Assembly: GCA_020061465.1 (NCBI GenBank)
Contig: JAGUYG010000070.1
Location: forward strand, 1-35,454
Length of the DNA: 35,454 nt
Reading direction: 5' to 3'
From: Ignavibacteriales bacterium
Lineage (GTDB): Bacteria; Bacteroidota; Ignavibacteria; Ignavibacteriales; Ignavibacteriaceae
The notes beneath the pieces were generated by a model. The model did no database searches. It was not told the DNA's origin and saw only the letters and a list, made by a program, of their open reading frames with translations. How positions within the stretch are numbered: the first letter of the stretch is position 1; every line of letters starts with the position of its first letter. Positions 1-35,454 of this stretch are shown here, piece by piece. The position numbers were made by a program, and so were the translations under genes.

Positions 1-49
1 CTGCCGAAGGCATCCCTTCGGGATAATCTCTCTCTTAAAAAGAGAGAGA

Positions 50-73
50 CTTATCCGTAGGATCTTTAGATTG
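50..73 (+). repeat. Dispersed repeat, left copy
   Basis: These 24 bases, beginning CTTATCCGTAGGATC, match 35409-35432 exactly and in the same orientation. Both copies directly follow a pyrimidine/purine hairpin (CTCTCTTA.. here, CCCTTCTC..GAGAAGGG at the right end). An inverted relative sits at about 158-200, where GGATCCTTTGGATAAGG (176-192) resembles GGATCCTTGGATAAGG at 17528-17543. The function is unknown. Confidence 0.7.
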
Positions 74-157
74 TCAATAAAACCTTATATGACTATGTTT
101 TGATCTACCTGACAGTAGACAGGCAGAATATATAACTCAAGTCATAAGTTTTAATAA

Positions 158-200
158 GCCCTTCTCTTTTTCCTATGGATCCTTTGGATAAGGGAAGGGT
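158..200 (-). repeat. Inverted copy of the right-end repeat module
   Basis: Read on the minus strand this gives ACTCATCCCAACCCTTC, then CTTATCC..GGATCC, then GAGAAGGGCTT. The same outer blocks occur on the plus strand at 35379-35410. It therefore belongs to the same dispersed family but lies in the opposite orientation with a different centre. Confidence 0.55.
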
Positions 201-269
201 TGGGATGAGTTCCATTGTAGTGTAAAAACAGTGTAATATTTTAATTATTCACAATTAATTTTCTTTAAC

Positions 270-291
270 AAAATTAATTTGGACAGTACTG
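270..291 (-). repeat. CTGTCCAAATTAATTTT repeat, copy 1
   Basis: Minus-strand CAGTACTGTCCAAATTAATTTT matches 35061-35082 (CAGTGCTGTCCAAATTAATTTT) with one difference, and 17871-17890 with a couple of differences. Its first base, 291, is exactly where the upstream dps reading frame stops resembling Dps. That is what the end of a mobile element or a deletion junction would look like. No transposase is adjacent. Confidence 0.6.
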
Positions 292-360
292 CTTCACAGA
301 AAGTATTTGAAGGTTTGCCAGATTTTTGTTTAACAAATCGATCAGGTTGTTGCCTTTCAT
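274..360 (-). pseudogene. dps: Truncated 5' end of a Dps-type ferritin gene
   Basis: Translation begins MKGNNLIDLLNKNLANLQIL and continues SVK, the typical N-terminal helix of DNA-starvation/stationary-phase (Dps) miniferritins. In the family this is followed by a LHNYHW-type ferroxidase segment. Here the frame switches after codon 23 into a dispersed repeat (from 291) and stops after 28 codons, so all the iron-binding residues and about 130 residues are missing. A strong ribosome-binding site (AGGAG, eight bases before the ATG) is intact. It follows the NifX-like gene by 44 bases on the same strand, so it was probably the last gene of that group before it was broken. Assignment rests on the short N-terminus only. 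Confidence 0.65.
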
Positions 361-404
361 TTTTATTCTCCTATTAGGTTGAATGAACAGTGATTAATTT
401 TAAT

Positions 405-785
405 TTAATGGTGGTGTTTGTGTTCATGCCTGCAAGACTCGTAACCGCTAAGCTCTCCTCGAATAAAAAGATCCAAAGCCTGCTTAGATGATAGTCCCGG
501 TGCGGTTATAACAATAATACCTGAGTTAAGAAAATTCTTTATTGCTTTTTGCCCCATGCTTCCGGCAATTATTGTATTTACATTAAATTGTTTAATGAAT
601 CCCGGTAATTGGCAATTACCGCCATGTTCACCGGATAAAGGATTAAACACCTCCTCTTCTTTCACGATGTTTTTATTTTCATCAAGCTCGCAGATATTAA
701 ATTTTGAACATCCTCCAAAATGTTCTGCAACGGTTTGCGTTCCATTGTTGTGCTCTTCAACTGCAATAGCTACTTTTTGATTCAT
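405..785 (-). CDS. NifX/NifB-family molybdenum-iron cluster-binding protein
   Basis: A 126-residue single-domain protein of the dinitrogenase Fe-Mo cofactor biosynthesis family. Seen: the N-terminal KVAIAVEEHNN strand and loop, VAEHFGGCSKFNICEL, a central IIAGSMGQKAIKNFLNSGI segment (the family's glycine-rich turn) and a C-terminal HEHKHHH tail that could bind metal. Family members carry Fe-S or Fe-Mo clusters. Many, like this one, occur without nitrogenase genes and have unknown roles. It starts at an ATG behind AAGGGG and lies 28 bases after a paralogue (814-1206), forming a minus-strand group with the DUF5320 gene. No nif structural genes are in the window, so a nitrogen-fixation role is not supported. 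Regulation by the divergent sigma-54 activator is possible but unproven. Confidence 0.85.
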   Translation of the reverse strand: MNQKVAIAVEEHNNGTQTVAEHFGGCSKFNICELDENKNIVKEEEVFNPLSGEHGGNCQLPGFIKQFNVNTIIAGSMGQKAIKNFLNSGIIVITAPGLSSKQALDLFIRGELSGYESCRHEHKHHH

Positions 786-813
786 ATATACCCCTTTAAT
801 TTTTTTGATGTAT

Positions 814-1206
814 TTAACTGTAACCTTTGTGTTTTTTTCGATAATGTTTTCTCCTATGATGTCGAGGAGTATTGAGTTCTACAGAATTAAGATTACCTTC
901 TCTAAAAAGATTTAATGCATTATTGGCAGTAGTTTCCGTACTAAGAAATACTTGTACACCGGCAGATTTTAAAAGCATTAGAGCATGTTTCCCGATACTG
1001 CTTGTAATCAACGCGTCGCAATTATTTTCAATAAGTATTTGCGAAGTTTCTATACCAGCTCCGCCAACTGAAGCGAAAAACGGATTAGTAATAATTGTAT
1101 CAGACTCGTTAATTGTGTCATGAATTAATAAATACCGGCTTCTTCCAAAACCTTCGGATATCATCGAATCGGGATCGGGATTTTCAACTGCCACTGCAAT
1201 TTTCAT
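814..1206 (-). CDS. NifX/NifB-family cluster-binding protein, second copy
   Basis: A 130-residue paralogue of the protein at 405-785. It has MKIAVAVENPDPDSMISEGFGRSRYLLIHD at the N-terminus (beta strand, then the FGRS loop) and ALITSSIGKHALMLLKSAGVQVF in the middle. The tail is basic and His-rich (HHRRKHYRKKH). The conserved cysteine seen in the sister protein's loop (FGGC) is FGRS here, so the two may differ in cluster binding. The ribosome-binding site is weak (AGCAGG). It sits 17 bases after the DUF5320-type gene and 28 bases before its paralogue, so the three are probably cotranscribed. The specific function is unknown. Confidence 0.83.
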   Translation of the reverse strand: MKIAVAVENPDPDSMISEGFGRSRYLLIHDTINESDTIITNPFFASVGGAGIETSQILIENNCDALITSSIGKHALMLLKSAGVQVFLSTETTANNALNLFREGNLNSVELNTPRHHRRKHYRKKHKGYS

Positions 1207-1223
1207 TCTTGCCTGCTGCTATA

Positions 1224-1475
1224 CTAATCATTATTAAATCTTCCGCCTCTTCCGAAACCTCCGCCCCTTCTTCCAAAACCTCTTCCTCTACCTTGACCTC
1301 TCGCAAATCCGCCGCCTCCTCGCGGTCTTCCGCCTCGCCCAAGTCCGTATATTACTTCTTTACTTTCGGATTCTTGATTTTGTGAATTTGATTTTTCAGT
1401 ATCACGGCATCGTCCTCTTCTTCGTCCTGTTAAAGGACCTTGTTTTTGTGGACCTGTTCTATCTAAGTTTGGCAT
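1224..1475 (-). CDS. DUF5320-type small Gly/Arg-rich protein
   Basis: An 83-residue protein. The start MPNLDRTGPQKQGPLTGR plus GRC matches the family signature of a TGPxxxGPxTGRxxGxC head. The second half is a low-complexity Gly/Arg/Phe tract (GRGFGRRGGGFGRGG), resembling an RGG nucleic-acid-binding tail. The start is fixed by GGAG six bases before the ATG. DUF5320 genes are commonly neighbours of NifX/NifB-like proteins and P-loop ATPases in anaerobes, and here it leads two such genes. No function is established. The tail composition could also reflect a metal-site or assembly role. Confidence 0.7.
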   Translation of the reverse strand: MPNLDRTGPQKQGPLTGRRRGRCRDTEKSNSQNQESESKEVIYGLGRGGRPRGGGGFARGQGRGRGFGRRGGGFGRGGRFNND

Positions 1476-1704
1476 GATTAACTCCTTTGTTTGTTATTCA
1501 TTCTTCCGGTTATACCAATGAGGTAATTTTTTTCAATGAGATTATAATTACTCTACCAATTTCATTCCATTTCCGAAAATTCAAAACAGATTCATTTTGT
1601 TGTTTTTACTTTATTAAATTTTGCAAGAATTAAAGAAGCATTGCATTGATATTGCAGAGATGCAAGGCTATCATTACATTTGCAACGTTAAAAGGGAGAG
1701 ACCC

Positions 1705-3426
1705 ATGAAAGAAGTTCAACAAATAATAGTTAGAAATAAGGAAGCAATTATAATTCCCGATGGAATTGCCGTAATAGGAAAAGACCACAACATAATCGTC
1801 TTTAATGAAGCCGCCTGCCGTATTACCGGATTTAATGATGAAAATATTCTCGGAAAAGATTTCAGAGTACTCTTTGAAAAAAGTAATCAAGATACAAAGC
1901 TGATTTTGGAATCGTTAGAAGAGAACCGTTCTTTTTCAAATCTATCTATTAATCTAACCGATAGTAAGGGGAAAATAAAAAATGTCCTCGCATCCATTAC
2001 TCCGATACATAAGGAAAATGAAGTACTATCAGTAGTTTTTGTTTTCCGTAATACAAAAGAGATGCTTGCAATGGCTGAAGAAATAGAAGAAAAAACGCAG
2101 GAGTTGATAGATCAGAAAAATAAGCTCGATGCAATTTTTAACAGCAACATAGAAGGCACCTTTACAATAGATAACGATTGGATAGTAACTTCATTTAACC
2201 GCTCTGCCGAAAAAATTACGGGTTACAAAAAATCCGAAGCCGTCGGAAAAAAATGCTGGGAAATTTTTAGTTCAACTCTTTGTCGTAACGGCTGCCACAT
2301 GGAACAGACAATGCTAAAAGGTAAATCAACAATTGGTAATGAGCTTGAAATAATTAATAAAAAAAGTATTAAGATTCCGATAAGAGTTAATTCGGGAATA
2401 CTCCTGAATAATAAGAATGAAAAAATAGGAGCGGTTGAAACATTTATCGATATCTCTGAGATAAAAAACTTGTCCGATCATCTTAAAACACAATTTAAGT
2501 TTTCTAATATCATCGGTAATAATAAGAAGATGGACAAAATTTTCAATCTCCTTGAAAGTGTAGCAGAAACAGATAGCTCGGTACTGATAACAGGCGAAAG
2601 CGGAACAGGAAAAGAATTAGTAGCAAGAGCAATTCATCTTAATAGCTCACGCAGTACCGGTCCATTTGTGGCGCTCAATTGTAGTGCATTTGCAGAAACT
2701 TTGATTGAAAGTGAATTATTTGGACACGAGAAAGGTTCTTTTACCGGAGCCGTAAATACTAAAATCGGAAGATTTGAACTAGCACATAACGGAACTTTAT
2801 TTCTTGATGAAGTAGGCGATATTTCTTTACCGGTTCAAACAAAACTATTACGGGTACTTGAAACACGTCAGTTTGAAAGAGTGGGAAGTAATAAATCGTT
2901 CACTATGAATGTAAGAATAATTGCCGCAACAAATAAAAATCTTTTGCACGAAATTAAAGAGGGCAGGCTTCGTGAAGATTTATATTACAGGATAAATGTT
3001 ATAAATATAGATCTTCCGCCTTTAAGAGAAAGGATGGATGATTTCCCCTTGCTTGTAAATCACTTTATTAAAAAATACAATGAGAAATTTTCTAAGTCGG
3101 TAACGCATTTTTCACCGGAAGCCTACAGCTTGCTTGAAAGCTATCCATGGCCCGGAAATATAAGAGAGCTTGAAAATGTAATTGAGCATTGTTTTGTTCT
3201 TTGTAAGTGTGATGTTATCCGGACAGAACATTTACCGGAAAGAATAAAACAAACTGTTGAAAAAGAATTTACTTTCGGTAAAAATGCTTTGGAAGATGTT
3301 GAAAGAAAAATTATTCTTGAAGCATTAAGCAAACACATCGGAAGCAGAACAAATGCTGCTAAAGAATTGAACATAAATCCTTCAACGCTTTGGCGAAAAA
3401 TGAAGAAACTTGGTATAAAAGTTTAA
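1705..3426 (+). CDS. Sigma-54-dependent transcriptional activator with two PAS domains
   Basis: A 573-residue enhancer-binding protein that uses ATP hydrolysis to open promoters bound by sigma-54 RNA polymerase. The ATG at 1705 is chosen because GGGAG lies just upstream; an in-frame TTG at 1621 would add 28 unrelated residues. Domains: PAS 1 about 16-117, linker helix 118-142, PAS 2 about 143-255, AAA+ about 265-500, Fis-type helix-turn-helix about 530-573. Seen: Walker A GESGTGKE (297-304), the sigma-54 contact loop as GSFTGA (344-349, Ser for the usual Ala), Walker B LFLDEVGD, and sensor II WPGNIRELENV. PAS 2 contains three cysteines (C184, C193, C197, the last two in CRNGC), so a redox or metal input is plausible. 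There is no receiver domain. It is divergent from the DUF5320/NifX genes, its likeliest targets, but I found no clear -24/-12 promoter between them. Confidence 0.93.
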   Translation: MKEVQQIIVRNKEAIIIPDGIAVIGKDHNIIVFNEAACRITGFNDENILGKDFRVLFEKSNQDTKLILESLEENRSFSNLSINLTDSKGKIKNVLASITPIHKENEVLSVVFVFRNTKEMLAMAEEIEEKTQELIDQKNKLDAIFNSNIEGTFTIDNDWIVTSFNRSAEKITGYKKSEAVGKKCWEIFSSTLCRNGCHMEQTMLKGKSTIGNELEIINKKSIKIPIRVNSGILLNNKNEKIGAVETFIDISEIKNLSDHLKTQFKFSNIIGNNKKMDKIFNLLESVAETDSSVLITGESGTGKELVARAIHLNSSRSTGPFVALNCSAFAETLIESELFGHEKGSFTGAVNTKIGRFELAHNGTLFLDEVGDISLPVQTKLLRVLETRQFERVGSNKSFTMNVRIIAATNKNLLHEIKEGRLREDLYYRINVINIDLPPLRERMDDFPLLVNHFIKKYNEKFSKSVTHFSPEAYSLLESYPWPGNIRELENVIEHCFVLCKCDVIRTEHLPERIKQTVEKEFTFGKNALEDVERKIILEALSKHIGSRTNAAKELNINPSTLWRKMKKLGIKV

Positions 3427-3429
3427 TTT

Positions 3430-3471
3430 CTAATTTCTGTGCAACTCCCGGACGTATAAATAGTGCGTCAT
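3430..3471 (-). pseudogene. Remnant start of a second GIY-YIG gene
   Basis: The minus strand reads ATG ACG CAC TAT TTA TAC, giving MTHYLY, which parallels MPHYLY at the start of the intact GIY-YIG gene (3837). After six codons it diverges and reaches a stop. It follows a second copy of the tRNA terminator just as the intact gene does. It is therefore the start of a duplicated unit whose remainder has been lost next to the sigma-54 activator gene. Confidence 0.65.
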
Positions 3472-3476
3472 AAAAA

Positions 3477-3505
3477 CAGAAAAACCCCAAATTGGTTTTG
3501 GGGTT
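3477..3505 (-). terminator. Duplicate tRNA terminator hairpin
   Basis: The minus strand gives AAACCCCAAA-ACCAA-TTTGGGGTTT followed by TT, identical to the hairpin after the intact tRNA-Asn (3842-3870). It is preserved as part of the 366-base duplicated unit. Confidence 0.8.
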
Positions 3506-3510
3506 TGTCG

Positions 3511-3580
3511 CTCCGCAGACAGGATTCGAACCTGTATCCCGATCCCGAAAGTTTTCGGGTCGGGATAACAGCCGGATGCT
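3511..3580 (-). pseudogene. Displaced 3' part of tRNA-Asn, interrupted by a palindrome
   Basis: The minus strand begins AGCATCCGGCTGTTA (3' side of the D-stem, then the 5' half of the anticodon arm). It ends with TACAGGTTCGAATCCTGT plus CTGCGGAG (T-arm and acceptor). The 3' half of the anticodon stem and the variable loop are replaced by a palindrome at about 3535-3567 built from TCCCGA..TCGGGA. The 5' acceptor and most of the D-arm are missing, so it cannot be a working tRNA. Its first base coincides with the stop codon of the GIY-YIG gene. Confidence 0.85.
3535..3567. repeat. TCCCGA palindrome inside tRNA remnant
   Basis: ATCCCGA-TCCCGAAA-gt-TTTTCGGG-TCGGGAT, a nested near-perfect palindrome. 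It replaces about ten bases of the anticodon-stem 3' side and variable loop relative to the intact tRNA at 3876-3947. Related palindromes lie at 3987-4006, 4067-4086 and 24910-24927. Confidence 0.75.
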
Positions 3581-3837
3581 TAGGGTGTTATTTTTCCTTC
3601 AATTAATAGCTGAATCATCTTCCGGCTTTTCCATCCTTTTACTTTCCTCTCTGCTTGCATCGCTTCTGCTTTTGTAGGATACTCTTTTTTGTAAACTATT
3701 TTCCATGGGCGGTATCTGCTCGTGAATCCTTTTTCGATTGTATTATGATGTTTCAGTCTTTCCTCAGGGTTACTCGATGAGCCTTTGTAGTAGATTCCGT
3801 TTTTTTTTGATTGCAATATGTATAAATAGTGCGGCAT
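3580..3837 (-). CDS. Small GIY-YIG nuclease, tRNA-associated
   Basis: An 85-residue stand-alone GIY-YIG domain. Seen: first strand HYLYIL, second motif YYKGSS (a YKG variant of YIG), the catalytic-type arginine in ERLKHHN, and the C-terminal glutamate/lysine/tryptophan block EAMQAERKVKGWKSRK. The ATG at 3837 is preferred; longer frames simply translate the tRNA gene upstream. The gene lies 38 bases after the tRNA-Asn 3' end, just past the tRNA terminator, and its stop codon abuts a displaced tRNA-Asn 3' part. A truncated second copy follows 366 bases on. Small GIY-YIG genes beside tRNA or rRNA genes are common in Bacteroidota. Whether they are mobile or serve DNA repair is not settled. This arrangement favours a mobile, tRNA-targeting history. 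Confidence 0.85.
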   Translation of the reverse strand: MPHYLYILQSKKNGIYYKGSSSNPEERLKHHNTIEKGFTSRYRPWKIVYKKEYPTKAEAMQAERKVKGWKSRKMIQLLIEGKITP

Positions 3838-3841
3838 AATA

Positions 3842-3870
3842 TAGAAAAACCCCAAATTGGTTTTGGGGTT
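3842..3870 (-). terminator. tRNA-Asn terminator
   Basis: Minus-strand hairpin AAACCCCAAA-ACCAA-TTTGGGGTTT with a perfect 10-base stem and a short T-tract, beginning five bases after the tRNA. It separates tRNA-Asn from the GIY-YIG gene, so the nuclease gene would need readthrough or its own promoter. Confidence 0.85.
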
Positions 3871-3875
3871 TGTCG

Positions 3876-3947
3876 CTCCGCAGACAGGACTCGAACCTGT
3901 AACCCTCCGGTTAACAGCCGGATGCTCCACCATTGAGCTACTGCGGA
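3876..3947 (-). tRNA. tRNA-Asn (anticodon GTT)
   Basis: A complete cloverleaf. The acceptor TCCGCAG pairs with CTGCGGA, followed by discriminator G. The D-arm is GCTC-AATGGTG-GAGC. The anticodon arm is TCCGG-CTGTTAA-CCGGA, with GTT at the wobble-to-third positions. The T-arm is ACAGG-TTCGAGT-CCTGT. The 3' CCA is not encoded (CGA follows), so it must be added by CCA transferase. This is the only intact copy of four related tRNA-Asn sequences at this locus. Confidence 0.97.
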
Positions 3948-3964
3948 ATTTACTTATTTTTTTC

Positions 3965-4027
3965 TCCCGCTTACCCTCCGGTTAACATCCCGACTCCTGT
4001 CGGGATCCACCATTGAGCTACTGCGGA
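3965..4027 (-). pseudogene. Defective tRNA-Asn copy B (no T-arm, palindrome insert)
   Basis: The 5' part (TCCGCAGTAGCTCAATGGTG plus GA) is identical to the intact tRNA. The 5' side of the anticodon stem is then replaced by the palindrome at 3987-4006. GTTAACCGGAGGGT follows as normal. The T-arm is absent, and GCGGGAG comes next, possibly an eroded 3' acceptor. It cannot be charged as a normal tRNA-Asn, but RNase P could still recognise parts of it if transcribed with the downstream intact copy. Confidence 0.8.
3987..4006. repeat. TCCCGA palindrome in tRNA copy B
   Basis: ATCCCGAC-TCCT-GTCGGGAT, a perfect 8-base stem. It substitutes for GCATCCGGC of the intact tRNA, the end of the D-stem plus the 5' anticodon stem. 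Confidence 0.85.
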
Positions 4028-4044
4028 ATTTATTTATTTTTTTC

Positions 4045-4107
4045 TCCCGCTTACCCTCCGGTTAACATCCCGACTCCTGTCGGGATCCACCATTGAGCTA
4101 CTGCGGA
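4045..4107 (-). pseudogene. Defective tRNA-Asn copy A (no T-arm, palindrome insert)
   Basis: Same structure as copy B and identical to it across the tRNA-like part. It has an intact 5' acceptor and D-arm 5' side, the palindrome at 4067-4086, then GTTAACCGGAGGGT, with no T-arm. It is the first element of the array in the direction of transcription. Confidence 0.8.
4067..4086. repeat. TCCCGA palindrome in tRNA copy A
   Basis: ATCCCGAC-TCCT-GTCGGGAT, identical in sequence and placement to the palindrome in copy B. It was therefore present before the 80-base unit duplicated. Confidence 0.85.
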
Positions 4108-4211
4108 ATTTATTTTCTTTTCTCTTCTTACTCTTAAGTAAACGTCAACGATCCACTTTATCTCCCGAAGAGAGACGTTGAACTGCTGCCAAATAGATTC
4201 TTTTAATCATT

Positions 4212-4259
4212 AAAAAAAGTGCCTTCAAAAAAGGCGTCTAAACTTAAAGATAGGCACTT
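4212..4259 (-). terminator. Terminator after the S46 peptidase gene
   Basis: Minus strand AAGTGCCT ... AGGCACTT followed directly by seven T. The long loop contains a second, competing hairpin (GCCTT-TTTTG-AAGGC) that shares the GGC of the outer stem, so the two cannot form together. It ends the peptidase transcript before the tRNA array. Confidence 0.65.
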
Positions 4260-4296
4260 ACTTTGTCAAGCATCGGATGCTGATTTCTTCAATTTT

Positions 4297-6483
4297 TTAT
4301 CCGCTTATTTCCTCTATTCCCATTTCTTTCAATAAATATTCTGCTTCGCCGATTTTTTGTGTAATCCATAAAATGTATCTAATGTCAACCCCTATTGAAC
4401 GACTGTAATCCTCACACCAAGCGAAATCATTTATGGTGGCTTCGTAGGGGCGGTCAAAGTTAACACCAACTAATTCGCCGTAAGCATTCATTATTGGGCT
4501 GCCTGAATTACCGCCGCTTGTGTCGGTGTTATATAAAATTGCTACCGGTACTTCGTTTAATTTTTTACTTTTAAATCGTCCAAAATCTTTTTCCCCATAT
4601 AGTTCTTTTATTTTGGGATGCAGCTTGTATTCCCCAACTCCTTTACCTTTTTCGATAACACCTTTTAAAGTCGTTATGGGTGAATAATAAACTGCATCGG
4701 CTGGGGAATAGCCACGTACATATCCGTAAGTTAGCCTTAATGTAGAGTTTGCATCCGGGATAAAATTTTTCTTTTGCCATTCCATTCGCATATCCAGATA
4801 TGAAGCGAGAAGAACATTTAGCTTACCGTCCCTCAAATTTTTTGCTTTCTCAAGTTCAGTTTCTATGCTGTTTAGATTTCTAATAAAATTAAGAAATGAA
4901 TCATTTACTGAATTAAGTGAATCTCGATCAAGCTCGAACAAAGCTTTAAAAGCGGCAGCATCGGTGACTACTGAGTTTGTATAAAAATCATCTACTATTT
5001 GTTGAATATAACTTTCTTCCGGTTTCATATTAAGTGATTGCAAATATTTGTTTTGAGCAAATTCGGGAAAGTGAATCATATCCGAAAGTATTTTTTCTAA
5101 TATGATCCTATCAAGTGCAGGTTCAAAATTAGAATAAACATCTGAAATCGTTTTGAACAACTCATTCTGTTTTTCTTCCGTGAATATGGTTTTTCTTTTT
5201 GCTTCCGGTTTTGATAGCTCATTTTCATATTCTAGAAAATAAGATGCTAATTGAAACAGAACGACATTTCGCTTTAACTGGGAAATTAACAGCGGAAGGC
5301 GTCCCTCACGAAAAACGTCTTTATATATCTCGTCAATTTCAGTTAAGACGTTTCCGTACTTTATAAATAATTCGGAATTCGCTTTGATGTATTCATAAAA
5401 ATCCTTTTCCTCCTGCTTTTTATTTTCGATTAGATTCAGTCTGCCTAATCCCTTCAGTTTTCCTTCATAATTTTTCATCGTGTTTGCGAGGCTTTTAATC
5501 TTTGAAGAAATACCTAATGCAAATTCTGGATCGTTTTCACCACGTTTTTCGTATAAATCTATCATCCACTTATTCAATTTTGAAATATATGGAAGCAAAA
5601 TTTTTTGCTGATACTCAAGATACTGTGAAGGCTGATGTCTAAATGTTCTTCCCGGATATCCTAATAGAAAAACAAAATCTTCTTCATCAACGCCGGAAGG
5701 ATTTACCTTTAAATATCTTTTTGGAGTATAAGGAACATTGTCCTTGGAATATTTAGCCGTTGAACCATCCGGGGCTACGTAAGCTCTAAGGAAAGCGAAA
5801 TCTCCGGTATGCCTTGGCCAAATCCAATTATCCGATTCTCCTCCAAACCCGCCGATTGATCTCGGCGGAACATAAACCAGCCGGACATCATAGATAGTTT
5901 TGTAGCGGAACAGCACATAAGTCTTTCCGATAAACATTTCTGAAACCTTTGCAGTAATAGTTGGATCTTTCTTCTGTTCTTCAGCCACTAACTCATTTAT
6001 TTTGTCGGCAATCGCTTTTGTTCTGGAGGCAATGTCCGGTGCTGAATTAGCTGCGCCTAAAATAATATCCGATACATCTTCGTATGAATCAGTAATTCTG
6101 CAAGTTATTCCTTTAGCCTCAAGCTCTTCATTTTTATTTCTTGCAAGAAAACCGTCCTCAAGATAATTATTTTGCGTTGTACTCACTCTTTGAACAGCAC
6201 CGAAAGAACAATGGTGATTTGTTAAAATCAAGCCTTCGGGTGAAACAAATGAGCCGGTACAACCCCCAACTTTTACCAGCGCATCGACCACACTTACATC
6301 ATCGGGATTGTATACTTCATTCATTTCTATCTTTAATCCTGCTGCTTTCAAATCTATTTTATGAATTTCACTCAAGGGATACATTCCTTCATCCGGAAGC
6401 GAAGGTACCATTGCAAGATAGAACACGGAAGTGAACAAAATAATTAATGCAATTCTTTTTTTGAATTTGTTTGGAATGGACAT
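4297..6483 (-). CDS. S46-family dipeptidyl-peptidase, DPP11-like
   Basis: A 728-residue periplasmic serine exopeptidase releasing dipeptides from peptide N-termini. The start at 6483 (MSIPNKFKKR) is chosen for its GAGGGAG ribosome-binding site; 6513 is an alternative. A hydrophobic N-terminal segment (IALIILFTSVFYLAMV) indicates export. The S46 catalytic triad is visible: His in TNHHC (about 90-91), Asp in GESDNWIWPRH (218) and Ser in GGNSGSP (660). The residue that sets specificity in this family (Gly in DPP7, Arg in DPP11 at Porphyromonas position 673) is Arg here, in NFDRPYE (678), which predicts preference for Asp/Glu at P1. Length is normal. The gene is monocistronic: the ccm terminator lies upstream and its own terminator downstream. 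Confidence 0.93.
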   Translation of the reverse strand: MSIPNKFKKRIALIILFTSVFYLAMVPSLPDEGMYPLSEIHKIDLKAAGLKIEMNEVYNPDDVSVVDALVKVGGCTGSFVSPEGLILTNHHCSFGAVQRVSTTQNNYLEDGFLARNKNEELEAKGITCRITDSYEDVSDIILGAANSAPDIASRTKAIADKINELVAEEQKKDPTITAKVSEMFIGKTYVLFRYKTIYDVRLVYVPPRSIGGFGGESDNWIWPRHTGDFAFLRAYVAPDGSTAKYSKDNVPYTPKRYLKVNPSGVDEEDFVFLLGYPGRTFRHQPSQYLEYQQKILLPYISKLNKWMIDLYEKRGENDPEFALGISSKIKSLANTMKNYEGKLKGLGRLNLIENKKQEEKDFYEYIKANSELFIKYGNVLTEIDEIYKDVFREGRLPLLISQLKRNVVLFQLASYFLEYENELSKPEAKRKTIFTEEKQNELFKTISDVYSNFEPALDRIILEKILSDMIHFPEFAQNKYLQSLNMKPEESYIQQIVDDFYTNSVVTDAAAFKALFELDRDSLNSVNDSFLNFIRNLNSIETELEKAKNLRDGKLNVLLASYLDMRMEWQKKNFIPDANSTLRLTYGYVRGYSPADAVYYSPITTLKGVIEKGKGVGEYKLHPKIKELYGEKDFGRFKSKKLNEVPVAILYNTDTSGGNSGSPIMNAYGELVGVNFDRPYEATINDFAWCEDYSRSIGVDIRYILWITQKIGEAEYLLKEMGIEEISG

Positions 6484-6543
6484 GTCTCCCTCATTTTTAA
6501 CGATTGATAACACTAATTAAAAATTTTTCTGAAAAAAATATAA

Positions 6544-6572
6544 TAAAAAAAGCCCGGACAATGCCAGGCTTT
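6544..6572 (-). terminator. Terminator of the ccm gene train
   Basis: Minus strand AAAGCCTGG-CATTGT-CCGGGCTTT followed by TTTT, a 9-base stem with one T-G pair. It lies 17 bases after the ccmF stop codon and separates the ccm genes from the S46 peptidase gene. Confidence 0.85.
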
Positions 6573-6588
6573 ACATCGAATAAAAATT

Positions 6589-9000
6589 TTAGTGCATGGA
6601 TTCTTTTAATCTTCTAATGACCGCTATAACAAATCCAAACACAAGCACAAGAACTCCGATCCAAACAAGATTAATGAACGGTTTGATGCTTGCAGACACA
6701 GAAAGTACTTCTTTACCTGGCTGCTCTGTCTGGACAGTTTGGCTTCCATCGAGCTTGCTCAATCCCAATTCAACTTTGCCTGATGCATCTAAATTCAGTA
6801 ATTCTATTTTAAGATTCGCATCCGCAAGTTCTGTTGATGTAAGTATTCTTTCTCCGGAAATGTTTTGTAGAGCAACTTTTGTATCATATTTATTTTCACC
6901 TTGTTCGACAGTTAGTATTACACCGATTTCAAAATCGCTGCCTTCCATCATAGCCTCGCGTGCATCTTGCGGAAATACAAACTCAACAAACGTAATTTTT
7001 GAATTCTCATAGTCGATCGATGAACCTAGTTGAAGCATAATGCTCTTCTCGCCATGATCGTGCCCTGCATGGCTGTTTCCCTCATCATAGCCTAAGGGCG
7101 AGATATAAAAATCTTTTGTAACCATTGTTAGGATAGCCGGTTCTCGCATCAATCCGTTGTTAAATTCGCTGATGTACATAATGGGAGAAATTTTATAATT
7201 CTTATCCCCTTTATTTAAATTTATGTTGAATGCGAACTTAGTATTATCCTCAATTGGATGGTAGCCTGTAAACGTAAGCTTGTAACCAAATACTTCTTTA
7301 GCTTCACCCTTGATAAGATCAATATCCTTCTCCTGGCTGTATGCGGCAGAACCAATTACACCAAGAATAAACAATGCGATTCCGATATGAGCTACATAGG
7401 CACCAAGCATTCTTAAATTTCCGGTGATGATTTTATATGCAATCTCGGCATTAACAAAAAAAGCAAAAGCAGCAGCGAAGGCTAACAGTATCATCATGAT
7501 ATCGTAAACTTTTCCGAATAATACTATCAGCAATGTAACCAGAAGTGCGGACGATACAGCAAACAAAGATCGTTTGAGTAAATCCTGTCCATTGGTTTGT
7601 TTCCATTTAAGCAGTAAGCTAAGACCATTCAGAAGACCTATGATAATTGCGATAGGAAGATGCATTTCATTATAAAAGAAAGTATCCACAGCATGCCCGA
7701 AGATAGGCGCCGACGTTCCGACAAAAACAATAATTGCAGAAGCACTAAGAACAACAGCCGCTGTAAAGAGTGCAAGATCGCGTGAGAGAAGTCCTTCGTC
7801 GAATTCAGCATCTACTTTTAAATCATTCCAGCGATAAACAACCATACCGACGCCGAGCAGAATAAATGTTCCTATAAAAAGTAAAAGAAATAGATAAACA
7901 ATTGCACCCGGGTCAACAAACGAGTGTACTGAAGCATCGCCAAGCACTCCGCTTCGGGTGAGAAAAGTGCTGTAAAGAACGAGAACATAAGTTAGTATAC
8001 AGAGTATCAAATTCGTTTTAGCAAACTTACCCAAATTGGCTTTAGCCTGGCTTCTCTTTTGCACCAGCATCGTATGAATAGCAGCAACTGCAACCAGCCA
8101 TGGAATTAAGCTTGAATTTTCCACAGGATCCCATGCCCAATAGCCGCCCCATCCAAGCATTTCATAAGCCCAATAACCACCAAGCATAATACCCAATCCT
8201 AAAACTCCTGCAGTGGCAAGAATCCATGGCAATGACTGTTTGATCCAATCACGATAATCATTTTTCATTAATGCAGCAATTGCAAAACTATAGGGAGCAG
8301 TAGCCATTGCAAATCCGATAAATAAAATTGGTGGATGAATCTGCATCCAGAAATTAAGAAGCTGTGGATTTAATCCTCTTCCGTTTATTATAAAATCTTT
8401 TACTGAAATTCCGGCTGAGGAAAGTGCAGAGTATAGTTCACCGTTCATCTTTATAAAATTCTGCCCGGTTGAATTATCGCTGAACATAAAGTTTTGCAGA
8501 AAAGGCTGCGAGAAGAACGCTGCATTTATGTGTTTTGCATTTATGAAAATCGGATCGCTCCAAATAAAAGCAAACGGATTTTTAAACATAGGAGAAACCA
8601 TCACCAGCAGAAAAGTTGTAGCTAAAGTAAAAACCGCCATTACGCGCGGTTCAAGGTCGCCTCTTTTTGAGCTGTAAGATTGCAGAAAAATACCTACTAC
8701 AGCAGTAAGCAGCACCCAAAGCATAAAGCTTCCTTCTTGACCTGCCCAAAAAGTGGCTGCAAGAATTCCGGTTGGAAGATTTGTGCTGGTATAGCTGTAA
8801 ACATATTTCAAGCTGTAGTCGTGCGTAAGAATGGAATACAAAAGAACTGCTGAAGCAGCAATAACCAGCATAGCCATCAAGTGATATGCGACTCTCCCAA
8901 AGTTAATGGTATTTTTGTAGCCCCGATAGCTTAAAAAATACATCACTAATGCTATAATACTGCTAACTAAAGCTAATGTTAATAATATACTTCCTATCAT
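6589..9000 (-). CDS. ccmF: Cytochrome c haem lyase CcmF
   Basis: An 803-residue polytopic inner-membrane protein that receives haem from holo-CcmE and ligates it to CXXCH of apocytochrome c in the periplasm. Seen: many membrane helices, the haem-handling WWD motif (WGGYWAWDPVENSSLIPWL, about 284-302), and the conserved histidine region NFWMQIHPPILFIGF (216-230). Further features are the long C-terminal periplasmic domain (about 590-770), with a His-rich stretch NSHAGHDHGEKS, and a final helix. Length is above the usual 630-680 of proteobacterial CcmF, mainly in that C-terminal domain. It is the last ccm gene, 75 bases after ccmE. No ccmG or ccmH follows; a terminator does. Confidence 0.95.
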   Translation of the reverse strand: MIGSILLTLALVSSIIALVMYFLSYRGYKNTINFGRVAYHLMAMLVIAASAVLLYSILTHDYSLKYVYSYTSTNLPTGILAATFWAGQEGSFMLWVLLTAVVGIFLQSYSSKRGDLEPRVMAVFTLATTFLLVMVSPMFKNPFAFIWSDPIFINAKHINAAFFSQPFLQNFMFSDNSTGQNFIKMNGELYSALSSAGISVKDFIINGRGLNPQLLNFWMQIHPPILFIGFAMATAPYSFAIAALMKNDYRDWIKQSLPWILATAGVLGLGIMLGGYWAYEMLGWGGYWAWDPVENSSLIPWLVAVAAIHTMLVQKRSQAKANLGKFAKTNLILCILTYVLVLYSTFLTRSGVLGDASVHSFVDPGAIVYLFLLLFIGTFILLGVGMVVYRWNDLKVDAEFDEGLLSRDLALFTAAVVLSASAIIVFVGTSAPIFGHAVDTFFYNEMHLPIAIIIGLLNGLSLLLKWKQTNGQDLLKRSLFAVSSALLVTLLIVLFGKVYDIMMILLAFAAAFAFFVNAEIAYKIITGNLRMLGAYVAHIGIALFILGVIGSAAYSQEKDIDLIKGEAKEVFGYKLTFTGYHPIEDNTKFAFNINLNKGDKNYKISPIMYISEFNNGLMREPAILTMVTKDFYISPLGYDEGNSHAGHDHGEKSIMLQLGSSIDYENSKITFVEFVFPQDAREAMMEGSDFEIGVILTVEQGENKYDTKVALQNISGERILTSTELADANLKIELLNLDASGKVELGLSKLDGSQTVQTEQPGKEVLSVSASIKPFINLVWIGVLVLVFGFVIAVIRRLKESMH

Positions 9001-9075
9001 TTAATCATCCTTTAATATCGTAATAAAAAATAACTCTTAAGAAAAGAGCCTTGTATGCGGATTGAAAATAAAAAC

Positions 9076-9465
9076 TTATAAGCTGGAAGCCTTTACACTT
9101 TCTTCTTCGTACTTGCTCGGGCATTTCGTTAAAATGTCTCTCGCATGAAAATATCCGTCTCTATATTGTCCGGTAACGACAACGCTCGTGGCAGTTTCAA
9201 AGTTGTTAGGAATTGTTCCCTCGTAAACAACTTTCATTTCCATGCCGTTTTGATCTGCCATGTAAAATGTGAAGGTTTTATTTTCTTTATCAATGTTATA
9301 GTTTTTTTCTTTCACCCAAAACCCTGTAGCCTTAACTATTTTTTCTTTAGCCATTACATGCCTAAAATCATTTTCATACTGGATATTGCTTTGAGTGAAT
9401 AAATAAATCATCAGCCCTAAAAAAACTGCAACGATTATTCCGCCAAACATATATTTACTTTTCAT
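9076..9465 (-). CDS. ccmE: Haem chaperone CcmE, CxxxY variant
   Basis: 129 residues: an N-terminal membrane anchor (about 7-24) and an OB-fold periplasmic domain that carries haem from CcmC to CcmF. Classical CcmE binds haem covalently through His in HxxxY. Here the aligned motif is C115-P-S-K-Y119 (ARDILTKCPSKYE), the Cys-type motif described for the variant System I of archaea and some bacteria, which is associated with absence of CcmH. The start codon overlaps the end of ccmD (ATGAAAAGTAA context), so translation is likely coupled. No HDENY-like sequence exists in the protein. Confidence 0.95.
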   Translation of the reverse strand: MKSKYMFGGIIVAVFLGLMIYLFTQSNIQYENDFRHVMAKEKIVKATGFWVKEKNYNIDKENKTFTFYMADQNGMEMKVVYEGTIPNNFETATSVVVTGQYRDGYFHARDILTKCPSKYEEESVKASSL

Positions 9466-9613
9466 TTTTTACTCCGTTTATTTCCTTTTCTATCATTTTA
9501 ATTCGTTTATCAATGTTTATTAAATATAAAAAAATACCAGCCCATACTATTAGAACAATTATCATTACAATATAAATTGCATTCTTTTCTAAGAAGCCGA
9601 AAAATCCTTCCAA
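9455..9613 (-). CDS. ccmD: CcmD-like small membrane protein
   Basis: A 52-residue protein, TTG start at 9613, with GAGGG four bases upstream (overlapping the ccmC stop region). The sequence is MEGFFGFLEKNAIYIVMII, then a single transmembrane helix to about residue 31, then a charged cytoplasmic tail NIDKRIKMIEKEINGVKNEK. Size, topology (helix then basic tail) and position between ccmC and ccmE all match CcmD, which helps release holo-CcmE from CcmABC. Its end overlaps the ccmE start by 11 bases. CcmD is poorly conserved, so the call depends mainly on context. Confidence 0.82.
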   Translation of the reverse strand: MEGFFGFLEKNAIYIVMIIVLIVWAGIFLYLINIDKRIKMIEKEINGVKNEK

Positions 9614-9614
9614 G

Positions 9615-10319
9615 TTACCCTCGCGTTAAAAGTTTGTTGATTTTGTCTTTATAAATTATTGATTTATAACCAATATTCCATATCCAAAAATAAAGGATTG
9701 TAAAAGCAGCAAGCGATAAGAAAAATATTAACAGCATATTAGAATTCATTTTGAAATTAATCACAGGTCCTGCAGTTGTGTCATCCGCCGAACCCGGGTG
9801 TAAACCGGTCATTAGTCGGGGCATAATAAAAATAAAAAACGGAACGGTAATAAAAGCAATTATTGCATATACGGCAGATAACGAAGCTTTCTTATCCTCT
9901 GATTCTATAGCTGAACGGAGTGCAAACCACGCACCGTAAATCAGCAGCAATGCAAAAATGCTTGTTTGTCTCGGATCCCAACTCCAAAAAGAACCCCAGG
10001 CAAATTTAGCCCAAACTGCCCCGGTAATTGTAGCCAGGATGCAGAACACCATTCCAAGTTGTGCCGCAGCATAGGATTTAGCGTCATCGTCAAGATTTCT
10101 TTTGCGCAAAAACTTTACACCATAAAACGCCGTCATGAAAAATGCAATTACAGTTAACCACGCGGTTGGCACATGAAAAAAAATAATTTTAGCATTTTCT
10201 TCTAAGCCAACGATGATCGGGAATTCGTACCAGGCGGATGGTTTCTCAACAATGGGAAAAGCTATTCCCGCTACCGATACAAAACTGATTAATAAAAAGA
10301 GACCTATTTTCCACCACAT
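9615..10319 (-). CDS. ccmC: Haem handling protein CcmC
   Basis: A 234-residue, six-helix membrane protein that loads haem onto CcmE. The WWD motif is visible as WAKFAWGSFWSWDPRQTS (about 103-120), flanked by the two histidines expected to ligand haem (HVPTAW at about 49, and LHPG at about 174). The start ATG at 10319 gives MWWKIGLFLL, an immediate membrane helix. It lies 31 bases after ccmB, and the ribosome-binding site of ccmD lies at its stop codon. Confidence 0.95.
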   Translation of the reverse strand: MWWKIGLFLLISFVSVAGIAFPIVEKPSAWYEFPIIVGLEENAKIIFFHVPTAWLTVIAFFMTAFYGVKFLRKRNLDDDAKSYAAAQLGMVFCILATITGAVWAKFAWGSFWSWDPRQTSIFALLLIYGAWFALRSAIESEDKKASLSAVYAIIAFITVPFFIFIMPRLMTGLHPGSADDTTAGPVINFKMNSNMLLIFFLSLAAFTILYFWIWNIGYKSIIYKDKINKLLTRG

Positions 10320-10350
10320 ATTTTTCTTCAGATTTTTTTAATTAAAATTG

Positions 10351-11010
10351 TTAATCTTTCCAAATAAAATCAAACAACATATAAGAGGCTGAAATCATAA
10401 TAATATCGTAACAAACAATTATTGCTAATTCAAATATAGCTTCTCCAAACCTTGTGCCATCCATAGCAAATAGCGTTAATTGTACCGAAGTTAAAATCAA
10501 CGGTAATAAAATTGGGAACGAAAGAACGGGATAGAGCGTTCCTTTTGACCCGGCTTTTGCAATTATAGCAGCTATTACCGTTGAAGAAACAGCCAGACCA
10601 ATATTCCCCACTACGAATGTTATAAAAAAGAGCAGAAAATTCTTTATCACAAATTCATCAAAAAGTGCAGCATAAAGTAAGGTGATTACGCTGTTCATTG
10701 CGAACACTAGAATTAGATTGAAGATTAATTTGCCTGTGAAAACAGTAGAGGGAGATGCAATTAATTGTAAAGTTAACGTAGTACCTCTCTCTTCTTCCGA
10801 GACAAACGCTCTTGCCAAACCGGACATAGCCGAAAAGAAAATTACAACCCAATATAAACCGCCGGTTAAGTTCTCACTTATTTTTTCATTGCCGATGGAG
10901 AATAAAATTACGCTTATCGCAACAATTACAAACATAGCAAGAGAATTCACTGCATAGCGTGTGCGCAATTCTGAATTTATATCCTTTTGAAACAGTGCGT
11001 ATGATTTCAT
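10351..11010 (-). CDS. ccmB: Haem-system ABC transporter permease CcmB
   Basis: A 219-residue membrane protein with six predicted helices. The N-terminal region LFQKDINSELRTRYAVNSLAMF and the cytoplasmic loop LARAFVSEEERGTTLTLQLIASP are typical of CcmB. With CcmA it forms the ATP-driven complex that frees haem-loaded CcmE from CcmC. It starts 17 bases after ccmA. Length is normal for the family. Confidence 0.93.
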   Translation of the reverse strand: MKSYALFQKDINSELRTRYAVNSLAMFVIVAISVILFSIGNEKISENLTGGLYWVVIFFSAMSGLARAFVSEEERGTTLTLQLIASPSTVFTGKLIFNLILVFAMNSVITLLYAALFDEFVIKNFLLFFITFVVGNIGLAVSSTVIAAIIAKAGSKGTLYPVLSFPILLPLILTSVQLTLFAMDGTRFGEAIFELAIIVCYDIIMISASYMLFDFIWKD

Positions 11011-11027
11011 TTGCTAAGTTCGATTCA

Positions 11028-11660
11028 CTATTCTTTATAATTTTCAAGTACAATAATTTCCGGGCACAATGATATATCCGTCTTCTCATTGGATGCAACT
11101 ATGACTATATTTTTTCCCCCTTCTTCTTTAATCATTTCATAAACCACTGCCTTTCCTTCATCATCAAGGTTCGATGTCGGTTCATCAAAGATCAGTAAAA
11201 CCGGTTTATGCATTAGCGCGAAAATGAATTTAAGTCTTTGTTTCATTCCCGAGGAGTATGCTTTAACATAATCATCTTTTCTCGTTTGAAGAGAGAAACG
11301 GTAGAACAAAAACTTTATTCTTTCTTCGTCAAATTTTACGCCTCTTATTTTCGCAAAATAAGATAGATTCTCCCACGCCGTAAATTCATCATAAAGAATT
11401 AAGTACGGCGATACAAACCCTATATAATTATGAAGATGTTCGGAATCAATTACTTTACCTTCGTTTGTGTGAATTATACTTCCGCGGGTAGGAGATATTA
11501 GACCTGCAATAATTTTAATAAGAGTTGATTTGCCCGAACCGTTTGCGCCTGCAATTCCAAAAATTCCGTTCTTCTTGAATTCAAAACTCAAGTTGTTAAA
11601 GATTAGTCTTCTGCCAAATGTTTTTAACAATGCATCGGCTCTAACGGAATAGTTACTCAT
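11028..11660 (-). CDS. ccmA: Haem-system ABC transporter ATPase CcmA
   Basis: A 210-residue ABC ATPase. Seen: Walker A GANGSGKST (about 38-46), Q-loop region, signature YSSGMKQRLK, Walker B LLIFDEPTSNLDDEG, and a shortened C-terminus typical of CcmA. It energises release of holo-CcmE together with CcmB. It overlaps the end of the upstream metalloprotease gene by eight bases, which joins the ccm genes to the preceding secretion/envelope genes in a single transcription unit. An ABC domain alone would be generic, but the adjacent ccmB-F genes settle the call. Confidence 0.92.
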   Translation of the reverse strand: MSNYSVRADALLKTFGRRLIFNNLSFEFKKNGIFGIAGANGSGKSTLIKIIAGLISPTRGSIIHTNEGKVIDSEHLHNYIGFVSPYLILYDEFTAWENLSYFAKIRGVKFDEERIKFLFYRFSLQTRKDDYVKAYSSGMKQRLKFIFALMHKPVLLIFDEPTSNLDDEGKAVVYEMIKEEGGKNIVIVASNEKTDISLCPEIIVLENYKE

Positions 11661-13326
11661 TAAATATTACTAGCTTTCCCGTTGTTGTGTTGTTATCCGA
11701 CTTAGTAATGTATAAGTAAACGCCCGATGCAAGCTTGTTGTTATTATTATTCTTTCCGTTCCATTTAACCATGGTTTGACCGTTCGGCTGCTTAAAGATA
11801 TTTGTCGAAGCTGAATAGACTAGTTCCATGCTTGATGAATAAATATTTAAATCGGCAATGGGAAAAAGACCCGGATTTGCCGGAATGTAAATGAATGAAT
11901 GTTTGCCGTAATTGAATGGTGAAGGAAAAGCAAAATCACCTTTCGGCATACTGCTGTAGCCCTCGTTTATTAGGTAGTTATTTATAATCTCCGTCGTAAT
12001 CCAGAATGCCGGGCTTTCAGTTGAAAATATTGAGTGGTATGTATTCGTTAATTTTACGCTCCCTGCAGTATCATAGTTAAAAAGTTTATAGTCATATTGA
12101 AATGATTTTGATGAATTGCTTATTCCATTCACGTAATCCGAATTGGTAACAATCGCAACGATAGTGTCAGGCAAAGCCTCCGATTTATTTACAATGTTAA
12201 TAAAATTATTTGCCACTGCTTTGCTCTCAGATTTAATTAGCATAGAAGGGGGGGTGAAATTCGGTATGGGATTTAATAATGGACGAACTAAAGGGTACTT
12301 ATCAGCTTCAGAAAAATATTTACCGGAGCGTGTCCGATAATTAGTAAAGTAAGTCCATATACCAAACTTATTGAACACTAAATTTATGGATGAGTTTTGC
12401 TCCTCAATACTTTTATTAATTGCATCAAGCGCTCGCATCTGCGGCATCATCTCCCACTGTCTTCTTAATATATCGAATCCGAATTGTTCTTTAAGGAAGA
12501 TATTCCATATTGCCAGGTTATAACCATTATTTGCCGAAAAGGTTCTAATGGTATTTCTAAAGTAATCATCCATATATGCGTAATAATCGTTAACATGATC
12601 AAACACGAATTCTTCCATCGCAGTAGAAGATAATTCATAAAAATAGCGGTCCTGCTCCCTCCAAATATAACTGCCGGCTTGTATTGCGTGATGAAATTCA
12701 TGAGCAACAGTTACTCGAGCACCGTCAATTCCTTCGCTGTAATACCCTAAATAATCGTTATCGATTACCATAAAAGAAGTATACTTTCCTGGTGAAACTT
12801 CTTCTTCAAACTGGGTATAGCCATAATCTCCGGAACCATGACTGCCTCTATTGACAATATAAACATCGTATTTATCATCCCCTCCCTCACCCTTATCTGA
12901 AGGAGGTGGAAGGTAACCCAAATAATTAACTTCAAAATTGTAGGAGGAATCGAGTGCGATTGCAAGTTCATTAAGGTCGTATTTAGGAGCCTCAGTTCCG
13001 CTTAAATTATAGTGAACTCTAAAATATCCGCTTGGAGTAATAAAGCTGGTGTCTCTTTCAGGTCTTTGTGAAAGTGTTTTGATCAAAGCTTGTTGAGTCG
13101 GCGAAAATTGATCGATATTAATAACCACCTGATTAATCAGCCCGAATCCACATTTAGTATCGATAGAATCGATTGAAAGTGTTTGAAGAAGCTTTGGATC
13201 TACAGGATAATTCATCGTTCTTAAGTAAAGATAATATATCGAATCCAATTGAGTTTGAGTAAATGATTGTGCAAATGCTGTTGAATAAAATAAAATTAAA
13301 ATGATAAGCTTAAGAGTAAACTTCAT
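11653..13326 (-). CDS. Secreted zinc metalloprotease, MXAN_6640-like, with T9SS-type tail
   Basis: A 557-residue exported protein. The start is the ATG at 13326 (MKFTLKLIILILFYSTAFAQ, a clear signal peptide), two bases after the previous stop. The zinc site is VAHEFHHAIQAGSY (HEFHH at about 209-213), preceded by an acidic block GEGGDDKYDVYIV. The C-terminal ~90 residues end in MVKWNGK, then LASGVYLYITKSDN and TGKLVIFNE, the beta-sandwich pattern of type A T9SS sorting domains, so cell-surface attachment or secretion is expected. The architecture resembles the MXAN_6640 putative metalloprotease family. A run of five Asn (GKNNNNNK) precedes the last strands. Substrate unknown. Placement directly before ccmA may reflect simple cotranscription rather than a role in cytochrome maturation. 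Confidence 0.8.
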   Translation of the reverse strand: MKFTLKLIILILFYSTAFAQSFTQTQLDSIYYLYLRTMNYPVDPKLLQTLSIDSIDTKCGFGLINQVVINIDQFSPTQQALIKTLSQRPERDTSFITPSGYFRVHYNLSGTEAPKYDLNELAIALDSSYNFEVNYLGYLPPPSDKGEGGDDKYDVYIVNRGSHGSGDYGYTQFEEEVSPGKYTSFMVIDNDYLGYYSEGIDGARVTVAHEFHHAIQAGSYIWREQDRYFYELSSTAMEEFVFDHVNDYYAYMDDYFRNTIRTFSANNGYNLAIWNIFLKEQFGFDILRRQWEMMPQMRALDAINKSIEEQNSSINLVFNKFGIWTYFTNYRTRSGKYFSEADKYPLVRPLLNPIPNFTPPSMLIKSESKAVANNFINIVNKSEALPDTIVAIVTNSDYVNGISNSSKSFQYDYKLFNYDTAGSVKLTNTYHSIFSTESPAFWITTEIINNYLINEGYSSMPKGDFAFPSPFNYGKHSFIYIPANPGLFPIADLNIYSSSMELVYSASTNIFKQPNGQTMVKWNGKNNNNNKLASGVYLYITKSDNNTTTGKLVIFNE

Positions 13327-13328
13327 AG

Positions 13329-15491
13329 TTATAATTCTCTTATTGTAATGCAATTTTCTTTTTTATTAGTATAAACGAGGTGATAATTTTTAAAGCTTAA
13401 ATTTTTAATGAAGTAACCGCCAATTTCTTCCAGCCCGAATAACTTAGTAATAACAATTTCTTTACCCCTGCGGACAAAGTGAATTTGATTTACTGATTTT
13501 TCTTCGGAAAGATAAACAAAAAGCCTTTTAATCCCGTTCTGTTTTATTTCGCCGAAGAAGAAATTATTCATTGAATCGATATATATTTTTTTATCAACTT
13601 TTACTTTGCTCCTTATATTTTTAGCATATTCATCAGAAGTAATAACGAGGCTCTGATCATTAAGAGAGATGAAATTTATAGCAGCATCTCTCTCGGAATT
13701 ATAGAGATCGCCGGTGAAGTTTCTTACATAAAAATATTTACTGCCTGCATCCGGTACCGTATATAAACTTTTTTTGATATCCCCTTTAATCGTTTTTACA
13801 ATATACTGAACTGAATCGCCGAAACTTTTCCAGTAATTAAGCGAAATATCCGGCGTAAAAAAAATATTGACGCTTTTAACGTCAGAATCTAAATCCGGGT
13901 AATCTGTAAGCGAGTATCTAAAGGCGTGATATTCAAAAATACCAAGACCCAATTTATTTTTTTTATTATAAGCAACATAAATTTTGGTGTTTTCAGGGTT
14001 GGATTTTTTTATTTTCAAATCTTTTATCTCACCCGGGGCATATAAAATATTTTTATCGATTTTATTTTCAGCTGCATTAAATGTTATAATCTCAATCGGT
14101 TTTTTATTTTCCGAATAGCAGTAAAATATTTTTTGATTAGGATCGTTATTATCGACAACCATACTTGTGTGAGATTCAAAAAGCTTAATAGAATAAAAAA
14201 GCGAAGGCAAACCCGCGGTATTTCTGATTATTAAATTAAGCGAGCGGTTGTAATCGTCGATAAAGCATATATCGTTAACACCGTTATTCTCGCTGTCAAA
14301 AAATGAAATTGACGAGGGATTGGCAGCTAATGTGAGGTGAATCCCGTCTTTTATCGAACTTAGATTGGTGACTGTAAAGATATTACCATTCTCGCTTATT
14401 AAAGCAATGCCTGTAATAAATTTACTGTAAAACGGGATCAGGTTCTTTATCCCCTCCTTTTTTAAATAAGTAATTTCCGGATGATATTCCCTTTCGCTTT
14501 TTGCGAAAAAAATACCGAGTATTCCGGTTTCAATGTTTAAATAAGCCAAATCAATTTTACCGTCTTTGTTAAAATCACCCATAACAAATTTATCGGGAAC
14601 AAACTTGGCTGTAATATTTATCGAGCTGCTGAATGAAGCTGAATAATCGCCGTACATTATTGTAATGGAATTCTCTGCGGTAAAGATAAGGTCTTCGTAG
14701 GAGTCCAGATCCATATCGAATGAGCTGATGGAGGAAACGTAATTATTAATGGGAATAGTACGGATTTTTTTAAAGCTTCCGTATCCGTTATTATAATAAT
14801 AATCCAGAGTTGAATTTATAATATTTACCGCTGCAATATCTTTGATACCGTCGTTATTCAAGTCAACAAAAATTGCATCACGGTAGCTTGTTTTTTCGCT
14901 CAGTTTCGTTTCAATAAATGTGTTTCGTTCATATCGAATAATGCTAAGCCCGTTAAAACTTACTCCTGAAATTAAAAATTCTTGAGAGCCGTCTCGATTT
15001 ATATCCGCAGCGGCAACGTTTTCAGGAAAAGAATCGAATTTAATTTCATTGACCAATTTAACTCTTCGGTTAGGGGCAATCGAATAAAAACCGGCTTTCA
15101 TGTTTCTGCGTGAAGTAAAAAAGTACCCGTTCACCCGTCTGCTGCGATCATAGGAAGTTACTATTTTAGATATTTCATTTGGCACAGTAATCTCTGCAGC
15201 CGTACCAAAACCGCCTTCGGAGTTGCCGTCTGCTAATAAAATTTTATTGCTTGCAGGATTAAACAGAATGAGGTCAGTGTATGAATCGTTATTAAAATTA
15301 AGTGCAAACAAATTAGTAAAACCGTTCTTTACAGGATAGCTGTTGTACCTGCAAAATCCATTTATCGGCACCTGTGCGAATCCTTCATGCGTTAAAAGAA
15401 AAGCAAACAAAATAACATTAAGCTGTCCTAATCCTATTCTTGAGCCTATTTTCACGCCGAAGTAATGCTTCTTCATATCGTCTAATTTCAT
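13329..15491 (-). CDS. Exported FG-GAP/VCBS repeat beta-propeller protein
   Basis: A 720-residue protein. I prefer the ATG at 15491 (MKLDDMKKHYFG) because GGAG lies seven bases upstream; the ATG at 15476 is also possible. The signal peptide ends near THEGFAQ. Repeated Ca-binding-like FG-GAP/VCBS motifs are visible: ADINRDGSQEFLISG, VDLNNDGIKDIAAVN, FDMDLDSYEDLIF, GDFNKDGKIDLAYLN and DSENNGVNDICFID. This indicates an N-terminal seven-bladed-type propeller followed by a less regular C-terminal half. It lacks an obvious T9SS sorting domain. It overlaps the thioesterase gene by 74 bases and is followed two bases later by the metalloprotease, so cotranslation is likely. The ligand is unknown; adhesion, envelope scaffolding or accessory secretion functions are possible. 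Confidence 0.8.
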   Translation of the reverse strand: MKLDDMKKHYFGVKIGSRIGLGQLNVILFAFLLTHEGFAQVPINGFCRYNSYPVKNGFTNLFALNFNNDSYTDLILFNPASNKILLADGNSEGGFGTAAEITVPNEISKIVTSYDRSRRVNGYFFTSRRNMKAGFYSIAPNRRVKLVNEIKFDSFPENVAAADINRDGSQEFLISGVSFNGLSIIRYERNTFIETKLSEKTSYRDAIFVDLNNDGIKDIAAVNIINSTLDYYYNNGYGSFKKIRTIPINNYVSSISSFDMDLDSYEDLIFTAENSITIMYGDYSASFSSSINITAKFVPDKFVMGDFNKDGKIDLAYLNIETGILGIFFAKSEREYHPEITYLKKEGIKNLIPFYSKFITGIALISENGNIFTVTNLSSIKDGIHLTLAANPSSISFFDSENNGVNDICFIDDYNRSLNLIIRNTAGLPSLFYSIKLFESHTSMVVDNNDPNQKIFYCYSENKKPIEIITFNAAENKIDKNILYAPGEIKDLKIKKSNPENTKIYVAYNKKNKLGLGIFEYHAFRYSLTDYPDLDSDVKSVNIFFTPDISLNYWKSFGDSVQYIVKTIKGDIKKSLYTVPDAGSKYFYVRNFTGDLYNSERDAAINFISLNDQSLVITSDEYAKNIRSKVKVDKKIYIDSMNNFFFGEIKQNGIKRLFVYLSEEKSVNQIHFVRRGKEIVITKLFGLEEIGGYFIKNLSFKNYHLVYTNKKENCITIREL

Positions 15492-15894
15492 CTTCTGTCT
15501 CCGGTATGGCTTCGATAGCTTTAGTCGGTTTACCATTCTGATCAACAGCAACAAAAGTAAGATAAGCTGTATTTGAATGAACCTTTTTCCCTTCTCTAAA
15601 TGTTTCGGCAAAAACTTTAACGCCAATTTCCATTGAAGTATTAAAAACTCTGTTGACCGAAGCAACAAGTGTAACCGCATCTCCTAAATTAACCGGATGA
15701 TGAAAGTCTATTCTATCAACCGAAGCAGTTACACAAACCCTTTGATTATGTTTGGAAGCGCAAAGAGCAGCACAAATATCTATCCAATGCATTAATTGAC
15801 CGCCTAAAAGTTTTCCAAGCTGGTTTGTATGATTAGGCAAAACCAGCTCTGTCATGGTTATTGTAGATTCACTTACTTTCTTTGCTATTACCAT
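15418..15894 (-). CDS. Hot-dog-fold acyl-CoA thioesterase
   Basis: A 158-residue YciA/BACH-type acyl-CoA thioesterase that hydrolyses acyl-CoA to free acid and CoA in the cytoplasm. Seen: the N-terminal TELVLPNHTNQLGKLLGGQLMHWIDICAALCA hot-dog helix with GG and the Asp of WID, then TASVDRIDFHHPVNLGDAV, and the strand VHSNTAYLTFVAVD. Its ATG overlaps the bamD stop codon by one base. Its 3' end encodes a charged tail (RRYEEALLRRENRLKNRIRTA) that overlaps the FG-GAP gene start. Chain-length preference cannot be read from the sequence. Confidence 0.9.
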   Translation of the reverse strand: MVIAKKVSESTITMTELVLPNHTNQLGKLLGGQLMHWIDICAALCASKHNQRVCVTASVDRIDFHHPVNLGDAVTLVASVNRVFNTSMEIGVKVFAETFREGKKVHSNTAYLTFVAVDQNGKPTKAIEAIPETEDEIRRYEEALLRRENRLKNRIRTA

Positions 15895-16652
15895 TATTTG
15901 GATGCAGAGATTTTGTTTTCCAACGTAGTTTTAATGGCGGTAATTTCTTTCACATTGGAATCGTTCGGAAATTTCTGTAGAAATTTAGATGCTTCACTCA
16001 ATGCTCGAGAATTATCGTTTCTCTCCAACAGCAATTTTATCTTTCTGTACAAAGCCATGGGTGCAAAATGTGTATCGTGATAAGTTTCTTCAACATTTGT
16101 AAAATACATAATTGCTGCGTTGTAATATTCTAATTTTTCATATATAACGGCATTGCTGTATTCTTTAAGTGCAAGCTTTTCATTTAACTCTGTTATTTTC
16201 TTTTCGGCTTCGGGTACTTTTCCATGAGTTGGAAATACATCTATGAAAGCTTGGTACTCTTTAATTGCAGATCTGGTGTACTTTTGCTCTAACGCATAAT
16301 GAGGCGAGAGCAGGTAATAACACTCGGCAAGCATGAATTGAGCTTCGGGAATAAATTCGCTTGCCGGCATATTTCTAATCAGCTTGCTGAATTCATAAGC
16401 GGCGATGATATATTCACCTTTTTCAAATTTAGATTTTGCTAAATAATACTGTGCATCGTCCACCACGGCACTGCCCGGATGCTGCAGCACTATTGCCTGA
16501 AAAACATTATAGGCTTCTTCATAAGATTCATCTTCCATCAAATAAATCCCGTGTTGTAATTTTTCTTCTGCCGATAGATTGACGATATCTACGGTACCTG
16601 AACAGCCGGCATACATAATTGAAAGACTAAACAACAAAAAGAGTTTTTTCAT
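15894..16652 (-). CDS. bamD: Outer-membrane assembly lipoprotein BamD
   Basis: A 252-residue lipoprotein that helps BamA fold and insert beta-barrel proteins. The start ATG at 16652 gives MKKLFLLFSLSIMYAGCSG, a short lipoprotein signal with Cys17 as the lipidation site (the -3 position is Tyr, not ideal). TPR motifs follow: EKLQHGIYLMEDESYEEAYNVFQAIV, AQYYLAKSKFEKGEYIIAAYEFSKLI, and AQFMLAECYYLL with the YALEQKYTRSAIKEYQAFIDVFP block typical of BamD. The ribosome-binding site is weak. It lies upstream of the thioesterase with a one-base stop/start overlap. Confidence 0.92.
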   Translation of the reverse strand: MKKLFLLFSLSIMYAGCSGTVDIVNLSAEEKLQHGIYLMEDESYEEAYNVFQAIVLQHPGSAVVDDAQYYLAKSKFEKGEYIIAAYEFSKLIRNMPASEFIPEAQFMLAECYYLLSPHYALEQKYTRSAIKEYQAFIDVFPTHGKVPEAEKKITELNEKLALKEYSNAVIYEKLEYYNAAIMYFTNVEETYHDTHFAPMALYRKIKLLLERNDNSRALSEASKFLQKFPNDSNVKEITAIKTTLENKISASK

Positions 16653-16729
16653 TAAGTATTCAATGTTTTTGTTCAAAAAATAGTGCACAATTATAAATAA
16701 TTTCCTTACGTCTTCAAAGGTATTTATTG

Positions 16730-17350
16730 CTACTTACTTCGCACTGTGAAGAATAAAATTATTGCTATTGCTGCCGTACCGACTGCAATTATTGGTTCGA
16801 TTAATCCCGGGAAGAATGGTTCGGCAGGCAATTCGCCCTGTGTAAACGGATAGGAACTGTTTTCCAGCTTTTGTATTTCAGAAACATCTACTGAGTCGAT
16901 TTGATTAAATGAAAATCGCTTTATTCCAAATTCTCCGGGATAAATTAAATAGTTACCTTCCACTATAATTTTTCTCGTTACGAAATAATCGCTGAATAGT
17001 CCTCTTCTTTCCATATTATCGTATTCAACATTTGAAGTTTCAATTACGTAACTCAGCTCAGGTGCACTTTCAGAGTTACGGTTTATTATTATTCCTTCGC
17101 GGGATAAACCGGAAATGAGGTAGTTATGAAAGATTGAATACTCTTTTCCCAAATTAATTTGGAGATTTGATATTTCCGACTTTTCCGCCAGCATATTTTT
17201 TATTTCGTAAATTGATGAATCAAGGAGTGAGTAAAAAACCTCAAGGTTACTTTTAGTTTGAGCGTTGAGATTGGAAATGAGAAAAAGAAAGATTATTACT
17301 GTAAAAGGAAATTTAATCTCAATTTTTAAAGAATGTTTTTTTTTTATCAT
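16730..17350 (-). CDS. Exported protein of unknown function with C-terminal membrane helix
   Basis: 206 residues that I do not recognise. Seen: an N-terminal signal segment (FPFTVIIFLFLISNLNAQ, cleavage likely after NAQ), a mixed alpha/beta middle with no cysteines, and a Pro-rich PAEPFFPGLIEP linker. A C-terminal hydrophobic helix IIAVGTAAIAIILFFTV ends in RSK. It would therefore be held in the membrane with its body in the periplasm. It precedes bamD by 77 bases and is probably the first gene of the long minus-strand train, which suggests an envelope role. No catalytic motif is visible. Confidence 0.7.
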   Translation of the reverse strand: MIKKKHSLKIEIKFPFTVIIFLFLISNLNAQTKSNLEVFYSLLDSSIYEIKNMLAEKSEISNLQINLGKEYSIFHNYLISGLSREGIIINRNSESAPELSYVIETSNVEYDNMERRGLFSDYFVTRKIIVEGNYLIYPGEFGIKRFSFNQIDSVDVSEIQKLENSSYPFTQGELPAEPFFPGLIEPIIAVGTAAIAIILFFTVRSK

Positions 17351-17870
17351 TAAATTATATTTTTTAACTTTTTTAGGCAGCTTCGCTGGTGTTCAATATA
17401 AATTTGAAATAGTGAAAAAGGTTCTCTTTTAATCTGTATTCGATCAGTTTTTCTCTTAACTGAATTTAATCCCTCTGTTTAATATGGAATCAACTTCCTT
17501 TTAGCTTTATATAATAAGCTAATCCATTGGATCCTTGGATAAGGTTTGAGTGATTTTATTGCTGCTTTTTGTTACTAAGGTTTTTGATTTTCAATAGGAG
17601 TCATCAGACAACCGCGATCATATATTACCGGATAAAAAGTTTAACGGAAATACTCTTTATATTTTTGAAAACCTTAGTAATAATAACTATCCTCGTAACC
17701 TATTCACCTTATACCTTATTTTTTGGATAAAATTATTTTGGACGAATATGGTCAGCTTAATTAATAAAGATTCTTGAGGTTCCTCTTTTTAACTTCAAAT
17801 TATAAACTAATTCAATTTTGTGATTACAATTTAGGAAGTATTCGTAAAGAATGAAATACGGTCGCTTTTG

Positions 17871-17890
17871 CTGTCCAAATTAAATTTATT
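17871..17890 (+). repeat. CTGTCCAAATTAATTTT repeat, copy 2
   Basis: CTGTCCAAATTAAATTTATT differs from the copy at 35066-35085 at a couple of positions and from the copy at the dps break (270-286, minus) by slightly more. It lies in gene-free DNA. Confidence 0.6.
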
Positions 17891-17918
17891 ATACGAAAGA
17901 CAGTGGTAAATTTAATTA

Positions 17919-17973
17919 CCGTCTGCTTCAGCGGACGGCAAGAAAAGGTACCTAATGACATCGGGCTTTAGCC
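17919..17973 (+). repeat. Double-hairpin repeat, copy 1
   Basis: Hairpin CCGTCTGC-TTCA-GCGGACGG (17919-17938), 25 bases, then GGC-TTTA-GCC (17964-17973). The same layout occurs at 29832-29885. The stems differ by a compensated pair (C-G here, T-A there) and a T-G to C-G change. The preserved pairing implies that structure matters. Confidence 0.75.
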
Positions 17974-18113
17974 GCTGATTACAATTTTTAATCTAATCGC
18001 GATTCGTCTATTGAAACTGGAAGATTATTGACTAACACAATTTTATTTCATAAGAATTAAAAACTTTTCGCTTATAATTTATTTTGGATTGATGTGAAGG
18101 TCGAATCGACGAG

Positions 18114-18162
18114 AGAGATGACATCTTTACTTTGCGGCAGCATCGCAAAAGATGTCATCTCT
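18114..18162. repeat. Long perfect hairpin repeat, copy 1
   Basis: AGAGATGACATCTTT pairs with AAAGATGTCATCTCT (15 bases), and an inner stem TTTGCG/CGCAAA closes on GCAGCAT. The same outer stem occurs at 32298-32344 with a different loop. It lies 28 bases after the htpX stop codon and has no T-tract. Confidence 0.85.
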
Positions 18163-18189
18163 AAATTCAGTGTAATAGAATAAGATTAT

Positions 18190-19038
18190 TTATCTTCTCC
18201 CTGCAGCAATTCCCTGCAGCCTTCTAATTCGTTCTTCAATAGGCGGATGGGTTGAAAAAAGCTTCATCACTCCGCCGCCGCTTAATGGATTAACAATAAA
18301 CATGTGTGCTGTTGCAGGTCCGGCATGATCGAGATGCTTTATCTGATTAGCCCTGGATATTTTATTCAATGCCGATGCCAACGCAAGCGGATTACCGGAA
18401 ATTTGTGCCCCTCCTTCGTCAGCCAAATATTCTCTTGAGCGTGAAATAGCAAGCTGAAGCAGAGTAGCTGCAATTGGTGCGAGAATCAATAACACTAATG
18501 ACGATATTCCGCCTCTGTCCTCACTGCTGCCTCCCCTTCCGAACATCATAGCCCATCCAGCCATGTGAGCAATATAAGTTATAGTACCGACGACAGTTGC
18601 GGCAATTGTACCGATTAACATATCCCGATTTTTAACATGAGCTAATTCGTGCGCCATCACTCCCATTAATTCCTCGTTATTTAATCCTTGCAGAATTCCG
18701 GTGGTTGCTGCAACTGCCGCCTTTTGCGGATTTCTTCCGGTAGCGAATGCATTCGGAGTGGGATCATTAATTACATAAACTTTTGGCATAGGCAGATTGG
18801 CATTTCTTGCTAACTGCTCAACCGCCGTATATAATTTTGGTGCAGTTTCCCTTGTCACTTCTTTCGCTCGGTACATCGATAAGATGATTTTATCGGAATA
18901 CCAATAAGCGCCAAAATTCATTACAATCGAAAAGATGAGGGCTATGGTCATGCCTGTTGATCCTCCTAAAAGATAACCCACTATTAAGAAGAGGATCATA
19001 AGCATAGTCATCAGAAAAACTGTTTTAACGGTGTTCAT
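18190..19038 (-). CDS. htpX: Membrane zinc metalloprotease HtpX
   Basis: A 282-residue M48 protease that degrades misfolded inner-membrane proteins. Seen: two N-terminal membrane helices (about 7-22 and 28-45), the zinc motif HELAH (130-134) with KNRD, further helices at about 140-165 and 178-197, and the third zinc-ligand glutamate in SREYLADEGGA. The C-terminal HPPIEERIRRLQ is also typical. Length is normal. It is monocistronic, reading away from the PorQ-like gene, with only about 170 bases between the two starts. A long hairpin follows its stop codon. Confidence 0.95.
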   Translation of the reverse strand: MNTVKTVFLMTMLMILFLIVGYLLGGSTGMTIALIFSIVMNFGAYWYSDKIILSMYRAKEVTRETAPKLYTAVEQLARNANLPMPKVYVINDPTPNAFATGRNPQKAAVAATTGILQGLNNEELMGVMAHELAHVKNRDMLIGTIAATVVGTITYIAHMAGWAMMFGRGGSSEDRGGISSLVLLILAPIAATLLQLAISRSREYLADEGGAQISGNPLALASALNKISRANQIKHLDHAGPATAHMFIVNPLSGGGVMKLFSTHPPIEERIRRLQGIAAGRR

Positions 19039-19212
19039 TTTTTCTCCAAAAAATTTTGAACAAAGTTAAAGAATGAATAAAGTTTAAGCAAGGTAAAGAA
19101 AAGGGATTTGAGGCTGCAAAAGGTTTTTAATATTTATTCAACTGTGAAGACTATTTCCCCTTGCCTTTATTTTCTATTATCATTAAATAAGCTGCTGAAA
19201 TTTTGGAGTTTT

Positions 19213-20148
19213 ATGAAAATGAGAATCATCTTAACCGCAGCCGTCCTTTTCTGTTTATCGTCTACTGTTATTGGACAGAACACTTTTGAGTTTTTAAAAA
19301 TAGATATGAGCGCCCGCGCAGCGGCATTGGGCGGAAGTTTTACTGCCAATCACGACGATCCGAACGTTATTTTTTATAACCCTGCAGGATTAAAACTTCT
19401 AAACGAAAATCCTGTTTCTTTCTCGTTCGTAAAACATTTATTAGATATAAATCTTGCAAGCGTTTCCTATTCAACCGAGCTTTATGGAATAGGCAGGTTT
19501 GGTGCAGCAGTAAAATATATAAACTACGGAAATTTTGTGGCTGCCGATGAGTTCGGAAACAGAAACGGTGAATACGGTGCCGGAGAAGCCGCATTTATAA
19601 TCGGATATGCCGGATCGTTAGATGAAAATTTTTATTACGGTGCAAATGTAAAATTTATTTATTCTTCCATTGAAACACGTTCATCGAGTGCGGCGGCAGT
19701 AGATCTCGGTTTTCATTATGAAATACCAAGCCAGCAGTTAAACTTCGGATTTGGTATTCTCAATTTGGGTTCACAAATTTCTTCCTATTACAGCACTAAA
19801 GAAAATTTACCACTAGATTTAGTTTTTGGTATTTCTAAAAAGCTGGAGCATCTGCCATTAAGACTTTCGCTCGATTTCCACAAGCTGAATGAAGACAGGG
19901 ACGATTTTATTCAAAGGTTCAAAGCTTTTAGTGTCGGCGCCGAATTTACGCTTAGCAAAGTATTAATGCTCAGATTGGGATTCGATAACGAAAAACGAAC
20001 CGAACTGAAAGTGGGCACGTTTGCCGGTATCGCAGGCTTCAACATAGGCTTGGGAGCTAAAATCTCTAATTATAATTTTGACTACGGCTTCTCTTCAATG
20101 GGATTAATCGGCGGGCTGCATCGAATAGGAATATCAACTTCTTTTTAA
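19213..20148 (+). CDS. PorV/PorQ-family outer-membrane barrel protein
   Basis: A 311-residue predicted beta-barrel. The start ATG at 19213 follows GGAG by five bases and opens a signal peptide (MKMRIILTAAVLFCLSSTVIGQ); upstream in-frame codons lack this. The mature N-terminus FEFLKIDMSARAAALGGSFTANHDDPNVIFYNPAGL is the family hallmark shared by PorQ, PorV and related proteins. The rest alternates in amphipathic strands and ends in Phe (GISTSF), as outer-membrane barrels do. PorQ/PorV act with PorU in type IX secretion, fitting the sorting-domain protease in this window. I favour PorQ from its length but cannot exclude another member. It is convergent with the TPR gene, whose stop lies ten bases away. 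Confidence 0.72.
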   Translation: MKMRIILTAAVLFCLSSTVIGQNTFEFLKIDMSARAAALGGSFTANHDDPNVIFYNPAGLKLLNENPVSFSFVKHLLDINLASVSYSTELYGIGRFGAAVKYINYGNFVAADEFGNRNGEYGAGEAAFIIGYAGSLDENFYYGANVKFIYSSIETRSSSAAAVDLGFHYEIPSQQLNFGFGILNLGSQISSYYSTKENLPLDLVFGISKKLEHLPLRLSLDFHKLNEDRDDFIQRFKAFSVGAEFTLSKVLMLRLGFDNEKRTELKVGTFAGIAGFNIGLGAKISNYNFDYGFSSMGLIGGLHRIGISTSF

Positions 20149-20157
20149 AAGTAAATA

Positions 20158-21309
20158 TTAATTCCTATATGGGTTTTCTAAATATTGCTTTGCCTGCTCA
20201 CGGCTTTTGCCATAATTCCGCATATCTAATAATTCCCGGTAATATTTAACTGCATCTTCTCTATTATCAAGCAAGTCGTTTATCATTCCTAAGTATAAGT
20301 AAGCATTAATCAAGAAACCCGATTCTTCTTTCTTATCAATCTGTTTTGAATACTCTGCACACAATTCAAAATAATGCTTAGCTGAGTCAAGCTCATTCAT
20401 ATTTCGATGATGCACACCGATATAGTAAGCGGCTTCTCTTTTTACTCGCGGAGTTGAATATCCGTAAAAACCAGGCTCGGCTTTATTTAAAATTTCATTA
20501 AAAATTTCGGATGCCAAAAAGTAGTTGCCCTTTTTTACCGCAATTCTCCCTAACCATCGCTGAAAAACAGGATTATCAGGAAATTCTTCATGCAGCATCA
20601 CCGCATATTCTTCAGCCTTTCTATAATCATTCTCATACGAATAATAAAGTGTTAACAAAAAATAGCGCGCTTCATATTTAGCATATTTACCGTTCAGCGC
20701 AGTATTTGTAAGCTGTTCTATCCCTTTTTCTTTATCGCCGGAAGGAAAGAAAATCATTAATGGTTTTAATAATGGATATTCATTCGGGATAACGGATGCA
20801 TAATAATTATAAATTCCGAAACCAAGCTGCACATCCAAATTAGACGGATCAAGGTTTGATGCCCGCTCAACGATAGGCAGTGCTTCTCTGCCGTCGTCGG
20901 CTGCTTTTAACCAGCTTTCTCTGTAAGCTCTCAGGCGCCCCCTGAAGCCAATGGAACCCCCTTTGAAAAACAATGCATCAACATTCTTCGGATCTTTTTT
21001 TAGAATTTCGTCACACTGGAAAATAACGTCTTCCAATTTTTGAAAGAATAAATCGTCGTAAGTTTCTACATCGAGGTCTAATAAAATTTTCCACCAATCA
21101 ATCATCGCAAGAAAAAATCTTCCGGCAGGATTTTCGGGATAATCGGCAATTAAACTTCTAAAGATCGTTTCTGCTTCATCAAATTTTATGTTGTAGATCG
21201 CTTTGATCCCCTGAATAATAGTTGAATCGCGATTGACGGTTTGTGAATGTAAATTAGTTGAAAATAGTAATAATAGGGTTAGAGGGAAAAGTATTTTTCT
21301 GAGGCTCAT
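20158..21309 (-). CDS. Exported TPR-repeat protein
   Basis: A 383-residue protein with a signal peptide (MSLRKILFPLTLLLLFSTNLHSQ) and several tetratricopeptide-like repeats. These include IYNIKFDEAETIFRSLIADYPENPAGRFFLAMIDWW, ILKKDPKNVDALFFKGGSIGFRGRL, EYAVMLHEEFPDNPVFQRWLGRIAVKKGNYFLASEIFNEIL and AYLYLGMINDLLDNREDAVKYYRELL. It is probably a periplasmic scaffold. No enzyme motif is seen. It is a single gene in opposite orientation to the PorQ-like gene with essentially no intergenic terminator space, so the two transcripts may overlap at their ends. Confidence 0.8.
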   Translation of the reverse strand: MSLRKILFPLTLLLLFSTNLHSQTVNRDSTIIQGIKAIYNIKFDEAETIFRSLIADYPENPAGRFFLAMIDWWKILLDLDVETYDDLFFQKLEDVIFQCDEILKKDPKNVDALFFKGGSIGFRGRLRAYRESWLKAADDGREALPIVERASNLDPSNLDVQLGFGIYNYYASVIPNEYPLLKPLMIFFPSGDKEKGIEQLTNTALNGKYAKYEARYFLLTLYYSYENDYRKAEEYAVMLHEEFPDNPVFQRWLGRIAVKKGNYFLASEIFNEILNKAEPGFYGYSTPRVKREAAYYIGVHHRNMNELDSAKHYFELCAEYSKQIDKKEESGFLINAYLYLGMINDLLDNREDAVKYYRELLDMRNYGKSREQAKQYLENPYRN

Positions 21310-21455
21310 GTTTTAATTCTTAATAATGAATATCAATTCTCTTAAAGATAATCTGTTAATAATAATTTTAAAGCCCGCCTTATACAATCGGCGATATCTA
21401 ATTGTTGCATTCCGTTAGTGAGACAAGATCAACAAAGCTGAAATTTTTCTAATTC

Positions 21456-22958
21456 TTAATCGGAAAAGATTATATCATTCAGATACGCAGAAATTTTATC
21501 AATCGAAATTCTAATTTGATTCATTGAATCCCGCTCGCGTATTGTTACAGTTTGATCGGAAAGTGTTTGCGTATCAACCGTAATCGAGAATGGTGTTCCG
21601 GCTTCGTCCATTCTTCTGTATCTTCTTCCGATAGCTCCTTTATCATCATAAAATACTTTGAATCTCTTTCTTAATTCCTTTTCGATGCTGCGTGCAATCT
21701 CCGGCATTCCGTCCTTATTAACCAAAGGCAGTATCGCAGCTTTTATAGGGGCAAGTTTAGGATGAAACTTTAACACACTCCTCATTTCGTTATTTACTTC
21801 TTCTTCATAATATGCATCGATTAAAAATGCCATGAATGATCTGCTTGCACCCGCTGAAGTTTCAATGATATAAGGGATATACTTTTCTTTCAATTCTTCG
21901 TCGAAATATTTCAACGATTTACCGGAGAATTCTTCGTGCCTGCTCAAGTCGAAGTTTGTTCGGTTGTGAATCCCTTCAATTTCGCCCCAGCCGAACGGAA
22001 AGTGATATTCGATATCGGTTGCTTCTTTAGCGTAATGTGCAAGCTTATTTACCGGATGATCGTGATATCTTAATTTATTTTTCGTCATACCGAGAGAAAT
22101 AAACCAATTTAATCTCTCGGATTTCCAGTAATCATACCATTCTTTGTCTTTAACAGGATTAACAAAATACTGCATTTCCATCTGCTCAAACTCGCGTGTA
22201 CGGAAAAGAAAATTCTTAGTATTAATTTCGTTTCTAAATGCCTTGCCAATTTGAGCGATGCCAAAAGGTAATTTTTGCCTTGCCGAGCTTTGAACATTCA
22301 GGAAATTAACAAAAATACCTTGCGCCGTTTCAGGTCTGAGATATACTACCGCACCGGAATCTTCAACTGGTCCGATAAATGTTTTAAACATCAGATTGAA
22401 TTGTCTTGCCGGTGTGAAAGTATTTTTATTTCCGCATTGTGGACAATTAACCTCCGAGAGTAGAATTGCGTTCAATTCCGAATCTTCTATGGCAGCACTG
22501 AATTCATCCACAGCACCATTAATTTTTTCGGCATTTTGTATAACAGTTTCAAATTTATCTTTCCACCCGGGATTGTCCGTAAATTTTAATTTAAGTTCTT
22601 CAACCGCTTTATGTTTTTTCTTTTCATTTATCAATTCGCCCAGAACATCCAAACGAAATCTTGCTTTGCAGCTTTTGCAGTCAATCATAGGATCGGTAAA
22701 ACTATCAACGTGACCCGAGGCTTCCCAAACGCGTGGGTGCATTAAAATAGAAGCATCCAATCCTTCCACATCCTCCCGGAAAGTCATGGCTTTCCACCAT
22801 TCTTCTTTTATATTTTTTAACAGCTCAACACCTAAAGGACCATAATCCCAACAGCCGTTCAGTCCGCCGTAAATTTCACTGGATTGGAATACAAATCCCC
22901 TTCTTTTTGCAAGTGATACTATTTTCTCGAGTATTTCGTTCTGAGGTTTCTTTTGCAT
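21456..22958 (-). CDS. glyS: Glycyl-tRNA synthetase (alpha2 type)
   Basis: A 500-residue class II synthetase that charges tRNA-Gly with glycine. It is the eukaryote-like homodimeric type rather than the bacterial alpha2-beta2 type. Seen: KRRGFVFQSSEIYGGLNGCWDYGPLG at the N-terminus, two zinc-site pairs CKSC and CPQC in the insert, motif 2 RNEINTKNFLFRTREFEQMEMQ and the ASRSFMAFLIDAYYEE region. The C-terminal anticodon domain follows (LAPIKAAILPLVNKDG). I use the ATG at 22958; a TTG four codons upstream with AAAGGC in front is an alternative. It is monocistronic. Confidence 0.96.
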   Translation of the reverse strand: MQKKPQNEILEKIVSLAKRRGFVFQSSEIYGGLNGCWDYGPLGVELLKNIKEEWWKAMTFREDVEGLDASILMHPRVWEASGHVDSFTDPMIDCKSCKARFRLDVLGELINEKKKHKAVEELKLKFTDNPGWKDKFETVIQNAEKINGAVDEFSAAIEDSELNAILLSEVNCPQCGNKNTFTPARQFNLMFKTFIGPVEDSGAVVYLRPETAQGIFVNFLNVQSSARQKLPFGIAQIGKAFRNEINTKNFLFRTREFEQMEMQYFVNPVKDKEWYDYWKSERLNWFISLGMTKNKLRYHDHPVNKLAHYAKEATDIEYHFPFGWGEIEGIHNRTNFDLSRHEEFSGKSLKYFDEELKEKYIPYIIETSAGASRSFMAFLIDAYYEEEVNNEMRSVLKFHPKLAPIKAAILPLVNKDGMPEIARSIEKELRKRFKVFYDDKGAIGRRYRRMDEAGTPFSITVDTQTLSDQTVTIRERDSMNQIRISIDKISAYLNDIIFSD

Positions 22959-23149
22959 GTACTTATTCAACGCCTTTATTATTTATTTGAAAAAATGAAT
23001 GCAAATATAGTGAATTTAAGCGAATTTATAAGTCGAAATTAGGTTTCAATATCAGTGCTCGATTTCAAATAAAAAATTTTTAATAAAAGTAGTGAACTAT
23101 CCAATAAGATTTTTAATTTTGTGCTGTAAGATATAAAAGGGAGTTAACC

Positions 23150-23761
23150 ATGCTCAAAATCTTGATGCCTAAAGAGGAAAAGTATTTCGAAGATTTTAAG
23201 GAAATGATTCGACATATCGGTCAAATGGCTGACTGGACGAATCAAATCTTTAGTTCAGACGAGATCAATCAAAATTTAATTCTTAAAATAAAGCCTTTAG
23301 AGGTTAGGTGCGACGAAATTTACTCTAAAGTTGTAAAACGATTAAATAAAACATTTATAACACCTTTCGATAGAGAAGATATTTATCTGCTTACCAAGCG
23401 TCTTGACGATATCAGCGATATGCTCTTCGGAGCTACAGCCCGGATTGAAACTTTTAACATCAAAAGAAAAATTAAATACGCAGATAAATTATCTTCCATT
23501 ATTCTTGAACAGATTAGTGAATTGGGTAAAGCAATACAGGATTTAAAAGTAAAAAGCATAAATGAATGTAAGATCGTGAAAACGCTTGAAACGGAAGCGG
23601 ATAAAATTTATCAAAACGCTATCAAAGAACTCTTTGAAGAAGAAAAAGATCCGATTGAAATAATTAAGAAGAAAGAAATTCTGGAAATACTTGAGAATAC
23701 ATGCGATAAATGTCAAACTACAGCAAACGTCATACTCTCAATCTTCATTAAAAACGCATAA
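23150..23761 (+). CDS. DUF47 PhoU-like phosphate-transport regulator
   Basis: A 203-residue, all-helical cytoplasmic protein of the DUF47 family, paired with PiT phosphate transporters. Seen: the opening MPKEEKYFEDFKEMIRHIG, repeated four-helix PhoU-like blocks rich in Lys/Glu, EADKIYQNAIKELFEEEKDPIEIIKKKEILEILENTCDKC, and the closing ANVILSIFIKNA. A good ribosome-binding site (GGGAG) precedes the ATG. The transporter gene begins five bases after its stop, so the two form an operon. The family is thought to control PiT activity, probably with metal-phosphate sensing, but the mechanism is not established. Confidence 0.9.
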   Translation: MLKILMPKEEKYFEDFKEMIRHIGQMADWTNQIFSSDEINQNLILKIKPLEVRCDEIYSKVVKRLNKTFITPFDREDIYLLTKRLDDISDMLFGATARIETFNIKRKIKYADKLSSIILEQISELGKAIQDLKVKSINECKIVKTLETEADKIYQNAIKELFEEEKDPIEIIKKKEILEILENTCDKCQTTANVILSIFIKNA

Positions 23762-23765
23762 CTGA

Positions 23766-24764
23766 ATGGAATTTGCAGTTGTAATTATTTTTCTCGCACT
23801 TGTATTCGACTTTTATAATGGCATGAACGATGCCGCTAATTCTATAGCAACTATTGTATCAACAAGGGTTTTACCCCCTGCGATGGCTGTAGCATGGGCG
23901 GCTTTTTTCAATTTTGCCGCTGCGTTTGTTTTTGGTGTTAGTGTTGCTACAACTATCGGTAAAGGTATCGTCGACGTAAATATGGTTGATAACTTTGTGA
24001 TTTTCTCCGGCATAGTTGGTGCGATTACACTTACTGCAACTGCTACCCACTACGGATTACCTATAAGCGTTTCCCACTCTATTATAGGTGGGTATGGCGG
24101 CGCTGCACTAATTAAGGGTGGAATTGATGCAATAATAATTTCGGGGTATACCAAAATTTTAATCTTCATTTTCGTAGCTCCTTTCCTCGGTTTGATAATG
24201 GCATTTTTGTTTTCTGTGATAACGCTGTGGATAGTTAAAAACAAATCGCCCCGCCGCGTTGATAAATATTTCCGGAAGCTGCAATTAATTTCGGCTGCGC
24301 TTTTCAGCTTAAGCCATGGTTCAAACGATGCGCAGAAAACGATTGGAATAATTACTATTGTTTTGTTCACAAACCAGATGATAGGATCAACGTTTTATGT
24401 GCCTTTCTGGGTAGTAATTTTATCTCACACCGTTATTGCCATGGGAACTTTTATAGGAGGCTGGAAGGTTATACGCACACTTGGAATGCGTATTACCAAA
24501 TTAAATCCGTTCGGTGGATTCAGTGCGGAATCTTCAGCAGGACTGACTGTGATGATGGCTACTTTACTCGGTATTCCCGTAAGCACTACACATACTATTA
24601 CAGGCGCCATTATAGGCGTGGGAACCACAAAAAGATTTTCGGCTGTTCGATGGGGAGTTGCTAAAAACATTCTTTGGGCATGGGTGCTTACTATTCCGCT
24701 TTCGGCTTTGTTTGCTATGCTGACGTTTCATGTATCTACCACACTGTATAATTACTTCAAATAG
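23766..24764 (+). CDS. pit: PiT-family inorganic phosphate transporter
   Basis: A 332-residue membrane protein importing phosphate with protons or sodium, or metal-phosphate complexes. Seen: the duplicated PiT signature, GMNDAANSIAT near residue 19 and LSHGSNDAQKTIGII near 180. LPISVSHSIIGGYGGAAL and GIPVSTTHTITGAIIGVG are the matching half-repeats. About ten membrane helices are present. Length matches the short bacterial PiT type with no large central loop. It is translated just after the DUF47 gene. A nested hairpin at 24898-24945 probably ends the transcript. Confidence 0.94.
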   Translation: MEFAVVIIFLALVFDFYNGMNDAANSIATIVSTRVLPPAMAVAWAAFFNFAAAFVFGVSVATTIGKGIVDVNMVDNFVIFSGIVGAITLTATATHYGLPISVSHSIIGGYGGAALIKGGIDAIIISGYTKILIFIFVAPFLGLIMAFLFSVITLWIVKNKSPRRVDKYFRKLQLISAALFSLSHGSNDAQKTIGIITIVLFTNQMIGSTFYVPFWVVILSHTVIAMGTFIGGWKVIRTLGMRITKLNPFGGFSAESSAGLTVMMATLLGIPVSTTHTITGAIIGVGTTKRFSAVRWGVAKNILWAWVLTIPLSALFAMLTFHVSTTLYNYFK

Positions 24765-24897
24765 TTTCTGCTTAATTCGATAACAAATGTAAATTTTTAT
24801 CCTAATCTTTTCTTAGTAACTCACCTTACGCAAATTTTCAAAAAAATATTTGAAATAATTATTAAACTATATAATTGGTTACGTGTTATACTGTTGT

Positions 24898-24945
24898 AGA
24901 GACGGGGCATCCCGAAAGCATTCGGGACAAGTTACCCCGTCTTTA
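24898..24945. terminator. Nested hairpin between convergent genes
   Basis: Outer stem AGACGGGG (24900-24907) with CCCCGTCT (24935-24942). Inside it is a separate TCCCGAA-agca-TTCGGGA hairpin (24910-24927) of the same TCCCGA type as in the tRNA remnants. It lies 130 bases after the PiT gene and 80 bases after the end of the DUF2520 gene, so it could terminate both, although it lacks strong T-tracts. The inner part looks inserted. Confidence 0.55.
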
Positions 24946-25025
24946 CGTTCGAAATTACAATTAATTTTTCATTATCGACTTAATGATTTTTTATAATCCT
25001 GTTTCAATTCAGCTGATATTTTAGT

Positions 25026-25967
25026 CTAACACTGATATTTTTGCGTAACATGAGTTAGTAATTCTTCTGATATAATTCTAAGTAGATATTGCTGCACTTC
25101 ATCAAAATTTAGCGGCTGACCATCTTTTTTCGATTCCACAATTTCTACAAGCTGAAGCGATTGAATTGCATAACTCAACAGCGTTACATTAACCTCAGAG
25201 TTTGACTTTAATTTCTTTAGCGCTTCAACATGTTTTTTTATCGTATCGATATCTCCCCTTTCAACCGGTCCCGACAATGCTTTTTCAATACCAAACCGGT
25301 ACACGTTTTTAATTGAAGATCGAACAATTGGGTTTAACAATTTCAGCGATTCATTTTCATTAATGCCTGATGACTTTAATAGTGAAACCGCTTTGAACAT
25401 ATTACCGATTAAAAAATTTGACGCAAAAACTCCCGAGGCATGATAATACTTTTTATCTTCAGCTTTTAAACTAAACGGAAGTAATTTTAGCTGATGAGCT
25501 AATGAATAAAGAAATTTTTCAGCCACTTTATTATCGGTTTCGATACATGTAAAACTTCCTTTTACCGGAAAAACCTTTTTTGAGGGAAACGTTTGCATAA
25601 TATGAAATGATGCGGTTAGCGCATCTCTCTTTTTTAAGGATCGCAATAACGACGAATCTTCTGCACCGGAGAAATGAACGAAGAGAGAATCTGAAAATGA
25701 AAAACTTAAATCTGAAAGGCTACGGGCAGTTTGCTCAATTTCATTATCGGGAACGGTTAGAAAAAAAATTTTTACCGATGGCGGAATTTCATCCAATCGA
25801 TCCGAGTAATTGTTAATAGAAAACTTCTTTGCAAGTTTAAATGCCGATTCGTTGTTTTTGCTGATTATCGCAGTAACCTTATACCAGCTTAACTGCAATG
25901 CACTTATCAGCGAATATGCAATTTTTCCCGCACCAATTACCGCAATATTTGAGCGCCGGGAGAACAC
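25026..25967 (-). CDS. Rossmann-fold DUF2520 protein (dehydrogenase-like)
   Basis: 313 residues. The N-terminal NAD(P)-binding fold shows IAVIGAGKIAYSLISALQ (about 8-25), then FFLTVPDNEIEQTARSL. The DUF2520 domain follows from about 120, with ASFHIMQTFP, KYYHASGVFASNFLIGNMFKA and GPVERGDIDTIKKHVEAL. This resembles 6-phosphogluconate dehydrogenase and pyrroline-carboxylate reductase-like oxidoreductases, but the substrate is unknown. It begins with GTG immediately after the MEMO stop codon, so translation is directly coupled. It is the last of five minus-strand genes. Confidence 0.85.
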   Translation of the reverse strand: MFSRRSNIAVIGAGKIAYSLISALQLSWYKVTAIISKNNESAFKLAKKFSINNYSDRLDEIPPSVKIFFLTVPDNEIEQTARSLSDLSFSFSDSLFVHFSGAEDSSLLRSLKKRDALTASFHIMQTFPSKKVFPVKGSFTCIETDNKVAEKFLYSLAHQLKLLPFSLKAEDKKYYHASGVFASNFLIGNMFKAVSLLKSSGINENESLKLLNPIVRSSIKNVYRFGIEKALSGPVERGDIDTIKKHVEALKKLKSNSEVNVTLLSYAIQSLQLVEIVESKKDGQPLNFDEVQQYLLRIISEELLTHVTQKYQC

Positions 25968-26789
25968 TCATTCACCATAAACCACGGCAGAGAGATAACC
26001 GACAACTTCATCATAGTTGCCCGATGTTTCGCCGGAAGTAGTTCTATACAGCACGACAGTTTTTTTCTTATTCAACAAGCTTGCTGCTTTAAGCATTGCC
26101 ACAATCGGACCGCCGCCGCAGGCTTCGCATCTTTTTTCATCAAGATCCGATTGCAATCCTTCAATATCAAATTCTTCAACTCTTCTTGCTACAACTGAAT
26201 CTAACCTATCCGCAATTTGTTGAGAATAATAGTGCGATAGATCCGAACTTGCTACAACTACCGTAGAATCATCCGCCGATTTCGCAATTGCAGCCGCTAA
26301 TTCATCGACAAACATCTTTCCTTGATCGCCCATAACGACGGGTACAATTTGAAAATTAGACAAACTCAATTGTAAAAACGGAAGTTGAACTTCAATTGCG
26401 TGTTCTTGTCTGTGACCATCTAATCCTTTATAAATAATGCGGCTGTCTGAAATAAGTTTTTCTCTCATCTCTTCATTTACGGGAACAACGCCTAACGGTG
26501 TTTCGTACCCTTCGCCCTCATAAATGGATATGCCTGGAAAGTATTCACGATGACTCGGAGAAATGATGATAACGTTTTTTACCCCTGATCCTTTTAGCAG
26601 ATTAAAACCAAATGCAGCAGTTCTGCCGGAATAAATATAACCCGCATGAGGTGAAACTAAGCCAAAAATTTTTTCCGGCTTCAGTTCGAGTTTAGCAGAA
26701 GCCATTAAAGTTTTTACTTCTTCCCGTAAAGAAATGGGATTAGCCGGATAAAACATTCCTGCTACGGCAGGTTTTCTATAATGGTTCAT
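25968..26789 (-). CDS. amrB: MEMO1-family protein (AmmeMemoRadiSam system protein B)
   Basis: A 273-residue protein of the MEMO family, related in fold to class III ring-opening dioxygenases. The start ATG at 26789 (MNHYRKPAVAGMFYP) has GGAG eight bases upstream. Metal-site residues known from human MEMO1 are present: His48 in SPHAGYIYSG, His80 in SPSHREYFPG, His186 in SSDLSHYYS and Cys224 in CEACGGGPIV. The EHAIEVQLPFLQ motif is intact. In many prokaryotes the MEMO and AMMECR1 genes occur with a radical-SAM gene. Here MEMO and AMMECR1 are adjacent and overlap by 14 bases, but no radical-SAM gene is in the window. The biochemical role is unresolved. Confidence 0.92.
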   Translation of the reverse strand: MNHYRKPAVAGMFYPANPISLREEVKTLMASAKLELKPEKIFGLVSPHAGYIYSGRTAAFGFNLLKGSGVKNVIIISPSHREYFPGISIYEGEGYETPLGVVPVNEEMREKLISDSRIIYKGLDGHRQEHAIEVQLPFLQLSLSNFQIVPVVMGDQGKMFVDELAAAIAKSADDSTVVVASSDLSHYYSQQIADRLDSVVARRVEEFDIEGLQSDLDEKRCEACGGGPIVAMLKAASLLNKKKTVVLYRTTSGETSGNYDEVVGYLSAVVYGE

Positions 26790-27354
26790 ACGTTCTTCTC
26801 CTTCTTCCCAATTCGGAAAACACAACGGCTGTAAAAGTATATAAATTCAGCGGCTTGTGTTCCCATGTAAAAGAATCTATACCGGTCTTTTCACAAATTG
26901 CGGTTAAAAATTGAGGAATTGAATAATTATTCTCTCTGGCAACCTGCGGTAAAAGTACCCCGCGGCGGTAGCCTTCGTCAAGTATTAATCCATGCCTGCC
27001 TATTTCAATATCCTCGTAGCTTCTAATCGGATTAGGAGGCGAAAGAACCGAGATTTCTATGTTTACTTTTCCGACTTCCTCACGGGTTAACGGTGGAAAT
27101 CTGGGGTCGTTGGATGCAGCTTGTACGGCTGCGTCACACACAGTCTCAAATATGTTTTTTTGAGACGATAGATAACCTATACATCCTCTAAGGTGACCGT
27201 TAATAGTTAACGTTACAAATGCGCCGGCGTTTTGTTTAAGGTTTGAAAATTTCTTAAAATCAATAACCGGGGGATTTTTCTTTGCAAAAAGTGTTTGAAT
27301 TGATTCGCGGGCTGCTGCTAATAATACTCCTCTTTCCTCTGTAGTAAGTTGCAT
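26776..27354 (-). CDS. amrA: AMMECR1-domain protein (AmmeMemoRadiSam system protein A)
   Basis: A 192-residue AMMECR1-family protein. The invariant LRGCIGY motif is at 55-61, followed by AAVQAASNDPRFPPLTREEVGKVNIEISVLSPP and GRHGLILDEGYRRGVLLPQVA, all hallmark segments. Family function is unknown; the Cys-containing motif suggests a nucleotide or redox role. It overlaps the MEMO gene and follows the DUF4905-like gene by 21 bases. Its C-terminal RRRRTYEPL tail is unusually basic. Confidence 0.93.
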   Translation of the reverse strand: MQLTTEERGVLLAAARESIQTLFAKKNPPVIDFKKFSNLKQNAGAFVTLTINGHLRGCIGYLSSQKNIFETVCDAAVQAASNDPRFPPLTREEVGKVNIEISVLSPPNPIRSYEDIEIGRHGLILDEGYRRGVLLPQVARENNYSIPQFLTAICEKTGIDSFTWEHKPLNLYTFTAVVFSELGRRRRTYEPL

Positions 27355-27375
27355 ATTTTTTCTCCATTAAAATTA

Positions 27376-28209
27376 TTAATCATGTTTTATCGAACATACT
27401 AACAAGATTGACTTTTCTTTCAAAAGAAACAAACGATCATCGATTACAAAGAAGGAATCCGGTACAATTGCGCGTGCAGTTGAGTTCAAAGTTTCTTCAA
27501 AAATAACTTTTTCATGTTCAATATCAATAGCTTTGAATTTATTTTTTAAACTGCCGTCATCATTAACCGTGTGAAAACTTAAGAGCAGCAATCCATTTGA
27601 AATTATATAATCGATGCTGCCGGTTACCAACTCAGCTTCTTTCACTTTTTTTATAATTTTTACTAAAGCGGTTTCATCGTTCGATACTGAAGAAAATTTT
27701 CGCGGGAAAAAGAAAGCATCGTAAAAAGAGTTCTTTGTTTGCCCTTCTCGAATTTTATTTACTTCGGCAGCGTTATCTCCTAAGTCTTCGATTAGTTCCC
27801 CGGTATTCGAATTAAGAATAAAAAATTTTCTTCCTTCGAAATATGTTTGATATGAGTAAAGCTTATCTTCATTAAGGAAAAGAAAATTATAATTTTCATC
27901 TTCCCAGAGAATTTCAGCCGAAGCTATGTCGAAAGCTATGATACCTGTATGATAAGGAAGATCCGGTTTAAAGAATTTATGGAAAAATATTATTCCTTTT
28001 GCAGCATCTTCAATTCCAATCCAAAATTTTTCATCAAGCTGAAAACGTTTTAGTATAATTTTGCCGGAGGATATTTTAAAGCATGTAAAGAAAGCTTCTT
28101 TTTTCTGAACGTCACGCTCTTCGATAATTAACAAATCATTCCCTGCGGGTATTATCCGCCAAATATGCGCTTTACTTTTGTATGAATATTCCTTCTTAAT
28201 TCTTGACAT
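27376..28209 (-). CDS. DUF4905-like beta-propeller protein
   Basis: 277 residues without a signal peptide, therefore probably cytoplasmic. The pattern is repeated strands with WRIIPAGNDLLIIEERDVQKKEAFFTCFKISSG, GIIAFDIASAEILWEDENYNFLFLNEDKLYSYQT and KFFILNSNTGELIEDLG, the PQQ/WD-like blade style. The opening matches what I recall of the Bacteroidota family DUF4905, at moderate confidence. No catalytic residues are evident. It is five bases after the tryptophanase gene and 21 before AMMECR1, within one transcription unit. The function is unknown. Confidence 0.6.
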   Translation of the reverse strand: MSRIKKEYSYKSKAHIWRIIPAGNDLLIIEERDVQKKEAFFTCFKISSGKIILKRFQLDEKFWIGIEDAAKGIIFFHKFFKPDLPYHTGIIAFDIASAEILWEDENYNFLFLNEDKLYSYQTYFEGRKFFILNSNTGELIEDLGDNAAEVNKIREGQTKNSFYDAFFFPRKFSSVSNDETALVKIIKKVKEAELVTGSIDYIISNGLLLLSFHTVNDDGSLKNKFKAIDIEHEKVIFEETLNSTARAIVPDSFFVIDDRLFLLKEKSILLVCSIKHD

Positions 28210-28214
28210 AAAAA

Positions 28215-29591
28215 TTATTTTCTTATAGGCTCGAACAACGCTGTAAAATGCCTTAGCATCGGGGCTTCATAAATAATTTTATAACCTCTTAATCGGTCTT
28301 TATTCTGAAATACTTCTAAGATTACTTCAATAACATAATCGATATGGCTTTGTGTATATACTCGTCGCGGGATTGCAAGTCTTACCAACTCCATAGGTGG
28401 AGGAATTAATTTACCTTCTTTATCATATTTACCAAACATAACGCTTCCAATTTCTACCGCCCTTATTCCGCCTTCAATATAAAGCTCACAAACTATTGAC
28501 TGACCGGGAAATTCTTCTGGAGGAACATGCGGCAAGAATCTTTTTGCATCGATGTAGATGGCATGCCCGCCGGGGGGTTCTATAATCGGAACTCCGGCAA
28601 GGATTAATTTTTCGCCAAGATACTCTACGCTTCTAATTCTATATTGAAGATAATGCTCGTCGAGAACCTCTTCTAAACCTTGAGCTACGGCTTCCAAATC
28701 ACGACCGGCTAATCCGCCGTATGTAAGAAATCCTTCGGTAACGATTAAAAGATTTCTGCATTGCATTGCAAGCTCGTCATCATTTAATGCAAGGAACCCG
28801 CCGATGTTTACGAGTGCATCTTTCTTCGCGCTCATCGTTGCACCGTCGGCATAGGAAAATATTTCCTGTGCGATCGCTAAAACAGATTTATTCTCATATC
28901 CTTTTTCTCTTTTTTTGATAAAGTAGGCATTCTCCGCAAACCTGCATGCATCAAGAAAAAGCGGAATACCGTGTTTAACACAAACTTCTTTTACCTCTTT
29001 AATATTTTGCATTGATACCGGTTGTCCCCCGCCCGAATTATTCGTTACGGTAAGCATGCAGAGCGGAATATTTTCATTACCTTTTTCATTAATAAATCTT
29101 TTAAGCTGAGCAACATCCATGTTACCTTTGAAGTCCGCTCTTACTTCGGGATGCTTTCCTTCTTCAATTAAGATATCAACCGCTTCGGCATTTGTAAACT
29201 CGATGTTTGCTCTGGTAGTATCGAAGTGTGTATTGTTAGGAAAATATTTACCGGAACCGCCTACGATAAAAAATAAAATTTTCTCAGCAGCTCTTCCTTG
29301 ATGCGTGGGGATGATATGTTTCATGCCGGTAATTTTTTTTACAGCTTCCTCAAACTTGTAAAAGCTTTTAGAACCGGCATATGATTCATCGCCTCTCATT
29401 ATACCTGCCCATTGTTCTGAGCTCATGGCAGAAGTTCCGCTGTCAGTTAATAAATCAATAAGCACATCATCGGCGTGAAGAAGGAAAGTGTTGTAACCGG
29501 CTTTTTCAATTACCTGCTGTCTTTCTTCCTTTGTTGTAAAACGTATCGGTTCAACGGATTTGATTTTGAACGGTTCAATTATCGTTTTCAT
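28215..29591 (-). CDS. tnaA: Tryptophanase (tryptophan indole-lyase)
   Basis: A 458-residue PLP-dependent beta-eliminating lyase that splits tryptophan into indole, pyruvate and ammonia. Seen: IDLLTDSGTSAMS, the IPTHQGRAAE phosphate-binding region and the PLP lysine in MSAKKDA (K257). Residues that separate it from tyrosine phenol-lyase favour tryptophanase. LRHFTALF has His448 where E. coli TnaA has His463 and phenol-lyases have Phe. RAVEIGS has Ile381 where phenol-lyase has Arg. CELYIEGGIRAVEIG also resembles TnaA. It is the first gene of the five-gene minus-strand set. I saw no TnaC-like leader peptide upstream and no permease gene. Confidence 0.88.
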   Translation of the reverse strand: MKTIIEPFKIKSVEPIRFTTKEERQQVIEKAGYNTFLLHADDVLIDLLTDSGTSAMSSEQWAGIMRGDESYAGSKSFYKFEEAVKKITGMKHIIPTHQGRAAEKILFFIVGGSGKYFPNNTHFDTTRANIEFTNAEAVDILIEEGKHPEVRADFKGNMDVAQLKRFINEKGNENIPLCMLTVTNNSGGGQPVSMQNIKEVKEVCVKHGIPLFLDACRFAENAYFIKKREKGYENKSVLAIAQEIFSYADGATMSAKKDALVNIGGFLALNDDELAMQCRNLLIVTEGFLTYGGLAGRDLEAVAQGLEEVLDEHYLQYRIRSVEYLGEKLILAGVPIIEPPGGHAIYIDAKRFLPHVPPEEFPGQSIVCELYIEGGIRAVEIGSVMFGKYDKEGKLIPPPMELVRLAIPRRVYTQSHIDYVIEVILEVFQNKDRLRGYKIIYEAPMLRHFTALFEPIRK

Positions 29592-30165
29592 GCTCTCCCT
29601 AATGAATTGAAAATTTATGTTTCAAATTATTCTTAAATGAACAAGAAGGCAAATTTTCCTATGTAAAGTATGCTTGACATTTTGTAAAGAATACTATAAT
29701 TTTATTTTAGAAAAAAAATAATTGTACCCCTTTTTTCTTCGTGCTGAAATAGTGCAAATCAAAATGAATCATGAAACGATTATGAAAGCTTTATTATAAA
29801 ATTATGCAAAACGGAAAAAGTTGGACCATTACCGTTCGCTTCAGCGAACGGACTATGGAAGTTAAAGAAATTTCAGGCTTTAGCCATTAAGTGTAATCCG
29901 ATGACGGCAGTAATTATGATTAAAAAGGAAACGAGTTCATAGATAAAATATTCCATAAAGAATTTGGTTATCAGAGTAAATTTCAAAGCGGTATTTACTC
30001 ATTAGGTCACGTTGTGAAAGATGTAATTTTGGCTACAACCAGTGTGTTAATGAAAAAAATCATCCAATGACCTAAATGTCGTGACAATGAAAATTAACAA
30101 AATATAGCTTTTGCGCAACTTCAATTAATAATGTTTTTATCCCAAGGTATTTGAGGAGAATCAGC
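29592..30165. other. Intergenic region between divergent genes
   Basis: 574 bases between the tryptophanase start and a small membrane-protein gene. It carries the second double-hairpin repeat (29832-29885) and AT-rich DNA with tracts suited to promoters (for example around 29690-29730), but no clear promoter could be fixed. A 48-codon open frame at 29924-30070 has no usable start and may be a decayed gene. Confidence 0.55.
29832..29885 (+). repeat. Double-hairpin repeat, copy 2
   Basis: CCGTTCGC-TTCA-GCGAACGG (29832-29851), 24 bases, then GGC-TTTA-GCC (29876-29885). Same order, loops and spacing as the copy at 17919-17973, with a compensated stem change. It lies about 240 bases upstream of the tryptophanase start. 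Confidence 0.75.
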
Positions 30166-30591
30166 ATGAAAAACTTTCTTAAAAATTTTTCGTTCCCGCT
30201 TAAGACGGCAGTTTTAATTCTTTCTACGCTTATATTGTTTATACCGGTAATATTTATCGGCGTGTTAGGACCCGATAAAATTATCACATTAAGTGAAAGG
30301 ATAATAAGATTACTCTTTTTGATCCCAACCTTTATTGCGATGCTGGGATTCATTTATTGTACTCTTGGCTATCACTTTCAGATTTTGAGGGGGGACGAGC
30401 TGAAACTTCGCATTCATTTTGAATCATTAAACATTTCATTTACTTCCATGCTGATTGCTTTCTTCGTTCTTATTTTTGTGTTTATAAATTTTGCGCCGGT
30501 TATGCTGAATTGGATTTTGGTATTTTTAGCTGCGATAGGAATTATATCGTACCTCTTAGCCGTGCAATTTGTGAAAGAGAAATACCATTGA
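30166..30591 (+). CDS. Small four-helix membrane protein (DUF2975-like)
   Basis: 141 residues. The start ATG at 30166 follows AGGAG by about seven bases. Four hydrophobic segments are visible: about 14-35 (AVLILSTLILFIPVIFIGVLG), 48-70 (LLFLIPTFIAMLGFIYCTLG), 92-112 and 115-135. The charged loop HFQILRGDELKLRIHFESLN lies between the second and third. The stop codon overlaps the TTG start of a small HTH regulator. This pairing is typical of DUF2975-type membrane proteins with a YozG-like Cro/CI regulator. No enzymatic residues are seen. Likely an autoregulated membrane-response pair; the signal is unknown. Confidence 0.6.
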   Translation: MKNFLKNFSFPLKTAVLILSTLILFIPVIFIGVLGPDKIITLSERIIRLLFLIPTFIAMLGFIYCTLGYHFQILRGDELKLRIHFESLNISFTSMLIAFFVLIFVFINFAPVMLNWILVFLAAIGIISYLLAVQFVKEKYH

Positions 30592-30782
30592 AGAATAGAC
30601 TAAAAGTATTACGTGCAGAGAAGAATATTTCTCAGGATGATTTAGCAAAGGCTCTTACTGTTTCCCGGCAGACAATAAATGCAATTGAGCGCGAGAAATA
30701 TGATCCAAGCTTACCGCTTGCATTAAAGATTGCTAAATTTTTCGAAAAGAAAGTTGAAGAAATTTTTTTTCTTAACGACTGA
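30588..30782 (+). CDS. Small Cro/CI-family HTH transcriptional regulator
   Basis: A 64-residue, single-domain helix-turn-helix protein. The start is the TTG at 30588, overlapping the preceding stop codon (TTGA) with GAAAGAGA upstream. Starting further upstream would read through the membrane-protein gene. The domain is KNRLKVLRAEKNISQDDLAKALTVSRQTINAIEREKYDPSLPLALKIAKFFEKKVEEIF, a textbook XRE/YozG-type fold with recognition helix SRQTINAIE. It probably binds its own promoter near 30050-30150, where TTAGGTCA (about 30003) and TGACCTAA (about 30067) form an inverted pair. That operator is speculative. Confidence 0.85.
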   Translation: MKNRLKVLRAEKNISQDDLAKALTVSRQTINAIEREKYDPSLPLALKIAKFFEKKVEEIFFLND

Positions 30783-31413
30783 CTTTGCTGTAAAGTGTTC
30801 GCCTGCACACCGAAGTTTCAAAGTTGGGACATTTAAGTGTTGGTGTGGCGAAGGCAGATTGGATTTTGTTTTCAGTTTATGGTTTGTGGTGATAAAAAGA
30901 GTTTGATTAGTTCTAACTGTTGAAGGAAAAGAAGAATTATAATGAGAGATGTTGCCGAGTTTAGTAGAGTATAATATTTTTATTAGTGATTCTAAGTGTC
31001 TTAGTGCCTTTTCAGACTGATCCTTCGGAGTGGCAAAAGAAACACCAGGCTGCGTCAATTTTAAAAGCAATAGCCCCTACCCCCGGCTTCCCGCTTCCAA
31101 CCGCCCAAGATGTTCTCTGAATTACACAGAGTTCCGCAGAGGGAATACAGGAGAAACACGGAGAGACGAATCAAGATTATAAACGGAATGCGGGGAATGA
31201 AGAATATGAAGGATCTAAAAGGACACTTAAGGCACAGCATCCTTTGGACACGAAATAAAAAATGAAAAAACAACCACTCTCTTAGCTCCCACTTCCAACT
31301 CCCAACGACGGGCTATCAACCACCGCCTACCCGAAGATTTTTTTTGCCTTTAGTGAGAACATTAGATAATTTTTTTATGTCTTTCTCAAAAACTTTTTAA
31401 CAGGAGTCTCACC
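30783..31413. other. Gene-free stretch of degraded repeats
   Basis: 631 bases without a supportable gene. It contains a TCAGACTGATCCTTCGGA block (31014-31031) that recurs at about 35349-35366, a CTAAGTGTCTTAGTGCC block echoing 35226-35240, a pyrimidine-rich strand (CCCCGGCTTCCCGCTTCCAAC) and ACACAGAGTTCCGCAGAGG-type text. Base composition is visibly higher in G+C and more repetitive than neighbouring genes. It appears to be accumulated non-coding repeat sequence; the promoter of the Yip1 gene must lie near its end. Confidence 0.55.
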
Positions 31414-32244
31414 ATGGATAATTTCGAAAACAGCGAAGTGAATCAAAACACTCAAATGCCGGGGGAAACACCTTCCATTGAAGAACTTTCCCACACCGAT
31501 AAAGCTGTAGGAATATTTACAGAACCTGCACAAACTTATTCTCAAACGGCTAAATTTCCGCCTAAAACCATCGACTGGTTTTTACCTGTGTTATTACTTC
31601 TAATACTCGTTGCAATATCACGTGTTCTAGTACTTCAAGATCCGGAGATATATTTACAGATGAAGAACGAACAAATAGCAAAAGTTGAGAAGCAATTTAA
31701 CGAAATGGTTGAGAAGGGGCAGATGACAAGAGAGCAAGCCGATCAGCAATTGGATAGAGTACGTGATCAATTCGAAATGGGACGGGGGGCGGTAGGAATG
31801 ATAATACAAACTGTTTCAATTTTAATTTTAGGTTTTATATTCTTCTTTATAGTGACGGGTATTTTCTTCCTCTTCTCAAAATTCGCACTGAGAGGAGACG
31901 GAACATACTCCTCAGCATTAGTTGGAAACGGCTTAACAGCTTACATAAGTATGGTTCAAATCATAATAGCTGCTATCCTTTCTTTCCTTTTCGGAAGAAT
32001 GATTAACGATACAAGCGCGGCTTCTTTAATGCATTCCGATACAGCAACGGTTACCGGATTTGTTTTAGCCAAGATAGATCCAATTTCAATATGGAGTTAC
32101 ATTATACTCAGCATTGGTTTGGCAAAAATGTTTAAATCTCAAACTATGGATAAATATTTTATTATGGTTTTTGCTGTTTGGATTTTGGGTTCGCTGCTGT
32201 GGTTCGGAATCGGTCAGTTATTCCCATTTTTACAATTCGGATAA
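31414..32244 (+). CDS. Yip1-domain membrane protein
   Basis: 276 residues. A strong ribosome-binding site (CAGGAG) precedes the ATG. There is an acidic, Thr/Pro-rich cytoplasmic head (about 1-40), then a first helix at about 54-72. A charged coiled segment follows (MKNEQIAKVEKQFNEMVEKGQMTREQADQQLDRV, about 85-120), then four membrane helices (about 128-155, 172-195, 215-235, 245-268). The layout matches bacterial Yip1/YIP1-family proteins. The function in bacteria is unknown. It stands alone and converges on the DUF4249-like gene, with a long hairpin between them. Confidence 0.75.
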   Translation: MDNFENSEVNQNTQMPGETPSIEELSHTDKAVGIFTEPAQTYSQTAKFPPKTIDWFLPVLLLLILVAISRVLVLQDPEIYLQMKNEQIAKVEKQFNEMVEKGQMTREQADQQLDRVRDQFEMGRGAVGMIIQTVSILILGFIFFFIVTGIFFLFSKFALRGDGTYSSALVGNGLTAYISMVQIIIAAILSFLFGRMINDTSAASLMHSDTATVTGFVLAKIDPISIWSYIILSIGLAKMFKSQTMDKYFIMVFAVWILGSLLWFGIGQLFPFLQFG

Positions 32245-32297
32245 TGCGGTAATGAGCTAAACTTTTAAATTACATTACGAAGAGATGTTCGAAGTGT

Positions 32298-32344
32298 AGA
32301 GATGACATCTTTAATTTTTTACATTACTAAAAGATGTCATCTCT
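32298..32344. repeat. Long perfect hairpin repeat, copy 2
   Basis: AGAGATGACATCTTT pairs with AAAGATGTCATCTCT (15 bases) around an AT-rich loop. The stem is identical to 18114-18162 but the loop is unrelated. It lies between the convergent Yip1 and DUF4249-like genes and could serve as a two-way terminator. Confidence 0.85.
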
Positions 32345-32388
32345 GTTTATTGTCTTTGCCGAATTTATTTGGTTGTTAGCCGCTTCAT

Positions 32389-33351
32389 TCAATTTGCGGG
32401 GGTATAGCCGAGAGATTCAATATAATCTCTATTCAGCTTAATCCCTCTTACCTGTTTTATGTATGAACCGAAAATCCCTAAGCCGCCAACAATATTTGTA
32501 AAATCGATTTGGTCTAAACGGATTGTAAAATCATCCAGGTAACCCTTCGAATTAGAATAGTAGGTAGATAAATTTTCATCAAGAATAAGCAAATCAAATC
32601 TTCCGTTATAAATGATATAACTCCATTTATCAGGATCGCCTTCTGAAATTTTTTTCATTGCATAGTCGATGTTTTCTTTTTTGTATACCAAATTTTCACC
32701 CCTAAACGGTTTTGAATAAATTGGGGTTGAACCTTCAAAAGTAATCGGAACATCAACACTTAGCCTTGTAAATTGGCTCGACTGATATTTTCTGTAAAAA
32801 ATGGTAAGTCTCGGGACATACCATGACCGGTAATTTGCAGCCTTCCAAGCAAAATTGCTGTAGTCTTTATCCTCAGCCGGAATTATTGAATCCATCGCCG
32901 AAGTATTCCACTCAACCAATTCAGGCATCTTTGTCCACGACCAAATTACACGGTCATCTTCCAGCAGCGCCCTTAATTTTAATGAATCTTTTTCTGAAGG
33001 AATAAAATCATTTAAATAATAAATTAATACTTCACCTACATATCTGCCGGAATTTAAGATGCTTAAAAGCGTATCTTTAAATACGTAAACCTTTTCATTG
33101 TTCTTCCAAAGTTTTAGCTCTTTAACTCTTCGGAAAGGATTATCCGGATTATCGTAAGGATTGTAACCCGGTACATCGTACGATTGCAAGACAACCGCTG
33201 TTTGATAAGTAGTATCACCGCGTATTATGCAATTCAATATATAACGCGGCTGAAATTCGGTTCTTGGGCTAAAGCTTTCTTCGCATGATATTGAAATAAA
33301 AAACGAAATTATAATCAGTGGTAGTACCAAAATTTTGATTAAAAATTTCAC
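32389..33351 (-). CDS. DUF4249-like lipoprotein
   Basis: 320 residues. The start is the GTG at 33351, one base after the upstream stop codon and preceded by AAGGGGG. It opens VKFLIKILVLPLIIISFFISISCEES, a lipoprotein signal with the lipid cysteine in SISC. The body begins EFQPRYILNCIIRGDTTYQTAVVLQSYD, resembling DUF4249 proteins of Bacteroidota, which often sit beside TonB-dependent receptors, although none is present here. No catalytic motif is seen. It is translationally coupled to the PEGA gene, so the two products probably act together at the envelope. Confidence 0.6.
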   Translation of the reverse strand: MKFLIKILVLPLIIISFFISISCEESFSPRTEFQPRYILNCIIRGDTTYQTAVVLQSYDVPGYNPYDNPDNPFRRVKELKLWKNNEKVYVFKDTLLSILNSGRYVGEVLIYYLNDFIPSEKDSLKLRALLEDDRVIWSWTKMPELVEWNTSAMDSIIPAEDKDYSNFAWKAANYRSWYVPRLTIFYRKYQSSQFTRLSVDVPITFEGSTPIYSKPFRGENLVYKKENIDYAMKKISEGDPDKWSYIIYNGRFDLLILDENLSTYYSNSKGYLDDFTIRLDQIDFTNIVGGLGIFGSYIKQVRGIKLNRDYIESLGYTPAN

Positions 33352-33352
33352 A

Positions 33353-34768
33353 CTAATCCCCCTTGTATTTAATGACTCCCCGCCTCCAAGTTGTGAACCA
33401 CTTGTGATTGTTTTCATCTATGGCAACTGATTTAAGTGTATCGACTTTAATCGGAGAATTTGTCTTGTCGAAATTAGTATAACCGCCAACAGTGAACTTG
33501 TATAATCCCTTGCACGTGGTAAGCCAAATATTATCATTTTTATCAGCCTCGATGTCTGTTATGCTGTAAGGAAAATATTTATCCCATATTTTCCAGGAAT
33601 TACCGTTAAAGTACGCTACCTGCGTTGTACTGCATATCCAAACGTTATCATAACTATCTATTGTAAGCGCAACAAGAGCAGGATAGTCATTAGGATTAAC
33701 TTCTGTATAATTAAATATCTCCCAATTAAATTCTCTATCGAATTTACCTATGTATTTGTCGCTTATTATCCAAATGTTATTTTTTCTATCACACTTAATG
33801 TCTCTGGCTAAAATAAATTCTTTGTTAATCGATGAATTTGTACTATTTATAACTTGCCAATTTTGCCCGTTAAAATGTATGAATCCGGCATCAGTTCCTG
33901 CCCAAAAATGTCCAATGCGATCTATTAGTGAAGAATAAATTTTAGTAAATGGGACATCCAAATCGATCCAGTTATTATTATAAAATAACATTTCGTCTAT
34001 GGTTTGAATGAATTTGTTATTTAAGTTGTCAACGCCTATATAGAATGTCATGTTAGTCGGCATCGGAGAATTATCGGAGTTAAACAATGTCCATGCTTTA
34101 TCATCAAACCGCACCAGACCCTCTAATGAAGCAATCCACTTTATACCTTGACGATCGATTGTGATTTGATCGTACAATCCAAAATATAGTGGTATCTCTG
34201 AATTATCCTTTCTATAGTTTACCCACACAGTCGAATCTTCCATCAGGTAAAAATTATAATTAGAAGTGCCGCTATAGACAAATGTTGTAAACTTAACATC
34301 CCAATATCCTTCTTTTTTGAATCGTACGTTATGATAACCCGGTAGCAGTTTATATATATATGCAGGTGTAAATTCATTTGTAACAGAATCGTTAATTATA
34401 ATCAGCGCCCCTTCAGGCTTGGAATTAAGAGATAGATTTCCATACATAGCTGGATTTTTTGTGTAATCAATAAAGTAGCTGACAATGGTGTCTTTCTTTA
34501 ATGTAATTACAAGAGATGTATCCTTAAAAAATTTTTTCTTTAATGTTAATGTATATGTACCTTCTTCGATGCCGTCAATTGTGTCAGGTGTAATGCTGCC
34601 TGTAATTGAACCGTTAAGAATAATTTCCGCCCCTGCCGGATATGAGTCGATAAAAGCTTTGGCTGGTAAAATTGGACCCGGGATGGGAGGGCTAGTTGTA
34701 ATTTCCTGTTCGCAGCCGGATAACAAAACCAATAATGCGAATAACTTTATTTTTAAATTGATTTTCAT
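33353..34768 (-). CDS. PEGA-domain lipoprotein with two-component-type propeller
   Basis: 471 residues. The signal is KIKLFALLVLLSGC, with lipidation Cys19 in LSGC. Two PEGA domains follow (about 36-108: AFIDSYPAGAEIILNGSITGSITPDTI..; about 112-180: LSNSKPEGALIIINDSVTNEFTPAYIY-like). Then comes a beta-propeller of about 270 residues with Reg_prop-type blades: FGLYDQITIDRQGIKWIASLEGLVRFDDKAW, VDNLNNKFIQTIDEMLFYNNNW, DRIGHFWAGTDAGFIHFNGQNW and DSYDNVWICSTTQVAYFNGNSW. It lacks kinase or HTH domains, so it is a surface or periplasmic propeller rather than a sensor kinase. It is followed one base later by the DUF4249-like gene. Ligand unknown. Confidence 0.8.
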   Translation of the reverse strand: MKINLKIKLFALLVLLSGCEQEITTSPPIPGPILPAKAFIDSYPAGAEIILNGSITGSITPDTIDGIEEGTYTLTLKKKFFKDTSLVITLKKDTIVSYFIDYTKNPAMYGNLSLNSKPEGALIIINDSVTNEFTPAYIYKLLPGYHNVRFKKEGYWDVKFTTFVYSGTSNYNFYLMEDSTVWVNYRKDNSEIPLYFGLYDQITIDRQGIKWIASLEGLVRFDDKAWTLFNSDNSPMPTNMTFYIGVDNLNNKFIQTIDEMLFYNNNWIDLDVPFTKIYSSLIDRIGHFWAGTDAGFIHFNGQNWQVINSTNSSINKEFILARDIKCDRKNNIWIISDKYIGKFDREFNWEIFNYTEVNPNDYPALVALTIDSYDNVWICSTTQVAYFNGNSWKIWDKYFPYSITDIEADKNDNIWLTTCKGLYKFTVGGYTNFDKTNSPIKVDTLKSVAIDENNHKWFTTWRRGVIKYKGD

Positions 34769-35060
34769 AATAACTTATAAGTGGCTGTATAAAGACACAA
34801 TGTTTCCCCGGTTTTACACAATCCCGTTCAGGTACATTTGCTTCACAGAAAAAATTTAACCTTTTAAATTTGCTTTTTCAATAGAAAAAGATGAGCCGCT
34901 TAACTTCAATACATTTTATGAGAGCCATATCAACAAGTTAACATAGGTTCAATGCTGGCAAAGATTAACAATCGGTTTTTGATTCAAACAATTACATATT
35001 TATATGGTAATGAATTCTACAATCATTTGGCTTGGCGAATTATAAAAAAGTTATTAATGA

Positions 35061-35085
35061 CAGTGCTGTCCAAATTAATTTTATT
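35061..35085 (+). repeat. CTGTCCAAATTAATTTT repeat, copy 3
   Basis: CAGTGCTGTCCAAATTAATT plus TTATT matches the dps-breakpoint copy (minus strand of 267-291) except at two positions in the first 25. An approximately inverted partner, CAGTACTTTGGAC, lies about 90 bases downstream (35157-35169). Confidence 0.65.
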
Positions 35086-35382
35086 TACTAAAATTGGTTA
35101 TGAATAAAAGAAATATTCTAATGTTTTACAACAATTTTAGAACTCATCCCTCAAATCAGTACTTTGGACAACGAGGGTGACTATAAAGTAATATTCTTTC
35201 CGAAGGATCAATCTGATTTGTGTTTCTTAGTGTCTTAGAGAATCAATGGCAAATTAAACCTCGGTTTTTTCCAAAGGATCGTTCCGACAAACGAAATTAA
35301 GCAATCAGCCACTAAAGCACTAATTCACAAAGCAGCACGGCGTAGCAGTCAGACTGATCCTTCGGAAAAGTAGAACTCATCC

Positions 35383-35432
35383 CAACCCTTCTCTTAAGAA
35401 GAGAAGGGCTTATCCGTAGGATCTTTAGATTG
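35383..35432 (+). repeat. Dispersed repeat, right copy
   Basis: Hairpin CCCTTCTC-TTAAGAA-GAGAAGGG followed by a 24-base block identical to 50-73. The upstream text (ACTCATCCCAACCC) also occurs inverted at about 195-207. Confidence 0.75.
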
Positions 35433-35454
35433 GCAGAGATAACTTAACATTTAA

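Follow-up and report, generated by a model that had tools for sequence, protein, structure and literature searches.

Small GIY-YIG nuclease genes beside tRNA genes and displaced, hairpin-interrupted tRNA ends in Bacteroidota: a candidate minimal homing unit

Introduction

SegB of T-even phages is a free-standing GIY-YIG homing endonuclease whose gene adjoins tRNA genes; by report it cleaves tRNA genes internally and drives tandem amplification of the tRNA-segB segment, and its motif is RAWTSGAAC (PMC13096335). It is the nearest described relative of the arrangement analysed here, which lies in a 35,454-nucleotide stretch of an Ignavibacteriales genome of the Bacteroidota (contig JAGUYG010000070.1), hereafter the window. 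Read as its reverse complement, the SegB motif (PMC13096335) matches the T-loop sequence GTTCGAATC, which in our data is split by hairpins in the T loops of tRNA-Ser relics. As with SegB, the nuclease gene of the unit lies outside any intron or intein and next to its presumed target, here probably the tRNA gene. However, the Seg proteins are encoded by phages, and the window nuclease, an 85-amino-acid protein designated P0001, has no tblastn-level match to them; the available text on SegB also mentions neither a hairpin nor a tRNA end that is displaced or supplied by a unit (PMC13096335).

Records from Neisseria and Sinorhizobium match P0001 at 33% and 36%. We take these to be Ssn proteins, which in Neisseria are small GIY-YIG site-specific single-strand nucleases linked to repeated palindromes. 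That link resembles an intergenic clade of GIY-YIG genes found in this study, and we know of no description of Ssn nucleases splitting tRNA genes. Islands with tyrosine recombinases that target tRNA genes insert into the gene, restore its 3' end and leave a displaced copy. A restored tRNA and a displaced tRNA end also occur at the nuclease units, but these have no integrase and their spacings, mostly 0.3-0.45 kb, leave room for one GIY-YIG open reading frame; moreover, the displaced part of a nuclease unit carries a hairpin, and a mirror form would restore the 5' part. In REP/RAYT systems, short palindromes lie near a small nuclease gene, as they do here, but that gene encodes an HUH (Y1) transposase rather than a GIY-YIG protein, and the palindromes at issue in this study are located within tRNA relics. 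The first-pass annotation of the window had taken small GIY-YIG genes to be known neighbours of Bacteroidota tRNAs. Our literature searches, conducted outside preprints and most subscription papers, gave that claim no support and returned no description of such bacterial units.

Results

The tRNA-Asn locus of the window

All parts of the locus are on the minus strand, and the order proposed in the first-pass annotation is present. Transcription first meets two 5' relics of tRNA-Asn. In the first (4053-4107), nucleotides (nt) 1-22 and 32-46 of the tRNA flank a hairpin, TCCCGACAGGAGTCGGGA (4068-4085), that takes the place of nt 23-31. The second (3973-4027, hairpin at 3988-4005) has the same structure offset by 80 bp, and the underlying 80-bp repeats (4006-4085 and 3926-4005) share 99% identity. 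Next comes the intact tRNA-Asn(GTT) at 3875-3947 (ARAGORN; Rfam, 71 bits), then a terminator-like hairpin (3844-3874) and the gene for P0001 (3580-3837). The last base of the TAA stop codon of this gene is the first base of a 3' tRNA-Asn relic (3510-3580), in which nt 22-36 and 47-73 flank a nested hairpin, TCCCGACCCGAAAACTTTCGGGATCGGGA (3537-3565), in place of nt 37-46. A second terminator-like hairpin (3479-3509) is, as the first-pass annotation had noted, identical to the first across all 31 nt. Finally, a remnant of another GIY-YIG gene (3430-3471) starts at 3471, runs for six codons, then diverges and stops at 3430. It had been described as the first six codons of another such gene; the start holds, but five of the six codons match the P0001 gene (codon 2 is ACG for CCG). 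The two ATGs are 366 bases apart, as previously counted, and the aligned repeat pair 365.

The palindrome ATCCCGA..TCGGGAT occurs in all three displaced tRNA-Asn pieces, and its pattern has four matches at three places in the window, where 0.02 are expected. One more hairpin, TCCCGAAAGCATTCGGGA, lies at 24910-24927, distant from the sole tRNA of the window. The window also holds a 68-nt repeat at 94% identity. Given this repeat, the 80-nt repeat at 99% and the recurrence of the same anatomy in many genomes, the arrangement is not due to chance. The two upstream relics, together with the second terminator and its nuclease remnant, are a record of tandem amplification.

The nuclease

P0001 is a single GIY-YIG domain and little more (Pfam PF01541, E 8e-18); PF10544 also appears at the cut-off, and no other Pfam family. 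Y6, Y17, G19, R27, H31 and E63 are conserved, with Y6, Y17, R27, H31 and E63 present in 104-110 of 110 aligned rows; we presume that the Tyr, Arg and Glu of the motif have the catalytic roles usual for GIY-YIG enzymes. By domain and predicted catalytic residues, P0001 belongs to the GIY-YIG superfamily. No NCBIfam family was found for it. A phage origin was considered and rejected: P0001 has no PHROG at E 0.001, and tblastn against 50,697 phage records gave no match at E 1e-5.

Substitution rates point to purifying selection on the nuclease in part of the pairs compared. Of ten pairs, five have dN/dS of 0.05-0.12; two of these five are tandem copies within one genome, and dS exceeds 2 in one. 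The ratio is 0.35 and 0.71 in two others, the latter based on four differences, and three are saturated.

Displaced tRNA pieces on the far side of the nuclease

Proteins like P0001 occur in 52 of 59 relatives (E up to 1e-4), and most relatives have a tRNA-Asn resembling the window copy. We assembled 96 stretches with a GIY-YIG gene, 36 from initial searches and 60 picked from the match list of the relatives by tandem matches, single-contig genomes and list order, so that the sample is not random; a contig scan of named genomes contributed one locus (L020). Because L045/L050 and L030/L068 are duplicates, the 96 stretches represent 94 loci. A same-strand tRNA lies within 300 bp of the GIY-YIG gene in 65 of the 96, against about 0.3% expected for a random gene. 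We call a stretch type U where the intact tRNA is at most 300 bp upstream on the same strand (52 stretches, or 50 loci) and type D where it is just downstream (13); the other 31 are neither.

The far side of the nuclease holds a piece of the same tRNA in 48 of the 52 type U and all 13 type D stretches. In far flanks 600-900 bp away, scored in an earlier run of the test, such a piece was present in only 2 of 51 testable loci. The same nuclease without a displaced tRNA end, which the first-pass annotation had named as evidence against its reading, is rare: four of the 52 type U stretches failed the automatic test, and one of these ends at the contig end (L006), while L023, L025 and L079 show a relic on closer inspection. 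L049 passed weakly and gave no chain in the relic alignment. The displaced piece of type D starts at tRNA nt 1 (nt 3 in one L051 copy), and at several type D loci the nuclease gene ends within the intact tRNA.

The 31 remaining stretches, whose labels were assigned by eye where Asn, Ser, Asp, tmRNA or 'intergenic' is named, are diverse. Five (L020, L022, L027, L031 and L032) hold close relatives of P0001 flanked by tRNA-Asn pieces with no tRNA nearby. In L067 (1136-1755), a GIY-YIG gene directly follows the tmRNA gene and precedes a displaced 3' end of the tmRNA, which a hairpin interrupts, so the target is not limited to tRNAs. L044 is a type U arrangement on the opposite strand, L080 lies amid Ser relics, L107 amid Asp relics, and L047, where a contig starts, adjoins a tRNA end that is repeated. 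In 17 stretches (L052, L061, L062, L063, L065, L072, L074, L076, L077, L078, L081, L088, L089, L090, L098, L101 and L104) the gene, a more distant relative, sits amid palindromic or repeated intergenic sequence with no tRNA. No such arrangement was seen in L002, L004, L005 and L035. Ribosomal RNAs and riboswitches were discarded as alternative neighbours: at Rfam gathering scores, a scan of 29 of the 31 stretches (all but L044 and L080) returned only tmRNA, in L067 and L002.

The first-pass annotation had suggested searching other tRNA genes of the window genome, and there tRNA-Pro has a GIY-YIG gene and a relic (L003). tRNA-Ser has a GIY-YIG gene at a contig end with a broken copy upstream (L006), and tRNA-Gly (L012) and tRNA-Met (L015) have hairpin-bearing relics with no GIY-YIG gene seen. 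The last two are probable remains of lost units.

The nuclease tree and its breadth

The nuclease trees omit reading frames shorter than 66 aa, rows with X, L045, L068 and identical repeats; the tree of 84 proteins, one per locus, on which changes were counted also leaves out later tandem copies, one overlapping L028 reading frame and unlabelled rows. tRNA identity changes 16 times on this tree, compared with a mean of 56 and a minimum of 50 in 300 shuffles of the labels. For host family the count is 24, near the shuffled mean of 27.5 (minimum 21). The nuclease phylogeny thus follows tRNA identity and hardly host family. The near-shuffled host family labels may reflect horizontal movement, but could also be obtained from old paralogues with losses.

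In a larger tree, Asp, Pro, Lys, Gly, Cys and the intergenic set each fall on one side of a branch, while Asn needs two changes and Ser five (the alignment is short and many forks are open). At tRNA-Asn there are two nuclease clades. Of the 17 intergenic loci, 16 are in the tree, as the sister group of the Asn clade that includes the window.

Across the phylum, 109 of 198 genomes contain a match to an Asp-clade query. Among the 23 best-scoring loci outside the order, 19 are beside a tRNA (Asp, Gly, Val, Ala, Ser or Pro); 17 of these 19 have a relic, with a hairpin-like insertion in 16 of the 17. The window locus is one case of a phylum-wide pattern.

Occupied and empty sites

Gene order around the tRNA-Asn locus of the window is only partly conserved, and so we used congeneric pairs at tRNA-Asp and tRNA-Lys (G001/G029, G041/G054 and G009/G034), each of which shows two states of a site, either of which may be the older. 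In G001 and G029, about 2.1 kb on the left, including tRNA-Asp, is colinear at 70% identity, and 1.55 kb on the right at 67%. The G029 site is empty, with 312 bp from tRNA to right flank and no GIY-YIG gene, whereas the occupied G001 site has about 2.6 kb there, comprising five units and about 1 kb of unaligned sequence before the right flank. The terminators after tRNA-Asp differ, and that of the occupied site is absent from the empty one. An empty counterpart of the type D tRNA-Ser array of G001 was also sought in G029, with no match.

The occupied G041 and empty G054 sites are colinear through the left flank and tRNA-Lys. In G041, the tRNA is followed by a different terminator, a GIY-YIG gene, a relic with a hairpin, a gap of Ns inside the unit and a last relic, nt 43-73 of which directly join a terminator of the G054 type (89% over 122 bp); beyond that relic, only about 85 bp of the right flank can be aligned. 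Because the G041 relic enters the G054-type terminator, the terminator now beside tRNA-Lys, and by position the 3' part of that tRNA, came with the unit, and the end belonging to the host was displaced. In the third pair, the left flank enters an intact tRNA-Asp in G034 and a 5' relic (nt 1-23, with a hairpin) in G009, where an intact tRNA-Asp with another terminator follows; about 7 kb separates the G034 tRNA from the shared right flank, making that side unclean. The idea in the first-pass annotation that a unit entered tRNA-Asn, or was duplicated there, and made the tRNA whole again gains support from these Lys and Asp sites, and by the same comparison terminator copy 1 of the window (3844-3874) was probably supplied with its unit.

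Aligning tRNA-Asn loci across relatives, as had been proposed, yielded occupied and unoccupied loci, but no ortholog of the window locus that is empty with both flanks. One conserved neighbour gene, left of the tRNA in eight genomes and right in G052, links nine genomes, three occupied and six not. Relics adjoin all 13 occupied loci and 7 of the 26 unoccupied ones (n = 39, with occupancy assigned by hand; P 1e-5); the matches at two of those seven, L151 and L154, are weak, and another two, L147 and L159, are at contig ends. Two observations concern single loci. L160 (G026) has ten tandem 5' tRNA-Asn relics, each with the hairpin TCCCGATGTATCGGGA, spaced about 67 bp apart and about 70-670 bp upstream of tRNA-Asn, with no GIY-YIG gene within 300 bp. 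L147 (G033) has three near-identical tRNA-Asn copies at 3568-3905, 103 bp apart, at the contig end.

Could the nuclease instead be a domesticated gene, co-transcribed with the tRNA to serve the host, with the relics acting as regulatory leader or trailer RNAs? The GIY-YIG gene is in the transcription direction of the tRNA, the mirror-form relic directly precedes the nuclease gene, and selection appears to act on part of the pairs. A host function nevertheless fits poorly with patchy presence, tRNA-Asn being unoccupied at 26 of 39 loci (L147 and L159 of these at contig ends), and with the use of tRNA-Asn by two nuclease clades, and we regard it as very improbable.

Hairpins within the relics

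We examined 118 relics scoring at least 20, counting repeats within arrays and two duplicated loci. An insertion of at least 10 nt is present in 112, and 91 of 111 distinct insertions contain a perfect stem of at least 5 bp, compared with 10% of shuffles and 22% of same-length tRNA stretches. Positions recur across genera: nt 51/52-58/59 in Asp, about nt 26-42 in Lys and about nt 29-45 in Pro. Asn 5' relics have the hairpin at nt 23-31 in five loci and at nt 14-27 in others, and in several tRNAs the T loop is interrupted between GTTC and GA. Among testable Asn 3' relics, a hairpin at nt 37-46 occurs in 11 of 12 loci of the window clade (ten by pattern plus L025; the exception, L023, has its hairpin in the T arm) versus none of four in the second Asn clade (P 0.003).

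Hairpins of the form TCCCGA..TCGGGA number 54 in G000, 32 in G001, 17 in G019 and 6 in G056, where a reversed-pattern control gives 2, 0, 2 and 2; in G001, 26 of the 32 are more than 2 kb from any of the 43 tRNAs. Together with the intergenic GIY-YIG loci, this means that the hairpins are not peculiar to the tRNA-nuclease unit. Separately, L013, L014, L016, L017 and L019 of the window genome contain a dispersed repeat of the type AAAAAGGT..GAATATTC with TCCCGA hairpins nested inside.

The hairpins could themselves be the substrate. The nuclease would then be a structure- or single-strand-specific enzyme of the UPF0213/Slx1 branch, with the hairpins serving as cis-acting ends, as REP does for RAYT, and tRNA genes would be invaded as single-strand cloverleafs, with hairpins added in the D, anticodon and T arms. 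The solved chains closest to P0001 in a PDB sequence search are UPF0213 and SLX1, a sister clade sits among intergenic palindromes, some relic hairpins nest within hairpins, and several lie in loops with zero tRNA bases lost. We consider this explanation unlikely, if worth keeping in mind, since hairpin sequences vary between clades and the pairing of each clade with a single tRNA identity would need a further explanation.

Terminators and tandem arrays

Twelve of 25 comparable type U stretches, the window included, repeat nearly the same spacer after the last relic (score at least 0.87); the other 13 score 0.76 or less, and one ends at a contig end. The former look like tandem duplications of the unit and the latter like what would be expected of simple insertions, as in G041. 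Tandem arrays are common, also in single-contig genomes, with five 315-bp units at tRNA-Asp and three units each at tRNA-Ser and tRNA-Arg; spacing is mostly 298-471 bp, and 720 bp in L021.

Arrays of near-identical units, and terminators present in duplicate in 12 of the 25 stretches that could be compared, are what would be left by an old, stable tRNA-nuclease pair duplicated by unequal crossing-over, with the relics as decayed copies. Tandem amplification clearly occurs, but as a whole account, which the first-pass annotation had raised against itself, this is improbable: congeneric empty sites have a different terminator, the host terminator is displaced at tRNA-Lys, and relics are interrupted at the same tRNA positions across several genera. 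Unequal crossover as sole cause was rejected on the empty sites.

Discussion

So, is this a homing unit? The association with tRNAs, displaced pieces, empty sites, an isotype-following tree, purifying selection and tandem arrays together make it probable, as judged from sequence comparison, that we are dealing with a minimal homing unit specific to tRNA genes, which would cleave a single such gene, provide a new end for it and leave hairpin-interrupted relics. The 85-aa nuclease would recognise and cut one tRNA gene, for the window clade at or close to the anticodon arm of tRNA-Asn(GTT). To judge from the anatomy, repair would then copy in the part of the tRNA that lies 3' of roughly the cut site, followed by a terminator, the gene for the nuclease and a short hairpin-ended tRNA stretch. 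An intact tRNA would be rebuilt from the 5' part of the host and the 3' part supplied by the unit, with its new terminator, while the 3' part and terminator of the host would be pushed downstream, as position and terminator show in the G041/G054 pair at tRNA-Lys. The mirror form has the nuclease flanked by a displaced 5' part on one side and the intact tRNA on the other, and 5' relics are also kept upstream at many loci. The hairpins in the D, anticodon or T arm would most likely disarm the relics as targets, and the unit amplifies in tandem via its repeats.

Several observations sit uneasily with a homing unit. The intact tRNA beside the nuclease keeps the sequence expected to be cut; single-strand specificity, as in Ssn, would explain its escape. 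Some relics keep whole arms (that of L083 is uninterrupted over nt 25-88), and the L023 hairpin is in the T arm. There are relics without a nuclease, at 7 of the 26 unoccupied Asn loci, the ten tandem copies in G026 among the examples, and 17 of the 96 GIY-YIG stretches lie amid intergenic palindromes with no tRNA. The G041/G054 comparison has a short right flank and a gap of Ns, and about 1 kb of G001 is unaligned.

The wider proposition, for and against which we see the balance as even, is that these are near-minimal autonomous cleave-and-rescue elements found across the phylum, each about 0.3-0.45 kb with one gene of about 85 codons. Each lineage would have one tRNA or tmRNA target, cut it and supply the rescuing part itself, with programmed hairpins disarming the halves or serving as ends of the element. 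The unit may be among the smallest self-spreading DNA elements known. If the proposition is true, it accounts for why these genomes have so many small GIY-YIG genes and broken copies of tRNAs, provides a natural counterpart of engineered cleave-and-rescue drives, and offers about ten tRNA-specific nuclease groups in which to study how a domain of this small size selects the DNA it acts on. Homing can be tested directly on the pairs of empty and occupied sites. Essential tRNA genes across the phylum would then be standing targets of tiny selfish nucleases that carry the spare part with them.
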